A stretch of DNA of 58,122 bases from Candidatus Sumerlaeota bacterium. Lineage in GTDB: Bacteria > Sumerlaeota > Sumerlaeia > MWCT01 > JAUWMI01. Below are positions 1 to 58,122 of the stretch, piece by piece. Positions within the stretch are counted from its first letter, which is position 1. The number at the start of each line of letters is the position of its first letter. Where the stretch lies: contig JAUWMI010000030.1 in assembly GCA_030613245.1 (NCBI GenBank), positions 1 to 58,122 on the forward strand. Direction: 5' to 3'. The notes beneath the pieces are model-generated. The model made no database searches, was not told the DNA's origin, and saw only the letters and a program-made list of their open reading frames with translations. The translations under genes were made by a program, and so were the position numbers.

Positions 1-284
1 AGACCCGCCAAAACTTCTTCCCCAAAGCCACACGGATGTTTTCTCTAACCGGGGCTCTGAAGTCAAGGAGAATGAGGCCAATGCTAAACTCTTACGCTTG
101 CGAGTCAGGGATATGCAATAGAGACGTAAGGCCAACTATATCAGGAGAAAACGAGATTATATTTTCCTTGCATTGAGCGCAAAAAACAGACGCAGAACGC
201 TACGGCTTTTCGAATGCCTTGTCAATATTTTTATTCAGCGTTTAAGCCAGCGCAGCGGAAACACGGACGGCGTAAAGGAGGGAA

Positions 285-312
285 TAGGGGCAGATTTGAA
301 ACCTGCCCCTAC
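285..312. repeat. Dispersed GTAGGGGC-type palindrome
   Basis: A near-perfect inverted repeat with arms like TAGGGGCAG and CTGCCCCTA around a TTTGAAA centre. The same family occurs near 15.38, 18.14, 20.64, 20.73, 21.11, 21.15 and 37.79 kb, always between genes. The rest of bases 1-405 shows no gene that I can support. Confidence 0.75.
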
Positions 313-405
313 AGTCTGAATTTTTAATGCCACTAAGACATATGCACGTCGTGCCGTTCTGGTTTGCTATTTCTTTTTGTTCCGTGCTCTTAAACATATC
401 CATGC

Positions 406-1227
406 TCAAAGGCTGTTTATGAGGTGGGCAAGAAAGCCAGCTCCGAACCCGTTGTCAATATTGACGACAGCGACGCCGGAGCTGCAGGAGTTCAGCATGC
501 CCAGGAGTGCTGCGAGGCCGCCAAATGATGCGCCGTAGCCCACACTTGTTGGCACAGCAATGACCGGCACTGCAACCATTCCGCCGACAACGCTGGCGAG
601 GGCGCCCTCCATGCCGGCCACGACGATAATGACGCGCGCTTTATGAAGGCGGTCTTTGGCGTCGAGCAGGCGATGGATACCAGCAACGCCGACGTCGTAG
701 GACTTTTCAACTTTGTTACCCATAAGTGCAGCAGTCACCGCGGCTTCTTCAGCAACCGGGATGTCGGACGTACCGGCCGAGATGATGAGAATTGTGCCTG
801 GGCGTTTGGCAATCGCCTCGTTTTGTTTGACCAGGGTGCGCGCTAGAGGATTGTAGGTCAGCCCCGGGATGCTTTTGGAGAGTCTCTTAGAGACCTCCGG
901 CTCTACGCGGGTGGCCAGAATGTTTTGTCCCGCCTGATCCAGGCATCTGATAATCTTGGTGAGCTGGTCAATAGTCTTTCCTCCAGCAAAGACCACTTCG
1001 GGAAATCCTTTTCTTATGCGGCGGTGCAAATCAACTTTGGCAAAGCCGAGGTCGGCGAATGGGAAAGCCTTCAGGTGCTCGAGAGCCTGCTCGAGTGAGA
1101 TAGTGCCGGTTTTAAACTGGCGCAAAACGGTCTCGAGTGTTTCGGGCGTGATCTTCCCCTGCTGGGCAGTCTTGCTGCGCTGTGGCCGTCGAGTGGATTT
1201 CCGAGCACTGGATTTCTTGCGTATCAT
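406..1227 (-). CDS. larB: LarB-like pyridinium-3,5-biscarboxylate mononucleotide synthase
   Basis: LarB carboxylates nicotinic acid adenine dinucleotide, the first step to the nickel-pincer cofactor of lactate racemase and related enzymes (family knowledge). The 273-residue product has the PurE/AIR-carboxylase-like core in its C-terminal half: [40 protein letters not shown] and the terminal [11 protein letters not shown] are all LarB signatures. The middle holds the usual [13 protein letters not shown] segment. The first 25 residues are Lys/Arg/Ser-rich and are not typical of the family; the same 25 codons occur as a remnant at 2995-3069. No larC or larE is visible nearby, so the cofactor pathway must be completed elsewhere or the protein serves another role. 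It lies 42 bp downstream of a secreted-protein gene on the same strand. Confidence 0.88.
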
Positions 1228-1269
1228 TCACTTGTCTCACGAAACGGTTGCGTGCTGCTTCTTCCCCAT

Positions 1270-2970
1270 TTACGGAAAGAGGGGAAGGGACGCCTTTTCG
1301 ATTGCGAATTCTTCCAGCTTGATTGTTCCTGTGGCGCTGTTTGCTGGGTCGAAGTTCAGGATTTCAAATGCTGCGACCATACCCTGGGCAACAGCACTGG
1401 CTGGTGGTACAAAGTAGACCCAGTAGTCCTTTGGCGTAGTTGTGGGCGATGCCTCTCCTTGGCCGGTACTGGTCACCACAAGCATGGCGTGCATCTGCAG
1501 ATTGTTCGTGGTCAGGCGCAAACGGATGTCTGGCACCTGAGCCGGGTTGGCTAGATCCGAGCTGACGCGAAACCTAGCTCGGTAGGCCATGCTGCTTTCC
1601 AGCGCAATGGTTGGGCTCTGCCATCCACCAAATGTAGTGTAGTCTACCGCCTGAAGCTGTAATGATCCGCTTCCTGAATTCGCTGTAGTGGGCTCGGAGA
1701 ATGCCACGGGTACAGAGAAGAAAGCCCAGCCATCGGTGCCAGAATCAAAGGTGGCCGCAGCCCCGGGAATCGAAGTAAATCCAGGGAGGCTCGCGAGATT
1801 CACGCGAGAGATCGTGATATTATCCAGCATGAGGCCACCGTTTGCTGCGTCCGCAGGGTTGAAATTCAGCATGTCAAATGCCATCGACATGGTGGGAACA
1901 AGGGTGCTAATGCCGCTGTTATGAGGGCAAAAATAGAGGCTGTAGGTCTGCCCGCCTGGTGTGGGAGCGGATTCCGCACCGGAGTTGCTTACCACATCGA
2001 GTATGCTGGCGAGCTGATTATTTTGGGTGTTAAAGCGCAGTCGGAGCTCGGGCACCACGGTCGGGTCGGTGACGTCTGTTGCGACTCTGCATTGAGCGCG
2101 ATAGAGAGTATTATTGGCTTGCATATACAGTTCATTCAAGCTGCTCCAGAAGCCGAAGGTGTTGGTATTTACATTGCTATGAAGACCGAGCCGGCCGGCG
2201 GAGAAGCTGCTGCTCGGAAGCGTGAAGATAATGGGAGCGCCTCCGGTAGACCACCGCTCCTGGCCGGAGCCATACGTATACGTCGCGCTTGAATTATTCA
2301 GCAAATCCGGAAGGAAGCCACCATTGACCTGCGCGGAAATGAGACCATAATTCCCGCCATACGCTGCTATACGAACGATGCCGGTACCGCGGGCCACGAT
2401 ATGATCTTCGACGAAGGTTTCGTCGTAGTCACCCAGTGACGTGTGAACGAAAATGCTTATAGTGCTGCGCAGAGACACAGTATCGGCAAATACGAGCGTC
2501 GGTGTCACGGCAATTTCGCCGATGTTGGTGTAAGAGATGGTTTGCACGACATAGACGGTAAGCCAGCCAAGAAAGGTATTAATCTCAATTTGCTCGCTGT
2601 GAGTGAAGATATCACCAACCTGAATGTCGCTGTCGCCGATGGGAAAGGGAGAGTCGGGAATAAGTTCGTATTGGCCAAAGGGCTCGGGGAAGTTAACTAT
2701 GAATCCATACAGTCCAAGCACACCCTGGCTGTCAATGCCAAAGAACTCCTTGGGCATATCAGGCTCCGTGATCTCGAAGACGCTGGTTACTACACCGAGA
2801 ATGGAACGTGTGCCAGTAACATTTATCTGAAAGGTTTCGCTGGAACTGTCCTCCTTGTAGGTCCATTGGTCACCCACGCCAAGTTGGAAGAAGTCTGCGA
2901 CGTCATACGTCTGCGCCAGCACGCCGAGAGGGAGAAATAGTAGAACACACAATATGCCTAACCGTTTCAT
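1270..2970 (-). CDS. Secreted protein with two C-terminal FG-W modules (copy 1)
   Basis: The start is placed at 2970 because AAAGGAGG sits seven bases upstream of that ATG and a clean signal peptide follows (MKRLGILCVLLFLPLGVLAQ). The longer frame to 3069 only adds translated larB remnant. The 566-residue product has an N-terminal domain of about 210 residues beginning with a VGDQWTYKE segment. Two modules of about 170 residues follow, each with an aromatic FGFW or FGGW motif, a YRA..RVS.D...VP..RLR core, and an 'LLNFDPA' type ending. The composition (Ser, Thr, aromatic, few Lys) suggests a beta-sandwich, possibly carbohydrate-binding. I do not recognise a named family. It is a tandem paralogue of the gene at 3112-4827. 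Confidence 0.8.
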   Translation of the reverse strand: MKRLGILCVLLFLPLGVLAQTYDVADFFQLGVGDQWTYKEDSSSETFQINVTGTRSILGVVTSVFEITEPDMPKEFFGIDSQGVLGLYGFIVNFPEPFGQYELIPDSPFPIGDSDIQVGDIFTHSEQIEINTFLGWLTVYVVQTISYTNIGEIAVTPTLVFADTVSLRSTISIFVHTSLGDYDETFVEDHIVARGTGIVRIAAYGGNYGLISAQVNGGFLPDLLNNSSATYTYGSGQERWSTGGAPIIFTLPSSSFSAGRLGLHSNVNTNTFGFWSSLNELYMQANNTLYRAQCRVATDVTDPTVVPELRLRFNTQNNQLASILDVVSNSGAESAPTPGGQTYSLYFCPHNSGISTLVPTMSMAFDMLNFNPADAANGGLMLDNITISRVNLASLPGFTSIPGAAATFDSGTDGWAFFSVPVAFSEPTTANSGSGSLQLQAVDYTTFGGWQSPTIALESSMAYRARFRVSSDLANPAQVPDIRLRLTTNNLQMHAMLVVTSTGQGEASPTTTPKDYWVYFVPPASAVAQGMVAAFEILNFDPANSATGTIKLEEFAIEKASLPLFP

Positions 2971-2994
2971 GTTACGTCCTCCTTTACTATTACG

Positions 2995-3069
2995 TTTACC
3001 CTGCTGGGCAGGCTTGCTGCGCTGTGGCCGTTGAGCGGATTTCCGAGCACTGGATTTCTTGTGTATCAT
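2995..3069 (-). pseudogene. Remnant of the larB 5' end
   Basis: These 75 bases encode 25 residues that match the N-terminus of LarB ([10 protein letters not shown] in larB, MIHKKSSARK here) with about four changes. The bases beyond 3069 also match the larB upstream spacer. After codon 25 the similarity stops and the ribosome binding site of the next gene begins. This is the scar of a tandem duplication of 'secreted gene plus larB start'. Confidence 0.8.
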
Positions 3070-3111
3070 CGCCTGGTTTCACGAAACGGGTACATCCTGC
3101 TTCTTCCCCAT

Positions 3112-4827
3112 TTATGGAAAGAGGGGAAGGGACGCCTTTTCAATTGCGAATTCTTCCAGCTTGATTGTTCCCATGGAGCTGTTTGCCGGGTCGAAGTTCA
3201 GGATTTCAAATGCTGCGATCATGCCCTGGGCAACAGCACTGGCTGGTGGTGCAAAGTAGACCCAGTAGTCCTTTGGCGTAGTTGTGGGCGACGCCTCTCC
3301 CTGGCCGGTACTGGTCACCACAAGCATGGCGTGCATCTGCAGATTGTTCGTGGTCAGGCGCGAACGGATGTCTGGCACCTGAGCCGGGTTGGCTAGATCC
3401 GAGCTGACGCGAAATCTAGCGCGGTAGGCCATGCTGCTTTCCAGGGCAATGCTTGGGCTCTGCCACCCGCCAAAGGTCTGAAAGTCTACCGCCTGAAGCT
3501 GTAATGATCCGCTTCCTGAACTCCCTGTAGTGGGCTCGGAGTATGCCACAGGTGCAGAGAAGAAAGCCCAGCCATCGGTGCCAGAATCAAAGGTGGCCGC
3601 AGCCCCGGGAATCGAAGTAAATCCGGTAAGGCTCTCGAGATCCACGCGAGAGATCGTGACATCATCCAGCTGGAGGCTGGCGGTCGCTGCGTCGTCAGGG
3701 TTGAAATTCAGTAGATCGAACGCCAGCGACATGGTCGGCACAAGGCTGCTAATGCCGCTGTTATGCGGGCAAAAATAGAGGCTGTAGGTCTGCCCGCCTG
3801 GTGTAGGAGCGGATTCCGCACCCGAATTGCTTACTACGTCGAGTATACTGGAGAGCTGATTATTTTGGGTGTTAAAGCGCAGTCGGAGCTCGGGCACCTG
3901 GGTCGGGACGGTGATGTCTGTTGAGACGGTGCATTGAGCGCGATAGAGGGTATTATCGGCTTGGAAATACAGTTCATTCAAGCTGCCCCAGAAGCCGAAG
4001 GTATTGGTATTTGTTGTGCTGAGAAGCTGGAGCATGCCGCCGGAGAAGCTGCTGCTCGGAAGCGTGAAGATAATGGGAGCGCCGCCGGTATCCCACCGCT
4101 CCGGGCCCAAATCGAACGTGTAGGTCACGCTGGAATTATTCAGCAAATCTGGAAGGAGGCCGCCATTGATGTTCGCGGAAATAAGATTGAAAACATCACC
4201 GTCGTCAATATCTGTGATACGGACGATGCCGGTGCCACGGGCTACGATGATTTCTTCCGTGAAGGTGTCAGTGTAGCCACCTAGCGGGCTGTCTATATTA
4301 ATTGTCAGGGTGCCGTGCAGGGTCAGGGTATCGGAAAAGACCAACGTTGGTGTTACGGCAATTTCGCCCGAGTTGGTGTAAGAGATGGTGTACGTGATAT
4401 CGGCATATACTTTGCCCAAGATACCAAGGTCATAAATCTCAATATCCTCCTCGGTGTGAGTGAAGACGTCGCCGACCTCAACATCGCTGTCGCCGATGGG
4501 AAAAGGCGAGTCGGGAATAACCTCAATTTCACCAATAGGCGAGCCGAAGTCATAAGCCATTCCATACAGTGCGAGTATACCCCCGCTGTCAATGCCAAAG
4601 AACTCCTTGGGGATATCCCTACCGGCGAGCTCAAAGACACTAGTCACGACACTGTCAATGATACGTGTGCCAGTGACATCCACCTGATAGGTGCTAGTGT
4701 ACCCCTGCTCCTGGTATACCCATTGGTCTCCCACGGCAAGGGGGAAGTAGTCTGCGTAGTCATACGTCTGCGCCAGCACGCCAAGGGGGAGAAATACCAA
4801 CACACACAATACGCCTAGTTGTTTCAT
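3112..4827 (-). CDS. Secreted protein with two C-terminal FG-W modules (copy 2)
   Basis: A 571-residue paralogue of the 1270-2970 gene. It starts at ATG 4827 after AAAGGAGAACGTAAC and has the signal peptide MKQLGVLCVLVFLPLGVLAQ. Nearly identical stretches in the two C-terminal modules show that the duplication is recent or kept similar by gene conversion. The N-terminal domain (residues about 20-230) has diverged more than the modules. Both copies end in SLPLFP. No catalytic motif is visible. Likely exported to the periplasm or surface. The 215 bases between this gene and ptsI hold no recognisable gene. Confidence 0.8.
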   Translation of the reverse strand: MKQLGVLCVLVFLPLGVLAQTYDYADYFPLAVGDQWVYQEQGYTSTYQVDVTGTRIIDSVVTSVFELAGRDIPKEFFGIDSGGILALYGMAYDFGSPIGEIEVIPDSPFPIGDSDVEVGDVFTHTEEDIEIYDLGILGKVYADITYTISYTNSGEIAVTPTLVFSDTLTLHGTLTINIDSPLGGYTDTFTEEIIVARGTGIVRITDIDDGDVFNLISANINGGLLPDLLNNSSVTYTFDLGPERWDTGGAPIIFTLPSSSFSGGMLQLLSTTNTNTFGFWGSLNELYFQADNTLYRAQCTVSTDITVPTQVPELRLRFNTQNNQLSSILDVVSNSGAESAPTPGGQTYSLYFCPHNSGISSLVPTMSLAFDLLNFNPDDAATASLQLDDVTISRVDLESLTGFTSIPGAAATFDSGTDGWAFFSAPVAYSEPTTGSSGSGSLQLQAVDFQTFGGWQSPSIALESSMAYRARFRVSSDLANPAQVPDIRSRLTTNNLQMHAMLVVTSTGQGEASPTTTPKDYWVYFAPPASAVAQGMIAAFEILNFDPANSSMGTIKLEEFAIEKASLPLFP

Positions 4828-5042
4828 GTTACGTTCTCCTTTCTTGAGAGAATGGTGAAGCCACGAACTGATATTTCCATATCACATGTTTGTCTTGCTT
4901 GTCAAGGATAATGAATTTGATGTTTCTGCCGCTGGAATCTATGGCGATGATCAGAGATGCCATCATATAGGACTTCACATTGGTAGAAGCGGTTATGGAG
5001 AGCGTTGGGCCGCAGTACGGATCGTGGCCGTGCGCTTTGTGC

Positions 5043-6827
5043 TTAGGTGCTCTTGCCGGACGCGCTGTCGGATATGGGAGCGGATTCGGTGGGCCTACTC
5101 ATCTCACTGACGCGTTGGTTCACGAGTTCACGCACGTCCTGCATGGATGATTGTGTCATAATCTGGTTAAGCAGCTCCTTAGCGTCTGCCAGGCGGATGC
5201 CACGGATGGTCTTTTTCACCTCAGGAATCGCGACGGCCCCCATACTAAGTTCGTCAAGCCCAAGCCCCAGGAGAATCGTGGCGATTGCCGGGTCAGCAGC
5301 CATTTCGCCACAGAGGGAAACCCAAATGCTGTGACGATGGCTAGCATCCACGATTTCCTGAATCAGACGCAGGATAGCCGGATGCAGTGGATCATAGAGA
5401 TATGCAACTTTTTCATTCACGCGATCAACGGCTAGTGTGTATTGAATCAGGTCATTTGTACCAATGCTGAAGAAATCAACTTCCCGAGCCAGTAGATCCG
5501 CGATTACCGCAGCAGAGGGGATTTCGATCATTATACCGATCTGAATATTTTTATCGAAGGGTATCCCTTGATCGGCGAGCTCCTGCTTGACTTCTTCGAG
5601 AATGCGTTTTGCAGCGCGGACTTCTTTAATGCCGGATACCAGAGGGAACATGATTTTGGCGGAGCCAAAGACACTGGCGCGAAGCATAGCGCGCAACTGC
5701 TGACGAAACATGTCGGGATATTCCAGGCAGAGCCGGATGGCCCGCAGCCCGAGGAAGGGATTGAGTTCTTGTGATATGGGGATGGAGGAGAGAAATTTGT
5801 CGCCGCCAAGATCCAGCGTGCGGAACACGACGGGATGTGGGTTCATCTTCTCGACCACGCGCTTGTAAACCGTGAACTGTTCTTCTTCGGTTGGCATACG
5901 CTCTTTGTCGAGATAGATGAATTCCGTGCGGAAGAGGCCAATGCCTTCTGCGCCATGGCGAAGCACGTGATCCACCTCTTCGGCGAGTTCGATGTTCGCA
6001 TGGAGGCCAATGATATGACTATCCAGCGTTTCCGCTGGCAGATGCCGGAGCGAGAGGAGGGCACGCTCCTGTTCGTAGAGCTGCTGCTGCGCGCCGCGGT
6101 ATTCTTTCACAACATCTATTGTTGGACTATGGATCACCACACCCTTGCTACCATCAACAATCAGCGTGTCGCCAGTGTGGACGTACTTCGTTATATTATC
6201 CAGTCCGACAACTGCTGGAATTTCCAAGGCTTTAGCCATGATGGCAGTATGCGAGGTTGGCCCGCCAACGTCAGTCACGAAGCCCGTGACCTTTTCCTTC
6301 AGCATATGGGCAGTATCAGACGGCCCGAGCTCGTGTGCCACTACGATGACTTCTTCTTCCAGGCGAGAGAGTTTCGAGCTCTCCAGCTGAAGGAGGTTAT
6401 TGATGACGCGATTGGCTACGTCGTATAGATCGAGTTTCCGAGCGCTGAGGTAGTCGTCCTTAATCGTTGCGAACATTGAGGCGATTTTCTCAACGGCTGC
6501 ATTAAAGACGTATTCGCCATTGAGACTGTCCTTGCGAATACGTGCAATGGTTTCGTCTATGATCAAGGGGTCTTCCAGGATGAGGAGATGGGAGTCAAAG
6601 ATAGCGGCATGCCTTTCGTCAACATCATCCTTGACCTGGCTTCGGATGGTGGAGAGTTGTTTTTTGGAGAGTTCAACGGCGGATTTAAAGCGCTCGATTT
6701 CGTCGTCCACTCGATCCGAAGGAACTGGGCGAGGTTCCAGGGTGAGGCTTTTGTAGTCGAGAGAATAGGCCCTGCCGATGATTATACCGGACGAGACAGG
6801 AATGCCATGGAAGATGCGTTGTGTCAT
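5043..6827 (-). CDS. ptsI: PTS enzyme I (phosphoenolpyruvate-protein phosphotransferase)
   Basis: Enzyme I autophosphorylates from phosphoenolpyruvate and hands the phosphate to HPr. The 594-residue length is normal. The N-terminal HPr-binding and phosphohistidine half carries GGPTSHTAIMA with the active His at 193. The PEP-binding TIM barrel shows GIGLFRTEFIY, FRTLDLGGDK and the GTNDLIQYTLAVDR and SLCGEMAADP motifs. A hydrophilic tail of about 20 residues follows the barrel. HPr lies 440 bp upstream in the same direction. No EII gene is visible in the window, so this may be a regulatory PTS, or the EIIs lie elsewhere. Confidence 0.97.
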   Translation of the reverse strand: MTQRIFHGIPVSSGIIIGRAYSLDYKSLTLEPRPVPSDRVDDEIERFKSAVELSKKQLSTIRSQVKDDVDERHAAIFDSHLLILEDPLIIDETIARIRKDSLNGEYVFNAAVEKIASMFATIKDDYLSARKLDLYDVANRVINNLLQLESSKLSRLEEEVIVVAHELGPSDTAHMLKEKVTGFVTDVGGPTSHTAIMAKALEIPAVVGLDNITKYVHTGDTLIVDGSKGVVIHSPTIDVVKEYRGAQQQLYEQERALLSLRHLPAETLDSHIIGLHANIELAEEVDHVLRHGAEGIGLFRTEFIYLDKERMPTEEEQFTVYKRVVEKMNPHPVVFRTLDLGGDKFLSSIPISQELNPFLGLRAIRLCLEYPDMFRQQLRAMLRASVFGSAKIMFPLVSGIKEVRAAKRILEEVKQELADQGIPFDKNIQIGIMIEIPSAAVIADLLAREVDFFSIGTNDLIQYTLAVDRVNEKVAYLYDPLHPAILRLIQEIVDASHRHSIWVSLCGEMAADPAIATILLGLGLDELSMGAVAIPEVKKTIRGIRLADAKELLNQIMTQSSMQDVRELVNQRVSEMSRPTESAPISDSASGKST

Positions 6828-6989
6828 TAGGTATCTCTTAAGGGCGTGATCAGGGCCCGATTATTACTGGCCGCACACATTGGAAGTAGGCAATGTGGTA
6901 ACCCCTGCGCGGGATGTTACACGGTATATTTCAGTAGTGTGACGGGCGAGGAGATTCCGCCTACTCCCGTCATGGCCGTGCGTACAGAG

Positions 6990-7268
6990 TCAGTCTTCCT
7001 CGCCAAATTTATTTTTCACCAGCTGCACGAGTTCTTGCAGAGCCTTTTGTGCATCTTTTCCAGAAGCTTCAATGGTAATCTCGTTTCCTTGCGCTGCAGC
7101 CAACATCATTAACCCCATGATGCTCTTGCCATTAACCACGTTTCCGTCCTTACCGACTTTAATTTCGCAGTCGGGGTACTTGTTTGCCGTTTGGACAAAT
7201 AGCGCTGCGGGCCGTGCATGGAGTCCTAGTGAATTATCAATGGTAAGTGTGATCGTGTTGTTTGTCAT
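6990..7268 (-). CDS. ptsH: Phosphocarrier protein HPr
   Basis: HPr receives phosphate from enzyme I on a histidine. This 92-residue protein has the GLHARPAALF active site (His17) and NGKSIMGLMML containing the regulatory serine (Ser49), a site phosphorylated by HPr kinase in many bacteria. The start is placed at the ATG at 7268; an in-frame TTG at 7283 would add five residues. No strong Shine-Dalgarno precedes either start. It is followed 162 bp later by ptsI. The 160-base gap is GC-rich with no gene. Confidence 0.95.
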   Translation of the reverse strand: MTNNTITLTIDNSLGLHARPAALFVQTANKYPDCEIKVGKDGNVVNGKSIMGLMMLAAAQGNEITIEASGKDAQKALQELVQLVKNKFGEED

Positions 7269-7572
7269 AGTGACGATGGCCAAGAGCTGAAGCGATTTTT
7301 CTGGGTTGAAAAGACCTGTGCAGAGTTGCCCGGTTAATACGTTTTAATTATTTCGTAGGGAGGATGGTGATGTCAAGCGAGAACTCACCATGCTGGAGCG
7401 AACGTTATAGTAGTTAAGCTCGTGTATGGACGCGTTTAGATTCGCAACGTGTCGGCGAAATACTAATTTTTTGTACGCCAGTCAGAAGACTGTGCAATGA
7501 TAACGATCCAATGTGCGTCTTTTCAGCGCGCAAAAAAATTTTTCATGTTTTCCTTTTTTCTTTACATTATGC

Positions 7573-7600
7573 TTGACATCAAAATGGGATTTGTTAGAAA
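7573..7600 (+). promoter_or_regulatory. Probable sigma-70-type promoter upstream of the lysine-rich gene
   Basis: TTGACA at 7573-7578 and TAGAAA at 7595-7600, 16 bases apart, lie in an AT-rich stretch (about 7440-7730) without another gene. It points toward the small gene at 7738. Confidence 0.4.
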
Positions 7601-7737
7601 TGTTTTTAAAAGCGTTAAGTTAAAGAATTCTTTTGCCATTTTTCTGAAAGAGCTATACCCTTTAAAAAGGGAAAAGGGGGCTACAAAAGAATCGCTAACA
7701 TAGGACGAATATCTCAAAATAGAAAGGGGTGAAGTGG

Positions 7738-7887
7738 ATGGCAGCAGCAAAGAAGAAGGCGAAGAAGAAAAAGAAAGCAAGTGCGAAGAAGGGAAAGGCC
7801 AAGAAGGCAGTAAAGAAGAAAAAGAAAAAAGCGCCAGCGAAGAAGGGCAAGAAAAAAGCCGCAAAGAAGAAAAAGAAAAAAAGATAG
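7738..7887 (+). CDS. Lysine/alanine-rich histone-H1-like peptide, 49 residues
   Basis: ATG at 7738 follows AAGGGGTG with good spacing. The 49-codon frame reads MAAAKKKAKKKKKASAKKGK, continues with more KKA and KKG units (AVKKKKKKAPAKKGKKKAA) and ends in KKKKKKR. Such K/A/P peptides resemble the C-terminal tail of histone H1, chlamydial Hc1/Hc2 and AlgP-type proteins, which coat DNA. Function here is inferred from composition only. The other frames across this stretch are low-complexity Glu/Lys or Phe/Leu runs with no ribosome binding site. The gene has its own apparent promoter, and the strong terminator at 8271-8305 is the first one downstream. Confidence 0.72.
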   Translation: MAAAKKKAKKKKKASAKKGKAKKAVKKKKKKAPAKKGKKKAAKKKKKKR

Positions 7888-8270
7888 CGTTGGCTAAACA
7901 TGCGGACACCTCTCAGAGTGGAGACATGCTTCGATAGTACCAAGGTTTCTGAGAGGTGTGTCGGCGTGTTGCCGGTGCATCAAGAGGACTGAAGCTGAGC
8001 GCTGATGTAGAACATCGCCGCACCTGCTTACGGTCGGCAAACAGATTAAATGCCTCAAAAAGGTGTGCTGCCTTTTCCGGCATTGCACGGTGGCATCAGA
8101 AGAAGGTGAACAGACAAACGTTCCTTCTGCGTGGTGTCACCGTGCACTCTGGCTCATGTGGAAGAAGCAATGGGAGCAGATCGAGAGATTTTCGACACTC
8201 ATTCTGAAGTGTCAGTGAGAACACCGCCTTTCTTTCGCATTTGAGACGAGAGGGATGATTAAGGTCTTCA
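7888..8270 (+). other. Non-coding stretch between the lysine-rich gene and a terminator; possible structured RNA or long 3' UTR
   Basis: About 380 bases have no credible gene but end at a strong intrinsic terminator. They open with a perfect 12-base inverted repeat: ACACCTCTCAGA (7906-7917) and TCTGAGAGGTGT (7948-7959). I checked for conserved pieces of tmRNA, SRP RNA and RNase P RNA and recognised none. It may be a long 3' UTR or an unknown small RNA. Confidence 0.3.
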
Positions 8271-8305
8271 GGAGAACAATCGGTAACGTTGTTCTCCTTT
8301 TTTTT
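8271..8305 (+). terminator. Rho-independent terminator
   Basis: GGAGAACAA at 8271-8279 pairs with TTGTTCTCC at 8289-8297, followed directly by eight T residues. It ends the transcript that covers the lysine-rich gene and separates it from coaX. Confidence 0.9.
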
Positions 8306-8400
8306 GTTCTTAGTGTGCAAGAGCAAGATTGGCGTTCAGAAGAAGCAAAAAAAGTGAGGTCAACGGACGATCACACCCTTGCGAACAGAGGAAAAGAAGA

Positions 8401-9183
8401 ATGTTACTTACACTTAATATTGGCAATACGAGTGTCGTTATAGGTGTCTTTCGCGAGTCAAACTTGATTACATCATGGCGTATAGGAACGGATTTGAGTA
8501 AGACCGAGGACGAATATGCAGTTGTTTTCCATAGTCTGTTTAAGCTGAGTAACGTAGATGTGGGTGACGTGACAGGGGCCATCATCTCGTCAGTGGTTCC
8601 CCAGCTAACGCTGGTGATGAACAAAGCCATTGAGCGAGTCTTTGGGCTCACGGCGCAGGCGCTGGATCATCAGACGCCACTTCCCATGCGAAATCTGTAT
8701 GAGTATCCAAGTGAAGTAGGATTTGATCGGTTGGCGAATGCGGTCGGGGGGAAGATGTTATTCGGTACGCCGCTAATCATTGTAGATTTCGGGACTGCGA
8801 CGACGTTGGATGTCATTACGCGCGAAGGCGATTATGCGGGTGGTATTATTTTGCCCGGTTTGGAGATGTCAGCCGATGCGCTGTATCGTCGGACGTCTCG
8901 CCTACCGCAAATTCCGATTCTCAAGCCGGATCGAGTGCTGGGCACCAACACTGTGTCGAGCATGCAGTCGGGGTTATTTTATGGCAGCGTGGGAGCGATA
9001 GAAGGGCTGATCGAGCGGCTGTGGCGTGAGCTGGGCTATGAGACTAAAGTTGTGGCGACTGGTGGCCTGGCTCAGCTATTCTCTCACGAAACCCGCCATA
9101 TTTCGGCTTTTGAGCCATTTCTCGCGCTTTACGGATTGAAGAGTATCTGGGATCAACAGCCCCGTTCTTCTCACACTGGGTAG
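8401..9183 (+). CDS. coaX: Type III pantothenate kinase
   Basis: CoaX phosphorylates pantothenate, the first step to coenzyme A. The start at 8401 is chosen because the protein then begins exactly at the ATP-binding strand (MLLTLNIGNTSVVIGVF) after AGAGGAAAAGA. The 260 residues match the family length. Motifs: LPMRNLYEYPSEVGFDRLAN, DFGTATTLDVI, GGIILPGLEMS and the ATGG loop near residue 220. Position 6 of the first phosphate motif is Asn instead of the common Asp (DxGNT); Asn occurs there in some homologues, so I still expect activity. Confidence 0.95.
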   Translation: MLLTLNIGNTSVVIGVFRESNLITSWRIGTDLSKTEDEYAVVFHSLFKLSNVDVGDVTGAIISSVVPQLTLVMNKAIERVFGLTAQALDHQTPLPMRNLYEYPSEVGFDRLANAVGGKMLFGTPLIIVDFGTATTLDVITREGDYAGGIILPGLEMSADALYRRTSRLPQIPILKPDRVLGTNTVSSMQSGLFYGSVGAIEGLIERLWRELGYETKVVATGGLAQLFSHETRHISAFEPFLALYGLKSIWDQQPRSSHTG

Positions 9184-9362
9184 TCCTGCTTGACAGGCCG
9201 TGAGTGTGATACGATAGTTAGAAGATGATTGGCGAGCGCGTCTGTTGTGTCGCGTGGCCTGTAGTGGAATGAGGAATGCAGGATGTGTGTTCATGCATAG
9301 GAGTGGCTGTGATGCACTAGCCGGAGTTAGGCTATTAAGAATCTTTAGCGAGATTGTAAAAC

Positions 9363-10739
9363 GTGGCAAAGATTGATGACAGTCTGGTTCAGCGCTACGC
9401 GTTGAGAGAAAAGATTCTCGCGGCGCTTTGTCAACATCTGAAAAAGACAAAGCCACAGGCGGGGGATACCCTGCAGCGTCTCAAACGTCATCTGTTGCAC
9501 ACATCCTCAAGAGCGCCGGAGATGTTACTGGACATCATGCTAACGGAGCAGAAATCCGAAAGCAACTTGGCGCTATTGCTGCTAGAGCAAATGGAGAGCG
9601 CGGCAGTGAAGAGACGAATGCAGGAGCTGTTCCGCGATCCGAAGCTTACAGAGCGACAGCGGGCAAAGCTGGCCACGCTGAAGGCGTTGCAAGAGGAGCA
9701 AGAGGAAACAAGCCTCGGGGAGATAAGTGTGCACAATAGCGTGATTGGGAATCTCCTGGAGATTACTGAGCTGATATGGAGTCGGCTCGAGGACGAGGAA
9801 ATCGGCCTCCTGTGGCTTGAAGACTATTTTCACCTGCCGATTGAAGAGAAGTGGACACTGGTGAGATTTTTTCTCGACCGTGGCGAGCGGTTTTACCTGC
9901 CGATTATTCGCTTGGAGCTGGCGACGCAGGATAGCGAAGGTGTCAGGTACATCCTGGAGAAGCTGCAAAATTTCGTATATCCGGAAACTGTGATATTGCT
10001 GGAACAGTGGGCCGAGCATTCGGAGGTAGCAGTGCGGATTTGTGCCCAGTCGGTTCTGGCGAGGGTTCGCAAGGTGTTGCGAAAACGGCGGCACGAGATT
10101 TCTGCAAGTCCGACGTATCCCTTTTACAAAGCGTACGTAGGAGAGGACGCACTGGCAGGGCAATTTGGAGTAGTGTACGCAGTGAGGTCGGATGCGGGAT
10201 TTATTAAATTCTGTTCCGTGTTGATTGACAGCTGGGACCGAGGGATAGTAGATTGCTGGGGCGATGTGGGTAAGAAGGCGAAGGAGTTTGCATCAATCGT
10301 ACGAGCGCTTGATAAGGAGATCGAGCAATTTTCGTATCAGAAAGCTGATAGCAGGTATGCGTTGTATCTTTTGCACGAAGGTGTGCGCCTTGCGACGAAG
10401 CGCGGATACCCGCTTCCCAACGAGTTTCGCGTGTGGCGGCCGCTGATTGAGCAGCAGCCATACCAGCCGTGCAACTATGGGGTTACTTTTGGCTTGGCGT
10501 GTCTGGAATGTGGGAACTGGATACGCTTCGAGCAGGAAAAGGAGTCGGTGTGGGTTCTTGGCCAGGTGGCGCTGTGTGCCACCTGCGTGAGCCAGAAGTC
10601 GCAGTGTGAGCACTGCGGTGGACCTCTGGTCGTTGCAGATGCGTACGCCCTGGTAAATCCCTCCAGCGATCACGTAGAAGTAATTTGCAAGCGTTGCTTC
10701 AGCCGCACGAAGAGGAAGGAAAAGCCACGGTCGCAATAA
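9363..10739 (+). CDS. Alpha-helical protein with C-terminal zinc ribbons, unknown function
   Basis: A GTG-started gene of 458 codons. The first 250 residues are Leu/Glu/Lys-rich helices with a HEAT-like look (short helical pairs around YILEKLQNFVYPETVILLEQ). The last 80 residues hold four CxxC pairs: CLEC, CATC, CEHC and CKRC. They are spaced like one or two zinc ribbons and end in a basic tail. I do not recognise a family. It stands alone between coaX and the C25 peptidase on the same strand. Confidence 0.75.
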   Translation: MAKIDDSLVQRYALREKILAALCQHLKKTKPQAGDTLQRLKRHLLHTSSRAPEMLLDIMLTEQKSESNLALLLLEQMESAAVKRRMQELFRDPKLTERQRAKLATLKALQEEQEETSLGEISVHNSVIGNLLEITELIWSRLEDEEIGLLWLEDYFHLPIEEKWTLVRFFLDRGERFYLPIIRLELATQDSEGVRYILEKLQNFVYPETVILLEQWAEHSEVAVRICAQSVLARVRKVLRKRRHEISASPTYPFYKAYVGEDALAGQFGVVYAVRSDAGFIKFCSVLIDSWDRGIVDCWGDVGKKAKEFASIVRALDKEIEQFSYQKADSRYALYLLHEGVRLATKRGYPLPNEFRVWRPLIEQQPYQPCNYGVTFGLACLECGNWIRFEQEKESVWVLGQVALCATCVSQKSQCEHCGGPLVVADAYALVNPSSDHVEVICKRCFSRTKRKEKPRSQ

Positions 10740-10838
10740 TAGCCGTGCGTGCGGCTGCCCATCCAGCATAACGCAGCTTTTGCGAGCTCAGAGTGGAGTG
10801 CGTCTGTGTTGAAGCAAGAGGAAATAAGCCAATGGACA

Positions 10839-13800
10839 ATGTGGTTCCTTTGTGCCTGCCTGGGAATGGGAATGAGCTGCCATGTTATTAGTCGGCCGGT
10901 TCCGCGAGAAGTCGAGCGAGTGGAGCGTGCGGTTGCAACAAAACCTTCCTGGGTTCAATCAACAGCCACGGCGATAAGCTTTTCATATCGTTGGCTGGAG
11001 ATTGAGAGCGAAGCGAAGGCGTTCTATTTCGTGGTTCCGGTGGGGGTGAGCATCACGCCGGAGATTCTCAGCTACAAGCTGCGGCCCGCAGCATCGGGTG
11101 CCCGGACAGACAGTGGGGCTTTACGCATGCCAGCCAACCCGGAGCTGCCTTTCGTAGAAACACCGATTCTGGCTCGCCAAATTAGCGTAAAGGATTGTGG
11201 ATTTGTGCGGTTCAATCGGCTGGTCGAGGTTCGGGTGGACCCAAAGGTGCGTGGCGTATCGGCACGGCAAGGTATCCAGCTAGCAGAAATTGAGGTCGCA
11301 CTATCTTTTGATAAGCCGTACGAGACGCAGACATCGGTGATAGACAACGCTCTGGCAGATTCGTCATGGGGATTCGGAAAAATCCTTAACACGCTCGTGG
11401 CAAATCCAGAGGCGTGTCAGCAATATGCCACGGCATCGCCGCCATTGAGTGTGGAGCTCGAAACAGAGGCATGGGTGCCATGGACGCAAGACCGTAAGGG
11501 ACCGTGGCTGAAAGTAGTAATTGAAAAGCCGGGCTTCTACACAATTGATCAGCAGTTTCTTCAGGCCGCCGGGCTTGACCCGCAAACCCTTCATCCACGG
11601 CAGATTCGCATCTACAATCAGGGTAATGAGGTTCCAGTGCGTATGGTGGGTGGTTTTGCGCAGGCCTATACGCCCAACGATCACGTTGTGTTCTATGGTG
11701 TGCCGAGTAGCTCGAAATACACAGGCAAGAATGTATACTGGGTTAGTTTAGGCAAGGAAGGTAGCAGACGCGAAATGCCTGTGGTTGTTCAATCTTCTGG
11801 GCCAGACGTACCCTCGCAGGCCGAGCCTTTTTTCTTCTGCTCCCGGGTGGTTGAGGAAGACAATGAACTGAAGATGCATACCGGCAGATTTCTCACGATT
11901 AGAGAGATGCGGTGGGTGTGGAAGCCGCTGACTCCAGATAACCCGGCTACTATCAGCTTCGACCTGCCCGGGCTGTATTCCATGAGTGGCAAGCTACGGA
12001 TTGCCGTCAATCTTTTCTTTGATCCCATATTTTTTACGTCTCATGAGAAGGTACACTGTGTGCTAAACGACACGGTAGAGGCGGACTGGGTGTTTACGGA
12101 TATTTCAGACGATCAGAAGTATCTTCAGCTTCCCTATGAGGTACTGCGAGAGCAGGGCAATACCATGAGTTTTACCGAGACACTGGAAGAGGGAGGTAAG
12201 AAGCCAGTACGGCCGGATATATATCTGGACCGGATCGAACTTGTATATCCGCGGCGCTTTGCGGCAGTGGATGACGCGCTGGCGTTTACTCTTGATGCGC
12301 CATCGTCAGGAACCGTGAAGTATGTGCGCCTCAAAGGATTTTCATCAAAGCCATTGCTCGGATTTGACATTACGAAACCGGAGCAGCCGCAGGCAATTCA
12401 GGCATCACGGCAGGCAGACGGATCGGCCGACCTTCGCATTTGGGTGCAGGGCAAGCGCCAGTACGAATTTCTTACGCTTGCGCAGCTAGAAGGCGCGCCA
12501 CTGCCGAGCAGACCACCTGCACTTGCCAACCTGCACTCTGCAGGGAATGGGGCAGATTATCTTATTATCGCACACGAGAAGTTTATCGAGGTGCTTGATC
12601 CACTGGTCGTGCTAAAAGAGGCACAGGGTTTAAAGACCAAGTTGATAGACGTGGAAGCGATTTATAATGAATTTAACGCGGGTCTGGAAAGCCCCGTGGC
12701 GATCAAGGCGTTTCTAGCGTACGCGTTGCGGCATTGGGAGACCCGGCGGCCAACGTATGTGCTACTGGTCGGCGATTCAACGAGCTATTACCGTGCCGAG
12801 ACGCGCAACGAGGCTATCAATTATGTGCCGTCGTTCTCCTATCAGGTCGGAGCAACGGAGCAAGATAAGTGGGCTTCGGATCACTGGTACACTGCGGTTG
12901 CCGGCACGGACGCGCTGGCAGACCTCATCCTGGGCCGGCTCTCTGTGAATTCAGTGGAAGACGCTCAGACGGTAGTGGAAAAGATCGTTCACTATAGTCA
13001 GCACCCGCAGTTTGGACCATGGCGGACAACGCTCGGGTATGTGGCTGATGAAGGGATATTTGACCGCGAGTGCGAAGATCTCCGCACCAAGTATACGCCA
13101 CGCACGTTTCGCGGAGAGACTGCATATCTGGGTGAGCTTCCGTGGGAGGATAACTTCTATCTACCACTGGACATGATGGAGCAGGAGAAGGCAAAAGTCA
13201 GCCCAATTGCCACGACCAGAATTCTTGATATGTTCAACCACGGGGTGCTTTTTCTGACTTTCTATGGCCACGGGTCGCCCAATGTGTGGACGGATGAGCA
13301 TATCTGGTTCGGCGGCGGCTCGCCCAACAGCGATAACCTGCATTTGCGCAATCGCGACGTCTTGCCATTTATCATCAACATGACGTGCAACAGCGGGGCA
13401 ATAGATTATCCGGTTCCGCCGTGGAATGTCTGCATTTCAGAAGATTTCATGCGTGTTAAAGATGGCGGGGCCATTGGCATGTACGTACCCTCAGGGCCTG
13501 GTTTTACCTCAACGCACAAGAAGGTTTCGATTTTCCTCAGGGAAGCCTTCTTTTACAACGGTCTTCGTCGGCTAGGCGATGCCATTGTGGGTGCGAACTA
13601 TAGGCATCTCTTCAAAGGCCATGACGAGAACATGGTGAGAATGTTTATTCTGCTGGGTGATCCTGCATTAGAACTTCAAATGCCTGCAGAGACGTGTGTG
13701 CTGGAGGTATCGGAGCCAGTGGTTAGCCAGGGTGTCAGCCAGCAGGTTGAGATTACGGGACGCACCGAAGGAATCAGTGAGGGACAGGTCTGCTACTCCG

Positions 13801-15368
13801 TATATACGCCGTCGAATGAGCTCTTTGGAGAACCAGTTACGGAACGTTTTGCAGACGGGCGTTTAGCATACGCTTTTGAGGTTCCCGAGACGGCGATGCG
13901 AGGGGAATGGGCGGTTCATGCGTACTGCTGGAACAGCGAGCAGGGTCGGGATGCGATGGGTGCAGTGCGATTTGCCGTGGATACCCCCTTCGTGACGCTG
14001 AATAATTTCAAGGCATTGAATCTTCCCCATGAGCTTAATGCAGGCGATCTCGTAGAGCTACAGGTAACGATTCGGAACCGCTCAGTCTTCCAGTTGCCGG
14101 ATGTTCAGGTGCGTGTTGTGCAGCGTAGTAGCGGGGAGGAGGAGAAGGCTCAGACACAACTTGTTGCGCTGGAGCCGGATCAAACACAAGAGCTGCGTTT
14201 CCATTGTACAGTCGCGGGTGGATTGAATCTATTTGCAGCTGAGGTATTAAATAACGTAAACCCACCGGATGCACTGACCGAGACAGAAAGCCAGAAGACC
14301 ATCGGGCTCGGGGTGAAACAGGCGAAGGGAGAGGCGGAGCTCGCTGTAGCGGGTGAGCTATGCGAGACTGAGATGACGATAGTCGGCTCGCGATTGCGGA
14401 TTCAATTTCGCGTGCCGGTGTTCAATGTCGGAACGAAGGATATCAGAGGCGAAGTAGTGCTGAGCGATGAGGAGGGGAACGAGCTCAACCGGATAGCGCG
14501 GGTCTTTCGGGCTTCACAAACACCTCAGGGCGAGCAGGTCTTGATTGCCAGCACCATCTCGCCAGAGCAGACCAATCAGACGCTGACTTTTGCTGTCCGA
14601 ATGCAGGATCAATCAGGAGAAGAGATTGGTGAGATGCAGCAATTCCGCTATAATATTGATTTGCGTCGTCTGCCTGACCTGGTGATTACAGCCGATGACG
14701 TGAGGTTCAATAATCCTAACCCAACGGAAGGTGTTACGGTATTTATTCATGCCACGGTGCATAACAATGGGGAAGCGGCTGCAAAGGATGTACGAGTTAC
14801 AGCCTACGATGGGGATCCGCAGAGCGGAGGACAATCGCTGGAGAGCTTTGTGTATGGTAATTGGGGCTCGCTTCCGTATCTGGCACCTGGGGGAAGTGCG
14901 GATGTCACGTTGCGATGGGATCCGGTCAAGAATCTCGGCGAGCACGAGATTTTCGTGAAGGTGGATTCCTTGGACCGAATTTTTGAGACCGACGAGTCGA
15001 ACAACATTGCCAGTCGGCCACTGCGCGTCAAGACTAAAGCGATTCTTGTGCCGCGGGGAATTACCATTCTCCAGCAGACACCTGAGGAGCGCGAGCAGTA
15101 CGTGGCGCGTCTGGCTGCTCGGGTGAAGAATGCTGGGGAGACGGCGGCGCGCAACGTGTCTGTGGAATTCTATAGCAGCTACGAGCAGACGGGGGATAAT
15201 AAGCTGGGTCAGGTGCTGATTGAAGAGATTCAGCCGACGGAGATCCAGACGGCGATCTATCGCTGGCAGGCGCGTGAAGAAGATCTCCATCGTGTCGTGC
15301 GCCCGTCGTATAAAATCTTTCTCAAAGGAAGTCTCCAGCGGATTTCCAGCGTAGATCAGGAGCAGTAG
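10839..15368 (+). CDS. Secreted gingipain-type C25 cysteine peptidase with CARDB repeats
   Basis: A giant exported protein of about 1,509 residues. The open frame extends back to GTG 10749. ATG 10839 is preferred because it opens a hydrophobic leader ending in GMSC, a possible lipobox. Residues about 220-330 resemble the gingipain N-terminal domain (GFYTIDQQFLQAAG, IRIYNQGNEVPV). The peptidase core follows: YVLLVGDS, then FYGHGSPN (catalytic His) and NMTCNSG (catalytic Cys), then ILLGDPALELQ at the end of the domain. Beyond about residue 960 come Ig-like and CARDB domains (DLVITADDVRF, AAAKDVRVTAYDGDP). No Por-type C-terminal sorting domain is visible. It probably degrades proteins outside the cell or matures surface proteins. 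The translational start is uncertain. Confidence 0.88.
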   Translation: MWFLCACLGMGMSCHVISRPVPREVERVERAVATKPSWVQSTATAISFSYRWLEIESEAKAFYFVVPVGVSITPEILSYKLRPAASGARTDSGALRMPANPELPFVETPILARQISVKDCGFVRFNRLVEVRVDPKVRGVSARQGIQLAEIEVALSFDKPYETQTSVIDNALADSSWGFGKILNTLVANPEACQQYATASPPLSVELETEAWVPWTQDRKGPWLKVVIEKPGFYTIDQQFLQAAGLDPQTLHPRQIRIYNQGNEVPVRMVGGFAQAYTPNDHVVFYGVPSSSKYTGKNVYWVSLGKEGSRREMPVVVQSSGPDVPSQAEPFFFCSRVVEEDNELKMHTGRFLTIREMRWVWKPLTPDNPATISFDLPGLYSMSGKLRIAVNLFFDPIFFTSHEKVHCVLNDTVEADWVFTDISDDQKYLQLPYEVLREQGNTMSFTETLEEGGKKPVRPDIYLDRIELVYPRRFAAVDDALAFTLDAPSSGTVKYVRLKGFSSKPLLGFDITKPEQPQAIQASRQADGSADLRIWVQGKRQYEFLTLAQLEGAPLPSRPPALANLHSAGNGADYLIIAHEKFIEVLDPLVVLKEAQGLKTKLIDVEAIYNEFNAGLESPVAIKAFLAYALRHWETRRPTYVLLVGDSTSYYRAETRNEAINYVPSFSYQVGATEQDKWASDHWYTAVAGTDALADLILGRLSVNSVEDAQTVVEKIVHYSQHPQFGPWRTTLGYVADEGIFDRECEDLRTKYTPRTFRGETAYLGELPWEDNFYLPLDMMEQEKAKVSPIATTRILDMFNHGVLFLTFYGHGSPNVWTDEHIWFGGGSPNSDNLHLRNRDVLPFIINMTCNSGAIDYPVPPWNVCISEDFMRVKDGGAIGMYVPSGPGFTSTHKKVSIFLREAFFYNGLRRLGDAIVGANYRHLFKGHDENMVRMFILLGDPALELQMPAETCVLEVSEPVVSQGVSQQVEITGRTEGISEGQVCYSVYTPSNELFGEPVTERFADGRLAYAFEVPETAMRGEWAVHAYCWNSEQGRDAMGAVRFAVDTPFVTLNNFKALNLPHELNAGDLVELQVTIRNRSVFQLPDVQVRVVQRSSGEEEKAQTQLVALEPDQTQELRFHCTVAGGLNLFAAEVLNNVNPPDALTETESQKTIGLGVKQAKGEAELAVAGELCETEMTIVGSRLRIQFRVPVFNVGTKDIRGEVVLSDEEGNELNRIARVFRASQTPQGEQVLIASTISPEQTNQTLTFAVRMQDQSGEEIGEMQQFRYNIDLRRLPDLVITADDVRFNNPNPTEGVTVFIHATVHNNGEAAAKDVRVTAYDGDPQSGGQSLESFVYGNWGSLPYLAPGGSADVTLRWDPVKNLGEHEIFVKVDSLDRIFETDESNNIASRPLRVKTKAILVPRGITILQQTPEEREQYVARLAARVKNAGETAARNVSVEFYSSYEQTGDNKLGQVLIEEIQPTEIQTAIYRWQAREEDLHRVVRPSYKIFLKGSLQRISSVDQEQ

Positions 15369-15380
15369 CAAACGCAGAAG

Positions 15381-15409
15381 GTAGAGGCAGGTTTGAAACC
15401 TGCCCCTAC
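15381..15409. repeat. Dispersed GTAGGGGC-type palindrome
   Basis: GTAGAGGCAG and CTGCCCCTAC arms around TTTGAAAC, immediately after the C25 peptidase gene. Same family as at 285-312 and 21109-21137. Confidence 0.75.
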
Positions 15410-15485
15410 AATGTTAATACTACAGTTTTGGATTTTACTATTGCGCAGGTTAAGTCATAGGAATTGCGATTTTTTTATAACGTCG

Positions 15486-16313
15486 CTAGGGAAGAATCTT
15501 GATCTCCTGAACGTCGGCGGAGAAGATCTTCACGAGAAACCCGTTATCCTTCCGAACGACAAGCCCCCCATCGGTTTCAATATCCGCGGCTGTGCCAATA
15601 AATGTCGTCTCGTGAGTTTGGACTCTCACCTGTTTTCCCAGCGTGGATGAGAAGCGCCTCCACTGGTTGATGACTTGGTCCCGTTGGTCCCTGCGGAAGA
15701 GACGATAGTAGTGTTCAAAGCGTTCAAGTATCTTGCTCAGGAGTTCCAGCCGAGAGATCTTCTTTCCGTACTCGATTAGAAGCGACGTGGCCGGCGTTCC
15801 CACTACTCGAGGAAGCTCCGAGACCTTCTGATTGACGTTGATGCCAATTCCGACCACCACAGCACTGGTCATGCCACGCTGTGTTGTGAGCTCGGTTAGA
15901 ATACCGCAGACCTTTCTTCCCTCAATCAATACGTCGTTTGGCCATTTAATAGAGACCGGCACGGTGTAGAGCTGCTTCATTGCCTCGCACACCGAGATGG
16001 CGCCAACAATCGTCAGCAACTGAGGCCCACGCAGCTCCGGAGGTGGTGTCAGGAGCAGTGAGAAGAGGAGTGCCTTTCCCCGCGGCGCTCGCCAGGCACG
16101 GTGATGGCGTCCTCTGCCGTGTGTCTGATAGTTCGCAATTACCAGTGTTCCGTCCTGCGGATCTCTGCTACAAAGGTTCAACGCATACATATTAGTAGAA
16201 GGAAGCTCGGGAAAGTAGTAGATGGGCCTGCCAATGAGCGTTGTAGAGACAGCATGGTCCAGCGTTTTCTTCGACAGGCGAGGAAGGCGTGATGAAGACG
16301 CATGTGAAGCCAT
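15486..16313 (-). CDS. birA: Biotin--[acetyl-CoA-carboxylase] ligase
   Basis: Attaches biotin to carboxylase carrier domains. The start at 16313 (MASHASSSRL) has AAGGA ten bases upstream and leaves about 45 residues before the catalytic domain. The 275-residue product has STNMYA, HGRGRHHRAW (biotinyl-AMP loop), the KWPNDVLIEGRKVCGILTE catalytic segment, VVGIGINVNQ and the small C-terminal SH3-like domain. No helix-turn-helix is present, so this is a monofunctional (group I) ligase and not a repressor. It lies 19 bp behind ndk and is probably co-transcribed. Confidence 0.95.
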   Translation of the reverse strand: MASHASSSRLPRLSKKTLDHAVSTTLIGRPIYYFPELPSTNMYALNLCSRDPQDGTLVIANYQTHGRGRHHRAWRAPRGKALLFSLLLTPPPELRGPQLLTIVGAISVCEAMKQLYTVPVSIKWPNDVLIEGRKVCGILTELTTQRGMTSAVVVGIGINVNQKVSELPRVVGTPATSLLIEYGKKISRLELLSKILERFEHYYRLFRRDQRDQVINQWRRFSSTLGKQVRVQTHETTFIGTAADIETDGGLVVRKDNGFLVKIFSADVQEIKILP

Positions 16314-16332
16314 GGGGAGCGATCCTTTTTGG

Positions 16333-16767
16333 CTAGTCCGGCGATGAGGTGGAGAAGAGTTCCTGGGGAGAGAAGAAGAGAGGGATTTCTTTTTCAGCAG
16401 TGGCAGATGAATCGGAGCCATGAATAAGATTCTGCGTAACTTCCAGAGCCAGATCGCCGCGAATTGACCCTGGAAGTGCATTCACTGGATCCGTGTTGCC
16501 GATAATATTACGTACCGTAATGATGCATTCGCGGCCTTCAAGAACCATTGCTATACAAGGGCCGGAAATAATAAAATCCTTGAGTGCCGGATAGAAGTCC
16601 TTGCCGACATGTTCGCTATAGTGGTCATCCGCCAGCGCGCTGTCGAATTTCATCATTTTGATTCCAATGATGCGCAAATTTTTCTGCTCCAGGCGGCGAA
16701 TAATTTCCCCAATCAACTGGCGTTTTACACCATCAGGCTTTATAAGCACCAGCGTGCGCTCTGGCAT
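16333..16767 (-). CDS. ndk: Nucleoside diphosphate kinase
   Basis: Balances nucleoside triphosphate pools by a ping-pong phosphohistidine mechanism. 144 residues, normal length. MPERTLVLIKPDGVKR at the N-terminus and NLIHGSDSSATAEKEI around active His116 are diagnostic. GGAGG precedes the ATG at 16767. It heads the ndk-birA pair. The spacer to the divergent AEC carrier (16768-17085) shows no gene and probably holds both promoters. Confidence 0.98.
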   Translation of the reverse strand: MPERTLVLIKPDGVKRQLIGEIIRRLEQKNLRIIGIKMMKFDSALADDHYSEHVGKDFYPALKDFIISGPCIAMVLEGRECIITVRNIIGNTDPVNALPGSIRGDLALEVTQNLIHGSDSSATAEKEIPLFFSPQELFSTSSPD

Positions 16768-17085
16768 GGGAAAGCCTCCTTAAGGATAATACCTGAAATT
16801 GACAGAGTGAAGCCTAAACGCCGTGTGCGCAGTTTGTCAAGCGTTGCTTCAAGAAGATATTGCAAATCAGTGAGGAAGCAGGTATGAGAGACGTAGATTT
16901 GTGTTGCTACCGCCGCGAAGTCATAAGCCCGTGTTGGTACTGTGTGTCTTGCACCAGGCTGAAGTGATCTTTTCTTTTTCATAGGTAGGGGTTTGATTAA
17001 TCAAACCATACAACGCATAAATAAGAGACCTCTTCACAACATCTGTCTGATGCAGGCACTTTGAGTTATCTGAGAAAGGAGCAAA

Positions 17086-18063
17086 ATGTCCGGATCGGTA
17101 TTGGCCACATTAGGCACAGTATTAGCGGGAATCATCCAGATTTTCTTCATCGCATTGCTGGGCTACGTGGTAATGAAGCGCAAGCTTATCAGCGAGCGGA
17201 CAATCCACGACCTGGCTCGGCTGACAGTGGATTTTGTAATCCCGTGTTTTCTCTTTGTGCAGATATACCAGGGATTTAGTCTGGCTCGCCTGCTGGAGGC
17301 GTATCCCATCTGCTTGTTCGCACCATTTTCCATATTCTTCGGGAGTCTGCTGGGTCTGATAGGTGCGGTGGTCTTTAATGTTGCGCGTGTGCATCGGCGC
17401 AGCGTGGTCGCCATGACGTCGTTTTGCAATTCCGGGTATTTGCTGATTCCGATAGCCATGGCGCTGTTTCAGGGCGAGGAACAGAGCCTCGCAATCCTTT
17501 ACATTGGACTCTACATATTGTTTTTCAGTCCGCTCATGTGGACTTATGGGGTGTGGTTGTTGCGAGGGAAAGAGGGCGAGAGGAGCAAGGGAGTCGCGGG
17601 GTTGATCACGCCACCTGCGATCGGGGTGATATGTGGGGTTGTTGCAGCATTGCCCGGGCCAAAAAGTGTGCTGAGTCACGTGGAGTTCTTTATCAAGGCA
17701 CTTGAGATGATCGGCGACGCCACAGTGCCATTGGCCATGATAATATTGGGTGCCATTCTCGCTACCATTCGCATGAACACGTCGCTCAACTGGCGCGGCA
17801 TAGGTGTGATTACTGCTGCGAAGCTATTTCTTCTTCCCATTGCCACCATAGGGCTGGTTCGGGTTTTTGGATTTCCGTACCTTCTAGGTCTGGTCATGCT
17901 TATCGAAGCGGCTGCGCCACCGGCCACGAACCTTGTCATCATTTCACGCCGCTACAGGGGCGACGATCACTTTGTCTCCAGCACGACGTTTATTACCTAC
18001 CTCTTTTGTATTGTCACGCTTCCGCTTTTCGTTGGCTTCTACAAGATTTTTTTCGCAGCCTAG
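17086..18063 (+). CDS. AEC-family membrane transporter
   Basis: A 325-residue integral membrane protein with about ten hydrophobic segments and the family pattern of two five-helix halves. TVDFVIPCFLFVQIYQGF in the first half and GDATVPLAMIILGA in the second are typical AEC (auxin efflux carrier) motifs. Bacterial members export or import small carboxylates such as malate, malonate or lactate; the substrate cannot be read here. GAAAGGAGC precedes the ATG. It stands alone. Confidence 0.88.
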   Translation: MSGSVLATLGTVLAGIIQIFFIALLGYVVMKRKLISERTIHDLARLTVDFVIPCFLFVQIYQGFSLARLLEAYPICLFAPFSIFFGSLLGLIGAVVFNVARVHRRSVVAMTSFCNSGYLLIPIAMALFQGEEQSLAILYIGLYILFFSPLMWTYGVWLLRGKEGERSKGVAGLITPPAIGVICGVVAALPGPKSVLSHVEFFIKALEMIGDATVPLAMIILGAILATIRMNTSLNWRGIGVITAAKLFLLPIATIGLVRVFGFPYLLGLVMLIEAAAPPATNLVIISRRYRGDDHFVSSTTFITYLFCIVTLPLFVGFYKIFFAA

Positions 18064-18106
18064 CTAACGCCGTGATTTTAGAGTTCCTGACAGTCTGTAA
18101 TAACAG

Positions 18107-18172
18107 ACCCCCCAGGCCACAAAGGCACAGAGACACTGGTAGGGGCACGCTGCGGCGTGCCCCTATTTGTAG
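18107..18172. repeat. Dispersed 'CAGAGACACTGGTAGGGGCACGC' element with hairpin
   Basis: The sequence from CCACAAAGGCACAGAGACAC to the GGGGCACGCTGCGGCGTGCCCC hairpin recurs at 20612-20663 on the other side of the next gene, and the hairpin recurs again at 21153. It is the only recognisable content of the 222-base spacer 18064-18285. Confidence 0.7.
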
Positions 18173-18285
18173 TTGCAATAATTGAACCGCAGATGGATGG
18201 AGATAGTCTAAGCTATTGATCTTTCACGAGGAATGTGCATGATCTAGTTTATGGTTTAGCGGTAAAGGAACGCCAGAGGATTGCC

Positions 18286-20598
18286 ATGCGTTTGTTTCTG
18301 ACAAGCTTGCTTACCGCGTTACTCTCTCTCTTTGTTCTTGAAAAAGCAGAAGCGCGCTATACAGGGTATGGATATTATTCAGATGAAGCAGATGTTGCCC
18401 CTATTTACATTGACGATAATGGCAGGATCAGCATTGGGGAGCGCATTGAAGTAGGCATAACTGGAAATGAAAAACTGGTAGCTTCCTCACGAGGCACCCA
18501 TATCCTCGCAGTGTGTGGGAATTTCCATTTTCGCAATATCAGGCTTGATAAAAGGGGAGGCCCTGAAAGTAATGAACTGGTGGACCTTGAGGGATATGCC
18601 TATAACGCAACAATAAGCGCCGATGGGCGCTATGCACTTTTACTAAACTTGGTAAAGTCAATTTTCAATAATGCGAAGCTCGATAAAAGGGCACGCATCT
18701 CTAGTAAAGAATTTCTCAATCTTGAGGGATTTCCGTATAATAAAGCAATGAGCGGGGACGTCAAGCATATGCTTTTAGAAAACGCCGTAGAGGTTGAGGC
18801 CTATATCCAGGTATACAGAATACAAGATAACGATATGTTGACTTCGACGGGCCATTTCTTTCCGCTTTCGAACGACTTTTTGGCAGACGATATTGCGATC
18901 AGTCGTATTAAGCACACAGTTTTAGCTACTAGGGTCGATAATAGTCCCTATGTTATTGCAGTGTTGCGGCTGACTCAGGATGAGCGACTTATTGACACTG
19001 GCCAGCGCTTATCGCTTGAACCAATATACTGCTATAGGCTGAGCATGTCCCCTGATGGAACGCTCTGCGCCAACAGGTCCCTTAACAACCTCGCTTTTCT
19101 AAGGATCGCTCCTGACGGCACGGTTTACTACAACCGCGAGTACATGCCCTTTGAGGGAACGGCCGTTTGGGATCCAGTTTTTACGGCTGATGGCAAGTTC
19201 ATGATTGTTCCCGAAGATAGACTCTGGTATATTCCCACTGTGCATTCATTTCGCATCCTTCCTGGTGGTGGATTTGAGAAAGTGGCTGAGCTTAGCGGCT
19301 TTCTTGTCCCCCAGACGGTTGTAATGACCCCTGATGAGAAATACGCATTTATTGCCCATAATTTTATGTTTAGCGGGCAGCAGACGCTTTCGCTGGTGCG
19401 GGTTTATCCGGATGGCACGCTGAAGAACATGCTTACGGACATTACAGTGCCGGGATGTTTTTTCTCGGTTGTGTTTCCTCCGCCGTGGTTGCTTGCAGAG
19501 TATGGTGTTGAGGGAGATGAGCTTGCGGATTTTAGTGAGTGGACAGCTGGCGGGGCACCTGGGAGCTTTCAGGTGCCCGCAATGAAGCGCGGTATTACCG
19601 GAATGCCGGAGCTGCGTGCGACGTCTCCAGGGCCGTGCTTTGGGTTCTGGCAATCTCCTGAAGATGCGTGTATGATTGTTCCGCGTTCACTCTACCGCGC
19701 CCGGTTTGTACTCTCTACGTGGGAAGATGGCATTAGAGAGGAAGAGGAGTCCTTCTCAGAAGATTATCCACACTCCAGTTCTTCTGATCCTCTGCCCACG
19801 CTTCGGTTGCGTATCGGTACACAGAATCAGCACCAGGCAGCAGCGCTGAGCCTGAACGTGCATCCTGAAGACTGGCTCGCGCCGACGCCGGAGGGAATGG
19901 CCTACGAAGTCCTGATCGAGCCGCCGTTTAGCTTGCTGCGCCAGGAGGAAGATCTTGACGATCTCTTCCTCGCGCTTGATCTGCTCGGGTTTTCACCTGA
20001 TGTCGACACTTCAACGTCTATTGTGGTGGAAAAGGCATGGATGGATCGTATCCCTATTGATGCGCTTACTACCGCAGCGCTGTTCTGCGACTATAGCTTC
20101 GAGAGCGACCCAGAGGGCTGGACGTCTGGAGGTGCGCGTGAGCTGCTGAGCGAGCCAATAGCGCGCTGGACAAAAGGTACGCTCGTGCTCGAAGCCACCA
20201 CTAACACCGATTGCTTTGGCTTCTGGCAGAATCCCGCGGGAGACATTGTGACCTCCACAGGTGCGGAGCTCTACCGCGCAACATTCGAAGTCAGGCGCAG
20301 TGAGGTCACCGACATCGTACACGTGCCGGTATTTCGCGTGCGCCTGAATAGCGAGGACGGAAAGCTGGCAGCTGTATTAACGGTAGGCGGCACGGCCTGC
20401 GAAGAAGAGGAAGAGTGGACAGCGCTGAAACCCTATGTGCTTTACTACCTCAAGCCCCAAACACCAGAGCCAATGCAACTCAGGCTGGCATTTGATCTCC
20501 TGAATTACGATCCCTATGCACCGCTCAACGCCACGCTCGAGCTGCACCACGTGACGATGGAGCGTCTCGAGCTCCCCAGCTTCCCCATGGACCGATAA
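18286..20598 (+). CDS. Secreted beta-propeller protein with two FG-W modules
   Basis: Start chosen at ATG 18286, after AGAGGATTGCC, because it opens a signal peptide (MRLFLTSLLTALLSLFVLEKA). The 770-residue product has an N-terminal region of about 400 residues with repeating blade-like units (ILAVCGNFHFRNIRL, MSPDGTLCANR, FTADGKFMIVP, MTPDEKYAFIA) typical of YVTN/lactonase-like propellers. Two modules of about 175 residues follow, with FGFWQ, LYRARF or LYRATF and VP.FR.RL motifs, the same module as in the genes at 1270, 3112 and 25341. It ends in LPSFPMDR. Function unknown; surface binding is a reasonable guess. Confidence 0.78.
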   Translation: MRLFLTSLLTALLSLFVLEKAEARYTGYGYYSDEADVAPIYIDDNGRISIGERIEVGITGNEKLVASSRGTHILAVCGNFHFRNIRLDKRGGPESNELVDLEGYAYNATISADGRYALLLNLVKSIFNNAKLDKRARISSKEFLNLEGFPYNKAMSGDVKHMLLENAVEVEAYIQVYRIQDNDMLTSTGHFFPLSNDFLADDIAISRIKHTVLATRVDNSPYVIAVLRLTQDERLIDTGQRLSLEPIYCYRLSMSPDGTLCANRSLNNLAFLRIAPDGTVYYNREYMPFEGTAVWDPVFTADGKFMIVPEDRLWYIPTVHSFRILPGGGFEKVAELSGFLVPQTVVMTPDEKYAFIAHNFMFSGQQTLSLVRVYPDGTLKNMLTDITVPGCFFSVVFPPPWLLAEYGVEGDELADFSEWTAGGAPGSFQVPAMKRGITGMPELRATSPGPCFGFWQSPEDACMIVPRSLYRARFVLSTWEDGIREEEESFSEDYPHSSSSDPLPTLRLRIGTQNQHQAAALSLNVHPEDWLAPTPEGMAYEVLIEPPFSLLRQEEDLDDLFLALDLLGFSPDVDTSTSIVVEKAWMDRIPIDALTTAALFCDYSFESDPEGWTSGGARELLSEPIARWTKGTLVLEATTNTDCFGFWQNPAGDIVTSTGAELYRATFEVRRSEVTDIVHVPVFRVRLNSEDGKLAAVLTVGGTACEEEEEWTALKPYVLYYLKPQTPEPMQLRLAFDLLNYDPYAPLNATLELHHVTMERLELPSFPMDR

Positions 20599-20611
20599 TC
20601 CTACATGTTTA

Positions 20612-21230
20612 AGCCACGGAGACACAGAGACACTGGTAGGGGCACGCCGCGGCGTGCCCCTACAAACATTGATCATTCTATGGGGTATTGCAATACGCCT
20701 CTACAGTATCCTGCGTGGATTCATACGAAACAAGGGCAGGGATAAACCCTGCCCCTACGGAAAGAAAAACAATTACGGGCGTATGCCCACGCCCCCACAA
20801 TCTATGATACATTCGATGTAGCCACGGAGGCATAGAGATTCTCAAAGGGCAAAAAGCCGTAGGGCGCTAATTCCCCCTCACCTTTATCCTCTCCCCCCAG
20901 GGGAGAGGAAGTAATAGTCGGATAATGCGGCTGAGGTGCATAAATGCCCCCGAGGCTAATAAATACGCCAGAGGCGGATAATTTCATTTTCAGGCAGATG
21001 ATCCCCACGCACAAGGCGCATTTTCAACCTCACCTCGCCTGAGGCGGGTAAACCTTTATCCTCTCGCCTAGGCGAGAGGAAGTAATAGGAGGCACGGAGA
21101 TTTATAAGGTAGGGGCAGGTTTCAAACCTGCCCTCTACATAAAAAACACAATGGTAGGGGCACGCTGCGGCGTGCCCCCACAAACATTGACCATTCTATG
21201 GACGTATTGCAATACGCCCCTACGGCTCAT
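20612..21230. repeat. Repeat-rich intergenic stretch (seven or more dispersed elements)
   Basis: The 733 bases between 20598 and 21332 contain no supportable gene. They hold GTAGGGGC palindromes at 20636-20663, 20731-20758, 21109-21137 and 21153-21180, and a direct repeat 'CAAACATTGA.CATTCTATGG' at about 20664 and 21181. Two copies of a 'CCTCTC..GAGAGG' hairpin followed by AAGTAATAG are also present. The stretch 21010-21085 recurs in inverted orientation at 37929-38010. Confidence 0.8.
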
Positions 21231-21331
21231 TAATCAAAGTGGGCTACAAGAGAGAACTGCGACTGGAGAGTATTGGTGAGGGCGGCTGGCGAAAGATGAC
21301 CGGAAGGCCAAGTATTGGCCAGGGAGTTCAC

Positions 21332-23608
21332 TCATGCGCCGGCGATCTGGGTGAGCTCTGGCTTGCTGTTCTCCACTGGTTCTTTCTTGGTGGGGTAGGC
21401 AATGCGGAAGTGAAAGCGGCTGATTAGTGTCTTTATAAACGATTCGCTGATGATGTGCAAATCTTTCAGCGTGAGGTTACATTCGTCAAACTGCCCACCG
21501 TTGAATTTCTCACTAATAGCATCACGTACAACACGCCGCAAGTCGGTCTCCTTCACATATGTAGACGAGGCTTTTGAGGTTGCAGTGGCTTCCACGGCAT
21601 CGGCCAGCATGACAATGGCCGCCTCCATGGTCTGGGGCTTCGGCCCGGGATAACAAAAGTCCTCCTCACGGACGGGATCGTTGGACTCGGAGTTCTCGTA
21701 ATTCTGCATTGCATGCTGGTAGAAGAAACGGATTAAGCTCGTGCCGTGGTGTTGCGGAATAAAGTCGCAGACCTTCTTCGGGATGCCGTGCTTCTTGGCG
21801 AGTTCCATTCCCTCCTTAATGTGGTTCTTAATGACCAGAACGCTCATGTGTGGAGTAAGTTTGCCGTGAGTCTTCTTATCCTCAGGGGTGGTTTGATTTT
21901 CGGAATAGTATTTCGGTTTGATCATCTTGCCGACATCATGATAGTAGGCTCCTGCACGAACCAGGAGATAGTTCGCCCCGATCGCCATGGCAGCAGGTTC
22001 GGCGAGCGTGGCCAAATTGAGGCTATGCTGATAGCTGCCAGGTGCTTTTTCCTCCAGTTCGCGCAACAAGGGTTGGTGGATGCCGGTAAGCTCAAGAAGC
22101 CGAACGTCTGTGATAACGCCAAAAAGATATTCGAAGAGGGGAAGTGCAGGGAGTGCAATGAAGGCACAGGCGATGCCGTTGACGATGCCCCAGGAGGCCT
22201 CGGTGATCTTTATGTGCGTAGGATCGACGATAAAGTTCACTACCAGGATGCTGAAGAAGTTCACCATGGCAATACGGAATCCCGCCATCAGAATATCTTT
22301 GCGCTCTCTAATCGTATACAGGCTGGCGACCGCTGCGAATCCGCCGAGCAGGGCGACGAGGATGAATTTGAAATCAAAATCCACCGACAGCCCGAAGAGT
22401 AAACTCCCCCATGTGACTAGCAGCACCGCTAGCTTGGCGTCGAGCAGAATGACGGCCAGCATGCCAATGACTCCCGCCGGGAAGGCATAGCCCCCGATCT
22501 CCTCTCCCTGTAAATAAATGAGAAACATCCGACCCAGAAAGAGCGCCAGCAGTACCGGCAAGCTGATGAGAATGGCGTTTGGTGCGGTAAAGGCGAACTC
22601 GGGTTTAAACTTGCGGACGAAAAAGGCAATAAGCACAAATACCGCGGCTACAAAGACGATATTGGCGAGAAGGCGCAGGAAGTTCTGGCGGTGGATGTGG
22701 CTGTTCAGTGTAGAGATGGCATCGCCGTGGAAGTCGCTCACTACAGTACCAGTCTGAATGACCATCTCACCTTTCTCGAAGGTTATAGTAACATGTTTGA
22801 TTGCAGCAATATGGGCGTCATGCGCTTTGTTTGTCTCGTCATCAAGAAAGTTAATACTGGGCTGGATGAGTGCATCGCAGAGTTCAAACACCGCTCTCCG
22901 AGCATCGTGATGAGTGTAGAATTTGGGAATATAGCGGTTCTGGAGATAATCTTTCACCTCGTCAGGAAAGTCCAAAATTTTCTTAGCGGTAAGGGGCTCG
23001 GGAGGTTGGTCCGCTTTGTAGCGGATTGTGACGATCTGGCGGTTTTCGAGCGTTTTGAAGTAATCTTTATTAGCCATCACGCCGCGATAGTTGAGGACGT
23101 GCTCAATTATGGTCGCGAGGTTTGTCCTGAATTTCGCATCATTGGCGCGCTCAAGGAGCATGCTGATCGTGGGATCGGAGAGCGAGAGGCCAGAGGATCG
23201 TGAGAGGTGCTGCGCGAGTTTGGCGTGTTTCTCGTCAGGCTCTAACTCATCTGAAGCTTTAATCTCTGCGCCATATGTCAGAATATCATCCAGCAGCTTT
23301 AGGATCTCCCGCCCTACGGTACTATCGTATTCGTAAATCCGGTTATACTGGAGCTCGGCTTCTTCCAGCCGCTTCTGCGTGGCCTCTTTATCCGTGACGG
23401 GGAACGTGAAAGGCGCCTTGATGGCCGAACCTATGCGCTCGCCAACTTTGAATTCGTAAGCGTGGAAGTAAAACGAAGGCGAGACGATGACGACGACGCT
23501 GGCAAAGATGATCAGAAGCACGACCCAACGCGTGAGGCTGGTAAAGAGCCGTAGTTTCCTTTTTGGCTTTGGCGCAGGCTTCCTAAAAATCTTGAAGGGA
23601 TTAAACAT
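21332..23608 (-). CDS. pgpH: 7TM-HD family cyclic-di-AMP phosphodiesterase (PgpH/YqfF type)
   Basis: Membrane phosphodiesterase of the 7TMR-HDED/7TM-7TMR_HD family, whose characterised members hydrolyse c-di-AMP. The start at ATG 23608 (MFNPFKIFRK) is favoured by GGGAGGGG nine bases upstream. Layout of the 758 residues: cytoplasmic basic leader, one membrane segment, an extracytoplasmic domain to about residue 300, seven membrane segments to about 520, then an HD domain with SYQHSLN, YYHDVGK, QHHGT and LADAVEA supplying the metal ligands. It follows phoH by 45 bp, an arrangement common in bacteria. The ybeY gene that often comes next is absent here. Confidence 0.95.
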   Translation of the reverse strand: MFNPFKIFRKPAPKPKRKLRLFTSLTRWVVLLIIFASVVVIVSPSFYFHAYEFKVGERIGSAIKAPFTFPVTDKEATQKRLEEAELQYNRIYEYDSTVGREILKLLDDILTYGAEIKASDELEPDEKHAKLAQHLSRSSGLSLSDPTISMLLERANDAKFRTNLATIIEHVLNYRGVMANKDYFKTLENRQIVTIRYKADQPPEPLTAKKILDFPDEVKDYLQNRYIPKFYTHHDARRAVFELCDALIQPSINFLDDETNKAHDAHIAAIKHVTITFEKGEMVIQTGTVVSDFHGDAISTLNSHIHRQNFLRLLANIVFVAAVFVLIAFFVRKFKPEFAFTAPNAILISLPVLLALFLGRMFLIYLQGEEIGGYAFPAGVIGMLAVILLDAKLAVLLVTWGSLLFGLSVDFDFKFILVALLGGFAAVASLYTIRERKDILMAGFRIAMVNFFSILVVNFIVDPTHIKITEASWGIVNGIACAFIALPALPLFEYLFGVITDVRLLELTGIHQPLLRELEEKAPGSYQHSLNLATLAEPAAMAIGANYLLVRAGAYYHDVGKMIKPKYYSENQTTPEDKKTHGKLTPHMSVLVIKNHIKEGMELAKKHGIPKKVCDFIPQHHGTSLIRFFYQHAMQNYENSESNDPVREEDFCYPGPKPQTMEAAIVMLADAVEATATSKASSTYVKETDLRRVVRDAISEKFNGGQFDECNLTLKDLHIISESFIKTLISRFHFRIAYPTKKEPVENSKPELTQIAGA

Positions 23609-23653
23609 ACGGCGGACCCCTCCCATCTGGGAGGAAGATTCTACCTCCGGTGT

Positions 23654-24691
23654 CTACAGAGTGATGTCGGTCGGGGAATTATCGGCGTTGCCATTCCTTT
23701 CGTAGGCACGAATAATCTTCTGTACCAGCTCGTGCCGCACCACGTCGCGCTCGTCAAAGTAGACGAAGGCAATCCCATCAATACCGGCAAGCACATTCTG
23801 GACATGAACCAGACCGGACTTGGTGTTGGATGGAAGGTCAATTTGAGTAATATCACCAGTAATCACCGTCTTGGAATCAAAGCCCAGGCGTGTGAGGAAC
23901 ATCTTCATCTGCTCAATAGTGGTGTTCTGGGCTTCGTCGAGGATGACAAAGGCATTGTTCAATGTACGACCACGCATAAAGGCCAGCGGGGCAATCTCGA
24001 TAATGCCGGTCTCAATATAGCTTCGGATTTTCTGCGGTTCGATCATTTCATACAAAGCATCCCAGAGCGGACGCACATAGGGGTCAAACTTGGCTGCCAG
24101 ATCGCCGGGCAGAAATCCCAGGTGCTCGCCCGCTTCCACAGCGGGGCGCACCAGGATGATGCGGCCGACAATGCCGCTGACCAGACTGGAGACCGCCATG
24201 GCCATAGCCAGGTAGGTTTTTCCTGTTCCTGCAAGGCCGATGGCAAAGACGATGTCGCTTTTCCGCATGGCATCAACGTAGCGCTTCTGGCCTGAGGTCA
24301 TAGGCGATAGATGCCGGCGCTTCAAGGGTACAGGAATCTTATCGAGAAAAATCTCCTGCAACTGTTCTTGTTCCTTTGTCCCGGCTGACTCAAGCGCGAT
24401 GCGCAGCTGGTGCTTGCTGAGTTGGTTGCCGTTCTTGCGCTGGATGGCGAGGAGATCACGGATCAGGCCGACAGCCTGCTGGACTGCTTCCTGAGAGCCA
24501 ACGACTTTGATTTCGTTCCCGCGCAGGATGATCTTGGCGTTTAACTTGGCTTCGATCTCGCGAATCTTCTGATCGTTTTGGCCGCAGAAGTCGAGAATCT
24601 CCGACTGCTGCAGTGTGATGGTTTGCTCCGTAATGTCGCTCAAATTAAAAAGATCACCTCGATTTTTCTGCTCTGAAAAATTCAAAGACAT
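23654..24691 (-). CDS. phoH: PhoH-like ATPase (PhoL/YbeZ type)
   Basis: P-loop NTPase related to the helicase-like half of RNA helicases, linked to RNA metabolism. The start at ATG 24691 (MSLNFSEQKN) is chosen over an upstream TTG. The 345 residues start with a KH-like segment (about 40-100: IREIEAKLNAKIILRGNEIK), then GLAGTGKT (Walker A), ILVRPAVEAGEHLGFLPGD, FVILDEAQNTT (Walker B) and TGDITQIDLP. First gene of the phoH-pgpH pair. The family is certain; the cellular role is known only in outline. Confidence 0.95.
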   Translation of the reverse strand: MSLNFSEQKNRGDLFNLSDITEQTITLQQSEILDFCGQNDQKIREIEAKLNAKIILRGNEIKVVGSQEAVQQAVGLIRDLLAIQRKNGNQLSKHQLRIALESAGTKEQEQLQEIFLDKIPVPLKRRHLSPMTSGQKRYVDAMRKSDIVFAIGLAGTGKTYLAMAMAVSSLVSGIVGRIILVRPAVEAGEHLGFLPGDLAAKFDPYVRPLWDALYEMIEPQKIRSYIETGIIEIAPLAFMRGRTLNNAFVILDEAQNTTIEQMKMFLTRLGFDSKTVITGDITQIDLPSNTKSGLVHVQNVLAGIDGIAFVYFDERDVVRHELVQKIIRAYERNGNADNSPTDITL

Positions 24692-24718
24692 ATATAGCTC
24701 TTTCAAAATTACTGTCAA

Positions 24719-25340
24719 GCAGATAAGAGGGGCTAATAATACGGACGATTACGAATAAAGAGGTTATATGCTTTATTATTCTGTAGATTTGACCCCTATA
24801 CAGGGTCTGAAGTCTGGGGGCAGAACCTGGCAGCATGGATTCCCCTATCCCTCAGGGATGAACAGTACTGGCGCAACTGCTTGTTAGTCATTATTGTGCT
24901 CCGCGCCCATGAGCAAGGCGAATTTTACTATTAGGTAATGACTTTTACCTTGACATGGGCATGCAGGCAGAGGTACAAATTCGTTAAGAGGTGGGAAATA
25001 ATAGGTAAAGGAGGTGAAAGTAAGTTGTGGCGCCCCGCAGACGCCGCACTGATATGATGGGGAAATGATCCTTAACCGGATCCCACAGTTTCTTTTTCGA
25101 ATGCATCAGTCACCAAGCCGTGAAATAGCGGATTTGGCATTCGATCATAATTCCTTGATTAGATTACATATCCTTCCTCTCACCTGTTCTATTCGCGGCG
25201 TTTGAAGAAGCCGGGTAAGAACTGTGGATCTATTCTTGAGGCCTACCTTTTATCTCACCTACTGTGCCTTAGCGGATTGAACATCTAAAAATCAGACATG
25301 GCAGTACGAGATGTACTACCATTCTGAGGGGGTGAATGAG
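24719..25340. other. 620-base intergenic region with an orphan perfect Shine-Dalgarno
   Basis: No long gene is visible between the divergent phoH and the secreted protein at 25341. At 25007-25016 a full anti-SD complement (AAAGGAGGTG) precedes a TTG/GTG start that could encode only 13 residues (VAPRRRRTDMMGK, stop near 25068). No other element recognised. Confidence 0.4.
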
Positions 25341-28300
25341 ATGAGATACCAATTCCGTTTCATCATTGAAGTGGGGATTTTGGTTTTGCTGGTCAGCGGT
25401 GCGATGGCGCAGAACACGCCGCCGGTGATCGGTAACGTAGAGGTTCCGCGCGTGACGGGATACGACGCGATGATCACCTGGGAGACAGACGAGCCGTCGA
25501 GCTCCGAGGTGCGCTACGGAATATCTGCTCATTCTCTGACAGACGTTGTCACGCAGGCCGGCCTGGTGACCACGCATCAGATTGGCCTGGCAGACCTGGA
25601 GCCCTTGACGACTTACTTTTTTGAAGTGGCGTCCGGGGATGCTGAGGGAGCGGAGAGTGTGGATAATCGCGGCGATCTCTTTCATTATTTCAAAACCACG
25701 GATTTCAATCCCCGGGTGATTGTGGTTGTCCAGAACAATTATTATGACAGAATTCTGGAATACGATCCAGCAATTGGCTCTTCGCACGTTTTGGTACAAG
25801 AGAATATAATGCCTGATCCGGAGTGCGTAGCGATCGATGTGGACGGAAATCTATATTTTTCAATCTATAGATCCGGGCGCATATACAAGACTGATTCACA
25901 TGGAGAAAACATTGTTGTAATTCCCACTTGGTCCGAGAGCGCAATTTCACGGCCATGGGGCCTGGCATTCAACTCCGATGGGAATCTTCTGATCACGGCT
26001 GGCTCAAAGATTCTGGAATACACGCGTTCGGGCGAATTTGTTCGCACGTTCGCCGATTCTTCAGATGGGATTTCCTACCCATACTTCCTTGCCGTAAACC
26101 GTTTGGGCCATGTTTTTATTAGCCAGAGCAGTGAGGTATTGGAATTCGACCCTGACGGAAATCCAGTTGGGACGTTTGCTAACGCATCAGATGGTCTTCA
26201 AAACGCCAATGGGCTTGATTTTGATCGTGAAGGGAATCTGTACGTTGCATCTACTGAGGGTATCTATGTGTTCGACTCCGGCGGCGCGGTTATCAGGGTT
26301 CTATTAGGGGAGGATTATTTGTACTATCCTCGCGGGATAGCGTTAATGCCAAACGGCAATCTGTTGGTCTGCCATCAGTGGAGGGAAGGACTTTGTGCGC
26401 TTGATTCGCAGGGGAATCTGGTGAAGCGCAAAGGAGCGCGGCACAAACACGACTGGCTCGATTACCCGAACTACTGGCCTCGTGACGTAGCAGTATATGG
26501 GGGCGTTGACCTGACTTTTACCCGTGGTTATGCATTGCTGGACCGAGATATTTATAACTGTGCGCAGCGCGTAGGAATCACCCTTGCAGATGCGGATCTC
26601 AAAGGCGAGGGAATTGTTAATGTATGGATAATGAGCACGTCAGAGCCGACCCCCGAGATAGTCCCTCTGTACGAAGAAACAGACCAGCCAGGTGTATTTC
26701 GCGGCTGGATTTTGACAACCACCGGTACGCCAGCTCAGAATGGGCTCCTGGAGGTGGCAGATGGCGACACCATAACAGTAGAATATCTTGACGAAGATGA
26801 TGGGAAGGGCAGTGGGCGCTTGGTGCATGCTACTGCGACAGTGGAGTGCGACGTGCCGCAGGTTTCAAACGTCCAGGTGGCTGATCTAGGAGAGCGCGAG
26901 GCAACGATCTCGTGGCAGACGGATGAGCCCTCACACAGCGTGGTGTATTATGGCTTGTCGCAGCTGGCACTGACCGAGTCGGCGTACCGCGGGTCAGCGA
27001 CATACTGGCACTCGGTAGATCTGGCGAACTTGCAGGCAAACACGGTGTATTATTATGCGGCTGCGAGCAAGGATGCAAGCGGAGGCGTAGGTACAGCAGA
27101 CAATGGGGGACAGCTGTTTACATTCATCACGTCGCTCGCCGTTGAGAAGCTCTTTGATGATGTGGAAGAGCCGGTGCAGGGGTGGATTGCCGGGGGGACG
27201 TGGGCACGCACGAATGAACAATCGTATAGTCCTTCGTATGCGTGGAGCGATAGCCCTGGCGGAGATTACGCCAATAATGTGGATGTCTCCTTGGTTTCGC
27301 CACTAATAAATGTTGATGATCTGCTGACAAAGGAGTTGAGCTTTTACCACCATTATGACCTGGAGTATGGGTTCGACTATGGGTATGTGGAGATTTCAAA
27401 GGATAATGGGCAAACATGGTCGCTGCCGATCCTTACAGTGACAGGTGCCAATAGTGGATTCGAGCAAGTAGTTCTGGATCTCTCCGCGTATCATGCGCCC
27501 ATGTTGAGAGTGCGCTTCCGGTTGTCAACCGATTTTTCCTACACAGCTGATGGATGGTACGTAGATGATATACTGTTGCGTGGGACGATCAACACGCTTA
27601 CGGACAATCTGGCAGCATCCTATGGATTCCAGTTTGGCACGGAGGGGTGGCAGAGCATGGCTGTGCCTGATTTTTTTACAGAGCCGATATTCAGCTCAGG
27701 GCCCGGGTATCTGGGCATAACGTCGGTTGACAATACGCACACGTTCGGTTCCTGGCAGAGCGACGAGAATGCCGTGCCCATTATACCGGGGACGCTCTAC
27801 CGGGTTGCGTATCGAGTGTCAACGGATGTGGCGGATCCGGCGCAAGTGCCAACGTTACGATTTCGGGTAAACACCCAGGACCACCAGCAGTCGAGTTTTC
27901 TGGTAGTTAATAGCGGCGTGAGTGGAACGTATTCACCGACACCAGAGGGGCGAACGTACGAGCTCTATTTCGAGCCACCGCCAAAGAAGTTTGGAGCACG
28001 CGAGAGCGCAGACGATTTCTTCGTGGCGATGGATTTACTGAACTTTGACCCGAATGATGCAGCTCAGGCAACCGTGCGGTTGGAGCGGCTGGATGTAGAG
28101 CGATTTCCACTCGCCTGGCTGAGGAGCCAGCAGGAGGTGGAGCACTATAGTTTCGATACGGGCACAGAGGGCTGGCAGTTTAGCAGCATTCCTGCGATTT
28201 TTACGCCACCACTAAGTGGCGTAGGTGACGGAGCACTGCAGCTTATGTCAACCACAAACACGAACACATTTGGCTCGTGGGTAAGCCCTGCTCCTGATAT

Positions 28301-28637
28301 CTGGATCGAATCCCCTGGGATACTGTACCGCGGCACGTTTGTAGTTCGGTCCAATCAAACAGACCGATCCCGAGTGCCGGCGATGCGCGTGTGCTTGATT
28401 ACCGGGGACACACTGGAAGTTGCGGGACAGGTGGTGACGAGCACAGGCACGGGGGAGTGGTCGCCTTCGACTGCACCTGAAGTCTACCGTGTGTATTACA
28501 AGACTCACGCGCTTGGAGCACCGGTGACACAAGAATGGATAGACCTCTTGAGTTTTGATCCGGAAGATGCGGTGGGCGCCATACTCTATCTTGACGATGT
28601 GACGATCGAGATGCTCGACGTGCCTACTATTCCGTGA
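25341..28637 (+). CDS. Large secreted protein: FN3 / NHL-type propeller / FN3 / MAM-like / two FG-W modules
   Basis: Start at ATG 25341 after GGGGGTGAATGAG; signal peptide MRYQFRFIIEVGILVLLVSG with an AMA-Q cleavage site. The order in the 1,098 residues is: FN3-like domain (about 30-120, ITWETDEPSSSEVRYG), NHL/YVTN-like propeller (about 130-370, repeated WGLAFNSDGNLLI-type blades), a segment like the choice-of-anchor domains (about 395-500), a second FN3-like domain (ISWQTDEPSHSVVYYG) and an immune-inhibitor/MAM-like beta sandwich (DNGQTWSLPI, VRFRLSTDFSYTADGWYVDD). Two modules with FGSWQ and FGSWV follow. It is the longest carrier of the recurring module. Probably cell-surface or secreted; no catalytic residues are visible. 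Confidence 0.82.
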   Translation: MRYQFRFIIEVGILVLLVSGAMAQNTPPVIGNVEVPRVTGYDAMITWETDEPSSSEVRYGISAHSLTDVVTQAGLVTTHQIGLADLEPLTTYFFEVASGDAEGAESVDNRGDLFHYFKTTDFNPRVIVVVQNNYYDRILEYDPAIGSSHVLVQENIMPDPECVAIDVDGNLYFSIYRSGRIYKTDSHGENIVVIPTWSESAISRPWGLAFNSDGNLLITAGSKILEYTRSGEFVRTFADSSDGISYPYFLAVNRLGHVFISQSSEVLEFDPDGNPVGTFANASDGLQNANGLDFDREGNLYVASTEGIYVFDSGGAVIRVLLGEDYLYYPRGIALMPNGNLLVCHQWREGLCALDSQGNLVKRKGARHKHDWLDYPNYWPRDVAVYGGVDLTFTRGYALLDRDIYNCAQRVGITLADADLKGEGIVNVWIMSTSEPTPEIVPLYEETDQPGVFRGWILTTTGTPAQNGLLEVADGDTITVEYLDEDDGKGSGRLVHATATVECDVPQVSNVQVADLGEREATISWQTDEPSHSVVYYGLSQLALTESAYRGSATYWHSVDLANLQANTVYYYAAASKDASGGVGTADNGGQLFTFITSLAVEKLFDDVEEPVQGWIAGGTWARTNEQSYSPSYAWSDSPGGDYANNVDVSLVSPLINVDDLLTKELSFYHHYDLEYGFDYGYVEISKDNGQTWSLPILTVTGANSGFEQVVLDLSAYHAPMLRVRFRLSTDFSYTADGWYVDDILLRGTINTLTDNLAASYGFQFGTEGWQSMAVPDFFTEPIFSSGPGYLGITSVDNTHTFGSWQSDENAVPIIPGTLYRVAYRVSTDVADPAQVPTLRFRVNTQDHQQSSFLVVNSGVSGTYSPTPEGRTYELYFEPPPKKFGARESADDFFVAMDLLNFDPNDAAQATVRLERLDVERFPLAWLRSQQEVEHYSFDTGTEGWQFSSIPAIFTPPLSGVGDGALQLMSTTNTNTFGSWVSPAPDIWIESPGILYRGTFVVRSNQTDRSRVPAMRVCLITGDTLEVAGQVVTSTGTGEWSPSTAPEVYRVYYKTHALGAPVTQEWIDLLSFDPEDAVGAILYLDDVTIEMLDVPTIP

Positions 28638-28687
28638 GTGACGCTTGCTGCCATTTTTCAACGTCGCGTGGATAGGGCATAAAATTG

Positions 28688-28746
28688 GTTGCACCTGAGC
28701 CGGACGGCTCTCGTCCGGGACATGTATCAGGTGCAACTCTTTTTTT
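28688..28746 (+). terminator. Rho-independent terminator (nested hairpin)
   Basis: GTTGCACCTGA (28688-28698) pairs with TCAGGTGCAAC (28727-28737). An inner CCGGACG/CGTCCGG hairpin lies in the loop and a T run follows. It ends the secreted-protein gene and isolates the TPR gene. Confidence 0.88.
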
Positions 28747-28884
28747 AGCGACAGGTCTCTCAGCCGGGACGAAATAGCCAATGGCGATAAAAGCTTGATA
28801 AATCAGACAAAAAGTATTGAAAATACAGTCAGTTTGCGGCTAGAAGTAGATGGAATTTTTTAGAAGGACTGGCAACTTACTAGA

Positions 28885-31434
28885 ATGAGCAAACTGCGAG
28901 ATCGGCTGTTCACAATACTGACGGGGATCAACCTGCTCCTGGGCGTAGGCCTGGGAGTTATTTATTTTGCGATCTGGGGGATGGCGGGCGTTGAGGAGCG
29001 GGTTGATAAGTACCTGGAGGTTGGGGGTGAGCGGTTCTGGTTTTGGATGTCAGTGGTCGTGGCGTGTTCGGTAGTGCTTTTTGTCGCTGTATATCTGTTG
29101 AGTTTGGATGTGCACCGCAAGCAGCGGCCCCGCACTCGGCTGTATCTTCTGGGGCTTGGGCTGTCGGCCCAGGCCACGGGTTTCATTGCAGGAAATCTAG
29201 GCAATGCCGTCTACGCTGTAGAATATATGCTGCTCAGCGTGGCGATCCTGGTTGTTGGGCCGCTGGTAATTTTCGGATTCGAATTTGTCGCTGGTCGCGT
29301 GCTCTACGGTGCGGGCCGGTTATTTTATCAATTGGTCAGAGTTCGGCTGGCAGCACGGCTATTGCATGGATCGCTCTGGTTTGATCCGGGTGCGCCGGCA
29401 ACAAGGAGGTATTACGGACTTGCGCTGGTGCAGCTAGGGCGTGCGCCTGAGGCGATTGGAGCTTTCCGCACACTATTTGATGCAGGGGTTGTTGACGATG
29501 AGATTCTCAGGACCCTTGGCAGCTTGTACAAACAACAGGGGGAGACTCAGTCGGCGATCGCATGCTACGCGCGCCTGCTCGAGCTCAATCCCAAGGACCG
29601 CAGCCTGTTGCAGGACTTGACCGAAATGTACGAAGCCAGCGGACAAGCGGATCAGGCGATTGCAGTTCTGGTGCAACACGGCGATCAGCAAAATCTGAAT
29701 GATCTGGTGAGGCTGCAGAAGCTGTACTATCAGCGCGAGGATGCGAAAGCGAAAGAGCTGTGCGGAGCCATTGCGCGGTGCGAAGGACCACCATACGCAC
29801 AGGCGTTGATGTGCTATCGCGAGATGCTCCTGCGCCATCCGCACGACATAGAGCTGCTGGAGCAGGCGGCACGGCATTGCCTCGAGGTGAGGCACCATGA
29901 AGAAGCCACGGGTTACCTGGAGCGTATTGTCAACGAGGTGCCAGAGCGTGAGGATATTCGAGAGCAGCTGCTGGCGATTTACCGTGATCAGGCGAAATAT
30001 GAGAAGATGGTGCCGCATCTCAATTTCCTGCTTCAGGGCGAGAAGCCCAATGCGGAATTGCTGAGCGAGTATGGTGAGGTGCTGGAGCAGAATAATGAAT
30101 TTGATGAAGCGTTGCGCTGGATGCAACGCGCAAAGGACCTTTACCCGCTCGATTATCGCTTTTCATATCGCCTAGCATCGCTGCAATACGAGCTGAAAGA
30201 CTACGAGGCTGCACAGCGGGAGATTACAGCAGCCCTTGCGCTTGTTGACGATAGCGAACGCAGCCAGCTCACCGTATTGCATAGGAAAATCAATGGCGCG
30301 ATTCTTAACCGCGAGCTTCAGGCGATCGAACAGGAAATCGCTAAGGATCCAGGCAATCTGGCGCTTCGCTTCCAGCTGATTGAAAAGCTCACGGCTAATG
30401 CGTATGTGGAGCGCGCGGCTATGGAACTGGATAATCTGCTCTATAAGAATCCCGAGCTTAAAGGGCAGGCGATGGAGCAGCTGTCGGAGCTCATAGTGAA
30501 ATATGATCGAACCTTCCTGCTGCTGAATTATCTGGCAGATCTCTACCTAAAGGATCGCAATTGGGATAAGGTGCTGGATTTTTACAGGATAATGGCGCAG
30601 CAGTCGCTCCATCCAACGGAAATATTGCGTGAAGGCTGCCGCAAGATCTTGAAGATTAGTCCTACTTATCTTCCTGCGATCAAGACGCTAGGCCAGTTGA
30701 TGAAAGAGAGTGGTGATTTGCAGGGGATGATTGAGTATTACACGCGAGGCATTGAGCTGGATGCAGCACAGATGGGTGACGTGGTGCAGGATTTATTCGA
30801 CGCATATTATTCACTCAAGCAGTATGAGAAGGCAGCAGAGCTTGGCGCTGAAGCGATTGAGCGCGACCCTTATCACTTGGACAGCTATAAGAAGCTGGCG
30901 CGCACGTACGAACATCTCAGGCGTTATCGCGACGCCTTGCTGATTCTTGACAGGGCCAAGCGCCTGGATACCCAGGATCGCGAGCTCTACGAGCTAATGA
31001 AGAAGATGGATCGCCAGCTTAAAGAAGAGCGTGCGTTGGAACTGCGCGATTTGCTCGATCGTGAGCCGGACAACGCTGAGTATCATGTTGAGCTGGCAGA
31101 CCTTTATAGCATTTTTGGTCGCTACACCGAGGCAATTCTGCATTATCAGAAAGCGGGACAGCAGGCGCTGCTGGCGAATATCTGCAAGGCGAAGCTAGCG
31201 TGGTGCCTGGCAAAGAAAGGGATGAATGATATGGCAGAAGAGAGCCTGGCAGAGGTGAAATTGACCATCGATGATCCGGACGAACTGGCGGCTGTTAAGA
31301 ATATTATGTATGACATTGGCTTTCTCTATGAAGAGGCGCGCATGCCTAGCAAAGCTCTGCGAATGTATAAGCGAGTGTTCCGCATTGATGCGGGATTTCG
31401 CGATGTGGTGGAGCGGATAGAACGGCTAAGTTAG
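28885..31434 (+). CDS. Membrane-anchored TPR-repeat protein
   Basis: 849 residues. Three to four hydrophobic segments lie in the first 140 residues (TGINLLLGVGLGVIYFAIWG first), followed by at least fifteen TPR-like helical pairs to the end. Examples are TLGSLYKQQGETQSAIACYA, FSYRLASLQYELKDYEAAQR and LADLYSIFGRYTEAILHYQK. TPR arrays bind protein partners. It heads a same-strand run that continues through a 59-codon gene, a glycosyltransferase and a radical-SAM protein, so it may scaffold envelope polysaccharide or lipid synthesis; that link is inference from order. Confidence 0.9.
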   Translation: MSKLRDRLFTILTGINLLLGVGLGVIYFAIWGMAGVEERVDKYLEVGGERFWFWMSVVVACSVVLFVAVYLLSLDVHRKQRPRTRLYLLGLGLSAQATGFIAGNLGNAVYAVEYMLLSVAILVVGPLVIFGFEFVAGRVLYGAGRLFYQLVRVRLAARLLHGSLWFDPGAPATRRYYGLALVQLGRAPEAIGAFRTLFDAGVVDDEILRTLGSLYKQQGETQSAIACYARLLELNPKDRSLLQDLTEMYEASGQADQAIAVLVQHGDQQNLNDLVRLQKLYYQREDAKAKELCGAIARCEGPPYAQALMCYREMLLRHPHDIELLEQAARHCLEVRHHEEATGYLERIVNEVPEREDIREQLLAIYRDQAKYEKMVPHLNFLLQGEKPNAELLSEYGEVLEQNNEFDEALRWMQRAKDLYPLDYRFSYRLASLQYELKDYEAAQREITAALALVDDSERSQLTVLHRKINGAILNRELQAIEQEIAKDPGNLALRFQLIEKLTANAYVERAAMELDNLLYKNPELKGQAMEQLSELIVKYDRTFLLLNYLADLYLKDRNWDKVLDFYRIMAQQSLHPTEILREGCRKILKISPTYLPAIKTLGQLMKESGDLQGMIEYYTRGIELDAAQMGDVVQDLFDAYYSLKQYEKAAELGAEAIERDPYHLDSYKKLARTYEHLRRYRDALLILDRAKRLDTQDRELYELMKKMDRQLKEERALELRDLLDREPDNAEYHVELADLYSIFGRYTEAILHYQKAGQQALLANICKAKLAWCLAKKGMNDMAEESLAEVKLTIDDPDELAAVKNIMYDIGFLYEEARMPSKALRMYKRVFRIDAGFRDVVERIERLS

Positions 31435-31443
31435 GAGCGGTGG

Positions 31444-31623
31444 ATGCATCGAAGAGAGAAATGGTTCGGCACAGTAAAATTTCTTTTGGATAGCGTCTCA
31501 AAGTATGCGGATGGTGCGTTATTGTTATTGAAGGTTGCAGGAACGGCTGCTGATGGGAAGCGGCTCAAAGCGCTGAGGCTATGTGTGGAGGAGGCGATTG
31601 ATGGCGGAAGAATCTTTGGGTGA
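31444..31623 (+). CDS. Small 59-residue protein, unknown
   Basis: ATG 31444 lies five bases after AGGAG, nine bases past the TPR stop codon. The frame runs 59 codons (MHRREKWFGTVKFLLDSVSK at the start, EEAIDGGRIFG at the end) and overlaps the start of the next gene by 23 bases. The good ribosome binding site and tight overlap argue for a real, translationally coupled gene. The product is a basic amphipathic helix-rich peptide without a membrane segment. No family recognised. Confidence 0.55.
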   Translation: MHRREKWFGTVKFLLDSVSKYADGALLLLKVAGTAADGKRLKALRLCVEEAIDGGRIFG

Positions 31624-32764
31624 TCAGGATGCGTACGAAGTCTCGGTGGTAATGCCGTGCCTGAATGAAGAGGAGACAATTGGCGAGTGTATTCGCAAGG
31701 CGCAGCAGGCGTTTCGCGAACATCATCTGCGCGGCGAAGTGGTGGTCAGTGATAATGGGTCGCAGGATCGCAGCGTGGAGATATCCCGGCAGCTGGGCGC
31801 GCGCGTGGTGTTTCAAAATAAGAAGGGCTACGGCAACGCCTACCTGAAAGGCATCCGAGAAGCGCGTGGCCGCTACATTGTGATGGGCGACTCGGACAAT
31901 ACTTACGATTTCTCCGCTCTGCTTCCCTTTATCGAGCCGTTGCGCCAGGGCTACGATATGGTCATGGGGTCGCGGCTGCGCGGAACGATTTTGCCCGGCG
32001 CCATGCCGTGGCTACACCGCTACATCGGCAACCCGTTTCTTTCAAGGTTTCTCAACGTGCTGTTCAAGACCGGGATTTCGGATTCGCATTGCGGGATGCG
32101 CTCGTTCACACGCGAAGCATTTGAGAAAATGAAGCTCATGACGCCCGGGATGGAGTATGCCTCAGAGATGGTTATCAAGGCATCGCGCGCAGGTTTGAAA
32201 ATTGCCGAAGTACCGATAACGTACTATCCGCGCAAGGGAATGTCGAAGCTGCATTCGTTTCATGATGGATGGCGGCACATACGGTTTATGCTCATGTATA
32301 GTCCCACCCATCTGTTTTTAGTGCCAGGATTTCTGGTTCTTCTTGCGGGGTTGCTGCTGGTTATTGCGCTCTACCCAGGGCCGATCTGGACCCCGTGGCA
32401 TACGTTTGACGTCCATTTCATGGTGCTTGGTAGCGTGCTGGCGATCCTGGGATACCAGATAATTAATCTGGGGCTGTTTGCCAAAGCCATTTCGTTTACG
32501 CGCGATTTTGTGGTTCGCGACGAATTCATTCTGCGTTTTTATCAGGTGTTCACCCTGGAGAAGGGCATCTACTTGGGGTTGGCTCTTTTGCTCATCGGAC
32601 TGGTGATGAACGGATTGGTTCTCTATAACTGGATCAGGACTCATTTCGGGCCGCTTCATCAAATGCGCGAGGCCTTGGTGGGGATGACTTTTATTGTGCT
32701 GGGATTTCAGACGATCTTCTCGTCGTTTCTGCTGAGTATGGTGCGGATCAAAGAGGACGAATGA
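31601..32764 (+). CDS. Family 2 glycosyltransferase with C-terminal membrane segments (dolichol/undecaprenyl-phosphate type)
   Basis: The start at ATG 31601 follows GGAGGAGGCGATTG. The 387 residues open with a GT-A fold: VSVVMPCLNEEETIGECI, VVSDNGSQDRSVEI, and GDSDNTYDFSAL carrying the DxD-like metal site. Two pairs of membrane helices fill the last 150 residues. This layout fits polyprenyl-phosphate glycosyltransferases (GtrB/DPM1 relatives) that charge a lipid carrier with hexose. Acceptor and sugar cannot be told. It is coupled to the gene before it and 3 bp from the radical-SAM gene after it. Confidence 0.9.
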   Translation: MAEESLGDQDAYEVSVVMPCLNEEETIGECIRKAQQAFREHHLRGEVVVSDNGSQDRSVEISRQLGARVVFQNKKGYGNAYLKGIREARGRYIVMGDSDNTYDFSALLPFIEPLRQGYDMVMGSRLRGTILPGAMPWLHRYIGNPFLSRFLNVLFKTGISDSHCGMRSFTREAFEKMKLMTPGMEYASEMVIKASRAGLKIAEVPITYYPRKGMSKLHSFHDGWRHIRFMLMYSPTHLFLVPGFLVLLAGLLLVIALYPGPIWTPWHTFDVHFMVLGSVLAILGYQIINLGLFAKAISFTRDFVVRDEFILRFYQVFTLEKGIYLGLALLLIGLVMNGLVLYNWIRTHFGPLHQMREALVGMTFIVLGFQTIFSSFLLSMVRIKEDE

Positions 32765-32767
32765 TTT

Positions 32768-34225
32768 ATGGACGTCCTGGTGATTAACGAGCCGTTTGTG
32801 AAGGATTTCTGCCGCACCCAGCGGTGGGCTGCGCGCACCCGTGGCCGCGTGCTTCGTGCACCCGACTGGCTCGCTTATGCCACTGCCGTGCTCGAGCAGG
32901 ATGGTCTCGAGGTCAAGCTGTACGATTTCCCTGCCATGAACTGGGACAGGGAGATGCTGGGCCGTCTTGTCACAACGCATCGGCCTCGGTATATCGTCCT
33001 GGATGCTACGACGCCTTCTATCTATTCTGACATTGAATGTGCCCGCCTGTGCAAGGAGAAGGGCGATGCGGCGGTGATCATGGTTGGGCCGCATTGTTCC
33101 GCTCTGCCTGAGGAAACGCTGAGCGAGGGTGCAGGTGCCGTGGATGTGGTGTGTATTGGCGAGTATGATTACACGGTGCGCGACGTGATTCGCCACTATC
33201 CCCGGCTGGATGAAGTTGACGGGATCTGCTTCTGGACCGATCAGGGTGAAGTGCGGCGCACATCACCTCGGCCTCTCATTGCCAATCTTGACGATCTTCC
33301 GTTCCCTGCATGGCATCATCTGGATCTGATGAAGTATTTTGACGGAGGGAAGCTCTATCCGTATATTGACATAATTTCAGGGCGTGGCTGCCCGAACCGC
33401 TGCATCTTTTGCCTGTGGCCTCAGGTGATGCATGGCACGCGATACCGTCTGCGCTCGCCTGAAAATGTGGTGGATGAGATGCAACACGACATTTCTCTCT
33501 GCCCGCGGGTGGTGCGCGGTGGTGAATTCTTTTTTGAGGATGATACGTTTACCGTGGATAAAGAGCGCGCCATGCGCATCTGCGAGGAGATTCTCAGGCG
33601 CGGATTGAAGATTACATTTTCAGTGAATGCACGCGTTGATACGGCGGATGAGGAGCTCTTCAGGCTGATGAAGCGCGCAGGATGTCGGGAGTTGCTGGTG
33701 GGGTTTGAATCCGGTGATGATGGAATGCTGAAGCGGATGCACAAGAACGCCAGGGTGGAAGATGCGCGCGAGTTTATGGCGATTGCGAAGAAGGCGCGGC
33801 TGGACGTGCATGGGTGCTTCGTGTTTGGACTGCCCGGCGAGACTGTGGAGACGATGGACCGTAGCATTGGTTTTGCCCTGTCGCTTGGGCTGCATACCGC
33901 GCAATTTGCGGGTGCCGTGCCGTTTCCCGGAACTGACTATTACGAATATTGCCGCGGCAAAGGACTGATTAAGGCGAGGCGCTGGGACGAATGGCTGCAT
34001 GCGGGTGAGCAAGCCGGGGTAATCGAGTACGCGGGATTGTCGAACGAGCTGATTAATAGATACGTGGACAAGGGGCTGAAGAAATTTTACTTTCGTCCGC
34101 ACTATATGATTCGATTTTTGTTTCAGACGCGCAGTCGGAGCGACCTTTACCGCAAGCTGCGCGGAGCACGTAATTTCTTCGCGTATCTGCTTGGCCTGGA
34201 TCGCGAAAAGAGCGCAACCAAGTAG
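32768..34225 (+). CDS. B12-binding-domain radical SAM protein
   Basis: 485 residues. The N-terminal Rossmann-like B12-binding domain (about 1-150) is followed by the radical SAM barrel with ISGRGCPNRCIFC (CxxxCxxC, about residue 205) for the 4Fe-4S cluster, then ELLVGFESGDDGML and GCFVFGLPGET. Members of this broad class methylate or rearrange lipids, quinones, hopanoids and natural products; the substrate is unknown. It lacks a clear DxHxxG cobalamin-binding motif. It directly follows a lipid-type glycosyltransferase, which hints at a membrane lipid or glycan modification. Confidence 0.9.
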   Translation: MDVLVINEPFVKDFCRTQRWAARTRGRVLRAPDWLAYATAVLEQDGLEVKLYDFPAMNWDREMLGRLVTTHRPRYIVLDATTPSIYSDIECARLCKEKGDAAVIMVGPHCSALPEETLSEGAGAVDVVCIGEYDYTVRDVIRHYPRLDEVDGICFWTDQGEVRRTSPRPLIANLDDLPFPAWHHLDLMKYFDGGKLYPYIDIISGRGCPNRCIFCLWPQVMHGTRYRLRSPENVVDEMQHDISLCPRVVRGGEFFFEDDTFTVDKERAMRICEEILRRGLKITFSVNARVDTADEELFRLMKRAGCRELLVGFESGDDGMLKRMHKNARVEDAREFMAIAKKARLDVHGCFVFGLPGETVETMDRSIGFALSLGLHTAQFAGAVPFPGTDYYEYCRGKGLIKARRWDEWLHAGEQAGVIEYAGLSNELINRYVDKGLKKFYFRPHYMIRFLFQTRSRSDLYRKLRGARNFFAYLLGLDREKSATK

Positions 34226-34228
34226 CCG

Positions 34229-34344
34229 GTGGTGATTTCATTCGCCGAAGCTTGGCGAAGGCGAATGAAATCGCCCGTAGGGAAAGGTTTAGGAAGGGAG
34301 CGCGAGGGGTAACCCTTTTTCCAAAGGGGTCCCCTCGCATCAGT
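34229..34344 (+). repeat. Two-hairpin dispersed element, left copy
   Basis: GATTTCATTCGCC pairs with GGCGAATGAAATC across a 13-base loop. Then come CGCCCGT, the conserved GAAAGGTTTAGGAAGGGAGC and a GCGAGGGG/CCCCTCGC hairpin. The same order occurs inverted at 35399-35521, so the two copies bracket the glycosyltransferase at 34418. A truncated third copy is at 42305-42350. Confidence 0.85.
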
Positions 34345-34417
34345 AAAATATCGTCCAAACGCAGAATCCGGGTTTAAATCTCTACAGCAAGAGAATTTCC
34401 AAGGGGAGCACCGAAAC

Positions 34418-35395
34418 GTGGCCATGCCGCCACCTGACCTTCCTTTTGTCTCTATTATTGTTCCTGCCTATAATTGTCGTTCCACCATTGAGAAGTGTGT
34501 CGAATCGCTCAAAGCACTGGATTACCCCAACTATGAAGTTCTGATTATGGATGATGGCTCAACGGACGGAACCGGCAAGTACCTGGATACCGTTGAGGAC
34601 ATCCGGGTGATGCATCTGGAGAATGGTGGGCCGGGGCGTGCGCGCAATATAGGGCTTGAACATGCGCGGGGGGATTACGTGGCATTCACAGATGCGGATT
34701 GTGTGGTGGATTCGAGCTGGCTGTGCACGCTCATGCAGGGTTTTAAAAAGGATGATGTTGTTGGCGTGGGAGGCGACCAGCAGAGCCCTGCGGACGAGAC
34801 GCTATTCGGCAAGCGAGTGAACGGCTTCCTCAAGGCAATCGGGTTTGTAGCTGCGTACATGAAGCGCGACGGGAAATCACACCGGCGGGTCGCTCATAAT
34901 CCTACGTGTAATGTGGTGTATAAAAAAGCGGCAATCAGGGAGGTGGGTGGATTCAACGAAGCACTGTGGCCGGGCGAAGACGTAGAGCTGGATTACTGCC
35001 TGTCGCGCAAAGGCTACCGGTTTCTCTACACACCGGATGCAGTGGTTTACCACTATCGTCCACGCACGCTGGGTGCATTTTCGCGCATGATGTTTCGCTA
35101 CGGCTGGGCCCAGGCGTATCTGGTCAGAAAGTATGGGATGTTCCGCCTGGTGCACTGGGAGCCATTGGCGCTGCTCGTGGCGTTCATCGGCTGGATTGTT
35201 TTGCTGGCAGTGAATCCGATAGAGGCATTCGGTGCGCTGGGATTATCTCTGATTATAACGCTTTTTTATCTCTTCTTTGCCGCACGCGGGCCAGTAAGAG
35301 GACTCACTTACGCTGTCCTCTTTTTCACTACTCTCTGGTCTTGGAACGCCGGGTTCCTCCGCGGATTCTTCACAAAAGGAAAGCAACTGAAGTAA
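34418..35395 (+). CDS. Family 2 glycosyltransferase, membrane-associated
   Basis: GTG start after AAGGGGAGC; an ATG two codons later is possible. 325 residues. The GT-A core has VSIIVPAYNCRSTIEKCVES, MDDGSTDGT, ARNIGLEHARGDYVAFTDAD (metal-binding DAD) and GGFNEALWPGEDVELDYCL (catalytic ED). Two or three membrane helices follow (about 245-320). Such proteins (cellulose-synthase-like or WcaA types) build envelope polysaccharides. The gene is bracketed by inverted copies of the same repeat, unlike the three tightly packed genes before it. Confidence 0.92.
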   Translation: MAMPPPDLPFVSIIVPAYNCRSTIEKCVESLKALDYPNYEVLIMDDGSTDGTGKYLDTVEDIRVMHLENGGPGRARNIGLEHARGDYVAFTDADCVVDSSWLCTLMQGFKKDDVVGVGGDQQSPADETLFGKRVNGFLKAIGFVAAYMKRDGKSHRRVAHNPTCNVVYKKAAIREVGGFNEALWPGEDVELDYCLSRKGYRFLYTPDAVVYHYRPRTLGAFSRMMFRYGWAQAYLVRKYGMFRLVHWEPLALLVAFIGWIVLLAVNPIEAFGALGLSLIITLFYLFFAARGPVRGLTYAVLFFTTLWSWNAGFLRGFFTKGKQLK

Positions 35396-35398
35396 AAA

Positions 35399-35521
35399 AA
35401 TACTTATTTGTTGCGAGGGGGCCTCCGCCGCGGCGGATTACCCCTTGCGCTCCCCTCCTAAACCTTTCTTGACGGGCGATTTCATCCGCCTTCGCCAGGC
35501 TTCGGCGGATGAAATCGCGCA
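35399..35521 (-). repeat. Two-hairpin dispersed element, right (inverted) copy
   Basis: Inverted relative to 34229-34344. It reads, on the minus strand, GATTTCATCCGCC hairpin, CGCCCGTCAA, GAAAGGTTTAGGAGGGGAGC, then a hairpin with GGGGTAATCCGCCGCGGCGG. Compensating changes keep both stems paired. Confidence 0.85.
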
Positions 35522-35586
35522 CGGGCCAAAATACGGTATGAGGCTTTTTCCTCCCAAATTTTCACAAATGCTATAGGAAAAGAGAT

Positions 35587-35614
35587 GGGTGTCCGGCTTA
35601 ATAACCGGACACCC
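35587..35614. terminator. Perfect 10-bp hairpin, possible terminator of the sigma operon
   Basis: GGGTGTCCGG and CCGGACACCC flank an eight-base loop. It lies 36 bp past the stop of the leftward gene at 35650. No strong T run follows, so its terminator role is uncertain. Confidence 0.45.
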
Positions 35615-35649
35615 GCCCGTAAATATTGAAGAGGTGGACTATTGTTAGG

Positions 35650-36894
35650 TTACTTGTTGTTTTCCGAAACCTGATGGATATCTTCGGCCGCTACATTGGT
35701 GGCGCTCAGATCACCCCAAATTACACGGTATGTTTCCGAGCCTTCAGGCTTCCACCAGGCAATGGGAGTCTGCGAATCGCCGTATTCCACACCCTTGCCA
35801 GCATAATGCCAGTCGTTTTCGGGTTTCATTTTCATGACGAACATTACGGTCTTCTGGCATACTTGAGTGAACGCCTGAATCTCCTTCTGCTCTTCCTCGG
35901 GAGAAGCTGGCTCATCTTCCACCAGCATTCCTTCCTTTTCCAATGTCAGCAATTCCATAGGATTTACCGTTGCAGGAAATCGCTGGTCTTTTTTCATCTT
36001 CACAATTGCGTGGAGGTACTCGATCAGGTCCTTTTCCTCTGGGTCAGATACATCATAAGCAACCGCCTTACTGGCAATAGGTGTATAATCCTCAGGTGGT
36101 GTGGTACTGAACATCGAGTCATCAAGATCGGCCGGGTCGATCCGGAAATTAGTCATGACCATCCGGGTTCCTCCAAGCTCCTTGTCCACGAAAACCAGCT
36201 CTTCCGTTTCCACATCAATCCATATTGTCTGATTACCCACGCGGAAGCCTTGGACTTCCCGACCGTCCACCACTTGTTCTCCGAGGATTTCATCCGCCTT
36301 TTTAGGGAGAGTTTTGATTTCTTTACTAACGAACTTGATCAACTGAAGCCGATGTTGCTCAACAGACGGCATACTCGCGAGATCCATTTCGAAGTAGGTT
36401 TTCGTCTCCGGCATAAGAATTATGCCTTTATCTTGTTTCGTATCAAGAACCTGAACCATATTGGCGCCATTATAATCCATCGCTATTCGCTGAATCCCGG
36501 GTTCTCGAAATGCCATTTCGATATGTGTTGGCGACTCGTTTTCATCAAAGTACCAGACCGCGCTGAAACTCACAGTCAGAGCGTTTCGCAGTTGCTCGAC
36601 AACAGCGGCGTATGCCTGGCTGGGACCTCTTCCAAAAGGATTGAACGTCACAACCACGGCGATGAGCAGAATCGCTATGCCGGTTGCAGTTGCCCATCTG
36701 GCCTTTGCATGAACAGCTTTTCGTATCGTGCTCATGATAAGATTCTCCTTTTTGTCAGTCTTGAGTTTTTGAAGCAGGTTGCGCCGGGCCGCAGTGTAGT
36801 CGCTTTCCTCCGGCGCATCGGCCTTTACGGCCTCGATCATATCCCGGAGAAAGCCGAGGTCTTCTTGATTTCGATCGTGCTTATTCTGCGACAT
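35650..36894 (-). CDS. Single-pass membrane protein, probable partner of the ECF sigma factor
   Basis: The start at ATG 36894 (MSQNKHDRNQ) follows AAAAAAGGAGAAC. 414 residues. The cytoplasmic part of about 70 residues holds a region that could bind a sigma factor, then one membrane helix (ATATGIAILLIAVVVTF) and an exported domain of about 310 residues. In that domain, YAAVVEQLRNALTVSFSAVW and GFRVGNQTIWIDVETEELV recall LolA/RseB-like folds that sense lipids or envelope stress. It overlaps the sigma gene by 14 bp, typical of sigma/anti-sigma pairs. The anti-sigma role is inference. Confidence 0.8.
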   Translation of the reverse strand: MSQNKHDRNQEDLGFLRDMIEAVKADAPEESDYTAARRNLLQKLKTDKKENLIMSTIRKAVHAKARWATATGIAILLIAVVVTFNPFGRGPSQAYAAVVEQLRNALTVSFSAVWYFDENESPTHIEMAFREPGIQRIAMDYNGANMVQVLDTKQDKGIILMPETKTYFEMDLASMPSVEQHRLQLIKFVSKEIKTLPKKADEILGEQVVDGREVQGFRVGNQTIWIDVETEELVFVDKELGGTRMVMTNFRIDPADLDDSMFSTTPPEDYTPIASKAVAYDVSDPEEKDLIEYLHAIVKMKKDQRFPATVNPMELLTLEKEGMLVEDEPASPEEEQKEIQAFTQVCQKTVMFVMKMKPENDWHYAGKGVEYGDSQTPIAWWKPEGSETYRVIWGDLSATNVAAEDIHQVSENNK

Positions 36895-37504
36895 GGCTGT
36901 TCTCCTTTTTTGGTACATCAGGATTTTGCTGGGTGTGAGTTTGCTCGGCGCTTGGCGACACCATTGGTTCGAGAATTTTTCGTAGGCGTTCGCGCGCGCG
37001 ATGAAGGATAACGCCTACCAAGTTAACACTCAAATCCATATGCTCTGCGATTTGCTCATAGGAAAAATCTTCAAAATATCGCAGTGCAAATACGCGGGCT
37101 TCACGTTTCGGCAACGATCTCAATGCCTTGCGCAAAAGCCTCGCTTTCTGGTGCTGAATCGCCACGTGACGCGGATTCTGGTGGGCGGGAGTCTCCATTT
37201 TTTCGATGCACTCCCCAATACTCTGTCTCCAGCTCCGATTACGCCGTAGCAGATCCACTGCGCTTCGCGATGCTGCCACTCTGAGATAGGCGCCCCAATC
37301 TCGGACAGCAGCGGGATTCAAACGACCGTTCCATGTACCCAGCACTTTCAGAAAGACCTCCTGCAGAGCGTCCTGGGCGTCATCTGCATTCCCAAGAATA
37401 CGATAGGCAGTCGCATAAATCATTTGGCCATATTGATCTATGAGTTCTGCCACTCGCTCTGCTCGATTGCCTTTCCAGGGATTCAACGAATCGCAATGAT
37501 CCAT
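36881..37504 (-). CDS. ECF-type RNA polymerase sigma factor
   Basis: 207 residues with sigma region 2 (YATAYRILGNADDAQDALQE, core-binding) and region 4 (LPKREARVFALRYFEDFSYE, then IAEHMDLSVNLVGVILHRAR, helix-turn-helix). It is a little longer than average because of a polar C-terminal tail. It overlaps the membrane-anchored partner gene, so the pair is probably an envelope-responsive switch. The targets are unknown. Confidence 0.93.
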   Translation of the reverse strand: MDHCDSLNPWKGNRAERVAELIDQYGQMIYATAYRILGNADDAQDALQEVFLKVLGTWNGRLNPAAVRDWGAYLRVAASRSAVDLLRRNRSWRQSIGECIEKMETPAHQNPRHVAIQHQKARLLRKALRSLPKREARVFALRYFEDFSYEQIAEHMDLSVNLVGVILHRARERLRKILEPMVSPSAEQTHTQQNPDVPKKENSHVAE

Positions 37505-38332
37505 ATCGAATCTTCCTTATTTCCCCAGGGAATTGATACCTTTGAAGGGAGACTCATAAACTCCGCATCAAAAATATCTTTCATATATATCTGACGGATA
37601 TTCCCTGTAGTTTCTTACAGAGTCTCTTTATTTTTTTTGGCTCTTTGTCAGATAGGTTAGCAAGAAAGCCTCTGATGTATTGAATAACTTCAGTGTTTTC
37701 ATATCTCGGCAAGTGTACGGCAGTTGCTTGGATCTGTGCCTAATTACGTAATGTGCCTGCTGTGTATTCCCTCTTCACCATCCAACAGGATGAGTAGGGG
37801 CGTTTAATTAAACGCCCTTACTATTCAGCCGACCTTTCTCTATTGTTACGATCAAAAAACGCTAACTCATTTGACAAAGAGCCTCTTTTTCTATGATCTT
37901 GTTAATGCATTCATAGCCCCCTCACCCCTTCCCTCTCGCCTAGGCGAGAGGAGTGAGGTTTACCCGCCTCAGGCGAGGTGAGGTTGAAAATGCGCCTTGT
38001 GCGTAGGGATTGTCTCTCCCAAAACGCTAACTCATTTGAGAAAGAGCCGTTTTTTTTGAGTGCGGCAATTTGTTCCAGGTTTTCTCATGCTATGCGGAAA
38101 TGGGAAAAATATAGACAGACGATATGAACAAAGATGGAAGAGAAATCAAGTGCAAAAATGGGGGACGAATGCTATTATTTAATTATTTCGCTGCTCGGCA
38201 TTTCTTGATAAGATGATCATAGCATACGGCGTGCTATGATCTCCAGCCTGGATATGATGCAGAGACTGCTCATGGGCGGCAGATGGAGCTCTGACGCCGC
38301 CGAAAATGGCCTGTCCCCTTTTCGTCTATGGC
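37505..38332. repeat. 828-base repeat-rich spacer with MITE-like inverted repeat
   Basis: No gene supported. A 23-base element occurs three times: inverted at 37639-37661 and direct at 37861-37883 and 38026-38048 (GCTAACTCATTTGACAAAGA core). The first two form the ends of a 245-bp inverted-repeat unit. It also contains a GTAGGGGCG palindrome (37794-37821) and, at 37929-38010, the inverted copy of 21010-21085. Confidence 0.75.
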
Positions 38333-39061
38333 TCACTTATTTATTCCGGCCGCATCTAGGAGTTGTCGGATCATTCGGCGGAACCGCGCCTTGACGTCAT
38401 CGATATCCTGTTGGTGAGTAATGTAGACGCGGTCATGTGACGCGGTATCACCTAATTGCTTTATTTCAATCATGGTCTTTGGAGTGTTCCGCCCAACCGT
38501 AATGTTCTTGTCGATCCGGATGGTTGAAATGAGTTTTTCTAGGTTGAAGAACACTCCGCTACTCTGAATATCATGAACTCGTCCTGACGAGATGTACACT
38601 TCGATAATCAAAGATTCCATCAGTCGACGACATAGAGTAGCACAGGCATCGTAAAAGCCGTAATCATAAGTACCGTTAATCTGATGAACCATTTTCTCAA
38701 GATAGACACGTGTTCCATCTACCCATTCTTTTGGAATAATTTGATCGGTAACGTCAACTTTCTTGATTTTGAGGAGAGCTCCGTACTTGTGATCCAGTTC
38801 AGATAGACGGCGGAGGTCCAGTTGAAAAGAACCAGACCTTCGGCCACGAACGGTGAACCTGTTCTTAGTAAGGTGGGTACGCAGCCTTGTCACATTGGCT
38901 TTCGGGAAACCCTCATCAAAGAGGTCGTTGGCCAATTCAGCCGCGGTTCTTTCGTCAAATTCCTGTGTTTGTGTGTAATACCATAACAAAGCAATCGCCC
39001 TGTCAGCGTGCGAGAGCGAGAGTTTGGCCAATTGTCGCGCAAAACCTTTCCTACTCTCCAC
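38333..39061 (-). CDS. Winged-helix plus DUF4145/HEPN-like protein, unknown
   Basis: 242 residues. The N-terminal 90 residues look like a winged helix (ALLWYYTQTQEFDERTAAEL and RLRTHLTKNRFTVRGRRSG). The C-terminal half resembles the DUF4145/HEPN-like helical fold: CATLCRRLMESLIIEVY, FFNLEKLI and the closing IKQLGDTASHDRVYI. It overlaps the preceding gene by 11 bp, so the two form a coupled pair. It lies downstream of an attC-like site, in the place of an integron cassette gene. Such pairs are frequent in accessory DNA; a defence role is only a guess. No Rx4-6H ribonuclease motif is evident. Confidence 0.65.
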   Translation of the reverse strand: MESRKGFARQLAKLSLSHADRAIALLWYYTQTQEFDERTAAELANDLFDEGFPKANVTRLRTHLTKNRFTVRGRRSGSFQLDLRRLSELDHKYGALLKIKKVDVTDQIIPKEWVDGTRVYLEKMVHQINGTYDYGFYDACATLCRRLMESLIIEVYISSGRVHDIQSSGVFFNLEKLISTIRIDKNITVGRNTPKTMIEIKQLGDTASHDRVYITHQQDIDDVKARFRRMIRQLLDAAGINK

Positions 39062-39590
39062 TCTCGGTTGCCTCCAGCACAGCCTTTAGGTATTGAACTC
39101 CTCTCCTAGAAAGTTTATACCGTACGGGCTGCCCTTTCTTTTTGATCTTATCGCCTATGACATACCTTGATGCAGTGCCTGATAATGTCTTGGAAACGTT
39201 CGGCAGAGCAATAGAAATACCGAGGTCAGTAATTACTTTCCTGATTTCACCAGATGTCATCCCGAAAGCATTATCCATGTATTGGTGGATGGTATAAAGA
39301 GGCAACAAGACCCTATCAACCTGACCGGACCTATCTAAGATTTGTTTTTCTATTGCCTCGGCTTCGCTACATTCTTTAACTTGGTTTACGATCTCTGCCA
39401 AGCGCAGACTTTGAGCGTCAGAACTCTTATTGGTTATATCCTTGGCAAATGCTTTCTTCTTCCGAGAATCTTTTGCACCTGGCTTGGCTTCCTGTGCGCT
39501 ATAGAACTGAAGGAGCTTATGGATTTCTTCATGCGTGCCCTCGATTTGCACTGATGTGCCATTGGGGAGTTTAAGAGATGCTTTGGCCAT
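39051..39590 (-). CDS. Winged-helix-like protein, partner of the downstream gene
   Basis: 179 residues. ATG 39590 has AAAGGAGAAG upstream and lies 29 bp from the GTTAGAC core site, as in integron cassettes. The N-terminal 40 residues look like a small beta domain, the middle is Lys-rich, and the last 80 residues form a winged-helix segment (MTSGEIRKVITDLGISIALP, PVRYKLSRRGVQYLKAVLEA). The same wing pattern appears in its partner, so both may bind DNA. No named family recognised. Confidence 0.6.
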   Translation of the reverse strand: MAKASLKLPNGTSVQIEGTHEEIHKLLQFYSAQEAKPGAKDSRKKKAFAKDITNKSSDAQSLRLAEIVNQVKECSEAEAIEKQILDRSGQVDRVLLPLYTIHQYMDNAFGMTSGEIRKVITDLGISIALPNVSKTLSGTASRYVIGDKIKKKGQPVRYKLSRRGVQYLKAVLEATESGE

Positions 39591-39618
39591 CGCTAATCTT
39601 CTCCTTTATTATTTTGAT

Positions 39619-39696
39619 GTCTAACGGGATGCATCACAGGCGTGGGTGAGGCGCCATGCGCCCTTATCTCCGTCTGTCTGCATGCAATTGTTAGCC
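39619..39696 (-). other. attC-like integron recombination site A
   Basis: Read leftward it has R'' GGCTAAC (39696-39690), an L'' box, a central GGCGC-CAT-GCGCC hairpin (39650-39662), an L' box and R' GTTAGAC (39625-39619), which fits the GTTRRRY consensus. The two arms pair through TGCA and ACAG.CG with extrahelical bases, as attC sites do. It lies 50 bp after the fused prephenate dehydratase gene. Confidence 0.65.
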
Positions 39697-39746
39697 ATTT
39701 GCCTACCATAGCAAAAAATACGTCAAAACTGAATGCGCTGCTCCGG

Positions 39747-41180
39747 TCATACGCTTCGGAATTTCTCAAGTACATAATCTAATGCATCCTTTGCTCCTAG
39801 GGGACGGGTTGAGTTACCCGCCCGGATGAAGAAGGTCTGTATCCCTTTATCGATAAACCAGGCAGGCTTGTTACTTCTATCGATCCTTATCGCGCAGACC
39901 CTTTTGGCTTTGTATGTGAGGAACTCAGGATGTACCTTCTGGCAGTACTCTTCGCCAATTGTGTCTAGGACGACTTGGTAGAGAGTGGAAAGGAATTCAT
40001 CCTCATTTCTCTTGCCAAGTAGGCTGATGTCCTTCTCAATCCCAAAAGCCTCCCCATCGTCAGCAACGCCGATGAACAAATACCCTCCGTCGCTGTTCAT
40101 GAAACCGGCAAGTGTTTTACCAACAACCTTTCCCAACTCTTTGTTTGCGCCCCTAGTTTTTATGTCGTAGCGGAGCGTTGCCTTGAACTCGACCAATTCC
40201 GACTCGCCTTTTGCAATAATGTCTAAGAGAGAAGGCGGTTCCTGGGGCCTATGCCCCGTTGGCATTGTTGGCCGAGCCTCTCTTGGTGGAGGACCGAGAG
40301 GGAATGCCGCATAGCTCCCGAGCATCTTCCGAGACAGAATAACATCCCTTCTGGCGCTTAAACGATCAACGAGGTTTTGAAATCGTGGGGTGGCACCCCC
40401 CTCGTCTATGTCGATAACGAACCAGTCTTTGAAATCCAGATCGAAAAGCCTGCTATCGCGTATGGGCAAGGTCTTGATACTCGATAGATTGACATTCTCG
40501 GCCGATACAAGTTGTAATGCGCGAACCAGCGTGCCTGCCTTGTCTGGAATAATTATTGCAAACGTGGACTTGTTGCATGCTGCTGTAACTTTGGTATGAG
40601 TAGCGCTAATTGAAACGAAACGGGTCACATTTCTTGAGAAGTCTTGGATGTCTGGACTGAGTTTTACAAGACCGGCTTGCCGGGCGAGAACATTGCTACC
40701 TATGCAGGCGCCAGTACTATCCTGTAATAGCTTTTCTGCCGCGTCGGCGGTGCTGATGGTATATTCAATCCTGACGTTAGGCAGATTCTGGGATATCCAG
40801 TCAGCGCATTGGAGGTAGGGCTGGCGATGAGTGTACAAGGTCCTCAGCTGCGATACTTCCATCTTGGTCCGAGCAAGAAGGTGATGATTTATTGGAATGA
40901 ACATTTCTCCTGTTATCTTAACTCGAACGTCGCTTTTTATTGCCTCAAACGGCTGATCTACTAACAGCTGAAAAGTTTCCGCTATAGGGCCAGTGCTGGA
41001 GTTTTCAACAGGGAGGACCCCGTAGTGCATCTGCGCTGTATATACCATCCCAAAGACATCCCTGAAGGACGATTGATAGAACAACTCGGCGCGTGGAAAC
41101 ATTTTCGATGCGGCTTCATGGGAGAAAGTGTACTTCGGCCCCAAGTACACTACCTTTGTACGAGTGCGTTTCTTTGGCAT
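39747..41180 (-). CDS. Fusion: prephenate dehydratase-like / ACT / Schlafen AlbA_2 domain protein
   Basis: 477 residues in three parts. (1) Residues 10-190 are a full prephenate-dehydratase fold: VYLGPKYTFSHEA, GVLPVENSSTGPIAETFQLL, and NVTRFVSIS with the TRF catalytic triad at 186-188. (2) Residues 205-290 are an ACT domain in which the Phe-binding ESRP motif has become KTLP and GALY has become GTLV. (3) After a Pro-rich linker (295-315), residues 322-475 form an AlbA_2/Schlafen domain: GESELVEFKATL, KTLAGFMNSDGGYLFIGVADD, FFIRAGNSTRPL. AlbA_2 domains occur in Schlafen-like regulators and in defence proteins. The gene starts 17 bp inside a GTTAGCC core and is followed by an attC-like site, so it looks like a mobile cassette rather than a phenylalanine gene. 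Function undetermined: ligand sensing coupled to nucleic-acid action is the best guess. Confidence 0.85.
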   Translation of the reverse strand: MPKKRTRTKVVYLGPKYTFSHEAASKMFPRAELFYQSSFRDVFGMVYTAQMHYGVLPVENSSTGPIAETFQLLVDQPFEAIKSDVRVKITGEMFIPINHHLLARTKMEVSQLRTLYTHRQPYLQCADWISQNLPNVRIEYTISTADAAEKLLQDSTGACIGSNVLARQAGLVKLSPDIQDFSRNVTRFVSISATHTKVTAACNKSTFAIIIPDKAGTLVRALQLVSAENVNLSSIKTLPIRDSRLFDLDFKDWFVIDIDEGGATPRFQNLVDRLSARRDVILSRKMLGSYAAFPLGPPPREARPTMPTGHRPQEPPSLLDIIAKGESELVEFKATLRYDIKTRGANKELGKVVGKTLAGFMNSDGGYLFIGVADDGEAFGIEKDISLLGKRNEDEFLSTLYQVVLDTIGEEYCQKVHPEFLTYKAKRVCAIRIDRSNKPAWFIDKGIQTFFIRAGNSTRPLGAKDALDYVLEKFRSV

Positions 41181-41197
41181 TTTCTATACCCTTTCCT

Positions 41198-41204
41198 GGC
41201 TAAC
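41198..41204 (-). other. Cassette 5' boundary (GTTAGCC core site)
   Basis: On the minus strand GTTAGCCAGG precedes the fusion gene by 17 bases. Its first bases (GTTAGCCA) are the exact complement of the R'' arm TGGCTAAC at 39689-39696, as expected for the two ends of one integron cassette. Confidence 0.55.
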
Positions 41205-41613
41205 CATACCATATATAGATTCTCGATAAAGCCTTTGACTGGCAGTTTAGCGCCATAACGATGCCTATTAAAAAGTGATATGGCTGCTGGAATGGCGGTT
41301 TTCCATTAATCTCTTATATTTGAGATGGGAGTCTTATATGGTCTCTATAAAACACGCCTGGCATTGGATCATTTCACGGGTAGTCACGCGAAGTCCGTAT
41401 CACTTTCCCGGCTGAATTCAGCAAATGAAAAAAATGATGCCGGTTTAGGGTTTTCAACGGGACTAACAGATAACAACATCATAAAAGGGCGAGAGTGTCA
41501 AGTTTTTTCCTTTTTTGCCAATCTGGATGAGGGCATAATATAGTCCAAATTTTGCAGTTGAGTTTAAAGAAAGTGACAAGATAACGATGCAAAATACAGA
41601 AAAACCTTTGATT

Positions 41614-42300
41614 AGTCTTTTACCACGAAGGTCACGAAGGCCACGAAGATTTCTTGACAAAAAAATGACAGAAATTATTAGACAGGATTAACAAAATTAA
41701 CAGGATGAAAAACATAAAGAATGCCGTCAATCCCCGGTAAATCCTATAAGGAGAAGGGAAACAGTTCATAATTTTTCCCAATTTTGCAGCATTTCTTCGT
41801 GTGCTTTGTGTCTTTGTGGTGATTAACTTGGATTAGTATTTTACCACGAAGGTCACGAAGGCCACGAAGATTTCTTGAAAAGAAAAAGAAAAAAACAATT
41901 AGACAGGATTAACAAGATTAACAGGATGAAAAAATCTAAAGAATCCCCTCAATCTCTGATCAATCCTATAAGGAGAAGGGAAACAGTTCATAATCTTTCC
42001 CAATTTCGCAGTTTTTCTTCGTGTGCTTTGTGTCTTTGTGGTGATTAACTTGGATTAGTCTTTTACCACGAAGGTCACGAAGGCCACGAAGATTTCTTGA
42101 CAAAAAAATGACAAAAATTATTAGACAGGATTAACAAGATTAACACGATAAAAGAATCTAAAGAATGACCTTACTCCATGGTAAATGCTGTAAATCATGT
42201 AAATCTTGTAAATCATGTCCAAAAAATTAAAACGAAGTACAAAAATTATTAGACAGGATTAACAAGATTAACAGGATGAAAAACATAAACAATGCCGTCA
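41614..42300. repeat. Tandem ~222-bp AT-rich units, two full and two partial
   Basis: Units begin with TTTTACCACGAAGGTCACGA and carry TTAGACAGGATTAACAAGAT. Full copies are at about 41614-41838 and 41839-42058, and partial copies start near 42059 and 42240. The nine-base direct repeat CACGAAGG(T/C) is nested inside. The spacer 41205-42352 holds no supportable gene, and this is not a CRISPR because the units are long and lack spacers. Confidence 0.85.
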
Positions 42301-42304
42301 ATCC

Positions 42305-42350
42305 ATACAGAAAGGTTTAGGAGGGGAGCGCGAGGGGTAATCCGCCGCCG
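42305..42350 (+). repeat. Truncated third copy of the two-hairpin element
   Basis: GAAAGGTTTAGGAGGGGAGC and the following GCGAGGGGTAATCCGCCGCC match the copies at 34229 and 35399. It abuts the stop codon of the symporter gene. Confidence 0.8.
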
Positions 42351-42352
42351 CG

Positions 42353-44041
42353 CTATCTGGTAATGGCATAGAAAACCCAAATCATAACGCCTACGGCTAT
42401 CCAGCTCAGGACGAACCCAATGACTGACAGGCGGCTGGGCACCATGATTTCCAGGTTGGTGTTCTTGAACAGAAGGCGCTTCGGGGGAATCTCGATACCG
42501 TCGGGTATGGTGCATGGCCGGGTCGGTGCACCTTCTCCCTCCATCACAGGTGTTCTGACTAATTCGTAGAACCGGTCGAGCTGCTCCTTCTGCTCGGGGC
42601 GGGTAAGAAGGCTGACAACGATTCCTGCGATCAGGCCCGTGACAAGATAGAAGACCATTTGCCACGGGAGATACATGAGGATCTCTCCGTTGTTTTCAAT
42701 GGTGAACCCGAATGGGAGTTTCGCCAGAGCAGACACGAAGAACGGTTTGGTTGACACGAACCACATAGCGAACGCTCCCAGGGTCGAGGCCCACGCGCCG
42801 GCGGCAGTTGTCCGCCGCCAGAAAAGTCCGAGCCAGAACGCTATGCCCATCATCGGCGCGATTTTCCAGAAGATTTCCAGCCCTTGAACTACGCTCTCAA
42901 GCGAGTAGGCGGACCATACTCCGCCAAGCACAATCAGCAGGGCTATGATTCGCCCTACGAACACGTAGTGCTTCTGGGACTTGTTAGCGCGGAGTGGTTT
43001 GTAGACGTTTTCGGTGAGAAGCGCGGAGGAGGCGATCATGAAGGAATCGCACGAACTCATTACTGAAGCCAGGAGCGATGCCAGGAACACACCGAGAAGC
43101 CCGGGCATGATACGCGGCAGGAAATCCCTTGCCATGATGCCGTAGACGTGGTCAGGGTCTACGTCTTTCCCAAGGTACGCCAGGGCAGCCAGGCCGGTGA
43201 TGCACCATGCCATGGTGCAAATGCGTTTGATGAAGTTGCCCACTGTCCACCCAAAACGTCCGGCATACTCTGAGCGTCCAGCGGCGCAGTTGCCCATGGT
43301 ATGGGGCTGTGTGACAATGCCAATGAGAGCGTTGATGGCAATCACGGTTACGTAGAAGACGCCGATTCCGCCGGGAGCAACGAGTGAGAACATCCGGGGA
43401 TCAGCGATCTTGTCCCATAATCCCGCGACCCCGCCGACCTCGCGCATGACAAACGGAACCAGCGCAAAGGAGAATACAATGGTGAGGATGCCTTGAATGA
43501 AATCCGTGATGATTGCGGCAGACAGGCCTCCCGCCATACCGTAGGTGACGAAAAGGGCCGTCATTATAAGGATGATCAGATCCGGAGAGACCTGCTGACC
43601 GAAGCTCGCGGAGATGACTGCGCCAGATCCCTTCAACATAACGCCGATGACAAAGCTGAGCTGGCATGCGCCGACCACTGCGAACAGCATTCCGACGCTC
43701 CGATTATACCGGAGGGTAAACACGTCGGATACCGTGATGGCCCGGAAGCGTCGCATGATCGGAGCAATCAGCCAGTAGAACGGTGTGCAGAAAAGCCACA
43801 ACCACTGGTACCAGATGCCCGAAAGTCCGTTTGTAAACGTTTTTGCGGCGACCCCGACGGCCTGATCCGAATGCGTCCCAGTGCCGAAAGCGTGCGTGAC
43901 CAGCATGACTTTGCCGAATCTGCGTGGCATGAAGAAGTCGCCCATGTTCTTCACCAGTCTCGCCGCCCAGATGCCAATCAGAGTGATGCCGATGAAATAG
44001 GCCACAAGTACAGCAATGTCTGGCGCACCCAAACCTAGCAT
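42353..44041 (-). CDS. Sodium:solute symporter family (SSS) transporter
   Basis: 562 residues with about 13 membrane helices. SSS features include HAFGTGTHSDQAVGVAAKTF, VTYGMAGGLSAAIITDFIQG and SLLASVMSSCDSFMIASSAL (helix 8/9 Na+-site region). These carriers take up sugars, sialic acid, amino acids or carboxylates with Na+. It follows the peptidoglycan-lytic genes in the same direction, so uptake of a muropeptide fragment such as MurNAc or GlcNAc is plausible, but a repeat-filled gap of 450 bp separates them. The stop codon lies against a dispersed repeat. Confidence 0.9.
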   Translation of the reverse strand: MLGLGAPDIAVLVAYFIGITLIGIWAARLVKNMGDFFMPRRFGKVMLVTHAFGTGTHSDQAVGVAAKTFTNGLSGIWYQWLWLFCTPFYWLIAPIMRRFRAITVSDVFTLRYNRSVGMLFAVVGACQLSFVIGVMLKGSGAVISASFGQQVSPDLIILIMTALFVTYGMAGGLSAAIITDFIQGILTIVFSFALVPFVMREVGGVAGLWDKIADPRMFSLVAPGGIGVFYVTVIAINALIGIVTQPHTMGNCAAGRSEYAGRFGWTVGNFIKRICTMAWCITGLAALAYLGKDVDPDHVYGIMARDFLPRIMPGLLGVFLASLLASVMSSCDSFMIASSALLTENVYKPLRANKSQKHYVFVGRIIALLIVLGGVWSAYSLESVVQGLEIFWKIAPMMGIAFWLGLFWRRTTAAGAWASTLGAFAMWFVSTKPFFVSALAKLPFGFTIENNGEILMYLPWQMVFYLVTGLIAGIVVSLLTRPEQKEQLDRFYELVRTPVMEGEGAPTRPCTIPDGIEIPPKRLLFKNTNLEIMVPSRLSVIGFVLSWIAVGVMIWVFYAITR

Positions 44042-44099
44042 GTCTCCGCCTTCCTTTGTCGGAGATTTGGCAGAACTGCGGTTTATATGGTTTCTGTAT

Positions 44100-44440
44100 A
44101 AGAAGCATTAACCTGCTATTGTGGGAAAAGTGGGAGAGGCGGTATTTCTGCTTTCGCTTGAAGCACGATTTAAAATGCCGTCTGTGTGGCTGTCCGAGAA
44201 TAGGGAGTTGTGTAGTTTTTGGAGTGCGAAAGCGACAGCTTTCGCTTTGGCCTGTGGAAGCGATAGATTCCACCCTGAAAAACACCTTTTTCTTTTAGGT
44301 GCTTTCAAAAAGCCCCAGCTGTCGCTCGTGCTAAACAAAGCGGTAGTTGGCACTACCGCACTCCAAAGATCTCGCGGTGCGACCTGTCCGCCTCTGGAGG
44401 ATTTGTCGCATAAATGCGACCGCTACAGGAGTTGTCGGAC
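44100..44440. repeat. Cluster of palindromes with GGAGTGCG ends
   Basis: The spacer 44042-44467 holds GGAGTGCGAAAGCGACAGC (44221-) with its self-complementary TTTCGC arm, an inverted GGTAGTTGGCACTACC hairpin (44341-44356), AGGTGTTTTT/AAAAACACCT arms, and TGTCGCATAAATGCGAC (44407-44423). The piece AAAATGCCGTCTGTG recurs at about 45690. No gene is supported. Confidence 0.6.
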
Positions 44441-44467
44441 AGCCTCTCTGTCCTTATTTTACCCTGA

Positions 44468-44620
44468 CTATTTCTTGTCGGACGGATAGATCAAATACTT
44501 CTCGCGAAGATTCTTGGCTGCTTCCAGGTCTTTCTGCCAGCTGGCAATGATGGAATCCACGCTTTCGGTCTTGATCCGTTCGTGGAGATTTTCCACTCCC
44601 ATGAGCGTGGAGGCGTACCT
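44468..44620 (-). pseudogene. C-terminal fragment of a NamZ (DUF1343) gene
   Basis: Read leftward it encodes about 50 residues starting RYASTLMGVENLHERIKTES and ending LIYPSDKK-stop. This matches the last 50 residues of the intact gene at 45720-46991 with few changes. The upstream 370 codons are missing; the amidase gene runs into it in another frame. Confidence 0.9.
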
Positions 44621-45396
44621 GGCGAAAGAGTTACATCGGGAGATGAAGGGCTCTTAATTGACATAGCAGGACTGGTGTCGGAATCCAAAGTTTTCAGATA
44701 TTTAATAATTCCATCGGCCAGACCTTCAGCCATCTTTTGGCGGAATTCAGGAGATGCCGCTTTAGTGTCATGATCGGTATTCTGCATGTAGAGCATCTCA
44801 GGTAAGATCGTGGGCACATCAGCCCAATTAAATCCAGATATATCCGATCTTGGCCTAAGTCCCGCGTCAGGGATACCTACATAAGAAGAGTAAGCTTCCT
44901 GAACGATCTGTGCTGCTTTGAGGCTCTCTTCATAGATGTCATCAGTCCATCCTTCCGTAAGTGCGGGATAAAGCGTAAAACAGCTGTTGGACCTACCGGC
45001 ATTGCAATGAAGACGTATGAAGAGATCAGCTTTTGCGCTGTTTGCAATAGCCGCGCGTTCACTGTTGCAGAGTTGTACATCTGCAGTGACGCGCGTCATC
45101 ACAACCGTCACACCTTCCGAGATGAGAAGCCCATGAAGACGAAGTCCCACATCGAGATTAACCGTATGTTCAGGACCTGAAATCGAACCTCTGGTTCCAG
45201 GCGAAACGCATGGTTTGGTTTTAGTTGCGCCCGGCCCGATGGGTTCATGAGTGTTGTCACCATGGAGCTGATGACCAGGATCTATACACACTATCCTGTC
45301 TTCAACGCCACTTGCGGAATATAGATCTCCCTTCATTATACAGAAAAAAGATAAAAACATACAAATTGTGATCCTGAAAAACTTACCCGTTATCAT
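44491..45396 (-). CDS. N-acetylmuramoyl-L-alanine amidase (Amidase_3) with a foreign C-terminal tail
   Basis: Cleaves the bond between MurNAc and the stem peptide. 301 residues with a signal peptide (ITICMFLSFFCIMKGDLYSA). The zinc ligands lie in CIDPGHQ, PEHTVNLDVG and FIRLHCNAG, and the catalytic Glu in ILPEMLYMQN. The catalytic domain is complete by about residue 245. The last 38 residues or so (from RSWEWKIS) are an out-of-frame reading of the namZ fragment at 44468-44620, so the original C-terminus was lost in a rearrangement. It is probably still active. It lies third from the end of the leftward peptidoglycan gene block. Confidence 0.88.
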   Translation of the reverse strand: MITGKFFRITICMFLSFFCIMKGDLYSASGVEDRIVCIDPGHQLHGDNTHEPIGPGATKTKPCVSPGTRGSISGPEHTVNLDVGLRLHGLLISEGVTVVMTRVTADVQLCNSERAAIANSAKADLFIRLHCNAGRSNSCFTLYPALTEGWTDDIYEESLKAAQIVQEAYSSYVGIPDAGLRPRSDISGFNWADVPTILPEMLYMQNTDHDTKAASPEFRQKMAEGLADGIIKYLKTLDSDTSPAMSIKSPSSPDVTLSPGTPPRSWEWKISTNGSRPKAWIPSLPAGRKTWKQPRIFARSI

Positions 45397-45439
45397 GGTT
45401 TCTCCTTTGAAAACAGATTTGGAACGAACAGCTTTAGCT

Positions 45440-45691
45440 TCAGTTTAGTTGCTTCCGGCGGTACAGGATACCTACGAGCAGCGCCACTGGAAACGCGATG
45501 GCGAAACAGAAAAGCAGTGCGCGGGCAATGTAGTGGACCTCCACTGACCACCCGAGCCACCCTTCCAATGGAATAACAATTGCTGAGGTAACCAGCCCCC
45601 ATATCAATATGGCAGAGATCGTTCCCGCGAAGCTGGCAATCCAAAAGCGCCTGCAGGATGTATGGGAGATGGCCGCCGAAGCCGCACTCAA
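45440..45691 (-). CDS. Small two-helix membrane protein, unknown
   Basis: 83 residues with two membrane segments (WIASFAGTISAILIWGLVTS and ARALLFCFAIAFPVALLVGI) and a basic end RRKQLN. No ATG is present; the frame would start at TTG 45691 or a nearby rare codon, and no strong ribosome binding site is seen, so the start and even its reality are uncertain. It sits between namZ and the amidase on the same strand. Confidence 0.45.
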   Translation of the reverse strand: MSAASAAISHTSCRRFWIASFAGTISAILIWGLVTSAIVIPLEGWLGWSVEVHYIARALLFCFAIAFPVALLVGILYRRKQLN

Positions 45692-45719
45692 AATGCCGTC
45701 TGTGCCTATTTTAGCCCGA

Positions 45720-46991
45720 CTATTTCTTGCCGGACGGATAGATCAAGTACTTCTTGCGAAGCTTCTTGAACGCTTCCAGGTCATCCTGCCAGCCAGCAAT
45801 GATGGAATCCACACTTTCGGTCTTGATCCGTTCGTGGAGATTCTCCACCCCCATGAGCGTGGACGCGTAGCGCGTAATCTTCACCTGATCCGGGTACATT
45901 TCATAGGCGGTCTTGAGGGTGTAGAGCGCCGTCCGAATCGGGTCAAACCTCTCGCGGTCCATCACGTGCACCGCGATACCGCCGCAATACTCGCCCCTCC
46001 AATCGGCAAAGCTGGGTATGAAGAATGCCGGACGAAAGCGCATACCCGGCAGTCGTAGTGCGTTCAATTTCTTCGCCAGCTCAATCCCATTAACAAACGG
46101 TGCGCCTATTTGCTCGAAGGGCTTGGTCGTTCCCCGGCCTTCGCTCAGATTGCTCCCTTCAAAAACACACATGCCGGGATACACGGTTGCCGTATCGAGG
46201 GTAGGCATGTTCGGCGAGGGTTGCACCCACGGCCGGCCGGTGTCTTCGAAGTACTGCTCCCGGGTATAACCGGGGATCGGAATCACTTGAAGCTCCACTT
46301 TCGGGTCCATCCACTCTCCGTTCACCAGCCTAGCCACTTCCCCCGGCGTCATGCCATGTCGGGTCGCGACACCAAAGGGGTGGCCCGGCCACAATCTGCC
46401 GACGATCCCCAGGTCTTTGCGGTTTGGCGCTCCCTCCACTTTGTGCGCGCCGATCGGATTGGGACGGTCAACAACGATGAACTTCACGCCGTTCTGCGCT
46501 GCTGCTTCCATCGCGTGGGTCATGCTCCACAGGAAGGTGTAAAAGCGAACTCCCACGCACTGGAAGTCGAAAATCAGCACGTCCACGTTCTCTAATTGCT
46601 CCTTGCTCGGCGCTCTCTGAGTGCGGTAGACTGAATAGACCGGCACGCTGGTATAGGGGTCAATGTAGTGGGTGACCCGGCCTCCGGCCTGGACATCTCC
46701 CCGAAGCCCATGCTCCGCGGCAAAAAACGCCACCAGCTCGATATCCTTTGCCTCGTTGATAATGTCGGCGGTCAGGTTCAGCTGTCCGTCCACGCCGGTG
46801 GGATTCGTCAGGAGCGCCACCCGTTTTCCCTTAATGGCTTTCAGCAAAGCTTGCACCTGCTGCTGGCTGGAATCAGCCGAATCCTCTGCCGTCTTGGAAA
46901 TTGCTCCCTCCAATCCAATTGAACAAGAAAAAAGCATCAAACAGACAAGAGCTGCCCCAATACCTTTACCGATCCACCTGTTTCGATTCAT
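45720..46991 (-). CDS. namZ: Exo-beta-N-acetylmuramidase, NamZ family (DUF1343, GH171)
   Basis: NamZ releases MurNAc from the non-reducing end of peptidoglycan fragments (Bacillus subtilis enzyme). 423 residues beginning with a signal peptide (ALVCLMLFSCSIGLEG, a possible lipobox at FSCS). Family motifs: RVALLTNPTGVD, FFAAEHGLRGDVQAG, IFDFQCVGVRFYTFLWSM, VVDRPNPIG, EGSNLSEGRGTTKPFEQIGA. The length is right for the family. GGAGGGC precedes the ATG. Partial copies of this gene lie at both ends of the block (44468-44620 and 50097-50174). Confidence 0.93.
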   Translation of the reverse strand: MNRNRWIGKGIGAALVCLMLFSCSIGLEGAISKTAEDSADSSQQQVQALLKAIKGKRVALLTNPTGVDGQLNLTADIINEAKDIELVAFFAAEHGLRGDVQAGGRVTHYIDPYTSVPVYSVYRTQRAPSKEQLENVDVLIFDFQCVGVRFYTFLWSMTHAMEAAAQNGVKFIVVDRPNPIGAHKVEGAPNRKDLGIVGRLWPGHPFGVATRHGMTPGEVARLVNGEWMDPKVELQVIPIPGYTREQYFEDTGRPWVQPSPNMPTLDTATVYPGMCVFEGSNLSEGRGTTKPFEQIGAPFVNGIELAKKLNALRLPGMRFRPAFFIPSFADWRGEYCGGIAVHVMDRERFDPIRTALYTLKTAYEMYPDQVKITRYASTLMGVENLHERIKTESVDSIIAGWQDDLEAFKKLRKKYLIYPSGKK

Positions 46992-47150
46992 GATTCAAAA
47001 GCCCTCCTAGTCTGGATTTTCCCAATAACTCCTTATTATCCATTCCTCTTTCATCGGCACAAATCTCCACTGCAATAGCTCCGTGCCGTTCACATGTACC
47101 CTGCCCTCAGTATTTACAGACAGGCCATTGTTGACCCAAAAGCGGTAAGC

Positions 47151-48653
47151 CTATGGTCTTCGCGGAGTAATGATCCTGTAATGGGTTGTTTTCGCTCCTT
47201 TCGACAAAGGAGTGCATTTCAAAGAAGTCACGGCTCCGGCAGAAACCTCAAGGCCGGTATAGATTCGATCCGGCGAGCCGGGAACCGATACTTTCAGGGT
47301 GTGCTTTCCCGGGTTGACTTTGAGGAAGGCGAAGAACCCGTCAGCGCCGGAAGTCCATTTTTCAGCATGGTCTTTCAGTTCCAGGAACGCATCTTCTATA
47401 GGGTTACCACTCTGATCGACGACGCAGCCACTGAGAATTCCATGTTTGGGATTCGTCTTCCACGGCAACTCCGGGATGGGCGCCTTTTCTTTGTAAATGC
47501 TCTTGAGGAACTTCTCCCGTCCTTCATCACCTGTAATCGAACCGCTTCCCCAAACGACAGTTCCCAGCCCCCCTTTCTTCCGGGCGTACTGGATCTCGGC
47601 GATCAGCTCATCGGCACCGTATCGGCCGCGCATACCACCTACCCAATGCTCGCCCCCGACTTTGCCGACAAAATAATCCGCCAATTCATCCCAATTCGGT
47701 TTCGGGTCCGGAATATCCCAGTACATCATTGGCATGAGGACATCCATCCCGCCTTGATGTATCCAAGTTACCGTGTCCTGGTAATAGTCGTGGTAGCCGC
47801 TGGAAAACTTGTCATAGCCGGGGATCGCGTTCCGATCATGGATTCCCCACGCTGCACATGAAACTACGAGCCAGGGTTTGACCGCTGCAATTTGCGCATA
47901 CAGATCATTAATTAGCTTGTTGAGCTGATCTCGCTGCCAGTCCTCCCAGCTCAACTTTTTCGGATTTCCATTACCCTTGAAACGCTTCTCACTAATTGGA
48001 TCATGGGAATACTTCGAACCGGGATAACGAATCCTGTCATAGTGAATACCATCCAGATCGTATCGCGTGACAAGATCGATCAGCACCTTGCGAATATGAG
48101 CCTGAACACCAGGGACGCCGGGACTAAAATAAATGTATTCCCCTGCGCCGGTCATCGGTTTCCCATCGGCATCATGGCAGACCCAGGACTCTTCCGTTTC
48201 GGGTCCGTGAAGGTGATACATATGCTCCGGGGTACTGTGTGGCGGTGGATTCTTTCCCTGCCACATCGGTATCGGATTCACATAAGCGTGTAATTCGATG
48301 CCCCGGCTGTGTGCTTGTTCGATCGCAAAGGCCAGGGGATCCCATCCCGGGTCTTTTCCACCGATTAAGGGCGACCAGGGTTCATACTGGCTGGGATAAA
48401 GCACGTCGGCCTGACCTCGCACCTGAAAAACAATAGCGTTCAAGTTAACCTTTTCCAACCTGTCGAGAGTCCGCACAATTTTTTCACGACACTTCTCCGG
48501 ATCGGCGTCCGGCCACCCAAACCGGGACGCCCAGGCTGCACGAAATTCGGGCGACGCCGACACAGCCTCTTGGCTTGCCAAAAGGTGTGGTGTCACGGTT
48601 GTTAAGAAAATCATCGAGAAGAAGATGATCGATTGTCTGTGTTTCGAGTTCAT
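47151..48653 (-). CDS. DigH/YngK-like glycosidase (GHL10, DUF187) with C-terminal carboxypeptidase-regulatory-like domain
   Basis: The start at ATG 48653 follows GGAAAGGAGTC. The 500-residue exported protein has a TIM barrel of the GHL10 family: EFRAAWASRFGWPDADPEK, LNAIVFQVRGQADVLYPS, IELHAYVNPIP, YDLDGIHYDRIRYP, VSCAAWGI, LMPMMYWDIP. E. coli DigH, a member, cuts glycan strands stripped of peptides by amidases. Here an amidase gene lies in the same block. After about residue 410 a beta-sandwich with GCVVDQSGNPIEDAFLEL follows (CarboxypepD_reg-like). Confidence 0.9.
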   Translation of the reverse strand: MNSKHRQSIIFFSMIFLTTVTPHLLASQEAVSASPEFRAAWASRFGWPDADPEKCREKIVRTLDRLEKVNLNAIVFQVRGQADVLYPSQYEPWSPLIGGKDPGWDPLAFAIEQAHSRGIELHAYVNPIPMWQGKNPPPHSTPEHMYHLHGPETEESWVCHDADGKPMTGAGEYIYFSPGVPGVQAHIRKVLIDLVTRYDLDGIHYDRIRYPGSKYSHDPISEKRFKGNGNPKKLSWEDWQRDQLNKLINDLYAQIAAVKPWLVVSCAAWGIHDRNAIPGYDKFSSGYHDYYQDTVTWIHQGGMDVLMPMMYWDIPDPKPNWDELADYFVGKVGGEHWVGGMRGRYGADELIAEIQYARKKGGLGTVVWGSGSITGDEGREKFLKSIYKEKAPIPELPWKTNPKHGILSGCVVDQSGNPIEDAFLELKDHAEKWTSGADGFFAFLKVNPGKHTLKVSVPGSPDRIYTGLEVSAGAVTSLKCTPLSKGAKTTHYRIITPRRP

Positions 48654-48738
48654 TGGGACGACTCCTTTCCTGAAAATTGAATACTGGGTATTATTACACA
48701 ACCCTCGTTGAGTTCACTCCCAATCTCGATCTTACACC

Positions 48739-50067
48739 TCAATCCAGCACCCGCTTTGCGAAGCAGAAGATTTTGAGTTTTCGCTCGTTGAAGTTTTCAT
48801 GTTCCGGATTAAAGCTGGTGTAGTGGACGTCCCCTCTTGAGGCTTCCAGATACTGATCGTCACCAAGGTAGATTGCAACATGACTGATTGTACCTCTTCT
48901 GCCGAGGAAGAACAACATATCCCCCCGGCGTAGTCCTTCCATGTACCACCGGGTGGCGACAAGAGAGCCAACATAGGCTTGCTGATAGGCGTCGCGGGGC
49001 ATATTGATCCCCTGGGATCGAAAAGACGACTGTATTAATCCCGAGCAGTCCACTCCATCAGAGGTTTTTCCTCCCCAGGCATAACGTGACCCCATCATCT
49101 GTTCGGCAATCTTAATAGCGTTTTCAATTCGTTCATGAGTGCGATTTTCACGGACTTCCACCTGGTTTTTGAGGATTGAGGCATTGGAGCCACCGGGCAA
49201 TTCAACAATCACATCGCTCCCTTTGTCACCTGCTTTTTTAAGGCGGGCTCCAAAGGGAATAAGCAACTCCTCTCCTTTCTTTTGATCCTTCAACACGTAT
49301 ACCTGGGGACCATTCTGATAACGAGCAAACCTCTTTGAATCCACCCGTTGAATCTGATCCCCCTTGATATATCCCACGTAACCTTCTAACGTCTGGCAGA
49401 GGAAGGAATCATCCGCGGTCTTCTTGAGTAAATAGACAGGATCACCCAGTAATCCCTGTGTCATCGGTTCACTTTTTTCGGTTGGTTTCGCATAACTGTA
49501 AGCATGAGGAACTTTCACCAGGGCAAATTTCAACTTGCCCAAGTTTTCACTCGGAAGCACTTCCACCTGGTTGTCTACATTCTCAAACCCGAGATATTGT
49601 AAAAAGAGCAGCAGAGAAGTCAGGTTTTCTTCATAACCCACAAAGCCGCTCAGCAGGAGTTGATTCTCGCTTTTCCACTCGCCCTGAACGTCGAAGGGGA
49701 ACAGCTTCCTGTCCGTGATCATTTCACTCTTGAATAAATCAAGATACTGACTAATACGCTCAGGTTTACCTTTCAGGTCCGGTTGCACCTTTCCAACGAG
49801 TCGTTCATAGAAAACCTGGGAACGGCTCTTACCTCTCTCGCCCCCCATTCGAATCCCGCGGCGAACCTCGTTCGGATCCATATGACTCGTCACCGCATCT
49901 TCTGGTGTGACAGTGGGTTTAACACGTAATGCCTGCTCTTGATCCTCTTTTACCTTTTCAAGGGCCTCCTGAGCTCCTGATGGTGTTTGACTCCAAAGCA
50001 GAAATGCCAACAAAGTTAAGGCAAGTACAATCTTTAGTCCCGAAATTTGTGATAGTTGTTTCTTCAT
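48739..50067 (-). CDS. NlpC/P60 cell-wall peptidase with SH3-like domains
   Basis: The start at ATG 50067 follows GGGAGGAAC. 442 residues: a signal peptide, a domain of about 130 residues (SQVFYERLVGKVQPDLKGKP on), one or two SH3b-like domains (about 200-320, VYLLKKTADDSFLCQTLEGY), then NlpC/P60 at about 325-440. The catalytic Cys is in DGVDCSGLIQSSF and the His in GTISHVAIYLG, with a third polar residue in GDVHYTSF. Members cut gamma-D-Glu-diaminopimelate or L-Ala-D-Glu bonds in stem peptides. First gene of the peptidoglycan block. Confidence 0.93.
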   Translation of the reverse strand: MKKQLSQISGLKIVLALTLLAFLLWSQTPSGAQEALEKVKEDQEQALRVKPTVTPEDAVTSHMDPNEVRRGIRMGGERGKSRSQVFYERLVGKVQPDLKGKPERISQYLDLFKSEMITDRKLFPFDVQGEWKSENQLLLSGFVGYEENLTSLLLFLQYLGFENVDNQVEVLPSENLGKLKFALVKVPHAYSYAKPTEKSEPMTQGLLGDPVYLLKKTADDSFLCQTLEGYVGYIKGDQIQRVDSKRFARYQNGPQVYVLKDQKKGEELLIPFGARLKKAGDKGSDVIVELPGGSNASILKNQVEVRENRTHERIENAIKIAEQMMGSRYAWGGKTSDGVDCSGLIQSSFRSQGINMPRDAYQQAYVGSLVATRWYMEGLRRGDMLFFLGRRGTISHVAIYLGDDQYLEASRGDVHYTSFNPEHENFNERKLKIFCFAKRVLD

Positions 50068-50096
50068 TGTTCCTCCCATTATGTATAAATTGGCCG

Positions 50097-50174
50097 CTGC
50101 AATCTAATTGAACAAGAAAAAAGCGTCAAACAGATAAGAGCTGCCCCAATACCTTTACCTATTCACCTGTTTCG
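50097..50174 (-). pseudogene. 5' remnant of a namZ gene
   Basis: This stretch matches codons 3-28 of namZ (CAAACAGATAAGAGCTGCCC here; CAAACAGACAAGAGCTGCCC in namZ, plus strand) but has an early stop (TAG at codon 6) and no continuation. Together with the C-terminal fragment at 44468-44620 it shows that namZ sequences flank the block. Confidence 0.85.
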
Positions 50175-50175
50175 G

Positions 50176-50199
50176 CGTCTAGTGCAGTGGTTGTTAGAA
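50176..50199 (-). other. Half attC site (R'' and L'' arms only)
   Basis: Leftward it reads TTCTAACAACCACTGCACTAGACG, an R''/L'' arm. The expected L' and R' arms are absent; namZ-derived sequence begins one base later. The R'' arm belongs to the 18-bp inverted repeat shared with 52131-52148. Confidence 0.55.
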
Positions 50200-50209
50200 T
50201 TCAAGTTTC
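50192..50209. repeat. 18-bp inverted repeat, left end of the 603-codon cassette
   Basis: TGTTAGAATTCAAGTTTC here is the exact inverse of GAAACTTGAATTCTAACA at 52131-52148. The pair lies 13 bp past the stop and about 100 bp before the start of the gene between them. Confidence 0.9.
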
Positions 50210-50221
50210 ATATATTATGGA

Positions 50222-52033
50222 TCAGAACTGAATACAGAAAAGTTCTTTTTCTAGTTTTTCTAATTCGGCGAGTAATTTATCTTTCACACTTTTTGATTCT
50301 TCTATCACGGTAGAGAATAGATTTTTATAGTAATTAATTCCATCTTGTAAATTATTTTGAAAGGACTTAAAATATTTAATTTGTTTTTCCCTAAGTGGTT
50401 TAAGACTTTCCTCAACCATTTTTCTTAAATAATCCACATACATATCTAATTCTTTGACGAACATATTTGGACGACAATTATCGTTCAAAATATTTATCCT
50501 ACCATATATATGAGCTACCATTTCTTGCAGCGAAACAACCCTTGAAAAATAAGCTAAATTCGGCCCCGGACAAATAGAAACCCCGTTTCCTTCTACCGTT
50601 GTGTCCAGGTTATTTACCAGCAAAGCCGATGTACCCAGCCCAACACAAATGCATGCTTTTTCAACAATTTTACTAAATAAATTTTCATGTTCATCTTGGT
50701 CAAGAGATTCTTGCTCAAGTTTCTTGATTTTTAGATTTTGATATTGACGTGAAGCCGTGCAAATAGCTTGTTTGGTAAATTCTGTATTTGAGATAAGAAG
50801 TTTTTTGGGACAAGCACTTCCGGGTCTTCCTCTTTCTATTAATACCTGTTTTTGTTCATCTTTGGTATTGCCCTTTATAGTATTAAAAGGAATTCCGAGA
50901 GGAGAAATATTACTTAAATAAAGATCTTCCCCTTTTGTATTAGTCAATAATCCAAGTGTGGTTTGATCTACATTGGTAACTTCCGGTACCAAAAGAAACG
51001 GAGAAGCCCATCCCGTTGAAGCAACTTTGTAATAATTGAAGAGAAAATCTTGCTCTTTTGAATTACTAATACCGCCTTGAACGGTAATTTTAGTGTATAA
51101 AGGAGTGTCGGAAAAAGGTTTGTTTCTCTTTTTCAGGGCTGTGACAAATAGTTCATGAGTTAAGTGGATAAGTTCTTCTTTGTGCTTTTTGAATTCTTCT
51201 AAGATTGGTCCTAACAGGTAACCTTCGCTGGCAAAACAATGACCGCCGCAATTTAGACCTGATTCAATACGATACTCTGATACCCACAAGCCTTTTTTTG
51301 CTAGAAATCTGCCTTGTGTTAAAGCTGACCGATAGTCACTAACTTTTAATATGATCCCTTTTTTTAGAAAGCCATTCTCGTCGGGATAAAAATCCTCAAA
51401 ATTTGCCATGTAGCTATATAATCGTGCATTTATACCCGCCGATAAAACGATGGATGAATTCAAATCACTTAAAGCAAATCCGCGTAAGGCAGCATGCCCG
51501 TCGTTATGCTCAATTGAAAGTTCTTTTCCCCCGTTGAAATTTGCCTTATCAAGTTTGGTCATGATATTTACATCTATTGAACCTACAAACAAATTTTCTC
51601 TTAACCAGTTTTGCATCTTTTTTACGGTTTCATTATCTTTAGTTTGAAGCATTTTATTATAAACATGCCTTAACTTTGAATCATCGGGCAACATTTCTAA
51701 ATATTTAATGATTTCGCTTCCTTTTTCAAATGAAGAGGCTCTCAATTCTTTAAATTTCTTCTTCACAATATTGTCGATTAGATTTAAATATGAAGTAATT
51801 CTTCTAGCCCGGAAATCGTCTTCGCTTTTGCCAATAGCAACAAAAGGCATATTCATTTTTTTACAATAAAATCCTCGCATTTTTTCCATAAGAGAGTCGT
51901 CCACAAGTGAAATTACAGAAGAAATTCCGTATTTAGCAACTTTGATTGGCGTATCCATAGAAAAGCCAATTCCCATTACTGGAATATGAAATTTATGAAC
52001 AGTCATTTTTGTTATCAGCCTCTTAATATTCAT
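50222..52033 (-). CDS. Large AT-rich protein with TIM-barrel flavoprotein-like N-terminus, unknown
   Basis: 603 residues. Residues 10-45 (FHIPVMGIGFSMDTPIKVAK, then GISSVISLVDD) recall the first strand-loop units of nitronate monooxygenase / FMN TIM barrels. Later blocks include SGLNCGGHCFASEGYLLGPI, TKITVQGGISNSKEQDFLFN, SPFLLVPEV and GRPGSACPKKLL. These give three conserved-looking Cys sites (CGGHC, ACPKK, ICTAS). I recall similar uncharacterised proteins in Bacteroidota, but cannot name a function. GC content is far below that of its neighbours and codons are A/T-ended, which points to recent transfer. It is bounded by an 18-bp inverted repeat and attC-like arms: a large integron cassette. 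Confidence 0.75.
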   Translation of the reverse strand: MNIKRLITKMTVHKFHIPVMGIGFSMDTPIKVAKYGISSVISLVDDSLMEKMRGFYCKKMNMPFVAIGKSEDDFRARRITSYLNLIDNIVKKKFKELRASSFEKGSEIIKYLEMLPDDSKLRHVYNKMLQTKDNETVKKMQNWLRENLFVGSIDVNIMTKLDKANFNGGKELSIEHNDGHAALRGFALSDLNSSIVLSAGINARLYSYMANFEDFYPDENGFLKKGIILKVSDYRSALTQGRFLAKKGLWVSEYRIESGLNCGGHCFASEGYLLGPILEEFKKHKEELIHLTHELFVTALKKRNKPFSDTPLYTKITVQGGISNSKEQDFLFNYYKVASTGWASPFLLVPEVTNVDQTTLGLLTNTKGEDLYLSNISPLGIPFNTIKGNTKDEQKQVLIERGRPGSACPKKLLISNTEFTKQAICTASRQYQNLKIKKLEQESLDQDEHENLFSKIVEKACICVGLGTSALLVNNLDTTVEGNGVSICPGPNLAYFSRVVSLQEMVAHIYGRINILNDNCRPNMFVKELDMYVDYLRKMVEESLKPLREKQIKYFKSFQNNLQDGINYYKNLFSTVIEESKSVKDKLLAELEKLEKELFCIQF

Positions 52034-52130
52034 TTAGAGAAATAAATATAACATTTTATTTGAAAAGATAGTAGCTTGCAAAATAATATTTAAACAAATG
52101 TCTGGTTTTGTCGACAACTCAGAGACTTAC

Positions 52131-52148
52131 GAAACTTGAATTCTAACA
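52131..52148. repeat. 18-bp inverted repeat, right end of the 603-codon cassette
   Basis: GAAACTTGAATTCTAACA, the exact inverse of 50192-50209. It overlaps the R' core (TTCTAAC) of the attC-like site at 52141-52210. Confidence 0.9.
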
Positions 52149-52210
52149 TTGAGCTCAGGCGTTCGAACTTGGCGCGCCAAATTCAAATCGCCTGCAGTGA
52201 ATGGTTCGGT
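52141..52210 (-). other. attC-like integron recombination site D
   Basis: Leftward: R'' ACCGAAC, L'' ACTGCAGGCG, a palindromic terminal stem around TTGGCGCGCCAA, L' CGCCTGAGCTC, R' GTTAGAA. The stop codon of the upstream small gene is only 6 bp away, as in compact cassettes. It shares ACATTGAGCTCAGGCG with site E. Confidence 0.7.
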
Positions 52211-52216
52211 TCCTGT

Positions 52217-52468
52217 TCATTCCGAATTGCTTCTCTTCTTGCCTCGAAACATGCCGAGTATGCTCGAAAGAACAGCTCTGTCGGACACTTCGGCTGCTTT
52301 TTTCAAGATGATGGCCAAGAATGCACCAGTAATTATGCCAATGCCCAGCAGTCTGAGTTCGCCGTAAGGCAAGAAGACAACAACCAAACCCAGCAAGGAG
52401 GGGATGGCTAACGCAAGAACCGTTGAATAAGGAGGTGGAATTCTGTCCAGTTTCCCAAAGATGTTCAT
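52217..52468 (-). CDS. Small two-helix membrane protein (cassette gene)
   Basis: ATG 52468 has AAGGAGGG five bases upstream. The 83 residues begin MNIFGKLDRIPPPYSTVLAL and contain two hydrophobic stretches (VLALAIPSLLGLVVVFLPYG, LLGIGIITGAFLAIIL) and a basic tail (FRGKKRSNSE). The reading frame extends further upstream but would run through attC-like site E, so the ATG with the ribosome binding site is preferred. Such short membrane proteins are common in integron cassettes. Function unknown. Confidence 0.7.
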   Translation of the reverse strand: MNIFGKLDRIPPPYSTVLALAIPSLLGLVVVFLPYGELRLLGIGIITGAFLAIILKKAAEVSDRAVLSSILGMFRGKKRSNSE

Positions 52469-52495
52469 ACGACCCTCCTTCCTGTTTTTCCTAGA

Positions 52496-52547
52496 ACCGG
52501 ACATTGAGCTCAGGCGCCAAACGGTCGGCTCAAGCGCTTGGTTAGGC
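52496..52547 (-). other. attC-like integron recombination site E
   Basis: Leftward: R'' GCCTAAC, L'' TTGAGCCGACCG, a short loop, L' CGCCTGAGCTCAA, R' GTCCGGT (degenerate). TTGAG pairs with CTCAA. The base order strongly resembles classic attC arms (GCCTAAC followed by a TTGAGCCGAC-like L''). At 52 bp it is short. Confidence 0.6.
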
Positions 52548-52578
52548 AGGAATTCCCGACCTGGAACAGTGAACACGT

Positions 52579-52746
52579 TTACATCTGCGAGTATAAACGC
52601 GTCACCAGCAGATAAGAAAGCAAAAACAGCGCGATTGCAATGATAAAGTAGATTGTCGATTTCAGGTACGAGGTCCTTATGACTCTCCGATTCAGGAACT
52701 TGGCAATCTTAACCCATTTCGAAGATGTAGATAGTCTGTGTTCCAT
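52579..52746 (-). CDS. Small single-helix membrane protein (cassette gene)
   Basis: ATG 52746 follows GGAGGCGGAGAGA. 55 residues: a basic leader (MEHRLSTSSKWVKIAKFLNR) and one membrane helix (IYFIIAIALFLLSYLLVTRL) near the C-terminus. It precedes attC-like site E by 31 bp. No family recognised. Confidence 0.55.
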   Translation of the reverse strand: MEHRLSTSSKWVKIAKFLNRRVIRTSYLKSTIYFIIAIALFLLSYLLVTRLYSQM

Positions 52747-52966
52747 TCTCTCCGCCTCCGTTCTGGATTCATGCTTCTCTTGCCCTGAGAATCTGCCGGT
52801 GCCAGCCGGCGTTTTGGCACGCCGTGCATCCGCCGGACTCCGAAAACCCCGGCCACGCCGATACAAAACATAACGTGTAAGTCATCGTTGTTTTGAAATC
52901 GTTAACATAACTAACGGAAAAGAGTATCCTAAGCCTGGAGGTTCTTTCAAGTTCTTTTCTTCTTTG

Positions 52967-53185
52967 CTAGAACATGACACAGTAGCCTTTGCTAGCCTTA
53001 ACTTTCTCCACCCGGATGCTCATACGCCCGCTAGCGATGGTCGAGTCTTTAAGCCGCGTGATTTTCCCTTGGGACGTGTGGCCAAAAAGCTGGTGGAAGG
53101 GATCCTGTTTCAAATCCAGCGGAAGGTATATGAGCGGTATGGAAGCATCATACAACAGATGCCCTGCCTTCAGGCCATCTTGCAC
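52967..53185 (-). CDS. Hypothetical 72-residue protein, low confidence
   Basis: A GTG start 4 bp inside the GTTAGCC core of attC-like site B opens 72 codons (VQDGLKAGHLLYDASIPLIY onward). The position fits a cassette gene. There is no room for a ribosome binding site, and no attC-like site with matching arms follows, so the call is weak. Confidence 0.3.
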   Translation of the reverse strand: MQDGLKAGHLLYDASIPLIYLPLDLKQDPFHQLFGHTSQGKITRLKDSTIASGRMSIRVEKVKASKGYCVMF

Positions 53186-53189
53186 TTTG

Positions 53190-53323
53190 GGCTAACGTAA
53201 AAGCTCACCAGCGTTGCGGTTACTTGACACAAGTCTTGACAAAAAAAACAAATAGACAAAAAATACTACAAACCGTGAATTTCATGCCGCAGCTAGCAAC
53301 GTCTGGTGCAGCAATTGTTAGGC
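53190..53323 (-). other. attC-like integron recombination site B
   Basis: Leftward: R'' GCCTAAC (53323-53317), L'' TTGCTGCACCAGACG, an AT-rich loop of about 85 bases, L' CGCTGGTGAGC, R' GTTAGCC (53196-53190). CTGGTG(C)AGC pairs with GCTG(C)ACCAG. The length (134 bp) is at the upper end of known attC sites. The stop of the HD-domain gene is 6 bp away. Confidence 0.6.
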
Positions 53324-53328
53324 CAGTT

Positions 53329-53940
53329 TCATCCCCCTTCAGATGTTCTATAAATAGCTTTTTGCAAAATCTTTACAAGTGAATGCTGCGGAAAAGTCAA
53401 ATTCTTACAAATCTCTTTCATCTTCGGTGAAAGCCGATTATACCCCCAGATGCAACGTTTTAAGGTTTCTTCATATCCTTCTCTTTGAAAATACAATGGC
53501 ATGTTGACTTCAAAGTAAGAAATACCATCCGCATCTTTCAGCAAATCAGAGTGGGGATCACCGCCAACTTCGTGCCGTTCCACAAGTCGGCAGGCCTCAT
53601 CGATGACGGACTGTTCCACATGACATTCATGTAAAATTTCTTTCAGAATCTTCGCGCTGTTATTGGCATGAGCGGCCTTAAATTTATTGTAATCATTGAA
53701 ATCGGAACGCCGTACTTTTCGCTTTTCATCAGCGCGATCAATATCATGGGCGAGTGCGGCAATCTGTAGCGCCTCATCGGTATCAGGCTTTAGTCTCAGT
53801 ACCCACTCAAGTACATTTTCCGCATGAACGGGGTCTTCGGGTACGCCGGATTTGGAAATTACCGCGCGTATTTTTCGTTTTGCACACTCGATACTATCAA
53901 TCATTTCGGCAAATAATGATTCGACGTATGGTTTCCACAT
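53329..53940 (-). CDS. HD-domain protein (DUF4202-like)
   Basis: 203 residues. Metal-site motifs: DPVHAENVLEWVL (His), AALAHDIDRADE (the HD pair), VERHEVGGDPHSDLLKDADG (His and Asp), as in HD phosphohydrolases. Family members are metal-dependent phosphatases or nucleotidases. It overlaps the fused cytidylyltransferase gene by 44 bp (an internal ATG at 53904 would reduce this to 8 bp). It might dephosphorylate an intermediate of the inositol pathway, which is inference. An attC-like site begins 6 bp after its stop. Confidence 0.72.
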   Translation of the reverse strand: MWKPYVESLFAEMIDSIECAKRKIRAVISKSGVPEDPVHAENVLEWVLRLKPDTDEALQIAALAHDIDRADEKRKVRRSDFNDYNKFKAAHANNSAKILKEILHECHVEQSVIDEACRLVERHEVGGDPHSDLLKDADGISYFEVNMPLYFQREGYEETLKRCIWGYNRLSPKMKEICKNLTFPQHSLVKILQKAIYRTSEGG

Positions 53941-55207
53941 TCATTAAGGCAGCAATCACAATTAATACCGGATAGGGCTGATTCAATACAGCGCCCAGAA
54001 AAATCAAGAAAACCCTGACATCACGCCCCAGCCTTATCCCCTTTTTGATGCGGTTTTTCATGAGGCTGTCGTACTTGTCCGCCGTATAGCTCAGCATGAA
54101 GGAACCGATTATGGCCAAAAAGCCCACACCTAAAGCCCACGGGGACAAGTTTTGACTATAAACGTACCACGTCAGTCCGAACAGCAGAAAAGCATCCGCA
54201 TACCTGTCCAGTACCGCATCAAACCATCCGCCATAGTCGGAAGACAAATACTTAAGACGTGCTACTTCCCCGTCCGAGCCATCAATAATAGAGGCGAATT
54301 GTGCGATGATTCCACCCAAAGCCAAGTACCAATAATTGCCCAGGGCAAAGAGTCCCGCTGCAATTATTGAGAGCATAAAAGAAAAAAAAGAAATTTGATT
54401 GGGCGTGATATTAAAATTGACCAGAATCTTAGTAAAACGAATGGAAACAGGGCGGTTCAGCCAGCGTGAGACCGGGCCGTCGTTGGTTTTGTCATGTAGC
54501 GAATCCAACAGCTTTTTCCCGGCTTTAAGAAACGATTTGTCATCGTCAACATCTATCCAGAATCCACACGCTTGAACGGATTTTGCGCGTTTTTCAGTCG
54601 CTAAAATCCGTATTGCGGCGGATAACGTCGTATCCTTATGAATTTCGCAAGCACACTCCAATGCTTCAAATACCGCCGGCGTACAAAGAAAAAGACCGGT
54701 GTCAAAACCGTTGAAATCATCAATGGTTTTGCCGATATTGAGGATGTGCCCGCTTTCAATACGAACCCTAGTCACATCCTCCATATCAACCAACGGATTG
54801 TTTATATCGGTATCTACCGCCAACAGGACTTCACCGTCGTTAAGCGGTTGTTTCTGTAATGACTGGATAATGGCCGAATCAAAAAGATGATCCCCCATCA
54901 ATAACAAGAAGGGTTCCGTAATGACACCCCGTGCCTTTAATACAGAAAAACCGTTTTCTTTTTGCCAGTCATCATTCTGAATAAGAGTGACCGCAACATT
55001 CAGGCGTTTGGCAAGCTGTTTTAAGAAATTGGCAACTTGTTCTCCCTGATAGCCTGTGACCACATAAAACTCATCCGCCCCGCCTTCTATGGCAGAGCGT
55101 ATAACGCGCTCGATCAACGGTACACCAAGCAACGGAATGAGCGGCTTGACTTCACCTTTTGCTCTAAGCCGCGTTCCTTGCCCAGCGGCGATGATCAGGC
55201 ACTTCAT
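53897..55207 (-). CDS. Fused inositol-1-phosphate cytidylyltransferase / CDP-alcohol phosphatidyltransferase (IPCT-DIPPS type)
   Basis: 436 residues. Residues 1-230 are a nucleotidyltransferase: MKCLIIAAGQGTRLRAKGE, VKPLIPLLGVPLIERVI, LLLMGDHLFD (metal Asp), ACGFWIDVDDDKSFLKA. Residues 245-436 are a membrane CDP-alcohol phosphotransferase with the signature DGEVAR then GGWFDAVLDRYAD (DGx2AR..Gx3Dx3D) and four to six membrane helices. The same order occurs in the Archaeoglobus and thermophile enzymes that make CDP-inositol and join it to inositol-1-phosphate to give phospho-di-myo-inositol phosphate. An inositol-1-phosphate synthase-like gene starts this operon, which supports the assignment. 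An inositol phospholipid product cannot be excluded. Confidence 0.88.
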   Translation of the reverse strand: MKCLIIAAGQGTRLRAKGEVKPLIPLLGVPLIERVIRSAIEGGADEFYVVTGYQGEQVANFLKQLAKRLNVAVTLIQNDDWQKENGFSVLKARGVITEPFLLLMGDHLFDSAIIQSLQKQPLNDGEVLLAVDTDINNPLVDMEDVTRVRIESGHILNIGKTIDDFNGFDTGLFLCTPAVFEALECACEIHKDTTLSAAIRILATEKRAKSVQACGFWIDVDDDKSFLKAGKKLLDSLHDKTNDGPVSRWLNRPVSIRFTKILVNFNITPNQISFFSFMLSIIAAGLFALGNYWYLALGGIIAQFASIIDGSDGEVARLKYLSSDYGGWFDAVLDRYADAFLLFGLTWYVYSQNLSPWALGVGFLAIIGSFMLSYTADKYDSLMKNRIKKGIRLGRDVRVFLIFLGAVLNQPYPVLIVIAALMNVETIRRIIICRND

Positions 55208-56382
55208 AATCTACAATGCTCCAATAAATAGTTTATGAGGTTATCGAGTTTGCAACTTAAGAGAATAATATACTTGTCGGCAGCTCCAGCATAGATAAGT
55301 ATTTTATTTTGTAGAACGATCGCTCCTACTGGAAAAACGACTGCAGGCACATCAATAGGATATTCCTTGTTGCCATATAATTCGTAAGGAGCTGAGGGAA
55401 TGTAGATTGGGTCCTGGGTTCTGCAAATGACCCTTCGAGGGTCATCCAAATCCAAAAGGGCAGCACAGATGGAATACCCCCTTTCAATTTTTTTGGAGAG
55501 TCCATAGGTTTTGCAGATGTTAATATCTATCTCGCCAACAGCATGATAGATGAGAAGCCATCCTCTGTCTGTTTTGATAAGCTGCGGGCCTGGGCCAGTT
55601 TTTTCTTTCTCGTGTGGATATAATCCTGCTTTCAGAAGTAAGTTTTCGCTTCGTTGCTCATAGATCTCTTTCCAGTTGTCTCTATGTTTAGCGGGATCTA
55701 TCAATTGATTAATGCCCGCCTTGAGAAGATCTATGTGTATATTGGGATGAAACCGGAGCAATATATAGAGATTTCCATTCACTTGCTCGGGGAAAGGAAC
55801 AGCATTACGAGAGTCAAAGTGGGCGACTATGCCACTGCAAGTGATTTTTATGAAATCCTTGGTGGAGTAAATAGCGATTCGGTCTGCATTTGAACCTTTG
55901 AAGGGGGGTTTTATCTTGCCGCACCCGACCAGGAGATAACTCTTTTCATACTTGATGATCCGTATATCTTCTACCCCATAAGTAAAGTATTGGTGGTCAG
56001 TGCCATCACCGCGAATAGATAAATTCTGGAATCGGGTAAAGTGAACACCGTCCCGGCTTATCAAAGGCCAAACTTCGGAGATGTAGTTTTCCAGGCAATC
56101 CCTTTCTCTTCCGAGCTTTTTATCAAAGAATTTGCCTTTTCTATAATTTCTATGGCATCTTGGTAAAAGGATAATCTGGTCCTCAAAGAATTCTGCTCCA
56201 CAATTAAAAATGGCGCCAACCTTCAACTCGCCATTTTCCTCCCAGGTGAGTCCGATGTCTTGAGGCGTCACAATTGGATTTTTTTCATAGGAATCCAGTT
56301 TGAAGATCGTCTCTCCAGACTCGATTTGAATCACTCTTCCATCCCCCAATTTTTCCATAGTACAATCCAAAGAAGTCATCAT
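55204..56382 (-). CDS. GH130-family mannoside phosphorylase-like protein
   Basis: 392 residues of five-bladed propeller type. Motifs: FNCGAEFFEDQIILLPRCHR, TYGVEDIRIIKY, KTGPGPQLIKTDRGWLLIYH, DVPAVVFPVGAI and the closing YAGAAD. GH130 enzymes phosphorolyse (or synthesise) beta-mannosides such as beta-1,2-mannobiose, or hydrolyse them. It overlaps the fused transferase gene by ATGA, so both are tightly coupled. With the GT4 gene upstream it suggests mannosylation or demannosylation of the inositol-phosphate product. The exact substrate is unknown. Confidence 0.88.
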   Translation of the reverse strand: MMTSLDCTMEKLGDGRVIQIESGETIFKLDSYEKNPIVTPQDIGLTWEENGELKVGAIFNCGAEFFEDQIILLPRCHRNYRKGKFFDKKLGRERDCLENYISEVWPLISRDGVHFTRFQNLSIRGDGTDHQYFTYGVEDIRIIKYEKSYLLVGCGKIKPPFKGSNADRIAIYSTKDFIKITCSGIVAHFDSRNAVPFPEQVNGNLYILLRFHPNIHIDLLKAGINQLIDPAKHRDNWKEIYEQRSENLLLKAGLYPHEKEKTGPGPQLIKTDRGWLLIYHAVGEIDINICKTYGLSKKIERGYSICAALLDLDDPRRVICRTQDPIYIPSAPYELYGNKEYPIDVPAVVFPVGAIVLQNKILIYAGAADKYIILLSCKLDNLINYLLEHCRL

Positions 56383-56832
56383 GCTACCTTTTCTCGCAAT
56401 AGTTCATCAAACAACTGCATAAATTCTCCTACAATTTGCTTTGGTGAGTGCTTAATCGCATATTTTTCAGCTGCCCTCAGCGTCTCTTTAACAATCTCAT
56501 CTCATGCACCACATAAACTGTCTTTGCCTTTTTCTTTATTTCAGGGAAGCACTCTTTTAGTGGTTCTAATGGCACCCACTCCACCCGTTCCACAATCAGT
56601 ATTGCGTAATCGGTATCCAAAAAGGGCCCAGGATAAAAAAAGTCTCTGTATGATCGCCTTCATCGCTGAAGCATCTAATTACATATTCTTAATCTTCTCC
56701 TATAGGTCTTATATTGTTAGGTGCAAAGGCCGTTAAACTATGCCCATTCTTTACCAATTCTTTGCCAATAAGTTCAGCATGAAGCGACACACCACAAGCA
56801 GTATTCCATCTCGCCAATATTGCCATCTTCAT
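56379..56832 (-). pseudogene. Broken glycosyltransferase gene
   Basis: ATG 56832 overlaps the GT4 stop by the usual few bases. The frame starts well (MKMAILARWNTACGVSLHAE, LIGKELVKNGHSLTAFAPNN) but meets TAA after about 40 codons. It continues in frame to HEMRLLKRR-stop, and a shifted frame then gives the typical GT C-terminus (AEKYAIKHSPKQIVGEFMQL) up to a TGA that overlaps the GH130 start. About 200 internal codons are missing. The position and both ends show a former GT4-type gene in the operon. Confidence 0.85.
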
Positions 56833-56833
56833 C

Positions 56834-57958
56834 TCATCCCTCTTTATATAGTTGTAAATGTTGGCCTGCTACCGCTTCCCAAGAAGTAAGTTTTCGATAC
56901 TCATCTGTTCTCTCAAGAACATACTCCCTAAATTCTTGGTCTTCAAGAAGACGAATAGCTATCCCTGCAATTCCAGAAGAGTTATATGGAAGGACAAGGA
57001 GTTCATCACAGATATTCGCAAGCTCCTCAAACTTGGGTATTCTTGAGGCAATGACAGGCTTCTTTGCACCTATGGCCAGATGAAATGAACCAGAGGCAGA
57101 TCTGTCCTCTTCATAGTATGGGAACAGGACAATATCAGCGGCTCTGAGCAGATAGGGGACATCTTCGTTTGGGAAAAATTTGTTTGGATAAATAACATTC
57201 TTGGCAAGTCTTAGTTTCTCTATTCTTTTGTTTACAAATTCTGCGTACTCTCTATCTTTCTCTGAAGCGGTTGGGGCAAGACCTCCAGCTATAAATAAGT
57301 AGGCATCTTTGAATTTTTCCAGTATCCCAACAAGGGCCTCAAGGACTATATGCAAACATTTGTGCCTCTTGACAAATCCGAACATGAGGAGTATTTTTAC
57401 ATCCATAGGCAGTCCAAGCCTCTTGCGTGAAGCTTCTTTATCCTCATCGCTGAGTTCTGTCCCATGGGGAATGATATGGATCTTTTCTGTGGGTATTCCA
57501 AGTCGTGCCAGGATTGCTTTTTGTGCGGGGAGGTGTATGATTACCTCATCTGCAAGTCGGGCAATTCTTGCAGCAAAATTTTCATCTACGGTCCCTCTTT
57601 CGGAGAATTGAGCAGGTCTTACACAATGGATGGTTATTACCTTCTTGATATTTGTATCCAGTCCCTGGATAAGTTTTGGCAATCTATCATCAAATTTGTA
57701 TATACTGTATTCATGTTGAATATGGACTACGTCTACACCCTTTGTGTATGAAATGATAGGTTCTACATAATTCTCATTTCTATTCCAACAGGGGATTACC
57801 TCAAGTTTCTCCTGCTTAATTGGAGATGCTCCCTGCTCAGCAACTATCTTAATTTCTGATGACGGATCCACTTTTCTGATACCATGAATGAGATAATCTG
57901 TATATGTTGCTATTCCACACTCTTTGGGAAGATAGGTTGATACATAAACGATTTTCAT
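56834..57958 (-). CDS. GT4-family glycosyltransferase
   Basis: 374 residues, a GT-B fold. N-terminal KIVYVSTYLPKECGIATYTD, middle VVHIQHEYSIYKF, C-terminal GFVKRHKCLHIVLEAL and LFPYYEEDRSASGSFHLAIG (the E..S region that holds the nucleotide sugar). Such enzymes commonly use GDP-mannose or UDP-sugars. It starts 2 bp after the stop of the inositol-1-phosphate synthase-like gene. Probable role: glycosylating the operon product; this is inference from position. Confidence 0.92.
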   Translation of the reverse strand: MKIVYVSTYLPKECGIATYTDYLIHGIRKVDPSSEIKIVAEQGASPIKQEKLEVIPCWNRNENYVEPIISYTKGVDVVHIQHEYSIYKFDDRLPKLIQGLDTNIKKVITIHCVRPAQFSERGTVDENFAARIARLADEVIIHLPAQKAILARLGIPTEKIHIIPHGTELSDEDKEASRKRLGLPMDVKILLMFGFVKRHKCLHIVLEALVGILEKFKDAYLFIAGGLAPTASEKDREYAEFVNKRIEKLRLAKNVIYPNKFFPNEDVPYLLRAADIVLFPYYEEDRSASGSFHLAIGAKKPVIASRIPKFEELANICDELLVLPYNSSGIAGIAIRLLEDQEFREYVLERTDEYRKLTSWEAVAGQHLQLYKEG

Positions 57959-57960
57959 TG

Positions 57961-58122
57961 TTAATCTTCTCTTTTTCCTTCAATGAACGCTTCGGTCATT
58001 TTGTAGGCCTCGTCATCCGTGAATTGTTTTGGCGGATGTTTGCAAAAATAGGCGGAAGGCCCGGTCAGAACACCGCCTTGCTTGCGATCCAGGGCAAGTT
58101 TGGCGCAACGGATGGCATCAAT
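57961..58122 (-). CDS. myo-Inositol-1-phosphate synthase-like protein, C-terminal end (partial)
   Basis: The last 53 codons of a gene that continues past the window edge: [20 protein letters not shown], then [20 protein letters not shown] and a TAA at 57961. The pattern (RCAKLALDR.. SAYF.K.PP.Q..D.EA) is the conserved C-terminus of myo-inositol-1-phosphate synthases, which convert glucose-6-phosphate to inositol-1-phosphate. It would supply the substrate for the fused cytidylyltransferase downstream. Confidence 0.75.

Follow-up and report, generated by a model that had tools for sequence, protein, structure and literature searches.

What does a prephenate dehydratase (PDT) do with a Schlafen-type AlbA_2 domain attached to its C-terminus? 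The question is raised by one gene of a Candidatus Sumerlaeota bacterium, whose draft genome comprises 4.29 Mb in 97 contigs. The gene lies in a stretch of 58,122 nt that was analyzed as a whole and is referred to here as the window. AlbA_2 domains are widespread in bacteria and the triggers that activate them are mostly unknown; the input part of this fusion has an allosteric enzyme fold that ranks among the best understood, its ligands and dimer geometry being known. AlbA_2 gating and output thus become testable with simple chemicals. If the reading developed below is true, a mobile cassette unites a nucleic-acid effector with a biosynthetic enzyme whose feedback domain has been rewired.

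Domain organization of the fusion protein

The fusion gene occupies positions 39747..41180 on the minus strand. Read from 41180 to 39747, it starts with ATG and runs for 477 codons (477 aa) with no internal stop; the plus-strand reading of the same interval is interrupted by many stops. These limits coincide exactly with those given in a first-pass annotation made from the sequence alone, which had left the strand unstated, and the PDT domain with a TRF triad and the C-terminal AlbA_2 domain that it described were both recovered by profile searches. The PDT catalytic domain spans residues 10-193 (40602..41153, minus strand; Pfam E=8.5e-51), with TRF at residues 186-188. It is followed at about residues 205-293 (40302..40568, minus strand) by a divergent ACT domain that has GTLV and KTLP motifs, an insertion past KTLP and a conserved LGSY end; the ACT profile itself matches weakly at residues 209-248 (E=0.004, under the Pfam gathering score). 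A Pro-rich linker at about residues 294-318 (40227..40301, minus strand), evident in the translation and of low confidence in the structure model, connects LGSY in frame, with no frameshift, to the start of the AlbA_2 domain. The latter covers residues 326-461 (39798..40205, minus strand; Pfam E=3.7e-15) and carries E326, E331 and D374. A PDB sequence search matched residues 8-294 to solved PDTs and residues 332-389 to human SLFN12, and GC3 is alike in the two halves of the gene (0.529 and 0.550). The three-domain reading of the protein is right, far beyond chance.

A conserved catalytic core and a changed ACT pocket

The fusion protein scores 172.8 bits against the PDT profile (Pfam cut-off 25.2), and it misses all the NCBIfam PDT equivalog cut-offs (165 vs 219, 133 vs 577 and 106 vs 359 bits). 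A chorismate mutase (CM) domain ahead of PDT is absent. The comparison set comprised 12 PDTs, of which eleven belong to other genomes and the twelfth to the genome of the fusion itself; for each sequence, the positions invariant across all the remaining PDTs were counted. In the catalytic half of the fusion protein, 23 of 26 such positions are retained, and the three departures (G29P, V56L and D71Q) fall outside the VENS and NxTRF motifs, both of which are intact. The ACT half keeps 10 of its 16 invariant positions and loses 6; the other 12 PDTs lose 0-1 each. Among the losses are S237T and R238L within ESRP, named as an ACT ligand motif (PMC10845154), and residue 236 is K in the fusion where the other PDTs have E or Q. 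The ligand-binding pair of GALV and ESRP is therefore represented by GTLV and KTLP, the latter at residues 236-239, just as had been claimed. The pattern suggests a preserved enzyme core beside an altered Phe pocket, a combination that counts equally against a dead, sensor-only enzyme and against an ordinary Phe-inhibited PDT. With so little lost from the catalytic core, the PDT half may still be an enzyme, and describing it as only a sensor may be wrong.

The same genome has, on another contig and beside hisC, an ordinary CM-PDT-ACT gene whose product is 31% identical. The fusion is thus an extra PDT, dispensable for Phe synthesis. No aromatic-pathway gene was recognized among the scanned proteins of the window.

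The AlbA_2 domain and its relatives

The AlbA_2 half scores 56.9 bits against its profile (cut-off 25.3) and is the sole AlbA_2 domain in the host genome. Across an alignment of 57 AlbA_2 sequences, E326 and E331 never vary, and at least 90% of the sequences have D374. The three residues match in pattern E205, E210 and D248 of SLFN13, mutation of which diminished tRNA cleavage (PMC5862951). AlphaFold2 modelled the domain with a pLDDT of 97-98; the PDT half, which had no homologues in its alignment, was mostly under 50 and the model is unusable there. Foldseek matched the AlbA_2 model to 3lmm, the SAMD9 tRNase domain and SLFN5, SLFN11, SLFN12, SLFN13 and SLFN14. Judged by its residues, the domain carries the Schlafen E/E/D carboxylate triad, and RNA cleavage is a predicted activity only; bacterial AlbA_2 domains are often described merely as nucleic-acid-binding (e.g., PMC6299218).

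An alignment of the AlbA_2 subfamily was run against 84,980 species genomes; at least 523 relatives were confirmed and the best 80 were analyzed. In these best 80 of at least 523, AlbA_2 is always C-terminal and the front part varies. One or two transmembrane (TM) segments, predicted by simple hydropathy, precede it in 58 of the 80; 16 are GmrSD-type proteins by size, with GmrSD_N found in 15 of the 57 members scanned; and the others have the extracellular solute-binding domain SBP_bac_3 plus a TM helix (3), HsdR (1), a multi-TM part (1) or an unknown part (1). The nearest identity to the fusion AlbA_2 among the best 80 of at least 523 relatives is 45-46%. A tree places the domain, on a long branch (1.12), in a group (98/89) with five 2TM-AlbA_2 proteins from Bacteroidota and Verrucomicrobiota. 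Three sampled 2TM-AlbA_2 loci have P-type ATPase, CusB/HlyD, P-II, FUR and bestrophin genes nearby, and near-identical copies of 2TM-AlbA_2 loci are shared by different Bacteroidota genera and one MAG that carries the label Phycisphaeraceae. With its varied front domains, metal-efflux neighbours and near-identical DNA across genera, the subfamily is a mobile, reusable output module that is not confined to defence. A metal-linked role of AlbA_2 proteins seems worth separate study. Three SBP_bac_3-TM-AlbA_2 proteins of Bacteroidota are apparently one-protein receptors with an amino-acid-binding domain.

An integron-type site behind the gene

The locus had been called mobile-looking, and this impression gains support from an attC-like site of 78 nt at 39619..39696 on the minus strand. 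The site begins 50 nt past the stop codon of the fusion gene, in the orientation right for a cassette, and shows R'' GGCTAAC followed by AATT, R' GTTAGAC and an imperfect bottom-strand hairpin. With its flanks, it folds at -16.1 kcal/mol on the bottom strand vs -14.5 kcal/mol on the top strand. The bottom-strand fold has a z of -1.8 and is equalled by 9 of 200 shuffles. Each shuffled window yields, over its two strands, 0.25 sites with comparable end-to-end pairing, so the fold by itself is suggestive; the position, the orientation and AATT add support. A GTTAGCC at 41198..41204 (minus strand), 17 nt before the ATG, is proposed as a possible 5' boundary of the cassette. The same heptamer serves as R' in two other attC-like sites of the window, at 52406 and 53190; no folded attC was detected in the window ahead of the GTTAGCC at 41198..41204.

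These two additional attC-like sites (53190-53323 and 52406-52547, minus strand) share the orientation of the site after the fusion gene and, in minus-strand terms, lie 11-13 kb upstream, and the region 52140-53323 looks like a decayed integron array. Both sites and a fragment, CGCCTGAGCTCAATGTTAGAA, near 52150 share repeated pieces on the minus strand of this region. A 603-aa open frame at 50222-52033 (minus strand) has a GC content of 34% and a GC3 of 28% in a window of 50% GC; searches of Pfam, PHROG and NCBIfam gave no match for it, and plasmids no relative. Because it lies directly downstream of the attC-like sites, it is probably a further acquisition, of no recognized kind.

The search for attC sites used one strict pattern across the genome and a script within the window. 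The sole genome-wide match of the strict pattern is the site after the fusion gene. The integron integrase model TIGR02249 had no match over its cut-off in the host genome, a weak absence in a draft assembly, and Rfam gave chance-level matches only. One integrase candidate on a contig of the genome was rejected as a chance frame, since stops interrupt it in frame at three points and a protein-kinase gene overlaps it on the opposite strand. The fusion gene probably represents an integron cassette, either solitary or decayed.

Neighbouring genes and repeats

Two minus-strand genes are found beyond the attC-like site: one of 179 aa (39051..39590) with no confident family, and one of 242 aa (38333..39061) with a DUF4145 (HEPN-clan) domain (Pfam E=3.6e-5). 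The first-pass annotation had recognized the DUF4145 likeness; the winged helix that it gave to the 179-aa protein was assigned by eye and finds no family match. Relatives of the DUF4145 protein are absent from 147 genomes, plasmids and viral contigs, and those of the 179-aa protein from plasmids. Because the pair lies beyond the attC-like site and has no relatives in the sets searched, it is not to be assumed part of the system, and the suggested functional tie to the fusion finds no support; the 179-aa gene is probably outside it. An intergenic array of tandem-like 222-nt copies at 41606..42304 (minus strand), upstream of the fusion gene, carries cttcgtggccttcgtgaccttcgtgg and gttaatcctgtctaa motifs, and MITE-like GCTAACTCATTTGACAAAGAGCC copies (35-nt direct, 23-nt inverted) occur at 37639-38055, downstream of the DUF4145 gene.

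Rarity of the fusion

A first search with the whole protein (E<=1e-3) covered 193 genomes and gave matches in 141 of them, each PDT-only or AlbA_2-only. One match, to residues 8-418, resembled a fusion and was set aside as an artefact; it is a normal 356-aa CM-PDT-ACT gene whose stop the alignment overran. No full-length match was found in about 600 distinct genomes, those beyond the first 193 being searched at stricter cut-offs that could overlook a fusion which has diverged strongly or arose independently. Nor were relatives of the whole protein found in the searched genome contigs or viral contigs. In phages and plasmids, ordinary PDTs alone match and none spans 80% of the fusion query; a search of viral contigs with a PDT alignment gave no match. 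In the literature searched, "prephenate dehydratase" never co-occurs with "AlbA_2" or "Schlafen". Within the reach of these searches, the PDT-AlbA_2 architecture is treated here as undescribed. The survey of other genomes for this architecture, which the first-pass annotation had proposed, leaves the fusion a singleton.

A proposed one-protein switch

Our preferred answer, held tentatively and at somewhat less than an even chance, is that the gene was acquired horizontally, probably as an integron cassette, and that its product is a PDT-ACT sensor switching an AlbA_2 effector. It builds on the domains and motifs, the extra gene copy, the modular AlbA_2 family and the 3' attC-like site. The ligand of the PDT-ACT half would be prephenate or a small molecule related to it, which this half may also convert, and homodimers would form through the ACT domain. 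A flexible linker, some 25 residues long, would tether a single AlbA_2 lobe to the ACT domain. When a ligand occupies the catalytic cleft or the altered ACT pocket, the ACT dimer would shift and so move the two single-lobed AlbA_2 domains towards or away from each other. The change in pairing would in turn switch an RNA- or DNA-directed activity, whether cleavage or nucleic-acid binding, on or off, and the cell might benefit through stress response, regulation or defence. The parts have precedents. PDTs have open and closed states and are regulated by Phe, and GqqA is a dimer joined via its ACT domains with L-Phe at that interface (PMC8192741). Lobes act in pairs in Schlafen RNases such as SLFN13 (PMC5862951), and Schlafen domains can work as multimers, as in the PUCH trimer (PMC10567574).

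A small-molecule sensor controlling AlbA_2 had been proposed in the first-pass annotation. The extra PDT, the altered ACT pocket, the occurrence of AlbA_2 behind varied inputs and the integron-type site at the 3' side all speak for it; the kept catalytic core suits an enzyme and speaks against the purely sensory part of the proposal. The lack of a second fusion in the data searched also counts against the switch, since a second example would point to selection on the pairing, as does the frequent description of bacterial AlbA_2 domains as nucleic-acid binders and no more. A sensor with an AlbA_2 effector is the best single reading, one that fits the anatomy with a presumed output and trigger, and we would put it a little below even. 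That a shikimate-branch enzyme has become a ligand-gated, Schlafen-type nuclease switch on an integron cassette, linking the aromatic-amino-acid state to RNA cleavage or a phage response, is a further proposal and an unlikely one.

Alternative explanations

The main rival to the switch is a feedback-resistant "trigger enzyme": a working, Phe-insensitive PDT whose AlbA_2 tail would bind nucleic acid and regulate its own gene or aromatic genes by enzyme occupancy, with no toxin or defence role. The catalytic core is conserved, TRF included, the loss of ESRP is expected of a Phe-insensitive enzyme, and the P-type ATPase, CusB/HlyD, FUR or P-II genes near the sampled 2TM-AlbA_2 relatives form a regulation-like setting. 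On the other hand, the genome already has a canonical PDT copy, no recognized aromatic-pathway gene lies near the fusion within the window, and the carboxylate triad has been kept, of which a tail that merely binds DNA would have no need. We regard the trigger enzyme as rather improbable.

An assembly chimera, or an accidental and non-functional fusion in one strain, would explain why the fusion is known from one draft genome alone, in 97 contigs, and why no relative sharing the PDT-AlbA_2 joint was found; the repeats upstream of the gene would also fit. However, ACT and AlbA_2 are joined in frame via the Pro-rich linker with no stop or frameshift, GC3 is similar across the halves, and conserved residues are retained in both. 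The repeats lie outside the gene, and the attC-like site comes directly after it. Such an origin is quite unlikely.

Least probable of all is an anti-phage or abortive-infection effector in which PDT-ACT would sense a phage-altered aromatic metabolite and free a tRNA-cutting AlbA_2 nuclease. In its favour, the same AlbA_2 family is found on GmrSD and HsdR restriction proteins, an integron-type site is present, and Schlafen RNases as BREX-linked effectors and bacterial Schlafens in anti-phage defence are reported in PMC12839542, which cites a 2025 preprint, but the fusion protein has no PADLOC match at E<=0.01, the scanned window proteins include no recognized restriction or defence gene save the weak DUF4145, and the nearest AlbA_2 relatives examined occupy metal-resistance settings, adjoining metal-efflux genes, all of which tells against the phage link drawn in the first-pass annotation.

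Relation to known systems

As a PDT-ACT sensor coupled to an AlbA_2 effector, the fusion would take its place among the modular proteins with a C-terminal AlbA_2 domain (2TM-, SBP_bac_3-TM-, GmrSD- and HsdR-AlbA_2), with which it shares the subfamily, the position of the domain and the E/E/D residues. It differs from them in its input, a PDT domain being absent from the best 80 of at least 523 relatives. The SBP_bac_3-TM-AlbA_2 proteins of Bacteroidota offer a parallel, in that a small-molecule-binding domain precedes the same AlbA_2 module. The type-II periplasmic-binding-protein fold is common to SBP_bac_3 and PDT.

The front half has the PDT core with TRF and the PDT-then-ACT order of bacterial PheA (CM-PDT-ACT), but lacks CM, has KTLP in place of ESRP, contains extra insertions and has gained AlbA_2. 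GqqA of Komagataeibacter europaeus is likewise a PDT-ACT protein with a second role that can handle small molecules besides prephenate; it keeps PDT activity along with an acyl-homoserine-lactone acylase role and, unlike the fusion, has no nucleic-acid domain (PMC8192741). The AlbA_2 fold and the carboxylate triad are common to the fusion, the Schlafen RNases (SLFN11, SLFN12, SLFN13 and SLFN14) and the SAMD9 tRNase domain. Animal Schlafens have two tandem lobes, whereas the fusion has a single lobe attached to a different partner domain.
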